A program made the translations under genes and the position numbers. From Buchnera aphidicola (Chaitophorus populicola) (GTDB taxonomy: Bacteria > Pseudomonadota > Gammaproteobacteria > Enterobacterales > Enterobacteriaceae): a stretch of 64,000 nt of DNA. Below, one piece after another: positions 1 to 64,000 of the stretch. The stretch covers positions 248,001-312,000 of the forward strand of contig NZ_OZ060382.1 of the NCBI RefSeq assembly GCF_964058995.1, read 5' to 3'. The notes under the pieces were generated by a model. That model saw nothing but the letters and a program-made list of their open reading frames with translations, made no database searches and had not been told where the DNA came from. How positions within the stretch are numbered: the first letter of the stretch is position 1; every line of letters starts with the position of its first letter.

Positions 1-801
1 AATAATTAATAGTCCTAAATTATTCCATTTAAGCTTTTTTAATAAAATTTTATGAGTACCAATTAAAATATTTATTTTTCCATTTTTTATTTTTTTTAAA
101 ATAGATTGTTGTTCTTTTTTAGTTTTAAAATTAGAAAACATTTCTATAGATATAGAATATTTAGAAAATCTTTCGATAAAATTATTATAATGTTGTTGTG
201 CAAGTAAAGTAGTAGGCACTAGAATTGCTACTTGTTTATTATTATAACTAGCTATAAATGCTGCTCTCATAGCTACTTCTGTTTTTCCGAATCCTACATC
301 TCCACATACTAAACGATCCATTGGTTTAGAAGAAAACATATCATTTAAAACAGATTCTATGACTTTAGATTGATCAGGTGTAGTTTGAAATGGAAAAAGT
401 TTACAAAATTCTAGATATTTTTGGTGATTTTTTTTAAAAGCAAATCCTTTATGAGAATTTCTTTTTGCATAAATATTTAACAAAATTGCTGCAGTATCAA
501 ATATTTTTTTTGAAATTTTTTTTTTTTCTTTTTTCCAGTTATCACTTCCTAATTTATGTAAAGGAATAATTTTGTTAGTAGTATTTTGATATATATTAAT
601 TAAATTTAATGAGGATACAGGTACATATAATTTGTCTTTATCTGCATATAAAATAACTATATATTCAGATTTAATTCCAGATGTTTCAATTGTTTTTAAT
701 CCTTTATATCTTCCGATTCCATGTTTAATATGCATAATTGGTTGATTAATATTTATATTAAAAATTTTTTTTTTAAATAGTGTTAAATCATCGTTTTTCA
801 T
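1..801 (-). CDS. mfd: Transcription-repair coupling factor Mfd (partial, N-terminally shortened)
   Basis: The reading frame starts at an ATG at 799-801 and stays open to the left edge, giving 267 codons; the rest of the gene lies outside. The protein begins directly at the RNA-polymerase-interacting module (MHIKHGIGRY, then KLYVPVSSL) and continues into the SF2 translocase with Walker A CGDVGFGKTE and the motif VPTTLLAQQH. Mfd displaces RNA polymerase stalled at DNA lesions and, in E. coli, recruits UvrA. The E. coli protein has about 450 residues of UvrB-like and UvrA-binding sequence before the polymerase-interacting part; these are absent here, with no upstream in-frame sequence continuing the gene. 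Polymerase release may therefore remain while UvrA recruitment is lost. The identity is clear from near-continuous alignment in memory. Confidence 0.93.
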   Translation of the reverse strand, partial: MKNDDLTLFKKKIFNININQPIMHIKHGIGRYKGLKTIETSGIKSEYIVILYADKDKLYVPVSSLNLINIYQNTTNKIIPLHKLGSDNWKKEKKKISKKIFDTAAILLNIYAKRNSHKGFAFKKNHQKYLEFCKLFPFQTTPDQSKVIESVLNDMFSSKPMDRLVCGDVGFGKTEVAMRAAFIASYNNKQVAILVPTTLLAQQHYNNFIERFSKYSISIEMFSNFKTKKEQQSILKKIKNGKINILIGTHKILLKKLKWNNLGLLII

Positions 802-2069
<1,268 letters not shown>

Positions 2070-2090
2070 AATTATTTTAAAATTTTTTAA

Positions 2091-2119
2091 TAGGTATATA
2101 TTTATTTTATATATACCTA
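2091..2119. terminator. Hairpin between gapA and fldA (possible bidirectional terminator)
   Basis: A perfect 10-base inverted repeat, TAGGTATATA at 2091-2100 and TATATACCTA at 2110-2119 with a 9-base loop, lies between the convergent ends of gapA and fldA. No clean T-run follows on either strand, so it is a weak terminator or an mRNA 3'-end stabiliser. Confidence 0.5.
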
Positions 2120-2152
2120 ATTTAATTTATTTATTAAATAATTTAAATAAAA

Positions 2153-2659
2153 TTATTGTGTATTTAAAATTTTTTTTAACCATTTTTTTATTCTTATTTT
2201 TGTTAGTTTAGGTTGTCTATCTTCATCAATAACTAATCCTAAGAAATATTTTTCGTTTAATAAAGCTTTAGAAGATTCAAAAGAATAATTTTTAGATGGC
2301 CATTTTCCTATTACTTTAGCTTCATTTGATATTACAATATCATATATTTCTTTCATTCCATCACAAAAATATTCTCCATAATCTTCTTGATCTCCACATC
2401 CAAAAATTGCAATTTTTTTGTTTTTAAAATTAATTTTTTTTAATATTGGAATAAAATCATCCCAATCACATTGTACTTCTCCATAATACCAAGTTGGAAT
2501 ACCAAGAATTAAAAAATTATATTTTAAAAAATCTTTTATATTAGCTTTAGATATATCATGTAAAACAGCTTTGTTTTTACCTATATATTTGCAAATCATT
2601 TTAGAAACTTTTTCTGTATTTCCAGTATCAGTTCCGAAAAAAATTCCAATTTTTTTCAT
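2153..2659 (-). CDS. fldA: Flavodoxin 1
   Basis: This 168-residue protein is a small FMN electron carrier. The FMN phosphate-binding loop [10 protein letters not shown] is at residues 7-16. The two isoalloxazine-binding loops follow: IPTWYYGE, with the stacking Trp, and [14 protein letters not shown], with the stacking Tyr. Length is close to E. coli FldA (176). Flavodoxins reduce enzymes such as IspG/IspH, biotin synthase and anaerobic radical enzymes; the partner here cannot be read from context. The gene stands alone between convergent gapA and divergent phrB and has an AAGGA-like site before its ATG. Confidence 0.96.
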
Positions 2660-2848
2660 TTTTTTAAAATCCTTATATTTTTTATTTAATAACTATATTT
2701 AATAAATTTTGTTTAATTTTATTATAAACTACTCAAATAGAATATAAATACATATCTATATACAATATTTTTAATATAAAAAATATAAATAATAAAGTTA
2801 ATTTTATAAATTTATTAATTTTAAAATTAATTTATAAACAGGTATTTT

Positions 2849-4264
2849 ATGACAAATTTAGTATGGTTAAAAAATGATTTAAGAATTCATGATAATCATG
2901 CTTTATATAATGCATGTAAAAATAAAAAAAAAATAATTACAATATTTATATTGACTTCTAAAATATGGAAAAAAAGAAAATTTCATACACAATTTAGCTT
3001 TTTACATAAACGATTATTTTTTTTACAGCAAGAATTATTAAATTTAAATATTTCTTTTATATATAAAAAGTTAAAAAATTTACAAGAATCTATGAAATAT
3101 CTCTTATTTATATGTAAAAAATATCAAATTACTTCTATTTTTTATAATCATCAGTATAAATTTCATAATGAAAAAGAAGATATTTATATTACAAATTTTT
3201 TTAAAATTCATAAAATAAAAATAAAAATTTTTCATGATAATATTTTAATTAATCCTAATTTAATAAAAAATAATTTAGGCAAAACGTATAGAGTTTTTAG
3301 TTTTTTTAAAAAAAAAATTTTAAAAATTTTAAAAAATAAAAAAAAATTTCCTATATTAAAATTAAAAATTTTTAATACATCTAATCTTTTTTTTAAAAAA
3401 AAAACATTAAAATTAGATAATCAATTAAAAAAATTTAACAAAAAAAGATTTCCTTATAAAGATAATGATATTTTAAAAAAAATAAAATTATTTTTTAAAA
3501 AAAAATTTTTTAATTATTTTAAAAATAAAGATTTTCCATATTTAAATAATACAAGTCAATTTTCTGTATATTTTTCTTTAGGCGTAATATCTATAAGAGA
3601 GTTTTTTAACTATATATTATTATATAGTAATAAAAATCATGTAAATTATTTTAGTTTTTTAGATAAAATATTATGGAGAGAATTTTTTAAACATTTATTT
3701 TTTACATTTTCTATTTCATCAAATAATACATTTTTAAAAAATTGGGAACAAAAAATTAAATGGAAAAATAATAATTTTTATTTTCAAGCATGGAAAAATG
3801 GATGTACTGGATTCCCTATAATTGATGCAGGTATGAGGCAATTAAATAAATTAGGTTGGATGCATAATCGATTAAGAATGATTACTGCAAATTTTTTAGT
3901 AAAAAATTTACTAATTAATTGGAGATTAGGAGCAAGATATTTTATGATTAATTTAATTGATTTTGATCATGCTTTGAATAATGGAAATTGGACATGGGTA
4001 GCATCTATAGGTGTAGATTCTGTGCCTTATATACGTACTTTTAATCCTTATCTTCAATCCAAAAAATTTGATCCTAAAGGATTATTTATTAAAAAATATG
4101 TGAAAGAATTAAAAAATGTTCCAGAAAAATATATACATAATCCACATCTGTGGTTAAAAAAAAAAAAATTGACTAAAAAATATCCAAATCCAATTATAAA
4201 TTATCAAAAAAATAAAAATATTTTTATTAAACAAGTACAAAAAATATTATATAAAAAAAAGTAA
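2849..4264 (+). CDS. phrB: Deoxyribodipyrimidine photolyase
   Basis: PhrB repairs UV-induced cyclobutane pyrimidine dimers in DNA using light and FAD. The 471 residues match the class I CPD photolyase length. The N-terminal antenna domain starts with LVWLKNDLRIHDNHAL. The FAD-binding C-terminal half contains GCTGFPIIDAGMRQL, GWMHNRLRM, NNGNWTWVASIG and PYIRTFNP, including Trp residues at the usual electron-transfer positions in LLINWR and NGNWTW. An A13 tract at 4156-4168 lies inside the coding region without breaking frame. The stop codon is only 4 bases from ybgI, so the two are probably co-transcribed, as phr and ybgI are in E. coli. Confidence 0.97.
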   Translation: MTNLVWLKNDLRIHDNHALYNACKNKKKIITIFILTSKIWKKRKFHTQFSFLHKRLFFLQQELLNLNISFIYKKLKNLQESMKYLLFICKKYQITSIFYNHQYKFHNEKEDIYITNFFKIHKIKIKIFHDNILINPNLIKNNLGKTYRVFSFFKKKILKILKNKKKFPILKLKIFNTSNLFFKKKTLKLDNQLKKFNKKRFPYKDNDILKKIKLFFKKKFFNYFKNKDFPYLNNTSQFSVYFSLGVISIREFFNYILLYSNKNHVNYFSFLDKILWREFFKHLFFTFSISSNNTFLKNWEQKIKWKNNNFYFQAWKNGCTGFPIIDAGMRQLNKLGWMHNRLRMITANFLVKNLLINWRLGARYFMINLIDFDHALNNGNWTWVASIGVDSVPYIRTFNPYLQSKKFDPKGLFIKKYVKELKNVPEKYIHNPHLWLKKKKLTKKYPNPIINYQKNKNIFIKQVQKILYKKK

Positions 4265-4268
4265 ATAT

Positions 4269-5015
4269 ATGAAAAATAAAATTTTAGAAAAAATTATTAA
4301 TAAAAAATTAAATTCTAAATCATTTAGCGATGTTACTTATAATGGTTTACAAATTGAAGGTTGTAAAAAAATAAAAAAAATTATTACTGGAGTAACAGCT
4401 TGTCAAATTTTATTAGACATATCTATAAAATATCAAGCACAAGCTGTTATAGTACATCATGGATATTTTTGGAAGAATGATCCAAGACATATTTATGGAT
4501 TTACAAGAAAACGTTTAAAAACAATTTTATCGAATAATATTAATTTATATAGTTGGCATTTACCTTTAGATGCTCATTTAAAATTAGGAAATAATGCTTA
4601 TATACAAAAATCTTTAGACATTCATAGAAAGAATATTATTACACCATATTTATGGTCTGGAAATTTTAAAAAAAAAATTAGCGGAAAAAAATTATTTAAA
4701 AAAATTATTTCTATTTTTAAAAGCAAACCTATATATATTAATGGAAATAAAAATAAAAAAATTTCTAGCGTAGCTTGGTGTAGTGGTAAGGGACAACATT
4801 TTATTTTAGAAGTTATAAAATATAAAATTGATTGTTTTATAACTGGTGAAATTTCTGAAGAGACTACACATTATGCACGTGAATCAAATATACATTTTTT
4901 TTCTGTTGGACATCATGCTACAGAAACTGGAGGTATAAAATTGTTAAGTAATTGGTTATCTCAAAAGTATCCAAATCTAGATATAAAATTTATTAATGTA
5001 GAAAACCCAGCTTAA
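4269..5015 (+). CDS. ybgI: NIF3/YbgI-family dinuclear metal protein
   Basis: This 248-residue protein matches E. coli YbgI (247 residues), a toroidal hexamer of the NIF3 family with a two-metal site. The metal ligands are visible: VIVHHGYFW (two His), the Asp in SWHLPLDAH, and His plus Glu in VGHHATETGG. Enterobacterial homologues have been described as GTP cyclohydrolase type 2-like or as metal hydrolase-oxidases; the cellular role is not settled. It follows phrB by 4 bases and precedes sucA by 52 bases, so it is probably transcribed with phrB. Confidence 0.93.
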   Translation: MKNKILEKIINKKLNSKSFSDVTYNGLQIEGCKKIKKIITGVTACQILLDISIKYQAQAVIVHHGYFWKNDPRHIYGFTRKRLKTILSNNINLYSWHLPLDAHLKLGNNAYIQKSLDIHRKNIITPYLWSGNFKKKISGKKLFKKIISIFKSKPIYINGNKNKKISSVAWCSGKGQHFILEVIKYKIDCFITGEISEETTHYARESNIHFFSVGHHATETGGIKLLSNWLSQKYPNLDIKFINVENPA

Positions 5016-5067
5016 AATTTAATATAAACACTTTTATTATATTTAATAAAATTTAAAAGAGCTACTA

Positions 5068-7851
5068 ATGAGTAAAAAAAAAATAAATAAAATTAAGGAA
5101 TTATGGATTAATTCTATAAATCAAGAATATTTAGAAAATATTTATAACAAATATTTAAAAAATAAAAATTCTATAGATAAATTATGGAAAAAAAAATTTC
5201 AAAAATTAAATTTTTATTTTTATAATCAAAATATTAATTATAAAAAAGAAAATAATAATAAATACGAAGTCATAAAACATAAAATATATAAAAATTATAC
5301 GTTAAGCTCGAAAAAAATTTTACAAATACTTCATTTTTTTAGAAAGAAAGGTTACAAATATTCTAATATTAATCCTTTAGAAAACTTAAAATATATAAAT
5401 AAAATTAATCAAATCAATGATGCTTTTTTTGATATACCTTCAAAAGATTTATATAAAAAAGTAGTTTTAAAATTTAATAAAAATAAAACACAGAATTTTC
5501 CTGATTTTTTCTCTTTTTTATCTTGGATGAAAAATAAATATTGTAGTACTATAGGTTTTGAATTTAATCATCTTAGTATAAAAAAAGAGAGATTATGGTG
5601 TCAAAATTACATTGAAAAAAAATGGACCAAAAACTTTTTAAATAAAAATAAAAAGTTAGATATATTAAATGCAATTATTTATGCGGAAACTTTTGAAAAT
5701 TATATTAATTCAAAATATCCAGGTTACAAGAGATTTTCTTTAGAAGGTAATGATTCTTTAATTCCTATGTTATATGAAACTATTGTATTTTCTATTAAAA
5801 AAAAAATTAAAAATTTATATATAGGAATGGCTCATAGAGGTAGATTAAATGTATTAATTAATATTTTAGGAAAACCAACTAAAAAATTATTTCAAGAATT
5901 CTCTGGAGATCTTTCAAATTCTATACATACAGGAGATGTTAAATATCATCTTGGTTTTTATACAAAAGTAAGTACAAAATATGGATCAGCATTTTTAAAT
6001 TTAGAATATAATCCTTCACATTTAGAAATTATTAATCCAGTAATAATGGGAATTTCTAGATCTTGTATAGATTCTTCACAATCTTTAAAAAAAAATCAAT
6101 TATTATCTATAATGATTCATGGTGATGCTGCTTTTACTGGGCAAGGAATTACACAAGAAACATTAAATATGTCTCAAACTCCAGGATATACTGTAGGTGG
6201 TTCTCTTCATATTATTATTAATAATCAAATTGGTTTTACTACATCTGATATTAGTCATATACGATCTAGTAAATATTCTACAGATGTTTCTAAAATGATT
6301 GAATCTCCAATTTTTCATGTAAATTCAGATGACCCAGAAGCTGCGATTTTTGCTATTCAAATGGCTATAAAATATAAAATAAAATTCAAAAAAGATGTTT
6401 TTATTGATTTAATTGGTTATAGACGATATGGTCATAACGAATCAGATGAGCCGAATGTTACGCAACCATTAATGTATCAAAAAATAAAATCTCATTCAAC
6501 TATAAGAAGAATATATTCTAAAAAATTAATTAAAGAAGATATAATTAAAAAAGATGATTTTTTAAAAATCATATCCAATTATATAAAACAATTAGATAAC
6601 CAATTAACTATTATTCCAAATTATGATTCTTTACAATTTAAATTACATTCTCACCATAAAAAAATAAAAAATATATCTTTTGATTTACATAAAAAAAAAT
6701 TTTCAAAAAATAAATTATTAAAATTATTTAAAACTATTAATATTTTACCAAAAAAAATTCATGCGCATCCTTTAGTAAAAAAAATTTATATGAATAGAAT
6801 AAATATGATGCAAGAAGAAAATAATATTGATTGGGGTGCTGCAGAAAATTTAGCTTATGCATATTTATTAAGTATAGGAGTATCTTGTCGTATTTCAGGA
6901 GAAGATGTAATACGTGGAACATTTTTTCATCGCCATGCAAAAATATATGATCAAAAAACTAATAATGTTTATACTCCTTTAAAAAAAATTTTAAATGGAA
7001 AATTTTTTATTTGGAATTCTGTTTTATCTGAAGAAGCTGTTTTAGCTTTTGAATACGGATATAGTTTAAGAAATCGAAAGACTTTAAATATTTGGGAAGC
7101 ACAATTTGGAGATTTTGCAAATGTTGCTCAAGTAGTTATTGATCAGTTTATTACTTCTAGTAAAGAAAAATGGAATCAAAGTTCTGGTATAGTTATGTTT
7201 TTACCTCATGGATATGAAGGTCAAGGTCCAGAACATTCTTCTGCTCGAATTGAAAGATATTTACAATTATGTGCAAAGAGGAATATTAAAGTTTGTATAC
7301 CTACTACAGCTGCTCAAATATTTCATTTATTATGTCTACATGTATTTAAAGGAATGAAAAATCCTTTAATTATTTTTTCTCCTAAATCATTATTAAGAAA
7401 TCCTTTATCTAAATCTTCATTTAAAGAATTATATTTAGGGCGATTTAAAAAAGTTATATATGAAAATAATTTATTTAATCAAAAAAAAATTAATAAAATT
7501 ATTTTTTGTTCTGGAAAAATATATTATGAATTGTTAGAGATGTATAATAAATGTCAAAAAACAAATATTCTTTGCATTAAAATAGAACAATTATATCCTT
7601 TTCCAAAAAAAAATATATTAAAAATTTTTCAAGATTATTTTTATGTAAAAAATATTTTTTGGTGTCAAGAAGAACCTAAAAATCAAGGTGCTTGGAATTA
7701 TATTAAAAATATTTTTGATGAAGAAATGTTTGTTAATAATATATCTATTAAATATATTGGAAGAGCTTCTTCAGCTTCTTCTGCTACTGGAAATATACAT
7801 ATACATCAAAAAGAACAATTAAAAATTATTAATTCTATATTTAAGGTATAA
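5068..7851 (+). CDS. sucA: 2-oxoglutarate dehydrogenase E1 component
   Basis: SucA is the thiamine-diphosphate-dependent decarboxylase of the 2-oxoglutarate dehydrogenase complex (2-oxoglutarate to succinyl-CoA). The 927 residues compare with 933 in E. coli. The N terminus contains the helix thought to bind E2 (ELWINSINQEYLENIYNKYL). The substrate/TPP region includes GMAHRGRLNVL, GDAAFTGQGI and NNQIGFTTS, and the pyrimidine-domain part contains WEAQFGDFAN and LPHGYEGQGPEHSSAR. It lies 14 bases upstream of sucB, forming the usual sucAB unit. The remaining TCA genes sdh and sucCD, which flank sucAB in E. coli, are not adjacent here. Confidence 0.97.
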   Translation: MSKKKINKIKELWINSINQEYLENIYNKYLKNKNSIDKLWKKKFQKLNFYFYNQNINYKKENNNKYEVIKHKIYKNYTLSSKKILQILHFFRKKGYKYSNINPLENLKYINKINQINDAFFDIPSKDLYKKVVLKFNKNKTQNFPDFFSFLSWMKNKYCSTIGFEFNHLSIKKERLWCQNYIEKKWTKNFLNKNKKLDILNAIIYAETFENYINSKYPGYKRFSLEGNDSLIPMLYETIVFSIKKKIKNLYIGMAHRGRLNVLINILGKPTKKLFQEFSGDLSNSIHTGDVKYHLGFYTKVSTKYGSAFLNLEYNPSHLEIINPVIMGISRSCIDSSQSLKKNQLLSIMIHGDAAFTGQGITQETLNMSQTPGYTVGGSLHIIINNQIGFTTSDISHIRSSKYSTDVSKMIESPIFHVNSDDPEAAIFAIQMAIKYKIKFKKDVFIDLIGYRRYGHNESDEPNVTQPLMYQKIKSHSTIRRIYSKKLIKEDIIKKDDFLKIISNYIKQLDNQLTIIPNYDSLQFKLHSHHKKIKNISFDLHKKKFSKNKLLKLFKTINILPKKIHAHPLVKKIYMNRINMMQEENNIDWGAAENLAYAYLLSIGVSCRISGEDVIRGTFFHRHAKIYDQKTNNVYTPLKKILNGKFFIWNSVLSEEAVLAFEYGYSLRNRKTLNIWEAQFGDFANVAQVVIDQFITSSKEKWNQSSGIVMFLPHGYEGQGPEHSSARIERYLQLCAKRNIKVCIPTTAAQIFHLLCLHVFKGMKNPLIIFSPKSLLRNPLSKSSFKELYLGRFKKVIYENNLFNQKKINKIIFCSGKIYYELLEMYNKCQKTNILCIKIEQLYPFPKKNILKIFQDYFYVKNIFWCQEEPKNQGAWNYIKNIFDEEMFVNNISIKYIGRASSASSATGNIHIHQKEQLKIINSIFKV

Positions 7852-7865
7852 TATAAAAGGATAAT

Positions 7866-9005
7866 ATGAAAGATAAAATAAAAATTTTAGCACCTGAATT
7901 TCCTGAATCTGTACATACAGCTAAAATAATTAAATGGCATAAAAAAATTGGTGATTATATTTATAGAGATGATGTATTAGTAGATTTAGAAACAGATAAA
8001 ATTATGATCGAAGTACCTTCTTCAGAAACAGGAAAATTAGTTTCTATTATTAAAGATACTGGATCTTTAGTACGTTCTCATGAAATATTATGTTATATAC
8101 AAAAAAAAAATAAAATAAATAAGAAAACAAATTTTAAAAATATACAAGAAAAATTATCTCCTTCATTAAGAAGAAAACAAAAACTTTTAGATTCTAAAAA
8201 CATATTTAATTTAAGAGAAGAAATAGAAATTTCAAAGGAAAAAGAAATAAAACATAGAGATTTAAATTTAAAAAATTATGATTATGATAAGCATAAAAAT
8301 ATTAAAATTAAAAAAATTATTCCTATATCTCCATTACGTAAAAGAATTTCTGAAAAATTACTAGATACTCAAAGAAATACAGCGATGTTAACTACTTTTA
8401 ATGAAGTTAATATGTCTGAAATTATTAAAATTAGAAAAGATTTTGGAGAAATATTTAAAAAAAAAAATAATGTTAAGTTAGGATTTATGTCTTTTTTTGT
8501 GAAATCTGTTGTATCAGCATTAAAAAAATATCCTATTATTAATGCTATTATTGATAAAGATAAAATTATTTTTTATGATGATTATAATATAAATATAGCT
8601 ATATCTACTGATCGTGGATTAATAGCTCCTGTTATATTTCATGCAAATAAAATGAGTATGAAAGATATAGAAAAAAAAATTAAATATTATTCAGATCAAG
8701 GTAAAAATAATAAAATTACTATACAAGAATTAAACGGCGGTACATTCACAATAACAAATGGAGGAGTATTTGGATCTTTGATGTCTACTCCTATTATTAA
8801 TTCACCACAATCCGCTATATTAGGAATGCATACTATTCAGAACCGAGTAATTGTAACAAAAAAAAACAAAATAAAAATTTCTCCTATGATGTATATATCT
8901 TTGTCTTATGATCATAGATTAATAGATGGAAAAGATGCTATTGGATTTTTAAATCATATTAAAAATATTTTAGAAAATTTTATTCAAATTACTTTAGATA
9001 TTTAG
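7866..9005 (+). CDS. sucB: Dihydrolipoyllysine succinyltransferase (2-oxoglutarate dehydrogenase E2), with degenerate subunit-binding domain
   Basis: SucB transfers succinyl from its lipoyl arm to CoA and forms the core of the 2-oxoglutarate dehydrogenase complex. The 379 residues (405 in E. coli) show one lipoyl domain with the lipoylated Lys45 in LETDKIMIEV, a linker, and a catalytic domain from about residue 150 (SPLRKRISEK), ending with SYDHRLIDG, where His350 and Asp354 are the active-site pair. The peripheral subunit-binding domain is abnormal: it begins as LSPSLRRKQ near residue 98, but the family's GTGVGGR-type loop and following helix are replaced by a Lys/Glu-rich stretch. E1/E3 docking may be altered. 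It follows sucA by 14 bases. Confidence 0.95.
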   Translation: MKDKIKILAPEFPESVHTAKIIKWHKKIGDYIYRDDVLVDLETDKIMIEVPSSETGKLVSIIKDTGSLVRSHEILCYIQKKNKINKKTNFKNIQEKLSPSLRRKQKLLDSKNIFNLREEIEISKEKEIKHRDLNLKNYDYDKHKNIKIKKIIPISPLRKRISEKLLDTQRNTAMLTTFNEVNMSEIIKIRKDFGEIFKKKNNVKLGFMSFFVKSVVSALKKYPIINAIIDKDKIIFYDDYNINIAISTDRGLIAPVIFHANKMSMKDIEKKIKYYSDQGKNNKITIQELNGGTFTITNGGVFGSLMSTPIINSPQSAILGMHTIQNRVIVTKKNKIKISPMMYISLSYDHRLIDGKDAIGFLNHIKNILENFIQITLDI

Positions 9006-9258
9006 TTTTATTAAATTCTTTCATAGAAATTCATATTTAAATATAGTAAAATATCATTAGTTATATTATTAATATATTGAATTTAATTTAACTAATTTCG
9101 TTTAATATAATTCTTTATCATAAGTTTTTTAAAGAATTATATTATTAAATAAACATAAATAGATTAAATTTATTAATTTAATTTATTTTTAAATATATTT
9201 TTTGAACACGTAATTTTTTTATATCGTTTAAAATTTAATTTTTTAATAAGGAATTTAT

Positions 9259-9954
9259 ATGACGTTTCAAGTAGTTTTTTTAAGACATGGTGAAAGTGAA
9301 TGGAATCAATCAAATAGATTTACTGGTTGGTATGATTCTTCTTTAACAAAAAATGGAATTAAAGAAGCAAAACAAGCAGGTGTTTTATTAAAAAAAAATA
9401 AATTTTCTTTTGATATTGCTTATACATCTGTCTTAAAAAGAGCTATTTATACTTTATGGAGTATATTAAAAGAAATAAATCAACCATGGTTAAAAGTACA
9501 TAAAACATGGAGATTAAACGAAAGACATTATGGAGAATTGCAAGGTTTTAACAAAGAAAGTGTAATTGAAACATATGGTAAAAAAAAAATTATAGATTGG
9601 AGAAGAAGTTTTAAAGCTATTCCACCAAAAATGAAAACTCTTACAAATAAATTTTCTGGATATGATCAAAGATATTCTAATATGAAAGAACAAGATATTC
9701 CTTATACAGAAAGCTTAAAATTAACTTTAAAAAGAGTATTACCGTATTGGAATAATATTATTATTCCTCAAATGAAAAACAAAAAAAAAATAATTGTAGT
9801 TGCTCATGGAAATTCGTTACGAGCTTTGTTTACTCTTTTAGATAATATACATGATAAAGATGTACCAGATTTAAATATTCCAACAGGCAAACCAATTATA
9901 TATGAATTTAATAAAAATTGTGAACCAATTAGATATTATTATTTACAAAAATAA
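9259..9954 (+). CDS. gpmA: 2,3-bisphosphoglycerate-dependent phosphoglycerate mutase
   Basis: GpmA interconverts 3- and 2-phosphoglycerate in glycolysis. The 231 residues (250 in E. coli) retain the phosphohistidine motif FLRHGESEWN with His10, the RFTGWYD motif, the substrate loop NERHYGELQG, and the second catalytic His in VVAHGNSLRAL. The shortening is at the C-terminal end after the fold is complete. An AAGGA ribosome-binding site sits before the ATG. The gene stands between sucB and pfkA with 253 upstream bases of A/T-rich DNA that hold no visible gene. Confidence 0.97.
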   Translation: MTFQVVFLRHGESEWNQSNRFTGWYDSSLTKNGIKEAKQAGVLLKKNKFSFDIAYTSVLKRAIYTLWSILKEINQPWLKVHKTWRLNERHYGELQGFNKESVIETYGKKKIIDWRRSFKAIPPKMKTLTNKFSGYDQRYSNMKEQDIPYTESLKLTLKRVLPYWNNIIIPQMKNKKKIIVVAHGNSLRALFTLLDNIHDKDVPDLNIPTGKPIIYEFNKNCEPIRYYYLQK

Positions 9955-10035
9955 TTTAAGTAACATAATATATTATATAAAAAATTTATATAAATTTAAT
10001 AATATATTTTAAATATAATACATTAAAGGAATTAT

Positions 10036-10998
10036 ATGATTAAAAAAATAGCAGTTCTAACTAGTGGAGGAGATTCTCCTGGCATGAATGCTGTTATTAG
10101 AAGCATAGTTCGAATTGCTTATAATAAAAAAATTAAAGTTATAGGAATTTTAAACGGTTATTTGGGATTATGTAAAAATGATATGATTAAATTAAATCAA
10201 TCTAGCGTATCTAATATTTTAAATAGAGGAGGAACTATTCTTGGAACAGCTCGTTATATAGAATTTAATCAAAGAAAAAACAGAGAAATTGCAATTAATA
10301 ATATGAAAAAAAAAGGTATTCATGCATTAATTGTAATTGGAGGAAATGGAACATATGCTGGTGCATATGAGTTATTTAAAATGAATTTTCCATGTATAGG
10401 TATACCAGGAACAATAGATAATGATATTTATGGAACAGATTATACTATTGGATATAATACTGCTCTAGAAACAGTAGTTCAAGCAATTGATAAAATTCGA
10501 GATACGTCTTCTTCACATCAAAGAATTTCTATTATTGAAATTATGGGAAGAAATTGTGGAGATTTAACTTTATTCTCTGCAATTGCTGGAGGTTGTGAAT
10601 TTATAGTTATTCCAGAAATTAAATATAATGAACAAAAATTAATTCAAAATATTCGTAAAAATATTAAATTAGGAAAAAAAAATGCAATTATTGCTATAAC
10701 TGAAAAAATTTGTAATGTAAAAAAATTAGCAGAAAAAATTGAAAATAAAACTCAAAAAGAAACTAGAGCAACTATTCTTGGTCATATACAAAGAGGAGGA
10801 TCGCCTGTATCTTTTGATAGAATTTTAGCTTTTCAAATGAGTTTATTTGCTATTGAATTACTATTAAAAAAAAAATTTGGACAATGTATAGGAATTAAAA
10901 ATAATAAACTTATTCATTATAATTTAAATTTTTGTACTCAATTTAAACATACTCGACTAAAAAAAAAATTAATAAAATTAATATCTAATTTGTATTAA
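10036..10998 (+). CDS. pfkA: ATP-dependent 6-phosphofructokinase, with Asn in the GGDG motif
   Basis: PfkA phosphorylates fructose 6-phosphate, the committed step of glycolysis. Its 320 residues equal E. coli PfkA and align end to end. The ATP loop [11 protein letters not shown] and the catalytic segment [12 protein letters not shown] (with the base Asp128) are intact, as are [10 protein letters not shown] and the substrate/effector segment [10 protein letters not shown]. One odd change is IGGNGTYAG at 102-110: Asn104 replaces the Asp of the family's GGDG(S/T) motif, which helps bind Mg-ATP. AAGGA precedes the ATG. It converges with tpiA across 32 bases. Confidence 0.96.
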
Positions 10999-11030
10999 TT
11001 TAAATTTTTAGTTTAATTAAAAATTAATAA

Positions 11031-11798
11031 TTATTTATAATATTTAGAAGAAATATTAATAATTTTTAAAAAATTTTCATAATTTAATGATCCTGATCCA
11101 ATTAATACTCCATCTACGTTTTTTTGATAGATAATTTCTTTAATATTTTCAGTAGATACAGAACCTCCATATTGCATATAAAATTTTATATCAGTATTAT
11201 CACTTTTATAAATTATATAATTTTTTATAAATTTTAAAATTTTATTTATTAAAATTGGAGACGCATTTTTTCCAGTTCCAATAGCCCATATAGGTTCATA
11301 AGCAATTAAAGTATTATTAAATGCGTCTTTTCCGCATAACAAAAATATTTCATCAATTTGTTTTTTTAAAATATTTTCTGTTAGTCCTGTTTTTTTTTCG
11401 TTTTTAGTTTCTCCAATACATAATATTGGAATTAAATTATTTACTTTCGCGCAATAAAATTTTTTTGCTACTAAATAGTTAGTTTCTGAATGATATTTTC
11501 TTCTTTCAGAATGACCTAATATTACATATTTTGCTCCAATATCTTGGATCATATAAGTAGATATTTCTCCAGTAAAAGCTCCTTGATAATTATAATCAAT
11601 ATTTTGAACAGCAAACGATAATTTTTTATTATGAATAAATTTTTGCATGTATTCGATATATACAATTGGAGGAGATATAATTATTGTATGACGTTTATAA
11701 AAATTTGTATTATCGGAATTTATTTTTTTAATAAATTCTTTAACTAAAATTTTATTTCCATTTAATTTCCAATTTGCGATAATTATAGGTTTATGCAT
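11031..11798 (-). CDS. tpiA: Triose-phosphate isomerase
   Basis: TpiA interconverts dihydroxyacetone phosphate and glyceraldehyde 3-phosphate. The 255 residues match E. coli length. The TIM-barrel active site is complete: Lys in IANWKLNG, the electrophilic His in LGHSERR, the catalytic Glu in AYEPIWAIGTGK (also the mobile lid loop), and the phosphate-binding YGGSV and VLIGSGSL. It is convergent with pfkA, giving adjacent glycolytic steps on opposite strands. Upstream lie 189 bases without a gene before the end of rpsA. Confidence 0.98.
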   Translation of the reverse strand: MHKPIIIANWKLNGNKILVKEFIKKINSDNTNFYKRHTIIISPPIVYIEYMQKFIHNKKLSFAVQNIDYNYQGAFTGEISTYMIQDIGAKYVILGHSERRKYHSETNYLVAKKFYCAKVNNLIPILCIGETKNEKKTGLTENILKKQIDEIFLLCGKDAFNNTLIAYEPIWAIGTGKNASPILINKILKFIKNYIIYKSDNTDIKFYMQYGGSVSTENIKEIIYQKNVDGVLIGSGSLNYENFLKIINISSKYYK

Positions 11799-11987
11799 AC
11801 ATTTCTCTTTAATTTTAAAAAAAAAATGATTATATTGTAAAATTTTTATTTAATTTATAGTATTTTAAAATATTTTAAATAAATTAATACTTTTAGTACT
11901 ATAAATTTTAAAAAAATAATTTTAGCAATTTTATTCTATATTAGTATGTTATATAAACTTGTTTATGATAATATAGAATAAATATTT
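11799..11987. other. Gene-free spacer between tpiA and rpsA
   Basis: This 189-base A/T-rich spacer contains the tpiA promoter side and the rpsA 3' hairpin. In other Buchnera, as I recall, ihfB/himD lies at this place, as it does downstream of rpsA in enterobacteria. No reading frame resembling an IHF subunit is visible. Confidence 0.4.
11931..11981 (-). terminator. Long hairpin after rpsA
   Basis: A perfect 13-base inverted repeat, TTATTCTATATTA at 11931-11943 and its complement at 11969-11981, encloses a second perfect 6-base hairpin (ATAAAC/GTTTAT, 11953-11966). It begins 7 bases after the rpsA stop codon on the minus strand. It fits a terminator or 3' stabiliser of the rpsA transcript, though no T-run follows. 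Confidence 0.6.
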
Positions 11988-13592
11988 TTATTCTTCTTTG
12001 ATATTTTCTTTATTTAATAAATCATACTTTAAAAAAGATAAATAAATTAATTTATTTTTATAATCTATATCATAAATTAAAAATTCTAAAATTTTATTCT
12101 TTTTTAAAGTAGAGATTTTTTTATTTATATCAATCATTTGAGTATCTGAAAAAATTATTACACCAGTAACGTTTTTTTTTAAATCAATAATAGCTTTTTC
12201 TTTTGATTCAATAGAATTTAATTTTCCAGTTACAATAGAATTTTTTTTATTTTTTTGTATATATTGACTAAATGAATCTTTTTTAAGATGTTTAATTCCT
12301 AATGATATTCTTTCTCTTTCTGCATCTACTTGTAAAACCACTGCAGAAATTTTTTCTCCTTTTTTATATTTTTTAACAGCTTCTTCCCCTGGAATTTTCC
12401 AATCTATATCAGATAAATGAACTAAACCATCAATACCATCTTGTAATCCTATAAATATTCCAAAATCTGTAATAGATTTTATTTTTCCATCTACTTTTGT
12501 TCCTTTTTTGTTTAATTTATAAAATTTTTTCCAAGGATTTAATGTGCATTGTTTCAATCCTAAAGAAATACGTCTTCTTTCTTCATCAATATCTAAAACC
12601 ATTACTTCTATCATATCATTTAATTTTACAACTTTAGAAGGATGTATATTTTTATTAGTCCAATTCATTTCAGAAACATGTACTAATCCTTCAATTCCTT
12701 CTTCAATTTCTACAAAACATCCATAATCTGTTAAATTAGTAACTCGTCCAGAAATTTTAGATTTTTCTGGATATCTTTTTGCAATTAAATACCAAGGATC
12801 TTCTTCTAATTGTTTTAAACCTAATGAAACTCTTGTTTTATCTTTATCAAATTTTAATATTTTAACTAAAATTTCTTCTCCAATATTTACTATTTCACTA
12901 GGATGTTTTACTCTTTTCCAAGCCATATCTGTAATATGTAATAATCCATCTACTCCACCTAAATCGATAAAAGCACCGTAATCTGTTAAATTTTTTACAA
13001 TTCCTTTTAATTTTAATCCTTCTTCAAGTCTATTTAATAATTGATCACGTTCAGCACTATTTTCAGATTCAATGACAGCTTTTCTAGAAACTACTACATT
13101 ATTTCTTTTACGATCTATTTTAATAACTTTAAATTCTAATTTTTTTCCTTCTAAATGTGATGTTTCTCGAATTGGTCTAATATCTACTAAAGATCCTGGT
13201 AAAAAAGCTCTAATATCTTTTAACTCTACAGTAAAACCTCCTTTTACTTTTCCATTAATTATTCCTTCAATAGTAGTAGAATTTTCATAAATTTTTTCTA
13301 AATTTAACCATGATTGATATCTTTTTGCTTTTTCACGTGACAAAATAGTCATTCCAAAACCATCTTCTACTGTATCTAAAGCTACTTTAACCACATCACC
13401 TATTTTAACCTCTATATCTCCAGTTTCACTTTTAAATTGTTCAATAGGTATATGAGATTCTGATTTCAATCCAGAATCTATGATAACGTTTTCTTTATTA
13501 ATAGAAATAACAGTTCCTGAAATAATTGATCCTGGTTTAGTATTATTTAGTTTTAATGAATCTTGAAATAATTGAAAAAATGATTCTTTCAT
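11988..13592 (-). CDS. rpsA: 30S ribosomal protein S1
   Basis: S1 unfolds mRNA and helps place it on the 30S subunit. The 534 residues (557 in E. coli) hold six S1/OB repeats. The first two are the divergent ribosome-docking pair (for example [21 protein letters not shown]). The middle ones have the typical form, such as [35 protein letters not shown] and [15 protein letters not shown]. The last is degenerate and A/T-drifted. The start context matches E. coli ([14 protein letters not shown] against MTESFAQLFEESLK). It lies 100 bases downstream of cmk, keeping the ancestral cmk-rpsA order, and is followed by a long hairpin. Confidence 0.97.
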
Positions 13593-13692
13593 ATGAAATA
13601 TCTTTGTATTAAATGTTAATAAACTTTTTAAAAATCAATATTAAAAAAGTTTTTGAAATTACTTTAACTATTTCCATGTTAAAGAGTGTGTA

Positions 13693-14370
13693 TTAAATAT
13701 TTTCTAATTTTTGATAAATATACATCATAGATGTTTCTATAGTTTTTTTTATATTCATTTTAGTAGAATTAATAATTATAGCATCTTTTGCTGGTTTTAA
13801 AGGACAAAGTATACGATTTTTATCTCTATAATCACGTTTTTTCATTTCTTTATATAAAATATTTAAATCAATTTTAAATCCTCTATTTGTTAAATCTATA
13901 AAACGTCTTTTTAATCTTTCTTGAAAAGTAGTTTTTAAAAATATTTTTAAAACAGCCTCAGGAAACACAATTGTTCCCATATCTCTTCCGTTAGTAATTA
14001 ATCCTGGATATTTTTTATATGATCTTTGTTTATATAAAAGCCATTCTCGTATATATGATAAAACAGCAATTTTAGAAGCCATTATAGAAATATTTTGAGA
14101 ATGTATTTTATTTGAAATATCAATGTTATTAAAAAATATTTTTAATTTATCATTAATTACTTTAAAATCAAATTTTAAAGAATTTAATTTAGAAATTATT
14201 TGTTTATTTAGAGATAAATTATATTTAATAATATAAAATGCAATAATTCTATACATATAACCTGATTCTAGAATATTCCATTTTAATTTTTTTGATATAG
14301 CATATGTTAAAGTACTTTTACCAACACCACTAGGTCCATCAATAGTAATTACAGGGATAATTTTTGTCAT
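13693..14370 (-). CDS. cmk: Cytidylate kinase
   Basis: Cmk phosphorylates CMP and dCMP to the diphosphates. The 225 residues compare with 227 in E. coli. The P-loop is ITIDGPSGVGKSTL (residues 8-21). The NMP-binding and lid regions are recognisable (ITNGRDMGTIVFPEA, KIFLKTTFQERLKRRF, KRDYRDKNR). It is 27 bases downstream of aroA and 100 bases upstream of rpsA, so serC-aroA-cmk-rpsA is kept as in enterobacteria, probably as one transcript. Confidence 0.96.
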   Translation of the reverse strand: MTKIIPVITIDGPSGVGKSTLTYAISKKLKWNILESGYMYRIIAFYIIKYNLSLNKQIISKLNSLKFDFKVINDKLKIFFNNIDISNKIHSQNISIMASKIAVLSYIREWLLYKQRSYKKYPGLITNGRDMGTIVFPEAVLKIFLKTTFQERLKRRFIDLTNRGFKIDLNILYKEMKKRDYRDKNRILCPLKPAKDAIIINSTKMNIKKTIETSMMYIYQKLENI

Positions 14371-14397
14371 ATATTTTATTATATTAATATTTTTTTA

Positions 14398-15708
14398 TTA
14401 ATTAATAATTTTTTGTTTTTTAGAATTATATTTACATATAGAAAAAAATTTTGAAAAATAATCAGGAAAAGTCTTATTAATACATTTAGGATTTAAAATA
14501 ATTGCTGGTTTTCCAGATAAAGACAATAAAGAAAAACACATTGCCATACGATGATCATTATATGTACTAATTTCTGTTGAAGAAATTTTTTTTGGAGGAA
14601 TAATGCTTAAATAATCTCTTCCTTCTTTAATAATTGCACCAACTTTTTTTAATTCTGTAGACATAGCAAATAAACGATCTGTTTCTTTTACTCTCCAATT
14701 GTAAATATTTCTAATAATAGTTTTTCCTTTAGCAAATAAAGCTGTAATAGCTATTGTCATAGCAGCATCTGGAATATCATTTAAATCCATATCAATAGCA
14801 TATAATTTATTTTTAGAACATTGAATATAGTCCTTACCTAAAATAATTTTTGCACCCATTTTTTTTAACACAGAAGCAAACTTTATATCTCCTTGTATAC
14901 TATTTTTACCAATTCCTAATATATTTACTGTACCTCCTTTAATTGCAGCAGCAGATAAAAAATAAGAAGCAGATGAAGCATCACTTTCTATAAAATATTT
15001 TTTTGGAGAAATATAATTTTGATTGCTAATAATAAAAAATTCTTTGTAATTATTATTAATAATTTCTATTCCAAAAATTTTCATCATATTTATAGTAATA
15101 TCAATATATGGTTTAGATACTAAATGATCTTTAATAAAAATTCTTGTATTTTTTTTTGATATTGGAGAAACTAATAATAAACCAGTCAAAAATTGACTAG
15201 AAATACTTCCATTTACAGTAATGTTTCCACCTTGAAATCCACCTTGAATACAAATTGGTATACATTTTTTTTTTTTTAAATATTTAAATTTAGCTTGACC
15301 TTGTTCTAATGCATCTACTAAATGTTTAATAGGTCTTTCCTGCATTCTTTGATCACCAGTAATAATAATATTATTTTTTTTAATAGATAATACAGATAAT
15401 AAAGATCGTACAGCAGTACCTGCATTTCCTAAAAATAGAGTAATATTTTTATTTATAGGAAATTTTTGTCCTTGACCATAAATTTTGCAAGAAGTTTTTT
15501 TCTTAGAAAGAATGCATCTAACACCTAATAATTTTAAAGCGTTTAACATGTATTTCACATCATCACTATACAATATATTTTTTAAATGAGTAACGCCATC
15601 AGACATCGCAGAAAGTAGTAAAGCACGATTTGTAATACTTTTTGAACCAGGAAGATATATATCGCCTTCTATTTTTATAGGAGGATAAACAATCATTTTT
15701 TCTGTCAT
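14398..15708 (-). CDS. aroA: 3-phosphoshikimate 1-carboxyvinyltransferase (EPSP synthase)
   Basis: AroA joins shikimate 3-phosphate and phosphoenolpyruvate in the shikimate pathway, the route to the aromatic amino acids a Buchnera-type symbiont supplies. The 436 residues compare with 427 in E. coli. Key motifs are LPGSKSITNRALLLSA (residues 19-34), LGNAGTAVRSL, QERPIKHLVDAL and DIPDAAMTIAITALFA. Near the C terminus YNDHRMAMCFSLLSL carries substrate-binding Arg and the following KTFPDYF closes the domain. It lies 70 bases after serC, the conserved serC-aroA pairing. Confidence 0.98.
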   Translation of the reverse strand: MTEKMIVYPPIKIEGDIYLPGSKSITNRALLLSAMSDGVTHLKNILYSDDVKYMLNALKLLGVRCILSKKKTSCKIYGQGQKFPINKNITLFLGNAGTAVRSLLSVLSIKKNNIIITGDQRMQERPIKHLVDALEQGQAKFKYLKKKKCIPICIQGGFQGGNITVNGSISSQFLTGLLLVSPISKKNTRIFIKDHLVSKPYIDITINMMKIFGIEIINNNYKEFFIISNQNYISPKKYFIESDASSASYFLSAAAIKGGTVNILGIGKNSIQGDIKFASVLKKMGAKIILGKDYIQCSKNKLYAIDMDLNDIPDAAMTIAITALFAKGKTIIRNIYNWRVKETDRLFAMSTELKKVGAIIKEGRDYLSIIPPKKISSTEISTYNDHRMAMCFSLLSLSGKPAIILNPKCINKTFPDYFSKFFSICKYNSKKQKIIN

Positions 15709-15778
15709 ATTATAATAACCATATAATTTTTATTACATAAAATAAATATTTATACATATATCTTAAAATATTTAATAA

Positions 15779-16867
15779 TTATTCACTATATTTTTTTTTA
15801 AAATATAACATAAATTTAATTAATTTTTTTACTCCATCTAAAGGCATAGCGTTATATATAGATGCACGAATACCTCCAGCTATTTTATGATTTTTTAAAG
15901 CATATAAATTATTTAATTGAGCTTCTTTTATAAATAAATTATTTAATAATTCATTTTTTAATTTAAAAACTACATTCATATGTGATCTATTTTTTTTGCT
16001 TATAGAATTTTTATAAAAATTACTAGAATCAATGACTTGATATAATAATTTAGATTTTTCTATATTTATTTCCTCTATTTTTTTAATTCCGCCAATTTTT
16101 TTTAACCATTGAAAAACTAAACTTGATAAATACCATGAAAAATTTGTTGGAGTATTAAATAATGAATCATGATTGTATATCACATTATAGTCTAATATAG
16201 ATGGAATTAAATTTTTTGATTTTTGTAATAAAATTTTTTTTATAATAATAATTGTAATACCTGATGTACCAATATTTTTTTGTGCACTAGCATATATTAA
16301 TGAATATTTTTTAATGTCAATAACACGTGATAACAATGTAGATGAAAAATCTCCAATTATATGTTTATTTTTTAAAACAGGTTCTTCATAAATTGCTATA
16401 CCTTCAATAGTTTCATTTGGACAATAATGTACATAGTCTGAATTTAAACTAATATTCCATTTTTGACAAGGTATAACATATTTAATGTTATTAACTTTCT
16501 GAATAACATTAATTATATTAGTTTGACAATATTTTTTAGATTCTTCAGCTGCTTTTGTAGACCAATAACCACTACAAACATAATCAACTTGACTATTTTT
16601 TTTAGTTAAATTCATAGGAACAGCAGAAAATTGACCTCTTGCTCCACCATGACAAAATAATATTTCATAATTATATGGTATATTTAATAACTCTCTTAAA
16701 TCGTTTTTAGAGTCTTTAATTAATTTTAAAAATTCTTCACTTCTGTGGCTAATTTCTAAAACAGAAGATCCTAAGTTACACCAATTTCTAAAATCTCTAT
16801 GTGCTTTTTCCATTACTGAAATTGGTAACATAGATGGTCCGGCACTAAAATTATAAATATATTTCAT
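15779..16867 (-). CDS. serC: Phosphoserine aminotransferase
   Basis: SerC transaminates 3-phosphohydroxypyruvate to phosphoserine and also acts on 4-phosphohydroxythreonine in the vitamin B6 route. The 362 residues equal E. coli SerC. The start YNFSAGPSMLP, FCHGGARGQFSAVPMN, the Trp/PLP segment CSGYWSTKAAEE, DFSSTLLSR, and the PLP-binding Lys in YASAQKNIGTSG are present. It heads the serC-aroA-cmk-rpsA run. The other serine-pathway genes (serA, serB) are not in the window. Confidence 0.97.
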   Translation of the reverse strand: MKYIYNFSAGPSMLPISVMEKAHRDFRNWCNLGSSVLEISHRSEEFLKLIKDSKNDLRELLNIPYNYEILFCHGGARGQFSAVPMNLTKKNSQVDYVCSGYWSTKAAEESKKYCQTNIINVIQKVNNIKYVIPCQKWNISLNSDYVHYCPNETIEGIAIYEEPVLKNKHIIGDFSSTLLSRVIDIKKYSLIYASAQKNIGTSGITIIIIKKILLQKSKNLIPSILDYNVIYNHDSLFNTPTNFSWYLSSLVFQWLKKIGGIKKIEEINIEKSKLLYQVIDSSNFYKNSISKKNRSHMNVVFKLKNELLNNLFIKEAQLNNLYALKNHKIAGGIRASIYNAMPLDGVKKLIKFMLYFKKKYSE

Positions 16868-16976
16868 TTTTTTCCATTTTAAGTTAAATTTATATTTAAA
16901 TAAAATATATAAAAATTATTTACGTTTACTTAATAAAAATCTTACATTAAAGTAATTATATATTATAAAGATTTTA

Positions 16977-18266
16977 TTAAATAAATTTTAATCCATTCAT
17001 ATATTTTTTACGCAGTATTTTTGGTATTTTTATTTTTCCGTCATGTAATTGATAATTTTCAAGTATAGCTGCTAATGTCCGTCCTATAGCTAATCCAGAA
17101 CCATTTAATGTATGAACAGAAATATATTTGTTTTTTTTAACACTAAAATAACGTGATTTCATACGTTGAGATTGAAAATCTAGCATATTAGAACATGAAG
17201 ATATTTCAATATATGATTTTTGTGAAGGAAACCATACTTCTAAATCATATGTTTTAGCAGATGAAAAATTTGTTTCACCTGAACACAAAAGAACTTTTCT
17301 ATAAGGTAATTTTAATAATTTTAAAATTTTTTCTGCATGCAATGTAATTTTTTCTAATGTTTTACTAGACTTTCGTGGATGAGTAATTTGTACTAGTTCT
17401 ACTTTATCAAATTGATGTAATCTAATTAAACCTTGAAAATCACGACCATAAGAAGTTGATTCTGATCTAAAACATGGAGTATTTGCTACGAACATATAAG
17501 GTAATTTAGATTTTTTTAAAATTTTATTTTGTACTAAATTAGTTAGCGATACTTCAGCCGTAGGAATTAAAAATTGTTTGTTTATTTTATTTTCTTTATT
17601 TGATTGAATATTAAATAAATCAGAATAAAATTTAGGTAATTGCCCGGTACCATATAAGCAATTTTGATTAACAATATATGGAACATATATTTCTTGATAT
17701 TTATGTTCATTAATATGTACATCTAGCATAAATTGTCCTAAAATTCTATATAATTTAGCAATTATTCCTTTCATAATAAGAAAATTTGATCCTGAAATTT
17801 TTGCAGAAGCTTTAAAATCAAAACCATTTATTTTACTTCCTAATTCTACATGATTTTTTATTAAAAAATTTTTTTCTTTAATATTTCCCCAAGTATATAT
17901 AATTTTGTTATCATTTTCACTTTTTCCTAAAGGAACATCTTTTAATATAATATTAGGTATAGATATAGAAATATTATAAATTTTATTTTGTATAATTTTA
18001 AATTTATTTTTATAATTATGTAGTTTTTTACTTAAAATAATATTTTTTTTTATAAAAATTTTTTGCTCTTTTTTTGAAGTTTTTATATTACCAATACTTT
18101 TAGAATTATTTTTTTGAATTGATCTTAATTTTTCTATTTTAATTTGTATATTTTTTCTTTTATTTTCTAATTTTCTAAATTCTTTAACATCTAAAAAGAA
18201 ACCTTTATTTAATAAATTTAATGCAATTTTTTTTGTATTTTTTCTTAAAAATTTTGGATTAATCAT
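16977..18266 (-). CDS. serS: Seryl-tRNA synthetase
   Basis: SerS charges tRNA-Ser; it is a homodimeric class II synthetase. The 429 residues match E. coli (430). The N-terminal long coiled-coil arm that grips the tRNA-Ser variable arm is seen as a Lys/Ile/Asn-rich helical stretch at about 25-105. Class II motif 2 lies in NTPCFRSESTSYGRDFQGLIRLHQF, motif 1 precedes it, and motif 3 is NGSGLAIGRTLAAILENYQ. The active site TAEVSLTN and ISSCSNMLDFQSQRM are conserved. It is divergent from trxB. A cognate tRNA-Ser(UGA) gene is at 33041-33125. Confidence 0.97.
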   Translation of the reverse strand: MINPKFLRKNTKKIALNLLNKGFFLDVKEFRKLENKRKNIQIKIEKLRSIQKNNSKSIGNIKTSKKEQKIFIKKNIILSKKLHNYKNKFKIIQNKIYNISISIPNIILKDVPLGKSENDNKIIYTWGNIKEKNFLIKNHVELGSKINGFDFKASAKISGSNFLIMKGIIAKLYRILGQFMLDVHINEHKYQEIYVPYIVNQNCLYGTGQLPKFYSDLFNIQSNKENKINKQFLIPTAEVSLTNLVQNKILKKSKLPYMFVANTPCFRSESTSYGRDFQGLIRLHQFDKVELVQITHPRKSSKTLEKITLHAEKILKLLKLPYRKVLLCSGETNFSSAKTYDLEVWFPSQKSYIEISSCSNMLDFQSQRMKSRYFSVKKNKYISVHTLNGSGLAIGRTLAAILENYQLHDGKIKIPKILRKKYMNGLKFI

Positions 18267-18457
18267 TGAATTTTACTCATAAAATATATTCTTTACATAA
18301 TTAATTATCGTAATAATAATTATATATAATATAAAAATTTTTTTTAAAATATATTTTTTTAAAAAGTATAGACATAATTTTTTATATAAATTTTAATGAT
18401 TATATTATACTATAACTTATATCGATCCACATAAATAGATCATAAAATATTAAATTT

Positions 18458-19408
18458 ATGAATAAAAAAAAAATACATAGTAAAATAATTATATTAGGAT
18501 CTGGTCCAGCTGGATATACAGCCGGGATATATTCTGCACGAGCTAATTTAAATCCTATGATTATTACCGGGAATATACCTGGAGGGCAATTAATGCAAAC
18601 TAATATGATTGAAAATTGGCCTGGAGACTATAATACTTTAAAAGGTTTAGATTTTATTCAAAGATTAAAAAAACATGCTTTAAAATTTAATACTCGTATT
18701 ATAAATGACCATATTAATTCTGTAAATTTCGATTCTAGACCATTTAATTTATTTAGTAATAATAATCATTATACAGCTGATGCAGTTATAATATCTACAG
18801 GAGCTTTATCTAGACGTTTAAATATTAATTCTGAATCTTTATTTTTTGGAAAAGGAATATCTACTTGTGCTATATGTGATGGATTTTTTTATAAAAACAA
18901 AACTATATCTGTCGTTGGAGGAGGAAATACAGCTTTAGAAGAATCTTTATATCTTTCTAATATTGTAAAAAAAATACATTTAATACATCGCAAGGAATAT
19001 TTTACTGCAGAAAAAATATTAATTAAAAAAATTATGAAAAAAATTTATAAAAAAAAAATAATTTTTCATAAATGCTTTAAAGTAATAAAATTTTTAGGTA
19101 ATACAAAATTATCAAGTATAAGAATTAAATCTAATTTAAATAAAAAAATTAAGAATATTAACGTTTCTGGAGTATTTATAGCTATTGGAAATGATCCGAA
19201 TACAAAAATATTTAAAAATATAATAAATATGAAAAATGGATATATTGTCATACAGAAACATTCTAAAAAATATTTATCTCAAACAAATATTCCAGGAGTG
19301 TTCGCAGCAGGAGATGTTGTCTATAATTCATATAGACAAGCTATCACTGCAGCTTCTAGTGGATGTATCGCTGCTTTAGATGCTGAAAAATATTTAGAAT
19401 CATTATAA
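18458..19408 (+). CDS. trxB: Thioredoxin reductase
   Basis: TrxB passes electrons from NADPH through FAD to thioredoxin. The 316 residues (321 in E. coli) show the FAD-binding GSGPAGYTAGIYSARA near the N terminus, the redox-active disulphide CAICDGFF, the NADPH loop VVGGGNTALEESLYLS, and the C-terminal FAD loop VFAAGDVV followed by YRQAITAASSGCIAALDAE. All functional motifs are kept. It is divergent from serS with 191 bases between them; TATACT near 18408 is a possible -10 element. It precedes infA by about 100 bases on the same strand, an arrangement near that of enterobacteria. Confidence 0.97.
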   Translation: MNKKKIHSKIIILGSGPAGYTAGIYSARANLNPMIITGNIPGGQLMQTNMIENWPGDYNTLKGLDFIQRLKKHALKFNTRIINDHINSVNFDSRPFNLFSNNNHYTADAVIISTGALSRRLNINSESLFFGKGISTCAICDGFFYKNKTISVVGGGNTALEESLYLSNIVKKIHLIHRKEYFTAEKILIKKIMKKIYKKKIIFHKCFKVIKFLGNTKLSSIRIKSNLNKKIKNINVSGVFIAIGNDPNTKIFKNIINMKNGYIVIQKHSKKYLSQTNIPGVFAAGDVVYNSYRQAITAASSGCIAALDAEKYLESL

Positions 19409-19511
19409 AACATTTAAGTTTATAATAATGTCTAGAATTTAAAAAAAAAATAATGTACTATAAAATAGTATTTAAATAAAAAAATTTAAATGTATAAGAG
19501 ATTTTTTAATT

Positions 19512-19730
19512 ATGATTAAAGAAAAAAATATTGAAATGCAAGGGACGGTTATAGATACATTACCTAACACTATGTTTCGTGTACAATTAGAAAATAAACA
19601 TATAATTTTAGCACATATCTCAGGAAAAATGAGAAAAAATTATATTAGAATTTTAACAGGAGATAAGGTTACAGTAGAGCTTACTCCATATGATTTAACA
19701 AAAGGTAGAATAACATTTAGAAGCAGGTGA
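19512..19730 (+). CDS. infA: Translation initiation factor IF-1
   Basis: IF-1 is a single OB-fold protein that occupies the ribosomal A site during initiation. The 72 residues equal E. coli IF-1 and align throughout: [20 protein letters not shown], then [20 protein letters not shown] and the C-terminal [23 protein letters not shown]. The gene is transcribed after trxB and before aspS. It ends in TGA, one of the codons showing that the standard genetic code is used. Confidence 0.98.
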
Positions 19731-19923
19731 TATAAAATATTTTTAATTATATAATTAATATAATTTTAATATAAACTAAAATATTTATTAATTTTAATCA
19801 ATATTTTTTCATTTTTCTTATATACATTTTAAAATTAATAAATTTTTATTTTTATATCACATATTTTCATAATCTTTATTAATAAAAATTTTTTATATTT
19901 TTTGAAAAATATATTAGGATAAA

Positions 19924-21669
19924 ATGCGTACTAATTATTGTGGAGAAATTAATTCAAAATATCTCTCTAAGACAGTTAAAATATGTGGATGGGTACATAA
20001 AACTAGAAATATCGGGAAAATTATTTTTGTTGATATGCGAGATAGAGAAGGAATTATTCAAGTAATTTTTTCTTCTAAAAAAAAAGAAATATTCCAAAAA
20101 GCAAAAAATTTAAAACTAGAATTCTGTATACAAGTTTATGGAATAGTTAAAGAAAGAAATATAAATAATATAAATTTAAATATTTATACTGGAAAAATAG
20201 AAATTTTTGCATATAAATTAAAAATTTTAAATACATCTCAAGAATTACCATTAGATTTTAATAATTATAGTTCAATAAAAAATCGATTGAAACATCGTTA
20301 TTTAGAAATTAGACGATCAAATATTATTCAAAATCTTAAAACAAGACATTTAATTATAAAATATATTTCAAATTTTTTAGATAATAAAAAATTTATAAAT
20401 ATTGAAACTCCTTTTTTAACTAAATCTACTCCAGAAGGTGCGCGTGATTATATAGTACCTAGTCGATTAAATTTAGGAAAATTTTATGCTTTACCTCAAT
20501 CTCCTCAATTATTTAAACAAATGCTTATGATTGCAGGAATAGATAGATATTATCAAGTTGTAAAATGTTTTCGAGATGAAGATTTAAGATCTAATAGACA
20601 GCCAGAATTTACTCAAATTGATATAGAAACATCATTTATGAAAAGTCATAAATTATGTCAAATTATGGAAAAAATGATTATAAATTTATGGTTAAAGATC
20701 AAAAATATTAAATTAAAAAATATAAAAAAAATTTCTTTTCATGATTCTATAAAACGTTTTGGTACAGATAAACCAGATTTAAGAAATTATTTAGAAATTA
20801 TTGATGTTAATGATCTATTTATATACACATTAATTTTTAAAAATGTAAATCATAAATCTATGCGTACAGTTACTTTAAAAATCCCAAATGGAATAAATTT
20901 AACATATAAAAAAATTAATTCCTATATAAATATATTAAAAAAAAATTATATTAAAAGTTTTTTTATGATGATTATTAAAGATTTTAAATTAAAACAAATT
21001 TATACTAATTTCTCTATATTAAATAAATTCAATATTAAGCTAGAAACAGAAATAATAAATAGAAATCAAGGAAAAGAAGGAGATATATTATTATTTGTGC
21101 ATGGATCTAAAAAATTGATTAATAAAATATTAGGTAAAATAAGAAATATTATAGGTCAAGATTGTAATACAATAAATAAAAATAAATGGTCTGTAGTGTG
21201 GATTACAAATTTTCCTATGTTTAAAAAAAATTCAGATAAAACTTTGTCTTGTGTACACCATCCTTTTACTGCTCCAGAAAATTTAGATGTACAAAATTTA
21301 CTGCAAAATCCTATAAATGCTTGTTCACAATCATATGATATGGTTATAAATGGAGAGGAAATAGGTGGAGGATCTGTACGCATTCATGATATAAAACTAC
21401 AAAAAACAATTTTTAATATTATAGGTTTAAATAAAATTACTCAAAAGAAAAAATTTGGTTTTTTTTTAAATGCATTAAAATATGGAACTCCACCACATGC
21501 TGGTATTGCTTTTGGGTTAGATCGAATTACTATGTTATTAACAGACAGTAAAAACATTAGTGATGTTATTGCGTTTCCAAAAACTACATCAGGAAAATGT
21601 TTAACTACACAAGCACCTCAATCTATAAATACAAATTTTTTAAATGAGTTAGGAATAAAAATTAAATAA
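19924..21669 (+). CDS. aspS: Aspartyl-tRNA synthetase
   Basis: AspS charges tRNA-Asp. The 581 residues (590 in E. coli) contain the N-terminal OB anticodon-binding domain (VKICGWVHKTRNIGKIIFVDMRDREG), class II motif 1 (INIETPFLTKSTPEGARDY), motif 2 (FRDEDLRSNRQPEFTQIDIE), a reduced bacterial-type GAD insertion in the middle, and motif 3 (GIAFGLDRITMLL). The GAD region has drifted strongly to Asn/Ile/Lys. It is a single gene, convergent with pykA, with about 400 gene-free bases after it. Confidence 0.97.
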   Translation: MRTNYCGEINSKYLSKTVKICGWVHKTRNIGKIIFVDMRDREGIIQVIFSSKKKEIFQKAKNLKLEFCIQVYGIVKERNINNINLNIYTGKIEIFAYKLKILNTSQELPLDFNNYSSIKNRLKHRYLEIRRSNIIQNLKTRHLIIKYISNFLDNKKFINIETPFLTKSTPEGARDYIVPSRLNLGKFYALPQSPQLFKQMLMIAGIDRYYQVVKCFRDEDLRSNRQPEFTQIDIETSFMKSHKLCQIMEKMIINLWLKIKNIKLKNIKKISFHDSIKRFGTDKPDLRNYLEIIDVNDLFIYTLIFKNVNHKSMRTVTLKIPNGINLTYKKINSYINILKKNYIKSFFMMIIKDFKLKQIYTNFSILNKFNIKLETEIINRNQGKEGDILLFVHGSKKLINKILGKIRNIIGQDCNTINKNKWSVVWITNFPMFKKNSDKTLSCVHHPFTAPENLDVQNLLQNPINACSQSYDMVINGEEIGGGSVRIHDIKLQKTIFNIIGLNKITQKKKFGFFLNALKYGTPPHAGIAFGLDRITMLLTDSKNISDVIAFPKTTSGKCLTTQAPQSINTNFLNELGIKIK

Positions 21670-22075
21670 AATGTAAATATTTTTAATAATTTAACTATAA
21701 TAATATTTTTATTCATATTTAAATATTTTTAAATAAATATATATTTTTAAAAATATCAATATTAGTTAATAAAAATATATTAAATAAACGAAATATATAT
21801 TTAAAAAAGTTAAATTTTAAAATTAATAAAATAATTAAGAATATCAAATAAAATTAACTAAAATATATTTATTTAAAACAGTATATTCATATATATAAAA
21901 TACTTAAAAAATATTTTTAAAAAATATATTATTAATTATTATTTTATTTACAAAATATTTATTAAAAGTTATTAATTAATAAAAAATTTATTAGATTATT
22001 TTTTAAATTTATTTATTTTTAAATAATCTATTTATAATTATATAAATATTTTTTAAAAAAAATATATTAATAACA
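21670..22075. other. Gene-free spacer between aspS and pykA
   Basis: These 406 bases of nearly pure A/T lie between convergent aspS and pykA. I see no reading frame with a protein-like pattern and no RNA gene. Other Buchnera, from memory, carry zinc-uptake (znu) genes at this point, so this may be decayed DNA from lost genes, but no residual similarity is recognisable. Confidence 0.4.
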
Positions 22076-23521
22076 TTAAAAATTTACTTTTAATATTCTA
22101 CTTGTATTCGTATTTCCAGTAATTCCTTTAATATCTCCTTGAGTAATTATTACTATATCATTTAATTGTAAATATTTTTTATTATATAATAACTTCACTG
22201 CTTCTTGAGACGCTAATAATCCTTCTTCTTGAGTTTCAAAAAATAAAGGAGTCACTCCTCGATATAAAGATACTAAATTTAATGTTTTTTGATTTCTAGA
22301 TAAAGCGAAAATAGGTAATCCAGAACTAATTCTAGAAGTAATTAAAGCTGTTTTTCCTGATTCTGTTAAAGTAATAATTGCTTTTACACCTTTTAAATGG
22401 TTTGCAGAATACATAGCAGACATAGCAATGATTTCTTCAATGCTATCAAAAGAAATATTAATACGATGTCTAGAAATATTCATACTAGGTACTTTTTCAG
22501 CTCCTTGACATACTTTTGACATTGATATAACTGTTTCTACAGGATTATTTCCAGAAGCAGTTTCAGAGGATAACATAACAGCATCACTTCCATCTAAAAC
22601 AGCATTTGCAACATCCATAACTTCTGCTCTTGTTGGTATTAGATTAAAAACCATAGATTCCATCATCTGAGTAGCTGTAATTACTACTCGATTTAATCTA
22701 CGAGCTGTTCTAATAAGTTTTTTTTGCATACCAGCTAATTCTGGATCTCCAATTTCAATTCCTAAATCACCTCTAGCTACCATAATTGCATCTGAAGCTA
22801 ATATCATTTCTTCAATAATTTGATCATTTTTTACAGCTTCTGCTCTTTCTATTTTAGCTATAATCTTTGCTTTACTTCCAGCTCGATTCATAAGAATTCT
22901 AGCATTTTTCAAATCTCTAGCGGATTTAGGAAAAGAAATAGCTAAATAATCTACTCCAATTTTAGCTGCAGTTAAAATATCTCTTTTATCTTTATTAGTT
23001 ATAGAACCTGCATTTAATCCGCCTCCTAATTTATTTATTCCTTTATTATTAGTCAATATTCCACCAATTAATACTTGTGTAAAAATTTTTAATTTATATA
23101 CTTGTAATACAATTAATTGAATTTTACCATCATCTAATAATAAAATATCTTGTACACAAATATCATTTGGTAAATTTCTATAATTAAAACCTACTTTTTT
23201 TTCATTTCCTAGTTTTTTTTTATATAAATAATCTAATAAAAACAAATCTCCTTTTTTTAAAAATATTTGATTATTTAAAAAATTTGAAATTCTAATTTTA
23301 GGGCCTTGTAAATCACCTAAAATTGCAATATTACTACCGGTTTCTTGAATTACTTTTCTAGCTTTTTGAATTCTAATTTTATGTTCTTCTTGCGTGCCAT
23401 GCGAAAAATTTAATCTTAGCACATTAGCTCCAGATATAATAATTTTTTTTAAAATTTTTTTAGAATCTGTAGAAGGTCCAAGTGTAACAACAATTTTAGT
23501 TCGTCTAATTTTATTTAACAT
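22076..23521 (-). CDS. pykA: Pyruvate kinase II
   Basis: PykA makes pyruvate and ATP from phosphoenolpyruvate and ADP. The 481 residues align with E. coli PykA (480) end to end rather than with Pyk[16 protein letters not shown] at the start, LRLNFSHG, the metal/substrate segment AEAVKNDQ with [30 protein letters not shown], and [15 protein letters not shown]. The C-terminal effector domain is complete. It is the window's exit step of glycolysis. The gene is divergent from zwf, the same neighbour as in E. coli apart from a lost regulator. Confidence 0.97.
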
Positions 23522-23838
23522 TTATAATATACTCCTTGATATTTTGATATTATTTTTAATTGTTTTAATTTTTTATAAAATTTAAATTTCTTTATATTTA
23601 TAATACTTGATAAATTTAATATTTGAAGAAATAATTTATATAAAAACTATCATTTAATATATTAATATTAATTTTAATATATAAATTTATTTATTTTAAG
23701 ATAAATTCTATATTTTTTTAAAATAATACTTAATTAAAAAAGTTTTATTAAAAATAAACTATATATATAATAGAAAATATAATTTAATTTAAACAAATAT
23801 TATTTTAATACTTGTATTTTTTAGGAAATCAAAATTTA

Positions 23839-25311
23839 ATGAATTATGATCAAAAAATTCTAGCATATGATTTAATTATTTTTGGAGCAAAAGGTGATTT
23901 ATCTAAAAGAAAACTTTTACCTGCTTTATATCAATTAGAAAAATCATGTAAATTACATAAAAATACACGAATTATTGGCGTGGGAAGAGCAAATTGGGAT
24001 AAAAAAAAATATAGACAAATAGTAAAAATAGATATTATAAATTTTTCTAATGAAAAAATAAATTTAGATATTTGGAATAAATTTTCTAAAAAATTATTAT
24101 TTTGTAATATTGATGTAAATAATACATCTAGTTTTATTAAATTACAAAAAATTATTAATCAAGATAGAAAAATTTTAATAAATTATTTTGCAATGCCTCA
24201 ACATACATTTCAAGCTTTATGCAAAGGTTTAAAGAAATTTAAATTAAATTTAAGTAAAGATCGAGTAATTTTAGAGAAGCCTCTTGGGAATTCTTTAAAA
24301 AGTTCTAAAAAAATTAATATTCAAATTAGTAAACTTTTCAAAGAAAACAAAATTTTTAGAATTGATCATTATTTAGGGAAAGAAACAATTTTAAATCTTT
24401 TATCTTTAAAGTTTTCTAATTCTATTTTTTTTACAAATTGGAGTAACAAAACTATAGATCATATACAAATTACTATTTCTGAAGAGGTAGGAATAGAAGG
24501 TAGATTAAGTTATTTTGAAGAAACAGGTCAAATGCGAGATATGGTTCAAAATCATTTATTACAAATTTTATCAATTATCGCTATGTCTCCTCCAATTAAT
24601 TTAAAATCAAATAATATTAGAAACGAAAAATTAAAAATTTTAAAATCATTACGAACTATAGATATAAAAAATATTAATACACATACTATACGTGGACAAT
24701 ATAAATCAGGTGTTTTAAATAATATAACAGTTCCTTCTTATATAGAAGAAATTGGAATAAAAAAATATAGTAATACTGAAACTTTTGTTGCTATAAAAGT
24801 AAATATTGACAATTGGAAATGGTATGGAGTACCGTTTTATCTTAGAACTGGTAAAAGATTACAAAAAAAATATTCTGAAATCGTGATTTATTTTAAACCA
24901 GTAACTATGAATTTATTTTCTAAATATTCACATAATTTACCTTTAAATAAAATAATTATAAGATTACAACCTAATGAAGGAATTGATATTTTTATTACAA
25001 ATAAAATTCCAGGATTAGATTCAAAATATATGTTAAAAGAAATAAAATTAAATTTTGATTATAAAAAAACTTTTAAAAATTTACGAATATGTGATGCTTA
25101 TGAAAGATTACTATTAGATAGTTTTTTAGGACTTCAATCTTTATTTGTAAGTAGAGATGAAATAGAAGTATCTTGGAAATGGGTAGATTCTATTATTCAT
25201 GCTTGGAAAAGTTCTAAATCTAAATTAGAATTTTATAAAGCAGGTACTTTAGGACCTCAATCTTCAGATTACTTATTAAAAAAAGATGGAAAATATTGGA
25301 ATAATTTATAA
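23839..25311 (+). CDS. zwf: Glucose-6-phosphate 1-dehydrogenase
   Basis: Zwf oxidises glucose 6-phosphate to 6-phosphogluconolactone, producing NADPH and opening the pentose phosphate pathway. I place the start at the ATG at 23839: this gives 490 residues against 491 in E. coli, with the same 21 residues up to the end of IFGAKGDL, and an AGGA site lies 12 bases upstream. An in-frame TTG at 23812 would add nine residues without a ribosome-binding site. The nucleotide-binding DLIIFGAKGDLSKRKLLPAL and the substrate motif RIDHYLGKETI are intact. It is divergent from pykA, with about 317 bases between start codons. Confidence 0.97.
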   Translation: MNYDQKILAYDLIIFGAKGDLSKRKLLPALYQLEKSCKLHKNTRIIGVGRANWDKKKYRQIVKIDIINFSNEKINLDIWNKFSKKLLFCNIDVNNTSSFIKLQKIINQDRKILINYFAMPQHTFQALCKGLKKFKLNLSKDRVILEKPLGNSLKSSKKINIQISKLFKENKIFRIDHYLGKETILNLLSLKFSNSIFFTNWSNKTIDHIQITISEEVGIEGRLSYFEETGQMRDMVQNHLLQILSIIAMSPPINLKSNNIRNEKLKILKSLRTIDIKNINTHTIRGQYKSGVLNNITVPSYIEEIGIKKYSNTETFVAIKVNIDNWKWYGVPFYLRTGKRLQKKYSEIVIYFKPVTMNLFSKYSHNLPLNKIIIRLQPNEGIDIFITNKIPGLDSKYMLKEIKLNFDYKKTFKNLRICDAYERLLLDSFLGLQSLFVSRDEIEVSWKWVDSIIHAWKSSKSKLEFYKAGTLGPQSSDYLLKKDGKYWNNL

Positions 25312-25602
25312 TTAAATAATAAAATTTTTTAAAATTTGTTATAGACTTCTTTTAAAGAATTTTGTTATATTTAAATATAGATTAAAATTTATTCTAATAT
25401 TATATATTTTATATAAAAATTTTTTAAAAATATTAATATAAAAAATTTTTAATATAAAAATATTTTTATAACTTTAGAATTATAAACAAAATATATACAA
25501 TAAAAATTCTTTTAGTAATTTTTAGACACTAAATAATAATATTTATAAAATAAATATTTTATATTTAGTACAAAAAGAATTTTTTTAAAAAAAGGAAAAA
25601 AT
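25312..25602. other. A/T-rich spacer upstream of htpX
   Basis: These 291 bases hold no ORF and no clear RNA structure. They end in a strong AAAGGA ribosome-binding site directly before htpX. I see no sigma32-type promoter, although htpX is a heat-shock gene in E. coli. Confidence 0.35.
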
Positions 25603-26484
25603 ATGATTCGATTGTTATTATTTGTAGTAACTAACTTATCTGTAATAAGTTTATTATGTATAATAGCGTTTTTTACTGGAATACAAACAAATAATATAAT
25701 ATATCTAATTATTTCAGGATTTTTATTCGGTTTTGGTGGAGCTTTTATATCACTTTTATTATCTAAAAAAATTGCTTTATTTTCGATTGGATCAAATATT
25801 ATTAGAAATCCTCAAAATAAATCTGAAATATGGTTATTAAAAGTTTTAAAAAAACAATCAATTCAATTAAATATAAAAACTCCTGATTTAACTATATATC
25901 ATTCACATAGTATTAACGCATTTGCTACAGGACCTAGAAAAGATTCTTCTTTAATTGCTATTTCTACAGGCTTATTAAATAAGATGAATAAAAATGAAAT
26001 AAAAGCAGTTATCGCTCATGAAATGACTCATATAGCAAATGGAGATATGATTACGATGACTTTAATACAAGGCGTTGTAAATACATTTGTAATCTTTTTA
26101 TCTCGTGGAATAGCGTACTTATTATCTAATTTAGGACCAAATAATAATTCTTCAGAATCTATATTACAAAAAACTGGAGCTGCATATTTAATTTTAACAA
26201 TTTTTTTAGAAATTATTTTTGGAACTATTGCAAGCTTTATTACAATGTGGTTTTCAAGAAGACGTGAGTTTTATGCTGATGCAGGATCTGCTAAAATAGT
26301 TGGTGTAAAAAATATGATTGCAGCTTTAGAAAAAATGCAATATAATCCATGTTCTTTAGAAATTCCTAAAACTCTATCAACATTTTGTATTAATGGACAA
26401 AAAAATTCTATTGTAAGTTTATTTATGTCTCATCCTCCATTACATGTTAGAATTCAAGCTTTATATAATAGAACTTATATGTAA
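25603..26484 (+). CDS. htpX: Membrane zinc metalloprotease HtpX
   Basis: HtpX is an inner-membrane protease that degrades misfolded membrane proteins. The 293 residues equal E. coli HtpX. Two N-terminal transmembrane segments are visible (about 1-25 and 33-55). The zinc-binding catalytic site is IAHEMTHIANGD near residue 140. Two further membrane segments follow (about 155-180 and 190-215), and the third zinc ligand lies in SRRREFYADAGSA. The C-terminal SHPPLHVRIQAL is the family ending. It is preceded by AAAGGA and stands alone upstream of cspC. Confidence 0.97.
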   Translation: MIRLLLFVVTNLSVISLLCIIAFFTGIQTNNIIYLIISGFLFGFGGAFISLLLSKKIALFSIGSNIIRNPQNKSEIWLLKVLKKQSIQLNIKTPDLTIYHSHSINAFATGPRKDSSLIAISTGLLNKMNKNEIKAVIAHEMTHIANGDMITMTLIQGVVNTFVIFLSRGIAYLLSNLGPNNNSSESILQKTGAAYLILTIFLEIIFGTIASFITMWFSRRREFYADAGSAKIVGVKNMIAALEKMQYNPCSLEIPKTLSTFCINGQKNSIVSLFMSHPPLHVRIQALYNRTYM

Positions 26485-26537
26485 TTTATATTTAAAATAA
26501 AAATAATTTATTTTATAATAATGAAAAACGTTAAATA

Positions 26538-26566
26538 TTGTTTTTTTTTTAAAAATCCTCTATGAT
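26538..26566 (+). promoter_or_regulatory. Predicted sigma70 promoter of cspC
   Basis: TTGTTT at 26538-26543 and TATGAT at 26561-26566 are spaced by exactly 17 bases. Transcription would begin near 26573, leaving a 5' leader of about 185 bases before the cspC ATG. Cold-shock-family genes often have long leaders. The match is by eye in A/T-rich DNA, so chance is possible. Confidence 0.45.
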
Positions 26567-26757
26567 AGAACAATCAATATTTGTTAAAAAAATATTTTTA
26601 TAAATTTTTTTTCTATATAATTTAGAAAAATTAATTTAATAAATATTTTAAATATGTCTAATAAAACATATTTATAGCAAATCAAAATTATTGTTAAAAA
26701 TTAAAAAAAATTTTTAAAATAATTTTTCTGCAGTATAAATGTTTAAGGAAATTTTAT

Positions 26758-26967
26758 ATGTCAAAAATTAAAGGTCAAGTTAAATGGTTCAACGAAGCTA
26801 AAGGTTTTGGATTTATTACTCCTGAAGATGGCAGTAAAGATGTATTTGTACATTTTTCTTCTATTCAAGGAGAAGGATTTAAAACTTTAGAAGAAGGTCA
26901 AAATGTTGAGTTTGAAATTCAAGAAGGACCAAAAGGACCATCAGCAATAAATGTTTTTGCAATATAA
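26758..26967 (+). CDS. cspC: Cold-shock-like RNA chaperone CspC
   Basis: This 69-residue single cold-shock domain binds single-stranded RNA and DNA. RNP1 (KGFGFITP) and RNP2 (VFVHFSSI) are both present, and the sequence [20 protein letters not shown] aligns with E. coli CspC/CspE, both 69 residues; CspC is favoured because of the neighbouring yoaE, as in E. coli. AAGGA precedes the ATG. The gene has its own predicted promoter and is followed by one of the strongest hairpins of the region. Confidence 0.95.
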
Positions 26968-27024
26968 TAAAAATTATTTACTTAAATTTTATTAAAAATT
27001 TTTTTAAACATTAAAAATTTTTAA

Positions 27025-27051
27025 AAACCTCTGTTTTATATACGGAGGTTT
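27025..27051 (+). terminator. GC-containing hairpin after cspC
   Basis: AAACCTCTG at 27025-27033 pairs with CGGAGGTTT at 27043-27051 (nine pairs, one G-U) around a 9-base loop. It lies 58 bases after the cspC stop codon. Its G+C content stands out from the surroundings, supporting selection as a terminator or 3'-end barrier, although the following T-run is short. Confidence 0.65.
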
Positions 27052-27188
27052 ACAAGAATAATTTATATTATTAATATTTATACAATACAAATAAATTTTT
27101 TATTTTAAAAACATTTTTAAATAAAATATTTTATAATTATAACATCAAATCATTCAATAAAATTTTTCCTATTTAATGGAGTTATTTA

Positions 27189-28745
27189 ATGGGAATTCTT
27201 TTAGACCCGTCAACGTGGACTGGTTTATTGGCTTTAGTATTACTTGAAATAATATTAGGTATTGATAATTTAGTTTTTCTAACTATTATTACAAAAAAAT
27301 TAAACCCAAATCAAAGAACTAAAGCTAGAAACATAGGTTTAGTATTATCTCTTTTAATAAGAATTATATTTTTATATTTTATATCATGGTCTACATCTTT
27401 TACTACTCCTTTATATTCAAATCAATATGTTACTATTTCAGGTCGTGAATTTATTTTGTTTATAGGAGGTATATTTTTATCTGTTTTTTCATTAATGGAA
27501 TTATATGATAAACTTTATCATAAAAGCATTAAACGAACGAAACATAAACAATATTCTTATTTTTGGTTAATAATTTTACAAATAATAATATTAGATATAA
27601 TTTTTTCATTAGATTCAATTATTACTGCAATTGGAATAGTTAATAATTTTATTATTATCTCTACATCTATGATAATTGCTATGTTTTTTATGTTAGCTCT
27701 TTTAAATTCTTTAAAAAATTTTATACAAAAATATAAAAAAATTCTAATATTATGTTTAGGATTTTTATTAATAATTGGTATAAATTTAACGCTAGAATCA
27801 TTAGGATTATATTTTTCTAAAAAGTATTTATATACAGCTGTAGGATTTTGTATATTCGTAGAGTTATTCAATCAAATCTCAAAATATCATTTTTTACTAT
27901 ATCAATATCATCGACCTTTTCGAAAAAGAATGCTCGAGCATTTTTTAAAAATTTTAAAAAGAGAAGAAACAAAAGATATAAAAGTAATAAAAAGATTTAA
28001 TAAAGATAATACAAGAATATATTCTAAAAAAGAATATACAAATTTTAATAAAGAAGAAAAATATATGATTTCAAGCTTATTAAATTTGTCTATTAGATCT
28101 GTAAAAAGTATCATGACTCCACGAACAGAAATATCTTGGATTAATATTAATCATTCTTATAATATTATTAAAAAAAAACTATTAAATGCACCTCATAATT
28201 TATTTCCTGTATGTAAAGGAGAAATAGATAAAGTTATAGGAGTTGTTCGAGCTAAAGAACTAATTATAAAAATAGAAAATAAAGAAAGTATTTTAAAATT
28301 TGTTTCTAAAAATAAACCAATTATAATTTCAGATGAAGTTAATTTAATAAAATTATTAAAAATATTAAAAAAATCTAAAGGTAATATAATTTTAGTAAAA
28401 GATAAATTTAATATTCTTCAAGGATTAGTGACACCATTAGATTTTTTAAAAGCTATAGCTGGAGATTTTCCAGATTCTGATGAAACACCTGATATTATAA
28501 AAAAAAATAATAGTTGGTTAGTAAAAGGACATACAAATTTATATTCTTTACAACAATCATTAAATACAAAAGATTTAATTAAAAGAAATAATACACAAGT
28601 ATCTATATCTGGATTAATTATAGAAAAAAATGGAAACATTCCTGTAAAAGGTCAAGTTATTAAAATATCTTCATTTACTTTTAAAATTCTAAAATTAACA
28701 AATTATAAAATAGATTTAATTAAAATAAAAAAAAATAAAAAATAA
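27189..28745 (+). CDS. yoaE: TerC/CBS/CorC-domain inner-membrane protein YoaE
   Basis: The 518 residues equal E. coli YoaE. The first 240 residues form a TerC-type membrane domain with about seven hydrophobic segments, including the acidic motifs LEIILGIDNLVFL and IIFSLDSIITAIG expected for metal-ion transport. A cytoplasmic pair of CBS domains follows (about 300-420, with VKSIMTPRTEISW), then the CorC/HlyC transporter-associated domain to the C terminus. The family is linked to metal-ion export; the substrate is not known. It is downstream of cspC as in E. coli and is followed by a perfect 10-base hairpin. Confidence 0.93.
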   Translation: MGILLDPSTWTGLLALVLLEIILGIDNLVFLTIITKKLNPNQRTKARNIGLVLSLLIRIIFLYFISWSTSFTTPLYSNQYVTISGREFILFIGGIFLSVFSLMELYDKLYHKSIKRTKHKQYSYFWLIILQIIILDIIFSLDSIITAIGIVNNFIIISTSMIIAMFFMLALLNSLKNFIQKYKKILILCLGFLLIIGINLTLESLGLYFSKKYLYTAVGFCIFVELFNQISKYHFLLYQYHRPFRKRMLEHFLKILKREETKDIKVIKRFNKDNTRIYSKKEYTNFNKEEKYMISSLLNLSIRSVKSIMTPRTEISWININHSYNIIKKKLLNAPHNLFPVCKGEIDKVIGVVRAKELIIKIENKESILKFVSKNKPIIISDEVNLIKLLKILKKSKGNIILVKDKFNILQGLVTPLDFLKAIAGDFPDSDETPDIIKKNNSWLVKGHTNLYSLQQSLNTKDLIKRNNTQVSISGLIIEKNGNIPVKGQVIKISSFTFKILKLTNYKIDLIKIKKNKK

Positions 28746-28763
28746 TTTTTAAAATTTTTATAG

Positions 28764-28791
28764 TTTATTCATGAATACAAACATGAATAAA
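28764..28791 (+). terminator. Hairpin after yoaE
   Basis: TTTATTCATG at 28764-28773 is perfectly complementary to CATGAATAAA at 28782-28791, with an 8-base loop. It lies 18 bases after the yoaE stop codon, between yoaE and tsaB on the same strand. Confidence 0.55.
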
Positions 28792-28835
28792 TTATAAAAC
28801 TAATATTTTAAATAAAATAAATTCTTTGAATTATT

Positions 28836-29492
28836 ATGAAATTATTAACTTTTGATACGTCTAGTCATTATTGTTCAATAGCATTAAAAAATGATAATAA
28901 TATTAGTTATATAAAAAAAATTACTTCTAATCATTCTGATATCATATTTATGATAAAAAATATTTTATCCAAAAATTATTTATTATTATCTGATATAAAT
29001 TATGTTGCATGTTCTACAGGTCCTGGTTCTTTTACTGGAATTAGAATTGCAATAAATATAGCTCAAGGATTTTTTGTTGGATTAAAAATTCCTATAATTG
29101 GAATATCTACATTAAAAATTTTAGCTGAACATGTAAGAAACAAAACAAATCATAAAAATTTTGTTGTGATTATTCAAGCTAATAAAAAAAATATATATTG
29201 GGGAAAATATATTTTTTATAAAAAAAAATGGTATTTAAAAAATAAAGAATTATATATATCTAATAAAATTGCTTTGAAAAAAATTATTAAATTAAATAAA
29301 AAGTGGAAAATTATAGGTATGTTAAATAATTTTTGTTTATATACAAACATAAAAAATACAAAAGATTTTAATTTATATAGATCTTCTGCATTAGATATTA
29401 TACCTTTAGCAATACAATTAATTAAAAATAATACAAATAATTTATCTTTTAAAAATATTTCTCCAAATTATTTAAATACAAATATTATATAA
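28836..29492 (+). CDS. tsaB: tRNA threonylcarbamoyladenosine biosynthesis protein TsaB
   Basis: TsaB (YeaZ) is the non-catalytic partner of TsaD in making the t6A37 modification of ANN-decoding tRNAs. The 218 residues (231 in E. coli) begin MKLLTFDTSSHYCSIAL and contain the family signature STGPGSFTGIRIAINIAQG near residue 67. The C-terminal half has drifted but keeps the ASKHA-type ending. Its partner genes tsaC, tsaD and tsaE are not in the window. It is convergent with minE across about 50 bases that contain the palindrome CATAATATATTATG. Confidence 0.93.
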   Translation: MKLLTFDTSSHYCSIALKNDNNISYIKKITSNHSDIIFMIKNILSKNYLLLSDINYVACSTGPGSFTGIRIAINIAQGFFVGLKIPIIGISTLKILAEHVRNKTNHKNFVVIIQANKKNIYWGKYIFYKKKWYLKNKELYISNKIALKKIIKLNKKWKIIGMLNNFCLYTNIKNTKDFNLYRSSALDIIPLAIQLIKNNTNNLSFKNISPNYLNTNII

Positions 29493-29543
29493 TAATTATA
29501 TATCAAAATTTTTGTAACATAATATATTATGTGTATAAAAAAA

Positions 29544-29795
29544 TTATTTATGTAATGTAATATTAAATCCTAAAATAGATTTATTGTTTTTTTTATATTC
29601 TAATTGAATTTTTACAAATTTCTGATCAATCTTCATATGTTTTTGAATTAAATTTAAAATTTCTTTTTTAAGCATAGGAATATATTTTTTTGTTTTTTTT
29701 ATTGTTTTATTTTTATCTAAAATCATTTTTAATCTTTTTTTTGCAATAAAAGCGCTTTTTTTTTTTTTAAATAAAAAAAAATCTAATAGAGCCAT
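29544..29795 (-). CDS. minE: Cell-division topological specificity factor MinE
   Basis: MinE drives MinD off the membrane and sets up the oscillation that confines division to mid-cell. The 83 residues (88 in E. coli) start MALLDFFLFKKKKSA, the membrane-targeting N terminus, followed by the MinD-activating helix around AKKRLKMIL and a C-terminal dimerisation part ending LGFNITLHK. It is the last gene of minC-minD-minE, 2 bases after minD. Confidence 0.95.
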   Translation of the reverse strand: MALLDFFLFKKKKSAFIAKKRLKMILDKNKTIKKTKKYIPMLKKEILNLIQKHMKIDQKFVKIQLEYKKNNKSILGFNITLHK

Positions 29796-29797
29796 AA

Positions 29798-30607
29798 TTA
29801 TCTTCCAAATAAACGTTGAAAAAAATTTTTTCTTTCTTTAATAAATCTCAACGGGGTTTTTTTTCCTAATAATCTTTGCACTACATCTGAATAAGCTTTT
29901 CCAGCATTTGATGTTTGATTTAAAATAATAGGAAATCCTTGATTAGAAGATCTTAAAATAGATGAATCTTCTGGTATTACACCGATCACTGGAATTCTTA
30001 AAATTTCTAATATATCTTTCATACTTAACATATCTCCTGAATTAACTTTTTCAGGAGAATATCGCGTTAATAATAAATGTTCTTTTATAGGTGTTCTTTG
30101 ATCTTTTGCACGTTTTGATTTAGATGCTATAATACCTAAAATTCTATCTGAATCTCTTACAGAAGAAATTTCAGGATTTGTAGTTACAATAGCTTCATCT
30201 GCAAAATATAACGCTAATAATGCACCTCTTTCTATTCCTGCAGGAGAATCACAAATAATAAAATCAAAATTCATTTCTAATAATTTATTAAAAACTAGTT
30301 CTACACCTTGATAAGTTAATGATTCTTTATCTTTTGTTTGAGATGCAGGTAAAATAAATAAATTTTTAGTATTTTTGTCTTTAATTAAAGTTTGATTTAC
30401 AGTAGATTCACCTTGGATAATATTAATAAAATCATATACTACTCTACGTTCACAACCCATAATTAAATCTAAATTTCTCAATCCTACATCAAAATCTATA
30501 ACTACTGTTTTCTTTCCAGATTTAGCTAAACCAGTAGAAATAGAAGCGCTTGAAGTAGTTTTTCCTACTCCTCCTTTACCTGACGTTACTACTATAATAC
30601 GTGTCAT
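29798..30607 (-). CDS. minD: Septum-site-determining ATPase MinD
   Basis: MinD is a membrane-binding ATPase that carries MinC to the inner membrane. The 269 residues (270 in E. coli) start with the deviant Walker A VTSGKGGVGKTTSSASI, keep the Walker B region DFIICDSPAGIERGA, and end with the amphipathic membrane-targeting helix (FFQRLFGR). The degree of conservation is far above the neighbourhood average. It lies 35 bases after minC and 2 before minE. Confidence 0.98.
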   Translation of the reverse strand: MTRIIVVTSGKGGVGKTTSSASISTGLAKSGKKTVVIDFDVGLRNLDLIMGCERRVVYDFINIIQGESTVNQTLIKDKNTKNLFILPASQTKDKESLTYQGVELVFNKLLEMNFDFIICDSPAGIERGALLALYFADEAIVTTNPEISSVRDSDRILGIIASKSKRAKDQRTPIKEHLLLTRYSPEKVNSGDMLSMKDILEILRIPVIGVIPEDSSILRSSNQGFPIILNQTSNAGKAYSDVVQRLLGKKTPLRFIKERKNFFQRLFGR

Positions 30608-30642
30608 ATTTCAATATATCCTTAAATTAAAATACTAAAAAA

Positions 30643-31329
30643 TTATATTTTTTTTATATATATATTATTATTTTTTAAATATATTTGAGCTGCTTTATTT
30701 AAAACATTTTTTGGGATAGAATCAATTAAACAATATTCTCCGGAAATAGATAATAATTCTGCTTTTAAATATTGACAAAAAATTTTTCTAGTATTGTCAC
30801 CATGCGCTCCTGCTAATGCTCTTCCGCTAAGTTGTCCATATACATGAATATTTCCATCTGCTATGAGCTCAGATCCTTTATTTGCATTATTAACTACTAT
30901 TAAATCTGATTTTTTAGCATAAATTGTTTGTCCAGAACGAATAGTTTGATTATATAAAATACTTTTATATATTTCTTTTTTTTTAATTTCTTTTTGTGCA
31001 TGAGTAAAATTTTCTGTATTAGAAAATATAGGTAATCCTGAACTTAAAATTTTATTTTTTAATTTTAAATCATTACATTCACTAATTCCAATAATTGAAA
31101 AGCCATTAGAAAAAACAACTTTTTTTATTTCTATCCAATTAGAATTTTTTGGCAATAAAGATAAATTTAAAATAATAGGAGCGTTATGAAAAAAATTAGG
31201 AGATTCTTGGACTTTTTTTTTTAATGCATCATTAATTAAAGGAATATTATTACTACATATATATAATACTAATGTTGTAAAAACACTTCCTTTTAATTTA
31301 ATAGGTATGTTAATAGATTTTAAATTCAT
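30643..31329 (-). CDS. minC: Septum-site inhibitor MinC
   Basis: MinC blocks FtsZ polymerisation away from mid-cell. The 228 residues (231 in E. coli) consist of an N-terminal FtsZ-inhibiting domain (IPIKLKGSVFTTLVLYI) and a C-terminal beta-helix that binds MinD, from about residue 120 (IRSGQTIYAKKSDLIVVN, VYGQLSGRALAGAHGD, FCQYLKAELLSISGEY). It is first in the min operon. Retention of all three min genes indicates site selection still matters in this cell. Confidence 0.95.
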   Translation of the reverse strand: MNLKSINIPIKLKGSVFTTLVLYICSNNIPLINDALKKKVQESPNFFHNAPIILNLSLLPKNSNWIEIKKVVFSNGFSIIGISECNDLKLKNKILSSGLPIFSNTENFTHAQKEIKKKEIYKSILYNQTIRSGQTIYAKKSDLIVVNNANKGSELIADGNIHVYGQLSGRALAGAHGDNTRKIFCQYLKAELLSISGEYCLIDSIPKNVLNKAAQIYLKNNNIYIKKI

Positions 31330-31535
31330 AGTTTTTAAAATTTGATTACTGATAATATATAAATTATTGATGTAAAAATATTTTATAAAATATTTATTTA
31401 TATAAATTATAATATATAAAAATATAAAATTAACTAATAATTAATGATATTTTTATTTTTTTAAAAGAAATATATTTATAACAATCAATATTAATAAAAA
31501 ATTAAAATAATTGTTGTTTACTTAAGGAGATTTTT
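31330..31535. other. Divergent promoter region minC/rsmC
   Basis: These 206 A/T-rich bases separate minC and rsmC, which are transcribed away from each other. No ORF or stable RNA is seen. The only strong signal is AAGGAGA at 31524-31530, the ribosome-binding site that sets the TTG start of rsmC. Confidence 0.4.
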
Positions 31536-32552
31536 TTGAATATAACTAATGAAAGTAAATTAATATTAAAAAATAAAAATATTTTTTTTAAAAAAAAAAT
31601 TCTTTTTTCTGGAAACATTCAAGATTCTTTACCAGAAATTTTAAAAACAAAATTAAGTTATATACATATTCAAAAATATCATTTTTTAAAATATTTTTTA
31701 AAAACAAATAAAAAAAAAATATTTACTAATTTTTTAGTTACTAAAAAAATGTTAAAAAATTGCAATACAGTTATTTACTTTTTTTCAAAAAATAAAAAAG
31801 AAACTTTTTTTCAAATAAAAAATATTGCTTCTTTATTAAAAAAAAAAGAAAAAATATTTCTTATTGGAGAAAATAAAAGTGGTATAAATAGTTTTGTAAA
31901 ATATTTTAAAAAAGAAATTTTTTTTGAGAAAATTACATATGGTAGAAAATGTACACTTTATATTCATAATATTAAAGAAAAAATTTCTTTCGAATTAAAT
32001 AATTTTTATAAAATTCATTATTGGAAAAAAACTCCAATTATATTTTTACCTGGTATGTTTGGATATAATAAATTAGATTTAGGTAGTAAATTTTTAATTT
32101 CTACATTTAAAAAAAATAAATTATTTAATAAAAAAGTTTTAGATATAGGTTCAGGATCAGGATTTTTATCTATTGCTATTTTAAAAATTATGCAAAAAAA
32201 TAAAATAACTTTATCTGAAAGTTGTTTAACATCTATGAAATGTTGTAAAAAAACGTTTAAATTAAATAATTTATATGCAAATTTTAAAATTAGTAATATA
32301 TATTCATGCATTAATAAAAAATTTGATTTAATTATATCAAATCCGCCTATACATAATAACTTAAAAAAATCTTTAAAATTTATAAAAAAAATGATTTATC
32401 AATCTAGATTGTATCTTAAGAAAAAAGGAGAATTAAGATTAGTTATTAATAAATCTGTTTCATGTAATAAATATTTTATTGATAATTTTTATAAATTTAA
32501 TATTTTAAAAGAAAATAATTTTTTTAAAATATATCAAGGATTTAAAGAATAA
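31536..32552 (+). CDS. rsmC: 16S rRNA (guanine1207-N2)-methyltransferase
   Basis: RsmC methylates G1207 of 16S rRNA in the 30S subunit. The start is TTG at 31536, fixed by AAGGAGA five bases upstream; no better ATG exists, and the resulting 338 residues match E. coli (343). The N-terminal half is a decayed non-catalytic domain but keeps GNIQDSLPE. The C-terminal half has the SAM-binding LDIGSGSGFLSIAI and the catalytic ISNPPIHNN (family NPPFH). It lies downstream of a divergent minC and is followed by tRNA genes on the other strand. Confidence 0.92.
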   Translation: MNITNESKLILKNKNIFFKKKILFSGNIQDSLPEILKTKLSYIHIQKYHFLKYFLKTNKKKIFTNFLVTKKMLKNCNTVIYFFSKNKKETFFQIKNIASLLKKKEKIFLIGENKSGINSFVKYFKKEIFFEKITYGRKCTLYIHNIKEKISFELNNFYKIHYWKKTPIIFLPGMFGYNKLDLGSKFLISTFKKNKLFNKKVLDIGSGSGFLSIAILKIMQKNKITLSESCLTSMKCCKKTFKLNNLYANFKISNIYSCINKKFDLIISNPPIHNNLKKSLKFIKKMIYQSRLYLKKKGELRLVINKSVSCNKYFIDNFYKFNILKENNFFKIYQGFKE

Positions 32553-32567
32553 ATAATATATTTTATG

Positions 32568-32653
32568 TACCCGAAGCGGGACTTGAACCCGCAAAGTTAT
32601 AAATAACCGAGGGATTTTAAGTCCCTTGTGTTTACCAATTTCACCATTCGGGC
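32568..32653 (-). tRNA. leuZ: tRNA-Leu (anticodon UAA)
   Basis: The minus strand folds as a class II tRNA with a long variable arm. The acceptor GCCCGAA pairs with TTCGGGT (with the same terminal G-U as E. coli leuZ), the anticodon stem GGGA/TCCC encloses CTTAAAA, anticodon TAA, and the T loop is TTCAAGT. The discriminator is A, and CCA is not encoded. It follows tRNA-Cys, keeping the cysT-leuZ order of E. coli. Confidence 0.96.
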
Positions 32654-32719
32654 AAAAAATTTTATTTAAAAAATTATTTTAATTTAATTATTTAAATAAA
32701 ATCAATTTTTAAATAAAAA

Positions 32720-32792
32720 AGGCGCACCTCGGAATCGAACCGAGCTATACGGATTTGCAATCCGCTGCATAATGCCAATCTGCCAATGCACC
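32720..32792 (-). tRNA. cysT: tRNA-Cys (anticodon GCA)
   Basis: The minus strand folds as a 73-base tRNA. The acceptor GGTGCAT pairs with GTGCGCC, the anticodon arm CGGATTGCAAATCCG gives GCA as in E. coli, and the T arm CTCGGTTCGATTCCGAG is perfect. The discriminator is U, the identity base for cysteine. CCA is not encoded. It is the first gene of a cysT-leuZ unit with a predicted promoter about 45 bases upstream. Confidence 0.96.
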
Positions 32793-32836
32793 AGAAATTT
32801 TTTATTAAAATTATAAAATATAATAATATTAATTAA

Positions 32837-32864
32837 TATATAACAAAATATTTGATTATGTCAA
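32837..32864 (-). promoter_or_regulatory. Predicted sigma70 promoter of the tRNA-Cys/tRNA-Leu unit
   Basis: On the minus strand a perfect consensus -35 TTGACA (32864-32859) is followed after 16 bases by TATATA (32842-32837). Initiation near 32830 would leave about 38 bases before tRNA-Cys. A perfect -35 box is rare in this A/T-drifted sequence, which supports selection. Confidence 0.55.
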
Positions 32865-32974
32865 ATAAATTTTTTAAATATATTAAAAAAATATATTATT
32901 TATATATTTTTAATAATAAAAAAATAAACTTGAAATAATAATATAAAATGTTATATAATAAAATTATTAATTTT

Positions 32975-33003
32975 TTGTAATTAATATAACTAAAAATTTT
33001 AAT
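32975..33003 (+). promoter_or_regulatory. Possible promoter of tRNA-Ser
   Basis: TTGTAA at 32975-32980 and TTTAAT at 32998-33003 are 17 bases apart. Initiation near 33010 would fall about 30 bases before tRNA-Ser. The elements are imperfect and the region is A/T-rich. Confidence 0.3.
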
Positions 33004-33040
33004 TTAAAAAATTATTTTTAATTCTTTATGATAAAAAATT

Positions 33041-33125
33041 GGAGGGATGGCCGAGTGGTTTAAGGCAGCGGTCTTGAAAACCGCCGATGAGAAATCATCC
33101 GAGAGTTCGAATCCCTCTCCCTCCA
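33041..33125 (+). tRNA. serT: tRNA-Ser (anticodon UGA)
   Basis: The acceptor GGAGGGA pairs with TCCCTCC, the D arm is typical, the anticodon stem GCGGT/ACCGC encloses CTTGAAA, anticodon TGA, and a long variable arm (GATGAGAAATCATC) marks a class II tRNA. Two oddities appear: the T stem GAGAG/CCCTC has an A-C mismatch at its fourth pair, and the discriminator is A rather than the G usual for bacterial serine tRNAs. CCA is not encoded. Confidence 0.95.
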
Positions 33126-33362
33126 AAAAAAATTTTACAATAAAATTTATTATTTAAAATTTTTATAAATAAAATAAAATTTATTTATATTTTTTCTAAT
33201 TTCTTTAGAAATATTTTAAAGAAATTACATTTAATTATTTATAACTTACCTATAAATACTTTATTATCTATTTAAATTTATTTTTTAAATTTTTATTTTA
33301 AAAAAATAACATTATTATAAGTTATTTTATTAATATTTTTTTAATTTATTATATTTAAAAAA

Positions 33363-34310
33363 TTATAACTCTTGTTTAAAATTTAAACTTTTTAATTCAT
33401 TATTGTTTTTATTGTTTGAAAAAATATTTTGAAAATTCCAAATAAAATGAAAATTTATAGAATTTAAATTGTCACTTTTTGAATTATTAAAATAAGTTAT
33501 TTTTTTCTCAAATTCAATTCTTGAATAAAAGTTTTGATTAATCTTATATTGCATTCCAAAACTAATTACTGGAAAAACATTATTTTTTAAAGGATAATGT
33601 GTATTAAAATTTTTTATTTTTAATATATTTTTATTAAGATTAATAGCACAACCTATACGGCTATATAAATCTATAGAATTAAATATTGGATAAGAAAATC
33701 TTGTAGTAATTTCTAAATTTTTTTGTGGATAAATAATATTTATTTTATTACTTTTATTGTCATGTAATTTTAAATATGTACTTGTTTTTCTTGCATTGGT
33801 AATATGTGCTGCTGGTTTGTTAGGTGTTTTTTTAACATTATGATTATTTTCTATTGAAAATAATGAATTATTGTTAGTATTGCTATAGATAGTGTTAACA
33901 TTTGATGTATTTCCTCTCTCGTTAATTTGTTGTTGTTCTTCTTCTAATATTTTTTGTTCTTCTTTACGTATATTTCCAACATATCTATTTCTAAAAATTT
34001 CAACACGTTTATCATTTCTTATGATATCATTATTATTTTGATTAGTAAAAAGATTATTATAAGAAATTTCTAAACCAAAATATGCATTATGCTGATATCC
34101 CATTAAAAAACCATATAATGAATGCGACCAATAATTATCATATAAATTTTTAAAATTAGATAAGTCAGATTTTGTAATTTTATTAGGTTGTAATATGTTA
34201 AATTTTGAACCAAAATAAAAATAATTTGAATTATCTATTTCTTTTGCATAAACATTAGTAGCTATACACGTATTTAATAAAATAGAAATTAATATAGCTT
34301 TATTCTTCAT
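33363..34310 (-). CDS. ompA: OmpA-like outer-membrane beta-barrel with a very long inserted loop and no periplasmic domain
   Basis: I start at the ATG at 34308-34310, since GGAG lies 6 bases upstream; the longer in-frame ATG overlaps that site. The 315 residues begin with a signal peptide cleaved after about NVYA (residue 22). Barrel strands match E. coli OmpA: GFLMGYQHNAYFGLEISYN (67-85), ITTRFSYPIFNSIDLYSRIG (201-220), VFPVISFGMQYKINQNFYSR (245-264) and a final strand near 285-297. Where E. coli has a loop of about 17 residues, residues 90-197 form an insert rich in Asn, Lys, Glu and Gln. The peptidoglycan-binding OmpA C-terminal domain is missing; only about 20 residues follow the barrel. 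It could be a porin-like or host-facing surface protein; function is inferred. Confidence 0.8.
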   Translation of the reverse strand: MKNKAILISILLNTCIATNVYAKEIDNSNYFYFGSKFNILQPNKITKSDLSNFKNLYDNYWSHSLYGFLMGYQHNAYFGLEISYNNLFTNQNNNDIIRNDKRVEIFRNRYVGNIRKEEQKILEEEQQQINERGNTSNVNTIYSNTNNNSLFSIENNHNVKKTPNKPAAHITNARKTSTYLKLHDNKSNKINIIYPQKNLEITTRFSYPIFNSIDLYSRIGCAINLNKNILKIKNFNTHYPLKNNVFPVISFGMQYKINQNFYSRIEFEKKITYFNNSKSDNLNSINFHFIWNFQNIFSNNKNNNELKSLNFKQEL

Positions 34311-35795
34311 TTTTGACTCCATTTTAAAAATTATAAATAAAATGTATTATTTATTTTATATTTATAATTTTTTAACAAATTTAAAAATATTAAATCAATA
34401 CATGTTTAAAATTTTATAAATAGAATAAAACTGTGTCAATATATGAAATAAATATTTTTAAATTATTTTTTTAAGAAAAACTTTTTATGTATTAAAGAAT
34501 TTAAGAGTATTATATAAAGTAATTTTTGTTTAGTATATTTTTTTTTTTTAAAAATTATATTTTTTAAATTTAAAGATATAATATGCTTAATTCAAACTTA
34601 TGAAAAGAAATATTTTAAATTAAATATTTTTATAAATTTTTATTATATTGTTTTAGTTAATTATTTTGAACTTTAAAATTATATTTTTTTAATTAATAAT
34701 ATATTTAAAATTAAAATATTTAAAAATGTGAAGAAAATATTTGAATATCATATTATAACATAAATAAAAAATTAAAATATTAGATAGTATGAAAAAAATA
34801 TTTTTTAATTTTTATAAAAAATTTCAAAAATTTATTATAAAATATTTTTATATTATTAAATTTATAAAAATATTTTATTAAATTAATATAAATTTTATAT
34901 ACATTAAAATATAATATTATTATACAATAATTTTATTATTATATGAAACTATTAATTTAATTTGTTTATATAAAATTTAATATTTATAAAAATTTATATA
35001 ATATTAAATTAAAAGTGAATTTTAAAATTTTATATTTTTAAGATTTTTTAATCTTAAAATAAAAATTTATATAAGTAAATATATAATATAAATATTATAA
35101 AATTATTTTTTTTTAAAAGAAATTTATGTTAAAAAATGTTAAAAATTTATTACAATTAATATTTAAAAATAAATATATATTTAAAAAAATAACTAACAAA
35201 AATTACTTTTGTTTAAAAAATATTTTTAAAAAAAATTTAGATAATATTAATTAATAATATTTGAAATAATATAAACAATTTTTATAAAATTAATTTTATA
35301 AAAATATTTATAATTTATAAAAAATTTTTTACAACAAATATTAATAATATAAAATTTATTAAAACAATAAAATTATATAATTTATTTGTTTTTTTCAATA
35401 AAAATAAAAATTTATTATAATAAAGAAATATACATACTTAAAAAAAATTAATAAATAAAATTTTATAAAAATATTTATATATTATGTTTTTTTAATTTAT
35501 AAATAAAGTTTTTTTAGCTAAAAAAATCAAAATAAATTAAAATAGTTTATCAAATTTAATGTACATTTTAAACATTAAATGTTATAAATAATAAAATATA
35601 AGTTTTGAATGTTTTAATTATTGCAAAAATTCAAATATATTTTTTTAATAAATATAAAATTATTAAAAATTGCAAAAAAATTTAAATTTAAATAAATTTT
35701 TTATTAATAAAATTAATTATATTATAATAATATTAATTAATTTTTATTAAAAAAATTTAAAAAAAATCAAAAAATTTATTATTTAGGAAATAAAT
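34311..35795. other. Gene-free, decayed region at the flagellar operon position
   Basis: This 1,485-base stretch between ompA and the flgK remnant is the longest gap in the window. It is nearly pure A/T with stops in all frames; the longest open stretches are about 40 codons and Lys/Ile/Asn-only. From memory, other Buchnera have flgN-flgJ (flagellar rod, hook and ring genes) here. I recognise no residue of them, so the loss is old. No tRNA, hairpin with G+C content, or repeat array is visible. Confidence 0.55.
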
Positions 35796-36728
35796 ATGTA
35801 CGATATTAACGATTTTATAATAAATAACATAGTATTATTAAATAATTCATCTAAAAATTATTTTAATGAAATTACACATATAAATAGAATTAATGATGTA
35901 CATTACAAAAAAAATATCAAATATAAAATACATAAAACATTTCATATCAAGATAAATACAAATTTTTTAAATAAACATGAAACAGATTATAGTAGAAAAC
36001 TTAAAGAAACAAGAAAGATAGAATCAGAAACAGAAAAAAATAAAATTATTTTAAACATTCTTACAAAAATTAAAAATGTATTTTTAAAAAATCAAGAAAT
36101 TTTATTAAATAAAAATCCTTTTGATAATCATATATTTTTAAATGCAGAAAATTTAACAAGTCCGATAGAAAAACAAGAACAATTTATCGACCAATTACAT
36201 GAATTACTTGATGAATATAAATTTTTTTATGATAATTTTTTAAATATAGAAAAATATATTAGTAATAAAATTCAATATAAAGTTAATACTATTAATAGAA
36301 TAATTGATCAAATTGATTTATTAAATAAACAAATTCAACAAGCGAAAATTAATAATAAAATAACATATATAAATATTTTTAATATAAAAAGAGATAATTT
36401 AATTAATCAATTAAATAAAATTATAGCTGTTCATACAGATAGTCAAGATTCTGAACATAGTGTTAGAATTTTTGATAATATTTTATTAGTTTCAGATAAA
36501 CTTAAATATCACATACAAAATAATTATAATAAAATCAATAGAGTAGAAGATCGATTATGTTTTGTAGACAAATCTTCAAACACGATTAATATACCTTTAA
36601 GTCAAATTATTGGAGGAGGAGAGATATCTGGTTTAGCAACAACTTATTTAGATAATTTAGTACCTGTAATAAATCAAATTAGACAAATTATTTTTGATTT
36701 ATCTGAAAATTTAGATATAAAAAATTAA
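35796..36728 (+). CDS. flgK: Truncated FlgK-like flagellar hook-associated protein
   Basis: The 310-codon frame has an AGGA ribosome-binding site and an ATG. Residues about 135-308 align with the inner part of FlgK: SNKIQYKVNTINRIIDQID then LLNKQI (E. coli SVDQINNYAKQIASLNDQI), NIKRDNLINQLNKIIAVHT (DQRDQLVSELNQIVGVEVS), NTINIPLSQII and LDNLVPVINQIRQIIFDLSE. The first 60 residues do not resemble the conserved FlgK N terminus, and the C-terminal half (about 230 residues) is gone, so both D0 polymerisation ends are missing. All other flg genes upstream are lost. It may be a relic with a still-open frame or a reused fragment. It converges on rne. Confidence 0.65.
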   Translation: MYDINDFIINNIVLLNNSSKNYFNEITHINRINDVHYKKNIKYKIHKTFHIKINTNFLNKHETDYSRKLKETRKIESETEKNKIILNILTKIKNVFLKNQEILLNKNPFDNHIFLNAENLTSPIEKQEQFIDQLHELLDEYKFFYDNFLNIEKYISNKIQYKVNTINRIIDQIDLLNKQIQQAKINNKITYINIFNIKRDNLINQLNKIIAVHTDSQDSEHSVRIFDNILLVSDKLKYHIQNNYNKINRVEDRLCFVDKSSNTINIPLSQIIGGGEISGLATTYLDNLVPVINQIRQIIFDLSENLDIKN

Positions 36729-36914
36729 AAATTAATTATATAAAAAATTTATATATTTTAATATAATATTTATATTTTAAACATTTTTATTTAAAAAATA
36801 TTTTTTTAAAATATCAAATAAATTAAATATTAATTATTAATATAATAAATCTAATATAAAAAAAATAAGAAATTAAAAATATTTAATAAATTTATTTATA
36901 AATTTATTAAAATA

Positions 36915-38105
36915 TTAATTAAAAAATTTAAATTTTTGTCTTGATAATTCTAATAATCCAAATTTTGAAATTTTACTTATTTGAATTCGAGATGGTTCTT
37001 TTTGTACAATATTTTTTAAAGTATGTTCAACTTTTTGAATATTTTTAACATTTGACATATTAATAAAATCTATAACAACTAAACCACCTATATTACGTAA
37101 TCTTAATTGACGTATAATCTCAAATATAGATTCAAAATTTATTTTAAAAGCAGTACTTTCTATATTTTTACTTTTATTATAACTAGAAGAATTGACATCT
37201 ATTACAGTTAAAGCTTCTGTAAAATCAATTGTTAAAGATCCTCCAGATAATAAACTTATAGTTTTTTGAAATATAGAGTCGATTTGTAATTGTACTTTAT
37301 AAAAATTAAAAATAGATTTAAATTTATTAAAATATTTAATATTACTAATAAATTTATTTTTTTTAAAATAAGTAAATAATTTTATACAATTATTAAATAA
37401 AATTTTATTATCAATAATAATTTCATTAATATTATGACTTAAATAATATCTAAAAATAGAAATTAAAATATTATTATTTTTAAAAATTAAAGTATTTTTA
37501 TTTTTTTTTTTAAAAAAATTTTTTTGCTGAATATAATTTACTTTTTTTAATTGATAATCAAAATCAAATTTAAGATTTGTAAAAGATATTTGATAACTTG
37601 AAGTTCTTAAAATAATTCCTATATTGTCTGGAATTTTTAATATAAATAAGAAATTTTTTAAACGTATTCTTTCAATACCTGTAATTTTTTTAGAAATTTT
37701 TCTTACACTTGGTTTGTTTAAAATTAAAATTAGATATATTCCAAAAAATTTTATAAACGTAGTTAACAAAGCTCTTTTATTTTTATTAGATTCTTTTACA
37801 ATTTGCACTAAAAAAACACTTTTTTCTAGAAAATTATTTAAAGTTTCATTATTTTTTACATTTATATTTTTTAAATGTAAAAAATTCTTATTTATTTTAT
37901 TAAAAGGTAAAAAACCTATTTCATTATTTCCATAAATTACAAAAAAAGCTTCTAAACTAGAACTCAAATATTGAATTTTGGCTATATATATATTATTTAT
38001 CTTTTTTTTATATATATTTTCTACATATAAATCATATAATCTATTTTTACAAATAACTGCAATTTTTATATCATTTTTATTTTTATTAATTAAAATTCTA
38101 TTCAT
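36915..38105 (-). CDS. rne: RNase E catalytic core, truncated before the zinc link
   Basis: RNase E makes the rate-limiting cuts in mRNA decay and processes rRNA and tRNA precursors. I start at the ATG at 38103-38105, preceded by AGAG, giving MNRILINKN as in E. coli (MKRMLIN). The 396 residues cover the RNase H-like, S1 and 5'-sensor regions (KIQYLSSSLEAFFVIYGNNE) and the DNase I-like region with both metal-binding Asp residues (LTVIDVNSSS and VVIDFINM). The protein stops at GLLELSRQ plus a few residues. The zinc-link CPxC motif, small domain and degradosome scaffold (about 660 residues in E. coli) are absent, and no Cys-containing continuation lies in the 186 bases beyond. Confidence 0.88.
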   Translation of the reverse strand: MNRILINKNKNDIKIAVICKNRLYDLYVENIYKKKINNIYIAKIQYLSSSLEAFFVIYGNNEIGFLPFNKINKNFLHLKNINVKNNETLNNFLEKSVFLVQIVKESNKNKRALLTTFIKFFGIYLILILNKPSVRKISKKITGIERIRLKNFLFILKIPDNIGIILRTSSYQISFTNLKFDFDYQLKKVNYIQQKNFFKKKNKNTLIFKNNNILISIFRYYLSHNINEIIIDNKILFNNCIKLFTYFKKNKFISNIKYFNKFKSIFNFYKVQLQIDSIFQKTISLLSGGSLTIDFTEALTVIDVNSSSYNKSKNIESTAFKINFESIFEIIRQLRLRNIGGLVVIDFINMSNVKNIQKVEHTLKNIVQKEPSRIQISKISKFGLLELSRQKFKFFN

Positions 38106-38196
38106 TTTATTCTCTTTAATATACAAAAAATATAAAAATTAATATTGTGTTATAAATTTCTAAAAAATAATTTTAAAATCTTTATTAAGGCATTTT

Positions 38197-39141
38197 ATGG
38201 TTGGAATAATAACAAAACTATCTTTTTTTATAGTAAATAAAATTTTTGTTAAACAAAGAATTGATAATTTTTTAATAAAAAAATTTAAAAAAATACCTAA
38301 AAGTAAATTATATAAAATTATTAGAAAAGGATATATTCGAATAAATAAAAAAAGAGTTCAAGCAAAATATAAATTAAAAATAGGAGATTTAATACGTATT
38401 CCACCATTAAAAATCAACTATAATAAAAAAAAAAAAAAAATAAATATAAAAATGCAAAATATACTTTTAAAAAATATCTTATATGAAGATAATATTTTAC
38501 TTATTATTAATAAACCTTCAGGAATTTCTGTACATGGTGGTAGTGGAATAAATTTTAATATTATAGACAGTTTAAGAATGATTAGACCATATGATAAATA
38601 TCTAGAATTAATACATCGATTAGATAGATATACATCTGGAATTCTAATGCTTGCTAAAAAAAAATCTTCATTACGTTATTTTCATGAAAATTTTAGAAAA
38701 AATCTTATTCAAAAAAAATATCTAGCGTTAGTACATCGAAAATGTTTATTCCATAAAAAAATTGTTAATGCTCCATTATTAAAAAAAAATATTTTAAATA
38801 AAAAAAAAATGGTTACAGTAGATAAACTTGGTAAACCATCAAAAACTATTTTTAAAAAAAAAAAAAGTAATTTATTATATACTCTATTATCTATAATTCC
38901 ATATACTGGAAGAACTCATCAAATACGTGTACATTTAGAATTTTTAAAGCATCCTATAATTTTTGATAGTCGTTATGGAAATCAAAATTTAGATAAAAAT
39001 ATAACAACAAAAAAATTAAATAAAGTATTACTATTACATGCTAGAAAAATAGTTTTTTTACATCCTATACTAAAAAAAAAAATTAGTATACATGCGCCTT
39101 TAGATAAAAATTTTAAAAACGCAATAAAACACTTATTTTAA
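38197..39141 (+). CDS. rluC: 23S rRNA pseudouridine synthase RluC
   Basis: RluC makes pseudouridines 955, 2504 and 2580 in 23S rRNA. The 314 residues (319 in E. coli) contain an N-terminal S4 RNA-binding domain (VKQRIDNFLIKKFKKIPKSK) and the RluA-type catalytic domain with the Asp in LIHRLDRYTSGILMLAKK. The C-terminal RTHQIRVHLEFLKHPI is the family motif. An A16 tract at 38425-38440 encodes consecutive lysines in the linker between domains without breaking frame. It is divergent from rne, the same arrangement as in E. coli, and leads toward rpmF. Confidence 0.95.
   Translation: MVGIITKLSFFIVNKIFVKQRIDNFLIKKFKKIPKSKLYKIIRKGYIRINKKRVQAKYKLKIGDLIRIPPLKINYNKKKKKINIKMQNILLKNILYEDNILLIINKPSGISVHGGSGINFNIIDSLRMIRPYDKYLELIHRLDRYTSGILMLAKKKSSLRYFHENFRKNLIQKKYLALVHRKCLFHKKIVNAPLLKKNILNKKKMVTVDKLGKPSKTIFKKKKSNLLYTLLSIIPYTGRTHQIRVHLEFLKHPIIFDSRYGNQNLDKNITTKKLNKVLLLHARKIVFLHPILKKKISIHAPLDKNFKNAIKHLF
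38425..38440 (+). repeat. A16 homopolymer inside rluC
   Basis: Sixteen consecutive A residues, the longest run I found inside a reading frame here, encode five lysines and the first base of an isoleucine codon. The frame is intact, but such runs are expected sites of polymerase slippage. Confidence 0.9.
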
Positions 39142-39280
39142 TATATAAAAAAATCGATATAATTATTTCATATTAATTAAATATTATAATAAAATAATAT
39201 AAAAAATTATTTCTTGAATAATATTTAAAATTATTGTATATAATAATAACAAAACATTATAAAAATAGGAAAAAATAAAT

Positions 39281-39451
39281 ATGGCTGTACAAAAAAGTAA
39301 ACCTACACGATCTAAAAGAGGTATGCGTCGTTCTCATGATTCATTAAAAAAAAAAATAAATTTACTATCTATAGATAAATTTTCTAATGAATATCATATC
39401 AGACATCATATAACTAAAAAAGGATATTATAAAGGAAAAAAAATATTTTAA
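39281..39451 (+). CDS. rpmF: 50S ribosomal protein L32
   Basis: A 56-codon frame starts at ATG 39281 with AGGA ten bases upstream. It encodes [20 protein letters not shown] followed by a Lys-rich tail, aligning with E. coli L32 (57 residues, [22 protein letters not shown]). The gene lies between rluC and fabD, as in enterobacteria, where rpmF precedes the fatty-acid cluster. The C-terminal part keeps [12 protein letters not shown]. Confidence 0.97.
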
Positions 39452-39495
39452 ATATATCTTTTTAATAAATTTAATTAATTTATATAATATTTATT

Positions 39496-40401
39496 ATGAT
39501 TCCATTTGCAATGATTTTTCCAGGACAAGAAAAACAAAATATTACGCTTTTAAAAAAAATATATAAACAAAATAAGATAATACAAGAAACTTTTGCAAAA
39601 GCTTCAGAACATTTAAAATATGATTTATATAAAACTATTATTAAAAAAAATTTAAATCATAAGTATCAAAAAAATAATTTTCTACAATTAGCAGTGTTAA
39701 CTATTTCTTATTCTATATATAAACTATGGAAATTTCGTATTGGATTAAATCCAAAAATTATGACTGGACATAGTTTAGGACAATATTCTGCATTAGTATG
39801 TAGTAAAGTATTAAAATTTTCTGATGCAATTAAAATGATTATTTATAGAACTAAAATTATGCAGAAAAAAAAAGGTTCAATGTATGCAATTTTTGGTTCT
39901 AAAAAATCAATAATAAAAAAAATTTGTAAAAAATATTCTAAAAAAAGTCGTGTTTCTATAGCTTGTATTAATTCTAAAACACAAATCGTAATTACTGGAA
40001 GTGTAGAAAATTCTAAAAAAGCTTCTCAAGAATTTAAAAAAAATGGAGCTAAAAAAATTATTCAGTTAAAAAATAATACTATTTCTCATTGTCCTTCTAT
40101 GAATAAATTAAAAAAGAAAATATTTTTTAAATTTAAAAAAATAGTTTTTAATTCACCAAAAAATTTAATTATAGATAGCACAGAAGTAAAATTTTTAAAA
40201 AATCCAATAAAAATTAAAAATTGTCTAATAAATCAATTATGTAAAACTGTTAAATGGAATGATACAATTAATTTTATCATAAATAATAAAATAAAACATT
40301 TTTTAGAAATTAGTTTAAACAATACATTAACTCAATTACATAAAAATAAAAAAAAATATATACCTCTTTATATTAAAAAAATTCTTAATTTAAAATTATA
40401 G
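39496..40401 (+). CDS. fabD: Malonyl-CoA:ACP transacylase
   Basis: FabD loads malonate onto acyl carrier protein for fatty-acid elongation. The 301 residues (309 in E. coli) have the nucleophile in MTGHSLGQYSALVCS (Ser near 92), the Arg in IYRTKIMQ, the catalytic His in TISHCPSM, and an N-terminal FPGQEKQ with the oxyanion Gln. The family's usual FPGQGSQ has changed at two positions after that Gln. It lies 44 bases after rpmF and 22 before fabG. fabH, which lies between rpmF and fabD in E. coli, is missing. Confidence 0.95.
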   Translation: MIPFAMIFPGQEKQNITLLKKIYKQNKIIQETFAKASEHLKYDLYKTIIKKNLNHKYQKNNFLQLAVLTISYSIYKLWKFRIGLNPKIMTGHSLGQYSALVCSKVLKFSDAIKMIIYRTKIMQKKKGSMYAIFGSKKSIIKKICKKYSKKSRVSIACINSKTQIVITGSVENSKKASQEFKKNGAKKIIQLKNNTISHCPSMNKLKKKIFFKFKKIVFNSPKNLIIDSTEVKFLKNPIKIKNCLINQLCKTVKWNDTINFIINNKIKHFLEISLNNTLTQLHKNKKKYIPLYIKKILNLKL

Positions 40402-40423
40402 TATTATTTATAAATTTAAAAAT

Positions 40424-41152
40424 ATGAAAAAAAAAAATGTTTTAATTACAGGTGCTAGAAAAGGTATAGGAAAATCTATTTTAAAAATATTTATAAAAAA
40501 AAATTTTAATATTATTGGCACTTCTAGAACAAATTCTGGGGCTAAGAAAATTCAAAAAATTTTAAAAAAAAATGGATTTGGAATGGTCCTAAAAATTAAT
40601 AATTATTCTCAAATTAATTTTTTTTTAAAAAAAATCATAAAAAAAATAGGAAATATAGATATATTAATACATAATATTGGTATTACTCAAGATAATTTAA
40701 TTACTAATATATCTAAAAAAAATTGGGATAACATTATACAAACAAATTTAACATCTATATTTTATATTAGTAAAAAAATTATTAAAAATATGATAAAAAA
40801 AAAATTTGGAAGAATTATTAGTATAGGATCAATATCTGGACTCATAGGAAACGTTGGACAAACTCATTATTCTGCTTCAAAATCTGCATTAATAGGTTTT
40901 ACAAAGTCATTGTCTTTAGAAGTTGCTTCTAGAGGAATTACAGTAAATTTAGTATCTCCTGGATTTATTCAAACAGATATGTTAAATAAATTAACTTCAT
41001 CGCAATTAAAGAAATGTTTGAACAAAATTCCTATGAAAAAATTTGGAAATACTCAAGATATAGCTTATTTAGTAAAATTTTTATCTTCAAAAAAAGCATC
41101 ATATATTACTGGACAAATACTACATGTTAATGGAGGAATATGTTCGTTATAA
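40424..41152 (+). CDS. fabG: 3-oxoacyl-ACP reductase
   Basis: FabG reduces 3-oxoacyl-ACP with NADPH. The 242 residues (244 in E. coli) show the short-chain dehydrogenase cofactor loop ITGARKGIGKSI (residues 7-18), the NAG-like LIHNIGIT, and the catalytic Ser-Tyr-Lys in SIGSISG and HYSASKSALIGFTKSL. The ending YITGQILHVNGGICSL matches the tetramer-forming C terminus. It lies between fabD and acpP in the conserved fab cluster, with 41 bases to acpP. Confidence 0.97.
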   Translation: MKKKNVLITGARKGIGKSILKIFIKKNFNIIGTSRTNSGAKKIQKILKKNGFGMVLKINNYSQINFFLKKIIKKIGNIDILIHNIGITQDNLITNISKKNWDNIIQTNLTSIFYISKKIIKNMIKKKFGRIISIGSISGLIGNVGQTHYSASKSALIGFTKSLSLEVASRGITVNLVSPGFIQTDMLNKLTSSQLKKCLNKIPMKKFGNTQDIAYLVKFLSSKKASYITGQILHVNGGICSL

Positions 41153-41193
41153 ATTTTTTTATAAAATAATTTTTTCAACAAGGGTCAATTTAT

Positions 41194-41427
41194 ATGAATT
41201 TAGAAAAAAAAATAAAAAAAATTATTCTAGACTGTTTATCTTTAAAAAAAAAAATTTCCAATAATTCATGTATTAAAAATGATTTACAAGCTGATTCCTT
41301 AGATATGATTGAATTAATTATGTCTATAGAAGAAAATTTTCATATAGATATTAAAGATAAAGAATCAGAAAAAATTACTACTGTAAGTTCATTAATTAAT
41401 TTAGTACAAAAAAAAATAAAAAAATAA
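41194..41427 (+). CDS. acpP: Acyl carrier protein
   Basis: AcpP carries growing acyl chains on a phosphopantetheine arm. The 77 residues (78 in E. coli) keep the modified Ser in QADSLDMIELIM, with acidic helix II following and the four-helix outline. Net charge is less acidic than in E. coli because of extra lysines at the N terminus (MNLEKKIKKI) and C terminus (LVQKKIKK). AAGG lies upstream of the ATG. fabF, downstream in E. coli, is absent here; tmk follows after about 150 gene-free bases. Confidence 0.96.
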   Translation: MNLEKKIKKIILDCLSLKKKISNNSCIKNDLQADSLDMIELIMSIEENFHIDIKDKESEKITTVSSLINLVQKKIKK

Positions 41428-41574
41428 ACTTTTATATCAACTATATCTGTTATTATTAAATATTTTATTAAATAATTTTTAATATAAATTAATATTTTAA
41501 TTACAATAAAAATATAGATTAATATTACATTTTCTAAAATATAACATATTAATCATATTAAATAAAAAAATTTT

Positions 41575-42207
41575 ATGAAAAAAAATAAATTTATTGTAAT
41601 AGAAGGTTTAGAAGGATCTGGCAAAACAACTGCCTGCCAAATCATAAAAAAAATTCTTTTATCACATAATATAAAAAAAATAATTATTGTTAGACAGCCA
41701 GGAAGCACATTAATTTCTGAAAAAATTCGTTCAATTATTAAGAAAGATTATAAAACAGAAAAGTTAAATAAATTTTCTGAATTGTTTCTATTATATTCTG
41801 CACGTTTTCAACTGATGGAAAATATTATTAAACCATCTTTAAAAAAAGGAGTTTGGATTATTTCAGATCGTCATAATTTATCTTCTATAGCATATCAAGG
41901 AGGTGGAAGAAATATTGATCAATCTCTAATACAAATGTTAAATAATCTTATAAATAAAATTTCTAAGCCTGATTTGACGATCTTTCTTGATGTTTCAGTA
42001 GAAATCGGCCTAAAAAGAGCTCTATTACGTTCTAATTTTGACAGAATAGAAAAACAATCTAAAAAATTTTTTTTAAAAGTAAGAAAATATTATTTTAAAT
42101 TTTTACTATCTGAAAAAAATAAAATTATAATTAACGCAAATAATAATATTAAAGTAATGAAAGAAAATATAAAAAATCAATTAAATACTTGGATAAACAA
42201 AAATTAA
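41575..42207 (+). CDS. tmk: Thymidylate kinase
   Basis: Tmk phosphorylates dTMP to dTDP for DNA synthesis. The 210 residues (213 in E. coli) show the P-loop IEGLEGSGKTTACQ at residues 9-22, the DR(H/Y) motif ISDRHNLSSIAYQGGGR and the lid-region Arg residues (ALLRSNFDRIE). Its TAA stop overlaps the ATG of holB by one base (TAATG), indicating translational coupling. In E. coli pabC and yceG precede tmk; both are missing. Confidence 0.96.
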   Translation: MKKNKFIVIEGLEGSGKTTACQIIKKILLSHNIKKIIIVRQPGSTLISEKIRSIIKKDYKTEKLNKFSELFLLYSARFQLMENIIKPSLKKGVWIISDRHNLSSIAYQGGGRNIDQSLIQMLNNLINKISKPDLTIFLDVSVEIGLKRALLRSNFDRIEKQSKKFFLKVRKYYFKFLLSEKNKIIINANNNIKVMKENIKNQLNTWINKN

Positions 42208-43190
42208 TGAAAAAATATCCATGGCTTTATAAAATATATAAAAAAATTATTAGTCAATATTTAAACAAAAATAATCATCATACAATTCTTATACAATCTC
42301 AAATCAATCTTGGATCTTCTAAACTAATTTTAAATATATGTAAAAAAATTTTGTGTCAAAAATCAAATAATTTATTTAGTTGTAATATATGTCATAATTG
42401 TCAATTAATTAAAAAAAAAAATTACTTAGATTTATATATTATTAAAAAAGAAGAAAAAAAAAAATTTATTGGAATTAATACAATTTTAAATTGTATAGAT
42501 AAAATAAATCATACCTCTCAATTAGGATCTATGAAAATAATTTGGATTCCTAAAATTCATTTATTAACTGAATCAGCTATTAATTCTTTATTAAAAGTTT
42601 TAGAAGAACCTCCTTTAAATACATTATTTTTTTTAGAAAATAAAAATAATTTTAAATTAAAAAAAACATTAAAAAGCAGATGTATAATTTATAATATATT
42701 TCCTCCTAAAAATAAAGATAGTGTTTTATGGTTAAAGAAAAACATTAAAAAAAAATATAAATTAGAAGAATTATTGATAGCATTAAATATATCAGAAAAT
42801 TCTCCTATATTAGCAAAAAAAATTTTTATTAATAAAATTTGGGAAGAAAGAAAAAAGTTATTTAGAAAAATATATAAAGCAATAAAATATAAAAATTTAT
42901 TTTTATTATATAAAAATTTAAAAATACATTTATTAAAAAAAATTTCCTGGATATGTTCGTTAATTTTAGATGCAATTAAATATTCTTATAATAAAAATAT
43001 TAAATTAATAAATATTGATCAAAAAAAATTAATTTACACAATAAACAAAAAAAATTCAAAAAAAAATTTATTTATAATAATTCATATATGGATTAAATGT
43101 TTTTTTAACATAAAAAACATCCCTCAAGTAAATGAACATTTTATTTTATTAGAACCTTTAATTCAATGGGAAAAAATGCTTAATTTTTAA
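42207..43190 (+). CDS. holB: DNA polymerase III delta-prime subunit
   Basis: HolB is the delta-prime subunit of the clamp-loader complex. I use the ATG at 42207 that overlaps the tmk stop; the protein then starts MKKYPWLYKIY as E. coli HolB starts MRWYPWLRPDF, giving 327 residues (334 in E. coli). A TTG 18 bases earlier in frame has no supporting site. The zinc-binding Cys cluster (CQKSNNLFSCNICHNC) and the clamp-loader motif LLKVLEEPP are present, while the ATP-binding P-loop is absent as is normal for delta-prime. The C-terminal half is strongly drifted. Confidence 0.93.
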   Translation: MKKYPWLYKIYKKIISQYLNKNNHHTILIQSQINLGSSKLILNICKKILCQKSNNLFSCNICHNCQLIKKKNYLDLYIIKKEEKKKFIGINTILNCIDKINHTSQLGSMKIIWIPKIHLLTESAINSLLKVLEEPPLNTLFFLENKNNFKLKKTLKSRCIIYNIFPPKNKDSVLWLKKNIKKKYKLEELLIALNISENSPILAKKIFINKIWEERKKLFRKIYKAIKYKNLFLLYKNLKIHLLKKISWICSLILDAIKYSYNKNIKLINIDQKKLIYTINKKNSKKNLFIIIHIWIKCFFNIKNIPQVNEHFILLEPLIQWEKMLNF

Positions 43191-43223
43191 AAATAATTTA
43201 ATTATATAAAAAGGAAAAAATAT

Positions 43224-44008
43224 ATGTTTTTAATAGATTCACATTGTCATTTAGATAAAATTAATTTAAATAAATTTAAAAATGGATTAGATGATGTGTT
43301 AAATAAAGCATATTCAAAAAATGTTAAAATAATTTTAGCAGTATCTACTTCTATAAATAATTTTAAAGATATTCAAAAAAAATTTAAAAATACGAAATAC
43401 AATATTTATTATTCATGCGGTATACATCCGTTATCTATTTATAAAAAAAAAAATCTTTTAAATTAGTAAAAAATTTATCTCAAGATCAAAAAGTAATTGC
43501 TATAGGCGAAACAGGATTAGATTATTATTATCAAAAAGAAAACTTTAAAGAACAAATTAATTTATTTTATAAACATATTTATCTTAGCAAAAAACTGAAT
43601 AAACCATTAATTATTCATTCTAGAAACGCAAATATAGATACAATAAAAATTCTTCGATCAGAAAAATCTGACCAATGTAAAGGTGTTTTACATTCATTTA
43701 ATTATGACTTTCAAACAGCATCAAAATTATTAGATATGGGATTTTATATATCTATTTCAGGAATTTTTACATTTAAAAATTCTATAAAACTACGTTCTGT
43801 TATAAAAAAAATACCTTTAAATAGAATATTATTAGAAACAGATTCTCCATATTTAACACCATTCCCTCATCGAGGAAAAGAAAATCAACCTTCTTATATA
43901 TATTATATAGCAAAATACCTCTCTAATTTAATTAAAATAGATTTAGAGGAATTAAGCTATATTACATCAAAAAATTTTTTTAAATTATTTAATTTAAAAG
44001 AAAAATAA
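43224..44008 (+). pseudogene. ycfH: TatD-family metal-dependent hydrolase YcfH, frameshifted at an A11 tract
   Basis: The first 80 codons (MFLIDSHCHLDKINL, CGIHPLSIYKKK) stop at TAG 43464 just after eleven A residues at 43443-43453. From 43454 a second frame runs without interruption to 44008 and matches the rest of E. coli YcfH: GETGLDYYYQKENF, LNKPLIIHSRNA, LLETDSPYLTPFPHRGKEN. All metal-ligand motifs of the TatD family are preserved over both parts, and the second part shows no further damage. One extra A (or two fewer) in the tract restores a 262-residue protein. It may be a fresh pseudogene, a sequencing error or a gene rescued by polymerase slippage. It lies 33 bases after holB and 47 before ptsG. 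Confidence 0.9.
43443..43453 (+). repeat. A11 homopolymer at the ycfH frameshift
   Basis: Eleven consecutive A residues mark the exact point where the ycfH frame changes. Twelve A residues would make the whole gene continuous. Confidence 0.95.
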
Positions 44009-44055
44009 ATTTATTCTTTTTAGATTTGTTATTATTTTAAAATAAAGGTCTATAT

Positions 44056-45489
44056 ATGTTTCAAAATACATTCGCTAATCTTCAAAAAATTGGAAAATCT
44101 TTAATGCTTCCAGTTTCAGTATTACCTATTGCTGGTATTTTATTAGGAATTGGATCAGCTCATTTTTATATTATTCCTCATTTTATTTCAGAAATTATGG
44201 AAAATACTGGAGGAACAATTTTTAAAAACATGCCGTTAATTTTTTCTATTGGTGTTGCTTTAGGATTTACTAAAAATGATGGAGTAGCAGCTTTAGCTGC
44301 AGTAATTTCATACAATATTATGACTAAAACATCTTCTATCATGTTACCAGTTTTTTCTTCTTATTCATTATTTTCTTTGCAAGATAATATAAAAAATATA
44401 AATGACACAGGAATTTTAGGAGGTATTTGTTCTGGAGCCATTTCTGCGTTTATGTTTAATAAATTTTATAAAATACAATTACCAGAATATTTAGGATTTT
44501 TTTCTGGTAAAAGATTTATACCTATTATCTCCGGTCTATCCGCTATAATGTTAGGTCTTTGGTTATCTTTAATTTGGCCTCCAATAGGATTTGTTATACA
44601 AAAATTTTCAATGTGGTCTGCTTATCAAAATCCAATTATTGCTTTTGGAATATATGGATTTGTAGAAAGAGCATTAGTACCTTTTGGATTACATCATATT
44701 TGGAATGTTCCCTTTCAAATGCAAATTGGAGAGTATATTAATAATATAGGACAAGTATTTCATGGAGATATAGCTAGATATATGGCAGGTGATTCAAGTG
44801 CAGGAAAATTATCTGGAGGATTTATTTTTAAAATGTATGGATTACCTGGAGCAGCATTTGCTATTTGGCATTGTTCTAAAAATAAAAATAAAAAAAAAGT
44901 TAGTGGAATTATGATGTCTGCTGCTTTAACTGCATTTTTAACAGGAATTACTGAACCAATTGAATTTTCTTTTCTTTTTATTTCGCCTATTTTATATTTT
45001 ATACATTCAATATTAGCTGGATTATCTTTTTCCATATGTATTTTTTTAAACATGCAAGCTGGAACTAGTTTTTCGCATGGATTAGTTGATTTTATTTTAT
45101 TAAGTGGAAACAGTAATAGAATATGGTTATTTCCTATAGTTGGAATTATATATTTTTTTATATACTATATAATTTTTTATATTTTTATTACAAAATTTAA
45201 TTTAAAAACTCTAGGACGAACAAATAATGTTTTTCATAAATCTTATATAGATATCGATGAAAAAATTTCTAAAATAATAAAATATTTAGGTGGAAAAGAA
45301 AATATAGTTAATATAGACGCTTGTATTACACGGTTAAGAATAACAGTTATAAATTCTTCTAAAATAAATGCAAATAAACTAAAATCTCTAGGAGCTGCAG
45401 GGGTATTTATTTCTGGTTTAGGTGTACAAATTGTATTTGGAACTAAATCTGATAGTATTAAAAATTTAATTGAAAAAAAAATAAAATAA
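44056..45489 (+). CDS. ptsG: Glucose-specific PTS enzyme IICB
   Basis: PtsG imports and phosphorylates glucose using phosphate from EIIA(Glc). The 477 residues equal E. coli PtsG. The N-terminal IIC part spans about residues 1-385 with eight or more hydrophobic segments and the substrate-binding GITEPIEF. The IIB domain at the C terminus has the phosphorylated Cys in [11 protein letters not shown]. Its partners crr, ptsH and ptsI are outside the window. It lies 47 bases after ycfH, the enterobacterial order, and is the entry point for the glycolytic enzymes in this window. Confidence 0.97.
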
Positions 45490-45601
45490 AATTTTAAATT
45501 TACTTAAAATATTAAAATAATTTATATATTATATTTTTATAAATATTTCAAATTATTATAAATATTTTATATTTCTAATAAAGGTTAATATATTTTATAT
45601 T

Positions 45602-45940
45602 ATGAATAAAAAAATTTTTCAAAATATTATAAACAAAAAAACACACTCAAAAATTATTTTTCAAGACGAAAAAATTACTGCTTTTCATGATATATCTCCA
45701 AAAGCAAGAATACATATTTTAATTGTTCCTAATATATTTATTAAAAATCTTAATCATATAAATAAAAAAAATTTAAATGTATTAACTTATATGTTACATA
45801 TGTCTATAAAAATAGCAAAAAAAGAAAAAATTCATAAATCTGGATATAGAATTATTATAAATTGTAATAAAAATGGTGGTCAAAAAATACCTTATTTACA
45901 TCTCCATTTATTAGGAGGAGAAAAACTAAAAAATTTTTAA
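45602..45940 (+). CDS. hinT: HIT-family purine nucleoside phosphoramidase HinT
   Basis: HinT hydrolyses AMP-N bonds such as adenosine phosphoramidate. The 112 residues (119 in E. coli) contain the N-terminal [20 protein letters not shown] and the HIT region [16 protein letters not shown]. The usual triad His-x-His-x-His appears here as Tyr98, His100, His102: the nucleophile and third His are kept, but the first is Tyr. The C-terminal specificity segment is short. It follows ptsG as in E. coli, and a strong 17-base hairpin follows. Confidence 0.92.
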
Positions 45941-45977
45941 AAAAATAAATTAAAATTAATATGAAAAATATTTTATA

Positions 45978-46018
45978 GTAATAAGTTTGTAAGAAGAGTA
46001 TTTCTTACAAACTATTAC
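45978..46018 (+). terminator. Long hairpin after hinT
   Basis: GTAAT plus AGTTTGTAAGAA (45978-45982, 45984-45995, one bulged A) pairs perfectly with TTCTTACAAACTATTAC (46002-46018) around a 6-base loop, a 17-pair stem. It lies about 40 bases after the hinT stop and is the longest stem found in the window. A T-run is missing, so it may stabilise RNA ends instead of terminating. Confidence 0.65.
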
Positions 46019-46240
46019 ATAAAATAATTATTAATATTTTAAAAAAATTTGACTTCTATTATAAAAAATTAAATATAAATTTTTATTTAAATTTACAAGA
46101 TATAATAAGATAAGTAAAATTTAATAAATATATTTTATATGAAATTAAAAAAAATCTTAAAAATTATTTTAACATGAAATATAAATATTATATTTAAAAT
46201 TTATATAATAATATTTTTACTCACTTATCTTAAATATAAT
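46019..46240. other. Spacer between hinT hairpin and porin
   Basis: This A/T-rich convergent spacer holds no ORF. A 10-base inverted pair (TAAGATAAGT at 46106-46115, ACTTATCTTA at 46223-46232) sits just after the porin stop codon on the minus strand, too far apart to call a terminator. Confidence 0.3.
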
Positions 46241-47371
46241 TTAAAAAATATAAGCAAGCCCTACTCCTACACAATTATCAAAATAATGTGAAAATTCTGC
46301 GTTATTATCAATACCAAGCGTTTTTAATAAATTTAATTTATAATGAATATTTGCAACAAAATTTTGATTAAAATTATATGTTACTATTAAATTAATATGG
46401 TTGTTTAAAGTAGATGATTTAGCATTTTCTGGAACTTGACCAAAATTATATTGTGTTCCAAAAGATTTTATATAACCAATAGAAGATTTAATTCCATTAT
46501 TAAAATTATAACTTCCAGAAATTTCAATATTATCTATAATATCATATATGCGTCTATTTTTTATAAAGTTTGCAGCTGGATTTTTAGAATGTCCATAAAA
46601 TCCGGAAACAGAAGCATTTTTAAACGAATAATTCCAACCTAAACCATAAGATTTAACCCAGTGGTTTTCTAGATTTACTTTATTTCTAGTATTATCATAA
46701 GGACTAAAGAAAGCTGATCCAATTAAAGTAAATCCAAAATCTGTATTATATCTTAGAGATGTCCCCCATGAATCATTATATTTATCACTTAAAAACATAT
46801 TTTCATTTTTATAATATGTTTGATGTTGTAAAGTTAAATCTAATCCCTTAATATATCCTGATAAACCTTTATTATGATATGTTAATACACCATCTGCTCG
46901 ACCGATTAAAAAGTTATCATCTTCATGTAACGTAATATTTTCATTGTTATCAAACGCAGGTTGAGTAAATTGTTTTGCATAATGCATTACACCATAATTT
47001 CTTCCATAATCTATAGTACCCCATTGACCTAAATCTAATCCTACATATGCTAAATCAATATTATTATTATTAGAATTTAAATAATTTTTTTCATTATATA
47101 CACAAAATTTAGGTTTATATTCGAAAGAAAAATATCCTGATATAAATTTATTAATATCAGATTTACTAGATAAACCAAATGTAAAATTTGTATAGTTACC
47201 TAATGAATTTAAAAGAAAAGGATCATTACTATGAGAATAAAAATAAAGAGGATTTAATTCTCCATAAATATCTATTTTATTTCCATTTTTATTATATATT
47301 TCCATAGCATTTACAGCACTAGAAGATAAAAATAAAGGCATTAAAACAGCTAAAAAATTACGTTTCATCAT
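46241..47371 (-). CDS. ompF: General outer-membrane porin (OmpF/OmpC family)
   Basis: The 376 residues (362 in E. coli OmpF) begin with a signal peptide (MMKRNFLAVLMPLFL), cleaved after about SAVNA, then the porin start MEIYNKNGNKIDIYGELN. Constriction-loop and strand motifs follow: DLGQWGTIDYGRNYGVMHYAKQ with the L3-like region after it, and GLGWNYSFKNASVSGFYG. The last strand ends VGVGLAYIF with terminal Phe, the signal for the BAM insertase. It is the general diffusion pore for small solutes. ATG ATG at the start leaves one residue uncertain; AAGG lies 13 bases upstream of the first. Confidence 0.93.
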   Translation of the reverse strand: MMKRNFLAVLMPLFLSSSAVNAMEIYNKNGNKIDIYGELNPLYFYSHSNDPFLLNSLGNYTNFTFGLSSKSDINKFISGYFSFEYKPKFCVYNEKNYLNSNNNNIDLAYVGLDLGQWGTIDYGRNYGVMHYAKQFTQPAFDNNENITLHEDDNFLIGRADGVLTYHNKGLSGYIKGLDLTLQHQTYYKNENMFLSDKYNDSWGTSLRYNTDFGFTLIGSAFFSPYDNTRNKVNLENHWVKSYGLGWNYSFKNASVSGFYGHSKNPAANFIKNRRIYDIIDNIEISGSYNFNNGIKSSIGYIKSFGTQYNFGQVPENAKSSTLNNHINLIVTYNFNQNFVANIHYKLNLLKTLGIDNNAEFSHYFDNCVGVGLAYIF

Positions 47372-47551
47372 AATAATTATATTACCTTATGTGTGTAATA
47401 ATTTTTAAAAGTAAATATTTATTTTTTAATATAATAAATATTATTTAAAAAATATTTATTTATTTAAAATTTTTTTTTAATATTTTTTTTAAAAAAATAT
47501 ATTTAATTAAAACTTTAAAAAAATATTAAAAAAATATCTTAAAAAAATATA

Positions 47552-48940
47552 TTAAAAATTTGCATTTTTTGGAGTTCTTGGAAAAGGAATAACATCTTTA
47601 ATATTTTTGATTCCAGTAATATACATAATTAATCTTTCTAAACCTAATCCAAATCCAGAATGCGGAACTGTTCCATAAAATCTCAAATCTCTATACCATG
47701 AATAATCATTAAAATTTAAATTTAATTCTTTAATTCTTTTATCTAAATATAAAATTCTTTCCTCTCTTTGTGAACCTCCAATAATTTCTCCTACATTTGG
47801 AAACAAAATATCAAAAGCAGAAACTGTTTTTTTATCTTTATTAATTCTCATATAAAATGGTTTAAAATCTTTAGGATAATTTTTAATTATAATTGGTTTT
47901 TTAAAATATTTATCTACAAGAAATTTTTCATGATCTAAATTTAATTCAACATCTAAAAACATATAATTTCGATTAATAATTTTATTATCTTTTAAGATTT
48001 CAATAGCATCTTGATAATTTATTTGACAAATATTACTTTCTAAAAAAATTTTTAATTTATTTACAATATTATCATTTAAATTCTTTTCAAAAAATAGTAA
48101 ATCATTTTTATTATTTTTTAAAATAAAATTAATAATATATTTTAACATTTTCTCAACAACTTCAATAATATTATCTAAATCAGCAAATGCTAATTCTACT
48201 TCTAACATCCAAAATTCAGATAAATGACGTGTAGTATTAGAATTTTCAGCTCTAAAAATTGGACCAAAAGTATATACTTTAGATAATGCACAAGCATAGG
48301 CTTCAATAGATAATTGCCCTGAAACAGTCAAAAAAACTTCTTTTCCAAAAAAATCTTTATAAGTTATTTTATTATTTTCTAGATTTTTTGCATATTTTAC
48401 AGAAAACATATCTCCTGCTCCTTCTGTATTTAAAGAAGTGATAATTGGAGATGAAACCCAATGATAATTATTTATATACAGAAAATTATGTATAGAATAA
48501 AATATAGCACTTCTAATTCTAGAAATACAACCAATAATATTAGTTCTTGGTCTTAAATGTGCAAAATTTCTTAAATGTTCCATAGAATGCTTTTTAGAAG
48601 ACATAGGATATGAATTAGGTTTATTTATCCAACCTATAACATTAATTTTATGCATGTAAACTTCAAATTTTTGATTAACATTTAATGAAGATACTAATTT
48701 TCCTTTTACAGATAAAGAACATCCAGATGTTACTTTTAAAATTTCATGATTTATATTATTTTTTAATAACTTTTTATTTACTATAATTTGTAAAGTATTT
48801 ACACATGAGCCATCATAAATATCTATAAATAATAAATTAGATTTAGAATTTCTTTTATTTTTTATCCAACCTTTTACTTTTACGATAGAATCTATTAATA
48901 TTTTATTTTCAAATATATCTTTGATAGACGAAATTTTCAT
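47552..48940 (-). CDS. asnS: Asparaginyl-tRNA synthetase
   Basis: AsnS charges tRNA-Asn. I place the start at the ATG at 48938-48940: AAGGA lies just upstream, and the 462 residues then match E. coli (466) from MKISSIKDIFENKILIDS on; an in-frame ATG 60 bases earlier adds residues without homology. The N-terminal OB domain (VKVKGWIKNKRNSKSN), class II motif 1 (SSPIITSLNTEGAGDMF), motif 2 (FRAENSNTTRHLSEFWMLE) and motif 3 (GFGLGLERLIMYITG) are complete. It lies after the porin, the same order as asnS-ompF in E. coli. Confidence 0.97.
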   Translation of the reverse strand: MKISSIKDIFENKILIDSIVKVKGWIKNKRNSKSNLLFIDIYDGSCVNTLQIIVNKKLLKNNINHEILKVTSGCSLSVKGKLVSSLNVNQKFEVYMHKINVIGWINKPNSYPMSSKKHSMEHLRNFAHLRPRTNIIGCISRIRSAIFYSIHNFLYINNYHWVSSPIITSLNTEGAGDMFSVKYAKNLENNKITYKDFFGKEVFLTVSGQLSIEAYACALSKVYTFGPIFRAENSNTTRHLSEFWMLEVELAFADLDNIIEVVEKMLKYIINFILKNNKNDLLFFEKNLNDNIVNKLKIFLESNICQINYQDAIEILKDNKIINRNYMFLDVELNLDHEKFLVDKYFKKPIIIKNYPKDFKPFYMRINKDKKTVSAFDILFPNVGEIIGGSQREERILYLDKRIKELNLNFNDYSWYRDLRFYGTVPHSGFGLGLERLIMYITGIKNIKDVIPFPRTPKNANF

Positions 48941-49136
48941 TATACTTCCTTTAATAAATATCATTCTTAAAAAAATTGAATATTTATAATACATGTACAT
49001 ATTAAAAAAAATAAATATTTTAAATAAAATTTTTAATAATTATTATTATACTATAATATTTTCTTACATTTTATATAAAATGCAAATGATTTTTTTTATC
49101 ATATATTTTTTATTTTAAAACATTAAATATTTTAAA

Positions 49137-50078
49137 TCATCTACAATGAAATTCTTTATAACATTTTTTTGAACAAAAAGATTTATAAATTTTAGAACAT
49201 AACTCACATTGTATAAAAAGTAAATTACAATTATTGTTAATACAATTTACATAATAATCAGATTTACGATGACATTGATTACAATTAGATAATATATGTT
49301 TTGTAATAGTTTCATATAATCTTAAATCAAAAACAAAATTTTTTCCTATAAAATTAATAGAATTTTTTTTTTTAATACAATCATTAATATATCCTATTAT
49401 TCCTCCTCTAATTTGATAAACATTTTTATATCCATTACTTTGAATCCATAATGAAGTTTTTTCACATCGAATTCCACCAGTGCAATATAAAACTATTTTT
49501 TTTTTTTTATACTTGTTAATATAATTACATATTTTTTTTAATTGTATTCTAAAAATAGAAGTATTCATTAAAATTGCGTTCTTAAAATGACCAATTTTAT
49601 GTTCATAATTATTTCGCATATCTATAAATACAGCTTCTTTATTATATAATAAATTATTTACTTCTTTAGAATTTAAATATTTATTAGAAAAATTTTTATT
49701 TAATAAAATAGAATTTAATCCATCAGATATTATTTTTTTTTTAACTTTAATACGTAAAGTGTTAAAAGAAATTCTGGAATTGTCTATTCCAATATTAATA
49801 TGAATATTTTTTAAATCTTTATGTAAACTAGATATATTTTTTTTTATAACTTGAAAATATTTTTTTAAAACACTAGCTTGTATATTAATTCCTTCATTAG
49901 AGATATAAATTCTACCAAAAATTTTTCTTTTATAGCATAAATTTTTTATTTTTTTTTTAATAATTTCAGGATTTTCTATAAAAAAATATTTATATAAAGA
50001 AATATTAATTCTTAAATAATTTTTAAAATTTTGATTTAAATACTTTTTATTATATATAAAATTACATATTCCAGACAT
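49137..50078 (-). CDS. trhO: tRNA uridine(34) hydroxylase TrhO (rhodanese-like)
   Basis: TrhO (YceA) hydroxylates U34 of tRNAs using oxygen, the first step to 5-methoxyuridine or cmo5U. The 313 residues (350 in E. coli) include an N-terminal acylphosphatase-like part, the rhodanese domain with the active Cys in LYCTGGIRCEKTS, and a C-terminal cysteine cluster (CNQCHRKSDYY and CELCSKIYKSFC), likely metal-binding. The E. coli C-terminal extension is absent. It stands alone between asnS and valS. Confidence 0.92.
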   Translation of the reverse strand: MSGICNFIYNKKYLNQNFKNYLRINISLYKYFFIENPEIIKKKIKNLCYKRKIFGRIYISNEGINIQASVLKKYFQVIKKNISSLHKDLKNIHINIGIDNSRISFNTLRIKVKKKIISDGLNSILLNKNFSNKYLNSKEVNNLLYNKEAVFIDMRNNYEHKIGHFKNAILMNTSIFRIQLKKICNYINKYKKKKIVLYCTGGIRCEKTSLWIQSNGYKNVYQIRGGIIGYINDCIKKKNSINFIGKNFVFDLRLYETITKHILSNCNQCHRKSDYYVNCINNNCNLLFIQCELCSKIYKSFCSKKCYKEFHCR

Positions 50079-50155
50079 TATTTATTTTTCCATTAAATTT
50101 GAAAAAAATGTATAAAAATATATTTAATATAGCATATATTATTATTTATTTAATT

Positions 50156-53029
50156 TTATATAGATAATAATAATTTTTTATAATTTTTTAAACTTTTTAA
50201 ATTATTTTTTAAAATACTTAATTTATTTTTTTCTTTTTTAATAATTTCTTTAGGAGCATGCTTTAAAAAATTTGAATTAATTATTTTAGTGTTAAAAAAT
50301 TGAATTTTAGACATACAATTTTTTATCTTTTTTAATACAATATTCAATTCTAAATCTTTATTAACAAATTCTTTAATTGAAATTAATAATTCACATTCAC
50401 TAGTTTTTCTTATAACAAATTTTTTAATTTTATTTTTATCTGTTTTTTTAAATATTTTAATTTTATTTAAATACATGATTTTTTTTAAAAAACTTTTATA
50501 ATTTTTAATTATTAATAAAAATTTTAAATTACTATTTTTAATAAAAATAGTAATTTTTTTACTATATTTTATTTTCATAGAATTTCTAATAGATCTTAAT
50601 TCTTTAAAAAAATTTTGAATGATATACATATTTTCCATCGATTTATGATCAAGATAATTTAAATTAAATTTTGGAAATTTACAATCAATCAAACTTTTTT
50701 TATTAAAATTATTTTTTATTATAAAAATTTTTGTCCAAATATATTCTGTAATAAAAGGAATAATAGGATGTAATAATTTTAATATTTTTCTTAAAATATA
50801 CATTAACATTTTTTGTGTATGAAGTTTTTCTTTTTTTGTACCTAATTTTATTATAATTTTAGAAATTTCTAAATACCAATCACAAAACTTAAACCAAACA
50901 AATTCATATATTAAATGAGAAACATGATCAAATCTATAATTTTTAATAGATTTTTTATAATTATAAATTAGAATTTGTAATTCTGATAAAATCCATTTAT
51001 CTTGTAATGATAAAATTTCTAAAATATTTTTAGTTTTACTTTTATTATATACAATATTTTTATTTAATAAAACAAATCGACTTGCATGCCATAATTTATT
51101 ACAAAAATTACGATAACCTTGTAAACGATTCATATCCCAAAAAATACTTCTAGAATAAGTAGACAAAGCAGCACAAGTAAATCTAAGTGAGTCTGCTCCA
51201 AAAGATTGAATTCCGTTTGGAAATAATTTATTTATTTTTTTTATAATAATTTTTTTCTTATATTCATTATTTTTTATATTTTTAATACGTTTTTCAATTA
51301 ATTTTTCTAAACTAATTCCATCAATCAAATCTATTGGATCAATAATATTTCCCTGAGATTTAGACATTTTCTGGCCATTTTCATCTCGTATTAAACCTGT
51401 AATATATACGTTTTTAAATGGAATTTGTGACTTTCTATTTTTATCTTTAATAATATGTGTTGTTAACATAATCATTCGTGCAATCCAAAAAAATATAATA
51501 TCAAATCCACTTACAATAACATTCGTAGGATGAAAAATTTTTAATAAATTTTTCTTTTTTGGCCAATCTAAAGATAAAAATGTCCATAAACTAGAAGAAA
51601 ACCAAGTATCTAAAACATCTTTTTCTTGTTTTAAAATACAATTTTTGTTTAATTTATATTTTTTAATTACGTCTAATTTATTTAATCCTGTATAAATTTT
51701 TTTATTTTGATCATACCAAATAGGAATTCTATGACCCCACCATAATTGTCTAGATATACACCAATCTTGTATATTTTCCATCCAAGATAAATACATATTT
51801 TTATATTTTTTTGGAAAAAATTTAATTTTTTTATTTTTTACTATTGATATAGATTTTTTTGCAAACATTGAAGTTTTTAAAAACCATTGATTTGTTAACA
51901 TAGGTTCTACAATAGAATTACTTCTTTCACCATATGGTACATTAGAATCTAATAATTCTACTTTATCTAAAAAATTATGTTCTTTTAAATATATAATAAT
52001 TTTTTTACGCGCAATAAAACGATTCATTTTTTGAAAATATAATGGAATATCAGAATTATATTTATTTTCTATTGTATTAGAATAACTATATATAAATAAT
52101 TTTTTAAGAATATTTCCATCAAATGAAAATATTTGAATTATAGGAAGATTGTGCCTCATTCCAATTTTATAATCAAGAAAATCATGGGCTGGAGTAATTT
52201 TTACACATCCAGTACCTTTGTTTATTTCAATTTCAAAATCAGAAATAATTGGTATAATTCTATTAATAATCGGAACCACGACTTGTAAACCAATATAATT
52301 TTTATATCTAATATCTTTTGGATTTACTCCTATAGCAGAATCTCCAAATATAGTTTCAGGTCTAGTAGTAGCTACTACTAAATAATTCTTATTATTAATA
52401 AAATATTTTTTATTAGAAAAAAAATATTTTATATAATACATTTTTGTTTTTACATTTTTATTTTTGACTTCTAAATCTGAAATTACAGTTTTTAAACATA
52501 CATCCCAATTTACTATTTTTTTTTTTTTATAAATTAATCCTTGATCATATAATATTATAAATGCTTTTTTTACACCTTCAGAAATATTTGGATCTAAAGT
52601 AAATTTTTTTCTATTCCAATCAATAGCATGACCTAAACGTTTAACTTGATTAAATATTTTATGTTGATATTTTTTAACCCATTCCCATGTTTTTTTTATA
52701 AAATATTTTTTGTTATATTTTAATTGTATTTTTTTTTTTTTTAAAAGTTTTTTTTCTATTAATAATTGAGTAGCAATTCCAGCATGATCTAAACCAATTT
52801 GAAATAAAACATTTTTTCCGTTCATTCGATTGAATCGAATCAAAATATCCATAATAGTTTGTTGTAACGCATGCCCCATATGTAAAACACCAGTAATATT
52901 TGGTGGAGGCATAATAATACAAAAAGATTTTTTAGAACTTTTTTGAATATTAGTTTGAAAATATTTTTTTTCTTCCCATAACTTATATAATTTCTGTTCA
53001 ATTAATTTAGGATTATAATTTTTATTCAT
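50156..53029 (-). CDS. valS: Valyl-tRNA synthetase
   Basis: ValS charges tRNA-Val and edits mis-charged threonine. The 957 residues (951 in E. coli) show the class I HIGH motif in PPPNITGVLHMGHAL (residues 40-54) and KMSKS in NGQKMSKSQGNIIDP near residue 555. Between them lies the CP1 editing domain (TTRPETIFGDSAIGV, ITPAHDFLDYKIG). The anticodon-binding domain follows and the C-terminal coiled coil (from about 890) is kept as a Lys/Asn-rich helix. In E. coli holC and pepA lie upstream of valS; neither is present here. Confidence 0.98.
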   Translation of the reverse strand: MNKNYNPKLIEQKLYKLWEEKKYFQTNIQKSSKKSFCIIMPPPNITGVLHMGHALQQTIMDILIRFNRMNGKNVLFQIGLDHAGIATQLLIEKKLLKKKKIQLKYNKKYFIKKTWEWVKKYQHKIFNQVKRLGHAIDWNRKKFTLDPNISEGVKKAFIILYDQGLIYKKKKIVNWDVCLKTVISDLEVKNKNVKTKMYYIKYFFSNKKYFINNKNYLVVATTRPETIFGDSAIGVNPKDIRYKNYIGLQVVVPIINRIIPIISDFEIEINKGTGCVKITPAHDFLDYKIGMRHNLPIIQIFSFDGNILKKLFIYSYSNTIENKYNSDIPLYFQKMNRFIARKKIIIYLKEHNFLDKVELLDSNVPYGERSNSIVEPMLTNQWFLKTSMFAKKSISIVKNKKIKFFPKKYKNMYLSWMENIQDWCISRQLWWGHRIPIWYDQNKKIYTGLNKLDVIKKYKLNKNCILKQEKDVLDTWFSSSLWTFLSLDWPKKKNLLKIFHPTNVIVSGFDIIFFWIARMIMLTTHIIKDKNRKSQIPFKNVYITGLIRDENGQKMSKSQGNIIDPIDLIDGISLEKLIEKRIKNIKNNEYKKKIIIKKINKLFPNGIQSFGADSLRFTCAALSTYSRSIFWDMNRLQGYRNFCNKLWHASRFVLLNKNIVYNKSKTKNILEILSLQDKWILSELQILIYNYKKSIKNYRFDHVSHLIYEFVWFKFCDWYLEISKIIIKLGTKKEKLHTQKMLMYILRKILKLLHPIIPFITEYIWTKIFIIKNNFNKKSLIDCKFPKFNLNYLDHKSMENMYIIQNFFKELRSIRNSMKIKYSKKITIFIKNSNLKFLLIIKNYKSFLKKIMYLNKIKIFKKTDKNKIKKFVIRKTSECELLISIKEFVNKDLELNIVLKKIKNCMSKIQFFNTKIINSNFLKHAPKEIIKKEKNKLSILKNNLKSLKNYKKLLLSI

Positions 53030-53509
53030 GTTTTTTTAATATTTTATATATTTTTATTTAAATAAAAAACTTTTATTTGTTGTATATAAATATCTTACAA
53101 TACTTATAGATTAATTTAATTATTTTATAAAAAAATTTATTTAAATTTATATTTTTTTTAATATTTTTTAATAAATTTAATTGAATAAGAATAATATTAA
53201 AAAATAAAATTTACATTATATATTTTTAATATTGTGCAATTAAAAATTTAATTAAAATTTTTTTAAATAAATGCAAAATTTAAATAAATTTGTATCTTTT
53301 ATAAAAATATTTTAATTATTTATAATATAACACTATTTTTTTTATTATTTAAAATAAATTTTTTTATATTTTATTAAACAATTATAAAAATTTTAAATTA
53401 ATAGATAATTTTTTTTCTTTTTTATATAATATATTAAAATTTAAAATTTTATTTTTTATAAAACTTTTATAATATAAATACATCTTTAATAATTTTATAA
53501 AGAGATAAT
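53030..53509. other. Gene-free spacer between valS and argF
   Basis: This 480-base divergent spacer is almost pure A/T, with no ORF beyond about 30 codons and no RNA gene. In E. coli holC and pepA lie upstream of valS and other Buchnera, from memory, keep pepA there, so it is probably the residue of those genes plus the two promoters. An AGAG site precedes argF. Confidence 0.45.
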
Positions 53510-54526
53510 ATGAATTCATTTTATTTAAGAAATTTTTTAAGATTACAAAATTTTAGTTCTGAAGATATTTTATTTTTAATAAAATATGCAAAAAAATTAA
53601 AATTTAAAAAAATTATCAATAAAGAAAAAAAACATTTAAAAAATAAAAATATAGTTTTAATTTTTGAAAAAGAATCTACTCGAACAAGATGTTCTTTTGA
53701 AGTAGCATCTTTTGATCAAGGTGCAAAAATTACATATTTAAATACAAAAGATATACATTTAGGATATAAAGAATCTATTGAAGACACAGCATCTACTTTA
53801 GGTAAAATATATGATGGAATTGTATATCGAGGACATATACATAAAAATATAAAAAAATTAGCAAAATATGCAAAAATTCCAGTTTGGAACGGTTTAACTG
53901 AATCTTTTCATCCTACTCAAATTTTATCTGATATTTTTACTATTAAAGAAATTTTTTTTAATAAAAGTATTCAAGATATCAAAATTGCTTATATCGGAGA
54001 TTCTAAAAATAATATTTCAAATACCTTAATAGAAGCGTCGAATTTATTAAAATTCAAATTAAGTTTAATTTCTCCAAAAGAATATTTGCCTACTCAAAAA
54101 TTTTTACATACATATAATATTAAAATTAATAAAAAATTAAATAATATATTATTAACAGAAGATATAGAAAAAGGTGTATATCAAGCAGACGTTATTTATA
54201 CAGACGTATGGATTTCTATGGGTGAAAACGCCTCGAAAGAAGAAAAAAAAATAAATTTATTAAAAAAATATCAAGTCAATCAAAATGTTTTAAAATCAAC
54301 TTGTAATCCTTTTATTAAAGTTTTTCATTGTTTGCCTGCATTACATAATACAAAAACTATTTATGGAAAAAAAATTATTCAAAAATTTAATTTAAAAAAC
54401 GGAGTAGAAATTACTGATGATGTTTTTAAATCTAATAAAAAAATAATTTTTCAACAATCTGCTAATCGTGTACATATAGTTAAAGCATTAATAATTTGTA
54501 GTTTAATTAAAAATATTTCTTTTTAA
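53510..54526 (+). CDS. argF: Ornithine carbamoyltransferase
   Basis: This enzyme makes citrulline from ornithine and carbamoyl phosphate in arginine synthesis, an essential amino acid for the insect host. The 338 residues (334 in E. coli ArgF/ArgI) contain the carbamoyl-phosphate motif ESTRTRCSFEVASFDQG, the second motif ESFHPTQILSD, the ornithine-binding WISMGE, and the catalytic Cys in FHCLPALHNT. The C-terminal NRVHIVKALI is normal. In Buchnera the symbol argI or argF is used. It stands alone with long gene-free DNA on both sides. Confidence 0.96.
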   Translation: MNSFYLRNFLRLQNFSSEDILFLIKYAKKLKFKKIINKEKKHLKNKNIVLIFEKESTRTRCSFEVASFDQGAKITYLNTKDIHLGYKESIEDTASTLGKIYDGIVYRGHIHKNIKKLAKYAKIPVWNGLTESFHPTQILSDIFTIKEIFFNKSIQDIKIAYIGDSKNNISNTLIEASNLLKFKLSLISPKEYLPTQKFLHTYNIKINKKLNNILLTEDIEKGVYQADVIYTDVWISMGENASKEEKKINLLKKYQVNQNVLKSTCNPFIKVFHCLPALHNTKTIYGKKIIQKFNLKNGVEITDDVFKSNKKIIFQQSANRVHIVKALIICSLIKNISF

Positions 54527-55030
54527 AATAAATTTATCTCAAAATTTTTAACATATAAAATTAAAATATTTTAAATAAAAATTTATAATATATTTTTTTA
54601 TTATAAATAAATATAAAATATATTAATTAAAATACATAAATAAATATTTTTATTTATAAAAATTTTATATCAAAAAAATTTATTTTAATTAAAAATTATA
54701 TAAAATATATAAAAATTTTTAATAAAATTTATTTAATTAAAACATATGTAAAAAAATATCTTATAATTATTTTTATATAAATAAAATTTTAATAATATGA
54801 AATTAAAATATTTTTATATTATTTATTAACTTTAATTTAAAAAATGTTTATTATCATGTTTTAATCATCAAAATTTAAAAAATAATTATATTATTAAAAT
54901 TCATTAAAAATATTTTTTTATATATATTAAGATATATAAATTTTATATATAAAATTAAATAAATTTTTATAAATCCATAAAATTTTATATTTTTTTTAAA
55001 AAAATAAAATAAATCGGATAAATATAAAAC
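54527..55030. other. Gene-free spacer between argF and ridA
   Basis: This is 504 bases of A/T-rich DNA with no ORF that looks coding and no RNA gene. In E. coli pyrBI lies next to ridA, and other Buchnera, from memory, keep pyrB-pyrI near argI, so lost pyrimidine genes are a possible explanation. No remnant is recognisable. Confidence 0.4.
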
Positions 55031-55414
55031 ATGAAAATTCATACTAAAAATGCACCTAAAGTTTTTGGACCTTACTCTCAAGCTATTAAAATAAATAATT
55101 TATTAATGATTTCTGGGCAAATTCCTGTTGATAAAATATCTGAAAATATACCAAAAAAAATTATTGATCAAACTTTTTTAGCGCTTAATAACATTAAAGC
55201 TATTATAAAAAAATCTGATTTTTCTATAAAAGATATTATTAAAACAACAATTTTTACTACCTGTTTAAATAAGATTAATGAAATTAATTATGCATATAAA
55301 AATTTTTTTATACAAGAAAATGTATTAACTTTTCCAGCTAGATCTTGTATAGAAATTTCTAAATTACCTAAAAATGTAAAAATTGAAATTGAAGCTATAG
55401 CGTTTAAAACATGA
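55031..55414 (+). CDS. ridA: 2-iminobutanoate/2-iminopropanoate deaminase RidA
   Basis: RidA hydrolyses reactive enamine/imine products of PLP enzymes such as threonine dehydratase. The 127 residues (128 in E. coli) contain MKIHTKNAPKVFGPYSQAIK, the signature MISGQIPVD, and FPARSCIEISKLPK with the substrate-binding Arg, then IEIEAIAF. It sits upstream of a clear terminator and uses TGA as stop. This kind of protein is retained in Buchnera, which keeps the isoleucine pathway that makes such imines. Confidence 0.95.
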   Translation: MKIHTKNAPKVFGPYSQAIKINNLLMISGQIPVDKISENIPKKIIDQTFLALNNIKAIIKKSDFSIKDIIKTTIFTTCLNKINEINYAYKNFFIQENVLTFPARSCIEISKLPKNVKIEIEAIAFKT

Positions 55415-55417
55415 TTA

Positions 55418-55460
55418 TTAAAGAGTGCACTAACAAAAAAATTTTAAGTGCGCTCTTTAA
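55418..55460. terminator. Strong hairpin between convergent ridA and deaD
   Basis: TTAAAGAGTGCACT at 55418-55431 pairs with AGTGCGCTCTTTAA at 55447-55460 (14 pairs including one G-U) with a 15-base loop. It begins three bases after the ridA stop codon. Its G+C content is unusual here, and it can serve both ridA and the opposite-strand deaD. Confidence 0.75.
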
Positions 55461-55532
55461 CCTTATATAATTTATATATTAAATGTTTAATATCATTATT
55501 CTCAAAAAAATATGTTGTTTGAAATTAAGAAA

Positions 55533-57335
55533 TTAATTATTTTTATATTTTAATAAATTATTTTTATGAAAACGTGATTTTTGAAAACGATTTTTTTTAG
55601 CATAAAACTTATGATTATTAGAACCTTTAAAATTTTTTCTTTGTAACATATGATTTTTAACATTTTTTTTTAAAGATTTTTTAAAAACAAATTTAGAATT
55701 TTTAAATAATTTTAAATTAATTAATTTGTTAAAAATCTTTGTTTTTTGTAAATTGTTCAATAAACCTTTTTGAATTAAATGTTTAGGTAATTCTATAGTC
55801 GAATATGATGAAAATATTTTTATATGACCAATATCTTTATTATTTAATTTACCTTCATTAGCAATAGCTCCAACTATATGTCTGACTTCTACTTTATCTA
55901 TTCTTCCTAAATCTAATTTACATAAATTCATATTAGAATTTTTATTAAAAATTTTTTTATTTTTATACGAAAAATAGTTCTCTCTATTATTTTTAATCCA
56001 ATTTTTTCTAATATTTTTATCTTTTTCTAAAATTAAAACACGTTTACCTTGTGCTATTTTTAAAAGTGCAGCAGATAATTTTTCTATTGACACGGGAATA
56101 TTTAAATTTATTTTAGATAATAAGAGTTGGTATTTTTTTAAATCTAAACTTTGTAATTCTTTTTTAATTTTTTTAGAAAAACTTTCTAGACGACGTTGAC
56201 TTAATAAATCTGTATTTGGCAATTGTACTTCTTTAATAGATTGTCGCATAATTCTTTCAATATTTCTTAATAATCTTATTTCTCGATATTCTACAAACAT
56301 TAAAGCTTTTCCTTTACGTCCTGCTCGACCTGTTCGACCTATTCTATGTACATAAGATTCAGCATCTATCGGAACATCATAATTTATTACTAAATCAATT
56401 CTATCAACATCTAATCCTCTTGCTGCAACATCTGTAGCAATTAATATATCTAATTTACCGTTTTTTAATCTTTCTAATGTTTTTTCTCTTAATGTTTGAT
56501 TCATATCTCCATTTAAAGCTGCGCTATTATATCCATTTTTTTCTAATACTTCAGATACTTCTACAGTAGAATTTTTTGTGCGTACAAAAATTATAGTAGC
56601 AGAAAAATCTTCTGTTTCTAAAAATCTTATTAACCCATCTGTTTTCTTCCCATATACTAACCAATAAGTTTGATTAATATCAGGTTTATTCATAATATTA
56701 GATTTAATTTTTATTTCTTTAGGATTATTCATAAAACGACGAGAAATTCTTCTAATAACATCTGGCATAGTAGCAGAAAACAATGCTGTTTGACGTTTAT
56801 TTGGAATTTTTGAAAGAATAGTTTCTACATCTTCAATGAATCCCATACGTAACATTTCATCTGCTTCATCTATAACTAAAGTACTTAATTTAGATAAATT
56901 TAGAGTTTTTCTTTTTAAATGATCTAATAATCTTCCAGGAGTTCCAACTATAATTTGCGGTCCATTACGTAAAGCACGCAACTGTAATTCATATCTTTGA
57001 CCACCGTATAATGGTAAAACACGAATAGTAGAAATATATTTAGAAAATAAAGAAAATGCTTCAGAAACCTGAATAGCTAACTCTCTTGTAGGTGTTAAAA
57101 CTAAAATTTGAGGAATTTTTAAAAAAATTTGTATATTATTCAACAAAGGTAAAGCGAAAGCTGCAGTTTTTCCACTTCCTGTTTGAGCCATTCCTAAAAC
57201 ATCATACTTTTTTAATAAGTATGGAATGCATTTTTCTTGTATAGGAGAAGGTTTTTGATATCCAATTTCATTTAGTACTTTTAAAATTGAATTTTTTAAT
57301 TTAAAATCTAAAAATTTGTTTTTAATAAGAACCAT
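55533..57335 (-). CDS. deaD: DEAD-box RNA helicase DeaD/CsdA
   Basis: DeaD unwinds RNA in ribosome assembly and mRNA decay, chiefly in the cold. I use the ATG at 57333-57335: the protein then has exactly the E. coli spacing to GYQKPSPIQ. Two in-frame ATGs lie 9 and 18 bases upstream. Helicase motifs are all present: [11 protein letters not shown] (I), PTRELAIQ (Ia), [20 protein letters not shown] (II), FSATMP (III), [15 protein letters not shown] and [13 protein letters not shown] (VI). The RNA-binding domain [14 protein letters not shown] follows. The C-terminal RGG-type tail of E. coli is replaced by a short Lys/Asn/Phe-rich tail. Total 600 residues (629 in E. coli). Confidence 0.97.
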
Positions 57336-57353
57336 GTAAAACATGTACCTCAT

Positions 57354-57748
57354 TTAATTAAAGAAGGAGGGCCAGTTTACATCATACACGATAAATTTTT
57401 TTTATATATTTATTGACATTGTCAACTGGCTTAAAATATTTTGATTTAAAATTTTAAATTTAATCTAATAATTTTAAAATTTTATCAGTTATTTATTTTA
57501 ATCAAAAAATTTTATTTATTTAAATTAATAAATAATTTTATATTATTAAATAACTCATAAAATTTATTAATATAATTATATAAAATATTTTAAAAAATTA
57601 AAAAATATTTATTTTTTTAAAATTTTAATTTTAAATTTAGAATGAAAAAAAATATAAAATATTTTACGCAATAAATTTAGATTATCATAAAAAATAGAAT
57701 TATAAAATTCTATTTTTTAATAAAAAATTTTTATATTAATTTATTTTC
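57354..57748. other. deaD leader and spacer to pnp
   Basis: This 395-base spacer holds no ORF. Next to deaD it is relatively G+C-rich: GCCAGTT at 57371-57377 is the inverse of AACTGGC at 57424-57430, and TTGACATTGTCAA at 57413-57425 is a perfect palindrome with a consensus -35 word on each strand. The rest is A/T-rich and contains the pnp terminator. Confidence 0.5.
57689..57718 (-). terminator. Rho-independent-type terminator of pnp
   Basis: On the minus strand AAAAAATAGAATT pairs perfectly with AATTCTATTTTTT (13 pairs, 4-base loop), ending in six T residues. It lies about 30 bases after the pnp stop codon. Confidence 0.7.
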
Positions 57749-59827
57749 TTAAACTTTTTTCATACTTAATCTTAATCTTTTTTGTCGATCTATATCTAAA
57801 ACTTTAACTTTCACTACTTGATTTAATTTTAAAAAATCTGATACTTTTTCTATATGTTTTTTTGAAATTTGTGAAATATGTACTAAACCTTCCTTACCTA
57901 AACCAATAGAAATAAATGCGCCAAAGTCCATTATTCTAGTAACTTTTCCTGTATATATCTTACCTATTTCTAAATCTGCTGTAATTTCTTGAATACGTTT
58001 TATAGCATGTACAGCTTTTTCTTCCATAACAGCAGAAATTTTTACTGTACCATTATCTTCAATTTCAATTGTAGTACCTGTTTCTTCTGTTAGCATACGA
58101 ATAACAGATCCTCCTTTTCCAATCACATCTTTAATTTTTTCAGGATTAATATTAATAACATGCACACGAGGAGCAAACTTGGAAATTTCTTTATTAGGAG
58201 TATTTATTGTTTTAGACATAACTTTTAAAATATAAGCAATAGCTTGATACGATTTATTTAAAGTTTCATATAAAATATCATATGTCATACCTTCAGTTTT
58301 CATATCTAATTGTAAAGCAGTAATTCCTTTAATACTACCAGATACTTTAAAATCCATATCTCCAAAATGATCTTCATCACCTAATATATCTGTTAATACT
58401 ACATAATTATTCTTTTCTTTAACTAATCCCATCGCAACACCAGCAATAGGTTGTTCAATAGGAACGCCAGCATCCATTAAAGCTAAAGAAGCACCACATA
58501 CAGAAGCCATAGAAGATGATCCATTAGATTCAGTGATTTCAGAAACTATACGAATAGTATAAGGAAAATTTTCTATAGAAGGCATAACTGCTAAGATACT
58601 TTTTTTAGCAAGTTTTCCATGCCCAACTTCTCTCCTTTTAGGAGAATTAATCATTCCTATTTCACCAACAGAATATGGGGGAAAATTATAATGAAATAAA
58701 AAACTATCAGTTTTATCACCTAATAATTCATCTAAATTTTGAGCATCTCTAGATGTTCCTAATGTGACTGAAACTAAAGATTGAGTTTCTCCTCTTGTAA
58801 ATAAAGCAGAACCATGTGTTCTAGATAAAACACTTGTTTTAATATCTAAATTACGAATAGTATCTGGATCTCGACCATCAATTCTTTTTTTTTTAATTAA
58901 AATATTTTTTCTAACAATTTTTTTTTCAATATCAGAAAAAATTTTATTTATTTCTAAAATACTTATATTTACATCTTGACATAAAATATTAGAGGAAATA
59001 ATATTTTTATATTTTTGTAATTTCTGTATACGTTTTTTTTTATTTGAAATAGAATAATATTTTTTTAATTTTTTTTTAGATAAATTTAAAATTTTTTTAT
59101 AAAGAGTATCATCTAAAGTATGAAAACAATCTGTCCAACTTTTTTTTTTTATTGAAGATAATAAATTTTTCATACTTTTAATCAATTTCTTTTGTTTTTT
59201 AAATCCATATAAAATGCCTTTAAAGATAATTTCTTTATCTAATTGACTAGATTCTGATTCTATCATTAAAATATTTTTATCAGTTCCAGATACTATTAAA
59301 TCTAACAAACTAGATTTCATGGCATCTGTAGTAGGATTTAAAACATATTTATTATTAATAAAACCTACTCTTGCTGCTCCAATCATTTTTTTTACTGGTA
59401 TTCCAGAAATATATAATGCAGCAGATACTCCAATCATAGAAACAATATCAGGATTAATTTTAGGATTTAATGATACCACTGTAATAATAACTTGCACTTC
59501 ATTATAAAAATTTTTTGGGAAAATAGCGCGAATTGGTCTATCTATTAATCGACCAATTAATATTTCATTTTCACTAGGACGACCTTCTCTTCGAAAAAAT
59601 CCTCCTGGAATTTTACCAGCAGCATATGTTCTTTCTTGATAATTTACAGTTAAAGGTAAAAAATCTTTAATTTCTTTAACTTCTTTTTGTCCAACAACGG
59701 TTACAAGTACAGATGTATCTTCTATACTAGCCATAATAGAAGATGTAGCTTGTCTAGCAATTAATCCAGTTTCTAAAGTTACTATATGATTTCCATATTT
59801 AAATTTAAATATAAATGGATTGAGCAA
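57749..59827 (-). CDS. pnp: Polyribonucleotide nucleotidyltransferase (PNPase)
   Basis: PNPase degrades RNA from the 3' end with phosphate and can add tails. The start is TTG at 59827 with AAGGA nine bases upstream; E. coli pnp also uses TTG and its first residues (MLNP) are the same. The 692 residues (711 in E. coli) contain two RNase PH domains ([20 protein letters not shown], then [41 protein letters not shown]), the KH domain [19 protein letters not shown] and the S1 domain [17 protein letters not shown]. Only the acidic tail is missing. It follows rpsO as in E. coli. Its RNase E docking partner region is absent in this genome's rne. Confidence 0.98.
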
Positions 59828-59919
59828 AATAAATATCCTTAAAATATTAAATTAAAAACATTATTTTAATAATATTTAAAATTCAATAGAACTTAAAAAT
59901 AAAGACAATATAATTAAAA

Positions 59920-59942
59920 AAAAGGGCTAAAATCGCCCTTTT
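59920..59942 (-). terminator. Rho-independent terminator after rpsO
   Basis: On the minus strand AAAAGGGC pairs with GCCCTTTT around a 7-base loop and is followed by T residues (the A-run 59916-59923 on the plus strand). It lies between rpsO and pnp, the same place as the terminator t1 known in E. coli, and is the most canonical terminator in the window. Confidence 0.85.
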
Positions 59943-60001
59943 CATATTTTTATATTATTAATTTATAAAAAATTTCTTTAAAAAAGTTTAACTTTATAGA
60001 T

Positions 60002-60271
60002 TTATCGACGAATTTTTAAATCTTTAATAATAGAATTATATTCAGAAACAGATTTTTTCCGCATATATTTTAATAATTTTCTACGTTTAGAAACCATTTT
60101 TAATAATCCTTTTCTACTAGAAAAATCTTTTTTGTGTATTAAAAAATGGTTTTGTAAATCATTAATTTTATATGTTAAAAGTGCAATTTGTACTGTAATA
60201 TTTCCACTATCTAAAACATTTTTTCCATATTTAGTAATTATACTTTTCTTATTTAAATTCATTTCTAACAT
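60002..60271 (-). CDS. rpsO: 30S ribosomal protein S15
   Basis: S15 is a primary binder of the 16S rRNA central domain. The 89 residues equal E. coli S15 and include GNITVQIALLTYKINDLQNH, HKKDFSSRKGLLKMVSKRRK and the ending LKIRR. The ATG at 60271 is set by AAGGA six bases upstream. It lies 28 bases after truB and before pnp, and a canonical terminator follows, so some transcripts end here and the rest may read into pnp. Confidence 0.98.
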   Translation of the reverse strand: MLEMNLNKKSIITKYGKNVLDSGNITVQIALLTYKINDLQNHFLIHKKDFSSRKGLLKMVSKRRKLLKYMRKKSVSEYNSIIKDLKIRR

Positions 60272-60299
60272 ATTCGTTCCTTGTAATTAATAAATTTAT

Positions 60300-61277
60300 T
60301 TATTTTTTATCATGAAATTGCTCATATAAATTATATTTATTATATAAATTTTTATTTATTAGCCTGTAAGGATATAAATATATGTAATTTTTTATTTTTC
60401 CTAAACCAATAAATTTTTTTTTAGTATTCATAATACAAATTAATCCATTTTGATATCTAGTAAATAATCTTATACATTGTCCATTTTGAATATTTACTGT
60501 TTCTTTTAAACTAATATAAATTTTATTTAAACTAGAAACTATAGAATTAATTGGAATAAGTAATTTTTTTAATTTTTTAAAAAAAATTTTTTTAGATTTT
60601 TTAAAATATTTATTTTTAAAAAAATTTAATTGATCTATAGTTATAGCTGAATTACAAGAATATGAAGATACTTGCATTCGTCTTAAAAAAATTACATGAG
60701 CTCCACATTTTAAAAAATTACCTAAATCATTAATAATAGAACGAATATATGTGCCAGATGAACAAGAAATTTCTAATTCTATAATATTTTTACTTCTATA
60801 TAAACTATGTAATTTATAAATTTTAACTAATCGAGGTTTTAAAGGTACCTGTATACCTTTTCTAGCATACTGATACGATCTCAATCCTTTGTATTTAATA
60901 GCTGAAAAAATAGGAGGAACTTGAGATATTTTTCCTTTTAATCTATCCAATGCAGTCCGATATTGATTAGAACTAAACCTAGTGCTAGCAACATATTTGA
61001 TTTCTCCATAAGAATCTGCGGTTGAAGTTTTTTCACCTAATTTCGCGATGACGCGATATTTTTTATTAGATTTTATTAAATATTTTGTAAATTTAGTTGC
61101 TTCTCCAAAACAAATTGGAAGCATTCCTGTTGCTAAAGGATCTAAAGATCCAGTATGACCTGCTTTTTCTGCCAGAAAAATTTTTTTTGTAATCTGTAAT
61201 GCTTTATTTGAAGAAATACCAGTAGGTTTATCTAATAAAAGCATTCCATGAATATTTCTGAAATTATTAGAAATCAT
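60300..61277 (-). CDS. truB: tRNA pseudouridine(55) synthase
   Basis: TruB makes pseudouridine 55 in the T loop of nearly all tRNAs. The 325 residues (314 in E. coli) have LLLDKPTGISSNKALQ, the catalytic Asp in HTGSLDPLATGMLP, and the RNA-binding AIKYKGLRSYQYARKG. The PUA-like C-terminal region starting near 250 is kept but drifted. It lies 42 bases after rbfA and 28 before rpsO, the ancestral infB-rbfA-truB-rpsO-pnp order. Confidence 0.96.
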   Translation of the reverse strand: MISNNFRNIHGMLLLDKPTGISSNKALQITKKIFLAEKAGHTGSLDPLATGMLPICFGEATKFTKYLIKSNKKYRVIAKLGEKTSTADSYGEIKYVASTRFSSNQYRTALDRLKGKISQVPPIFSAIKYKGLRSYQYARKGIQVPLKPRLVKIYKLHSLYRSKNIIELEISCSSGTYIRSIINDLGNFLKCGAHVIFLRRMQVSSYSCNSAITIDQLNFFKNKYFKKSKKIFFKKLKKLLIPINSIVSSLNKIYISLKETVNIQNGQCIRLFTRYQNGLICIMNTKKKFIGLGKIKNYIYLYPYRLINKNLYNKYNLYEQFHDKK

Positions 61278-61319
61278 TCAATTTTCCATCATAACTAATA
61301 TATTAAAAAAAAAAATAAA

Positions 61320-61670
61320 TTATTTCAATGTTTTTAATAAATTAGATATTTTATTTCCTTCTATATAAGAAAAATCATTAAAAAAAACTAATTGTGGAAT
61401 CATTCGTAATTTTAAATTTTTACTTAATAAAAATCGTATATATGAAGCAGCATGATTTAAAATTTCTATAGAAGACTTTTTGAAATTATGATTGATTTTA
61501 TTAAAACTAACATAAATTTTAGCATAAGATAAATCTTTAGAAATAATGACATCTAAAATAGTAGAAAATTGATTTAACCTAGGATCATTAATACAATTTT
61601 GAATAATATAAGAAATTTCTTTTTTAATTTCTTGAGATATTCTTTTTATTCTATAAATATTTTTATACAC
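61320..61670 (-). CDS. rbfA: 30S ribosome-binding factor A
   Basis: RbfA is a KH-fold assembly factor for 16S rRNA 5'-end maturation and cold adaptation. The 116 residues (133 in E. coli) contain RIKRISQEIKKEISYIIQN, DLSYAKIYVSF and the signature LRMIPQLVFFNDFSYIEGNKI. The C-terminal tail of E. coli is missing. It lies 55 bases after infB and 42 before truB, so co-transcription is likely. Confidence 0.95.
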   Translation of the reverse strand: MYKNIYRIKRISQEIKKEISYIIQNCINDPRLNQFSTILDVIISKDLSYAKIYVSFNKINHNFKKSSIEILNHAASYIRFLLSKNLKLRMIPQLVFFNDFSYIEGNKISNLLKTLK

Positions 61671-61725
61671 TATTTTATTTTTTCCAAAATATATTTAAAA
61701 TTTTTTATTTAATAACGTGATATAA

Positions 61726-63927
61726 TTATAATCTTTTAATTTTTTTAATTTTATATACTTCTATTATATCATTAACACGAATATCATTATAGTTCTTTAT
61801 CCCAATTCCACATTCTGTTCCATTTCTAACTTTTTTTACATCTTCTTTAAAACGTCTTATTGATTCTAACTCTCCTTCATAAATTACTATATGATCTCTT
61901 AATATTTTAATAGGATGATTTCTTTTAATAATTCCTTCAGTAACCATACATCCTGCAATAAAACCAAATTTAGGAGATTTAAAAACACTTCTTACTTCTG
62001 CTAAACCGATCATTTCTTGTTTATATTCAGGTGATAACATACCGTAAATAGAAGATTTAAGTTCGTTAATTAAATTATATATAACAGAATAATATCTTAA
62101 TTCTAGATTTTCTTTTTTAATAATTTTTTTTGCCGGAACATCTGCACGTACGTTAAATCCAATAATAATTGAATTAGATGTATTAGCTAAGTACGCATCT
62201 GTTTCATTAATTCTTCCAACATTAGCACTAATGATATTAATATTTACTTCTTTATGAGATAATTTTTTAATAGCAGAAGAAATAGCTTCTAAAGAACCTT
62301 TAGAATTAGATTTTAAGATTATATTTAATTCTGAAATTTTTTTTTTATTAATGTTATCAAATAAATTTTCTAAATTTATTTTTTTTTGTTTTAAAAATAA
62401 CTCTTGTTTTTTTTTCTCTTTTCTATATAACGCTACTTCTTTCGCTTTTTTCTCATTATGTACTACAGTTAAAATATCTCCTGAAACAGGTAAACCAGAT
62501 AATCCTAATATTTCTACTGGAATAGAAGGTCCAACTTTTAAAAGATCTTTTTTATGCTCATTTTTGATAGATTTAATTTTACCATATTCTGATCCACATA
62601 AAACTATATCTCCTTTTTTCAATTCACCTTCTTTAATAATAATATTTGATACTATACCTCGACCTTTTTCAAGAAAAGATTCAATTACAATACCTGTAGC
62701 CATTCCTTTTGAATAAGCAGATAACTCTAAAATTTCAGATTGTAATAATATACTATTTAATAATTTTTTTATTCCTGTTTTTAACTTTACAGAAATCTTA
62801 ACAAAAATATTTTCTCCACCTAATTCTTCAGAAAGAATATTATATTTCATTAATTCATTATTAATTTTTTCAATATTAATATTATTTTTATCAATTTTAT
62901 TAATTGCAACAATAATAGGTACTTTAGCAAATTGTGCATGTTGAATAGCTTCAACAGTTTGAGGCATTACTCCATCATCTGCAGCAATGATTAAAACCAC
63001 AATATCGGTAATTTGAGCTCCTCGTGCTCGCATAGAAGTAAAAGCTGCATGTCCTGGAGTATCTAAAAAAGTAATTTTTTTATTATTTACTACAACATGA
63101 TATGCTCCGATACTTTGAGTAATACCACCTTCTTCTTTTAATACCATAGAAGTTTGACGAATACAATCTAATAAAGAAGTTTTTCCGTGGTCTACATGAC
63201 CCATAACTGTAACAATCGGAGGTCTTAAAATTTTTTTTTGAGATTTATGAAAGCACCTATCTTTCATAATATCTTTTTCTAAAAAATCTTTATAAATTAA
63301 CTTTACTTTAAATCCCATTTCTTCAGAAATTAGTTGAGCTAAATCTAGTTGTAAAGATTGATTAATAGAAATATTAATTCCAGAACTAGACATTTTTTCA
63401 ATAACTTTAGAACTTTTTATTCCCATCTTATTAGAAAGTTCTAATACCGTAATTTGATCAAAAATAGTAATTTTTTTATTTACTACATTTTTTGGTTTAT
63501 GAAAAATTTGTTTTAAAAAATTTTTTTTAATATTTTTTTTAGAATATGTTGAATTTTTTTTAAATCTAACAGATGTAATATAATTTTTTTTTTTTTTTAT
63601 AAAATTTTTTTTTAATTTATTTTTTTTATTTAATGTTAATTTAAAATTTTTTGCATGTTTTTTTTTTATTTTAGAAAAAGAATCTTTTTTATATATATTT
63701 TTTGTTTTTAACAAAAATTTTTTAGAATTAATATTTTTTTTATTAAATTTTAAATCAACAACATTTTTTTTTATACCTATTTTTTTATTTAAATCATATT
63801 TGCTTTTTTTGTTTGAATTCTTTAAAACATTTTTTTTAATAAACTTTTTATTTTTTTTTGATATTTTTTTATCAATATTATGTATATATTTTTTTTTTTT
63901 ATCTAATTGAAAATCTTTTTTTCTCAT
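61726..63927 (-). CDS. infB: Translation initiation factor IF-2
   Basis: IF-2 is the GTPase that brings fMet-tRNA to the 30S subunit. The 733 residues (890 in the longest E. coli form) start with a Lys/Asn-rich tail of about 140 residues that replaces the E. coli N-terminal domains. The conserved IF2-N part ([20 protein letters not shown]) follows. The G domain has [27 protein letters not shown] and AINKIDKN. Domains II-IV continue to the C terminus with the fMet-binding C2 region ([20 protein letters not shown]). A T15 tract (63584-63598) in the tail codes for lysines. It precedes rbfA. Confidence 0.97.
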
Positions 63928-64000
63928 TTTTTCTCTTATTATTTAGTTTAGAAAATAAAAACAATTTTATTAATTTATAATTCCTATTTATTTTTCTATT
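63928..64000. other. Upstream edge of infB, probable nusA side
   Basis: These last 73 bases are upstream of infB on the minus strand. AAGAGA just before the infB ATG is the ribosome-binding site. One minus-strand frame is open from the window edge until a TAA near 63943, and another has a TAA near 63990; either could end nusA, the expected neighbour, but neither shows a recognisable NusA C terminus. Confidence 0.3.

Follow-up and report, generated by a model that had tools for sequence, protein, structure and literature searches.

A frame-broken but apparently still used ycfH in Buchnera of Chaitophorus populicola, with recurrent poly(A) splits of the gene in related small genomes

The window analyzed here is a 64-kb portion of the 474,096-bp genome of Buchnera aphidicola (Chaitophorus populicola), which is genome G000 in our comparisons. 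Between holB and ptsG, positions 43224-44008 are occupied by ycfH, which is divided over two reading frames at an A11 tract:

42189..43190, forward strand: holB, intact upstream neighbor, given for context (Pfam, NCBIfam)
43210..43215, forward strand: Shine-Dalgarno-like AAAGGA of ycfH, 8 nt 5' of the ATG (sequence)
43224..43466, forward strand: N part of ycfH, 80 codons and TAG (ORF reading, Pfam, NCBIfam)
43443..43453, forward strand: A11 tract, candidate slippage site (sequence; seven homologous split tracts)
43464..43466, forward strand: premature TAG in the upstream frame of ycfH (translation)
43445..44008, forward strand: C part of ycfH, read in the -1 frame and ending at the natural TAA, 44006-44008 (translation, Pfam, NCBIfam, structure match)
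44056..45489, forward strand: ptsG, intact downstream neighbor, given for context (Pfam, NCBIfam)

In the 0 frame, the tract reads TAT AAA AAA AAA AAT, one A below the in-frame count. Downstream of it, the sole open frame is -1, which extends from immediately after a TAA (43442-43444) to the natural TAA, and the remaining two frames are stop-rich in translation. A preliminary description of this DNA had 80 codons ending in TAG after eleven A residues and the remainder intact in the next frame, and both points hold at exactly these coordinates. The 262-residue product that it proposed is corrected by arithmetic on the coordinates, which give a restored YcfH of 261 residues with 12 A or 260 with 9 A.

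The two parts jointly cover the full-length TatD family profile: in Pfam, the N part matches positions 1-69 of TatD_DNase (PF01026; E 6e-12) and the C part positions 75-253 (E 6e-62). The top NCBIfam model for both is PRK10812 (YcfH-type hydrolase), whose whole-gene cut-off neither half reaches alone. Among solved structures, the C part is closest to E. coli YcfH (PDB 1YIX, E 2.5e-58); the Buchnera gene resembles it in that its parts together cover the TatD profile and differs in being coded in two frames. An HxH metal motif (DSHCH) lies on the N part, with His codons at 43242-43244 and 43248-43250, and the C part carries four further TatD-site residues, read from the sequence:

43508-43510, forward strand: Glu
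43616-43618, forward strand: His
43691-43693, forward strand: His
43841-43843, forward strand: Asp

HxH, E, H, H, and D are what we take to be the metal ligands of the TatD family, and because they are divided between the N and C parts, neither part alone would be an enzyme. By profile and ligands, the product is a TatD/YcfH metal-dependent hydrolase with predicted nuclease or hydrolase activity. When the G000 genome was searched with the TatD profile, no second TatD-type gene was found and only the two ycfH pieces matched; a paralogue making ycfH redundant is thus rejected.

To place the split in context, we compared 11 genomes from a single genus of the Buchnera type, all of which have ycfH and among which the closest named relative is Buchnera aphidicola of Chaitophorus viminalis (89% identity over the C part). 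In 7/11 genomes, ycfH is broken in the homologous poly(A) tract, which follows an HPL motif, and each tract is one base below the in-frame length: A11 in G000, G004, and G008; A10 then C in G003 and G009; A13 in G007; and A14 in G002. The four intact copies have interrupted runs (G001, G006), no long run (G005), or an uninterrupted A15 that is in frame (G010). On a tree of 12 neighboring proteins (4446 columns, with low support at some deep nodes), the split G002 groups with intact genomes, namely its sister G001 (93% identical protein) and, as the next closest, G006 and G010. By parsimony, the best tree requires three changes and the most favorable alternative at least two, some deep nodes being weakly supported. 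The A11 split of G000, G004, and G008 was most likely inherited in common.

Splits of ycfH also occur beyond this genus. Within genus g11 (16 small genomes), the gene is split in G082, G084, and G091 at a different A11, approximately 13 codons further on, and another 59 small genomes from the family yielded splits in G177 (A11), G258 and G392 (A10), and G241 (A11), at three other tracts that all lie within the gene's first third. The splits in four other small-genome genera (L237, L238, L239, L240, L171-L173) fall at four further poly(A) sites, each one base short. In total, ycfH is split in 14 of the roughly 85 small-genome relatives having the gene, at five tracts and through at least six events, and every split site is a run of 10 or more A. 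The small genomes G016, G213, and G157, which belong to the same family, gave no TatD-family match, and ycfH may have been lost from them.

For eight genomes, the survey of frame breakage in general took in roughly 64 kb surrounding ycfH, and for three more it took in 18-20 kb; its design is blind to shifts in approximately the outermost 15 codons at either end of a gene. The 426 conserved ORFs surveyed include 507 coding A runs (length 10 and above) that stay in frame, and the nine frameshifts found, all in the same direction, comprise seven in ycfH, one in fabD (G010), and one in sucA (G007). Within the surveyed stretches, ycfH breakage is above the general breakage rate. This distribution bears on sequencing or assembly error, homopolymer length being a classic source of it, and on the suggestion in the preliminary description that the true tract in the DNA could have 12 A. 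Random tract error would strike other genes far more often, whereas only two other genes are shifted against hundreds of long tracts in frame, and the same one-base-short state is seen in seven genus genomes and at four further sites; a true genome with 12 A is therefore extremely improbable.

The dN/dS of the second part in relatives, a comparison that the preliminary description had proposed, is 0.21, 0.16, and 0.32 among the three genomes with the shared A11 (89-91% identity). This range (0.16-0.32) can be set against 45 intact genes from the window, whose medians between G000 and G004 are 0.28 for dN/dS and 83% for identity; in the other two pairs, the intact-gene medians are 0.33-0.35 and 80-84%. 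Substitutions in the C part favor third codon positions, the counts at first, second, and third positions being 14, 4, and 28; 13, 6, and 25; and 15, 4, and 18 for the three pairs. The N part is also constrained in these genomes (dN/dS 0.34-0.48, identity 84-86%), and purifying selection acts on both halves of ycfH after the shift.

We also simulated neutral evolution of the C part with the 4-fold-site composition of this genome. At 0.09 substitutions per site, the mean was 4.9 stops and 0.5% of runs were stop-free, and at 0.27 per site, which is the synonymous divergence between two genomes sharing the split, the mean was 12 stops and 0/2000 runs remained open. An open C frame by chance is rejected by this simulation, in which an unselected frame gains stops quickly, as the preliminary description expected. 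Homopolymer frameshifts are a normal first step of symbiont gene loss (PMC3017870), and ycfH goes undetected in the three family genomes named above, so the gene could be imagined as a recent pseudogene whose decay is still to come. Such recent loss is very unlikely, as the same split is common to genomes only 80-84% identical in protein, C-part dN/dS is at or below that of intact genes, and the expected stops are absent; for the shared splits, it is already contradicted.

In 6/7 split genomes, the C frame is closed by a stop immediately before the tract, and from this stop to the catalytic Glu it contains neither ATG nor GTG nor TTG. With no start codon before this residue, the C part would not be made alone by ordinary initiation, which leaves frame restoration at the A tract as the remaining simple route. 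The exception is G002, whose C frame includes an ATG 5' of the tract; this ATG, together with the conservation of both halves, is what a two-piece enzyme would predict, with N and C fragments translated apart and then assembling. The other six split genomes, however, offer only rare ATT/ATA/ATC codons in this interval, and we consider this arrangement highly improbable. Taken together, the conserved split, the selection on both parts, the C part without a start, and the failure to find another TatD-type gene in G000 strongly support the view that ycfH is still used, with its frame restored in expression.

We consider it likely that ycfH is a working gene whose frame was broken by the loss of one A and is restored in expression, most likely by RNA polymerase slippage. 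Loss of one A from the poly(A) run would have broken the frame in the DNA; RNA polymerase would then add one A (or drop two) at the A11 in a share of transcripts, such that slipped mRNAs would yield the complete metal hydrolase of the TatD family (261 or 260 residues) and unslipped mRNAs an 80-residue dead fragment. We infer all three elements, namely frame restoration as such, RNA polymerase as its agent, and the yield. Polymerase slippage is favored on two grounds. Bases inserted during transcription in Buchnera mostly come one at a time in A/T runs, at a rate that grows exponentially as the run lengthens, up to 11 (PMC5574713), and Tamas 2008, as cited in PMC5009743, reportedly found 12-50% of the transcripts of frameshifted Buchnera and Blochmannia genes to be corrected. 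As a counterpoint, no frame-restoring transcription error was seen in the former study (PMC5574713). Of the slippage proposed in the preliminary description, the continued use of the gene and the restoration of its frame stand on comparative evidence; the RNA polymerase step is most likely, but a -1 shift by the ribosome on A_AAA_AAA would lead to an identical product.

In ribosomal frameshifting, paired lysine tRNAs would slip back one base on the heptamer and produce the same fusion protein from an unedited mRNA. The slippery heptamer is in phase in the 0 frame of the window, with the needed -1 direction, and an in-phase heptamer is kept at all split sites (as A_AAA_AAG in three g11 genomes). 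Against this, the 60 nt 3' of the tract form no stable structure in the window (z +0.6) or in 4/5 relatives (z range +1.8 to -0.9), and no upstream Shine-Dalgarno-like stimulator was found before the window tract. The tracts are also 10-14 A long where 7 would do, although this is a weak point, long tracts also being where indels arise. There is no shared RNA stimulator among the genomes folded, which lowers the ribosomal route, and we regard it as rather unlikely. In G003, the 60 nt 3' of the tract (L046 1509-1568) fold strongly (z -3.1), a possible lineage-specific frameshift stimulator.

In-frame templates might also be supplied by the DNA itself, if tract length differs between cells or between copies of the chromosome and those in frame provide the enzyme. 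Long A tracts mutate fast and Buchnera is polyploid, both of which would suit such a mixture, but the consensus is one base short in all seven genomes, which is unexpected for a freely drifting tract, and we think a mixture very improbable.

The split is tolerated, probably since a small amount of YcfH suffices. Tolerance alone leaves unexplained the long non-reversion to an in-frame length in G000/G004/G008 and in G003/G009. The ycfH tract is unchanged in length within each of these groups, in which 12/41 and 3/22 of the other tracts of at least ten A, respectively, are of equal length; as a sign of selection, this constancy is only suggestive, since intact genes can change only by threes. 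An alternative is that the split is favored for the dose or timing of ycfH, with slippage-limited nuclease output being beneficial and kept convergently in several symbiont lineages. We think this quite unlikely; if true, separate lineages would have converged on polymerase error as a means of regulation, each time within the first third of this one gene.

Slippage rescue of poly(A)-frameshifted genes is established in Buchnera and Blochmannia, as reported by Tamas et al. (2008, in PNAS) and Wernegreen et al. (2010, in MBE), and the preliminary description likewise took this mechanism class as known. Like those genes, ycfH is shifted by an indel of a single base within a coding poly(A) run at least about 10 long, has flanks that are intact and under selection, and shares its split between species; unlike them, it has been struck repeatedly in separate lineages at five tracts, as seen here at the DNA level. 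Blochmannia genomes carry 4-8 poly(A)-broken genes each (PMC3017870, PMC4389277), and poly(A)-split genes in the Buchnera of Myzus persicae, which share with ycfH a two-frame reading across the tract and conserved flanks, were merged by curators (PMC3890641). A further likeness is found in Thermus dnaX, Shigella mxiE, and Citrobacter tssM, where frames are joined or split when RNA polymerase slips on runs of the A9/T9 type (PMC1088944, PMC4256274), with the difference that dnaX has two useful products, whereas for ycfH only the full-length protein is likely to be useful. Our literature search found no paper on ycfH as a slippage-rescued poly(A) case; the rescue belongs to a known mechanism class, and the recurrence in ycfH looks new.

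The gene is among 120 retained in all 34 sampled Enterobacteriaceae endosymbionts and is not ancestrally essential in free-living relatives (PMC11481867). It is thus universally retained and yet the most often frame-broken gene of the surveyed stretch, with separate events at five tracts. The combination of split and intact sister genomes with varied tract lengths provides a natural series for the efficiency of slippage rescue, which bears on why one gene tolerates breaks so often and on whether lower output is neutral or useful. It also calls for caution in that such split genes should not be counted as lost in symbiont genomes.

The two remaining frameshifts of the survey lie in genes whose homologues in the window are as follows:

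5068-7851, forward strand: sucA (2-oxoglutarate dehydrogenase E1)
39496-40401, forward strand: fabD

The sucA homologue of G007 (L265) has a one-base-short shift, backed by a single query only, near the N terminus in an A-rich stretch with runs of 18 and 14 A. The fabD of G010 (L169, around 6826) is one base short at an A11 and is intact in the other ten surveyed genomes.
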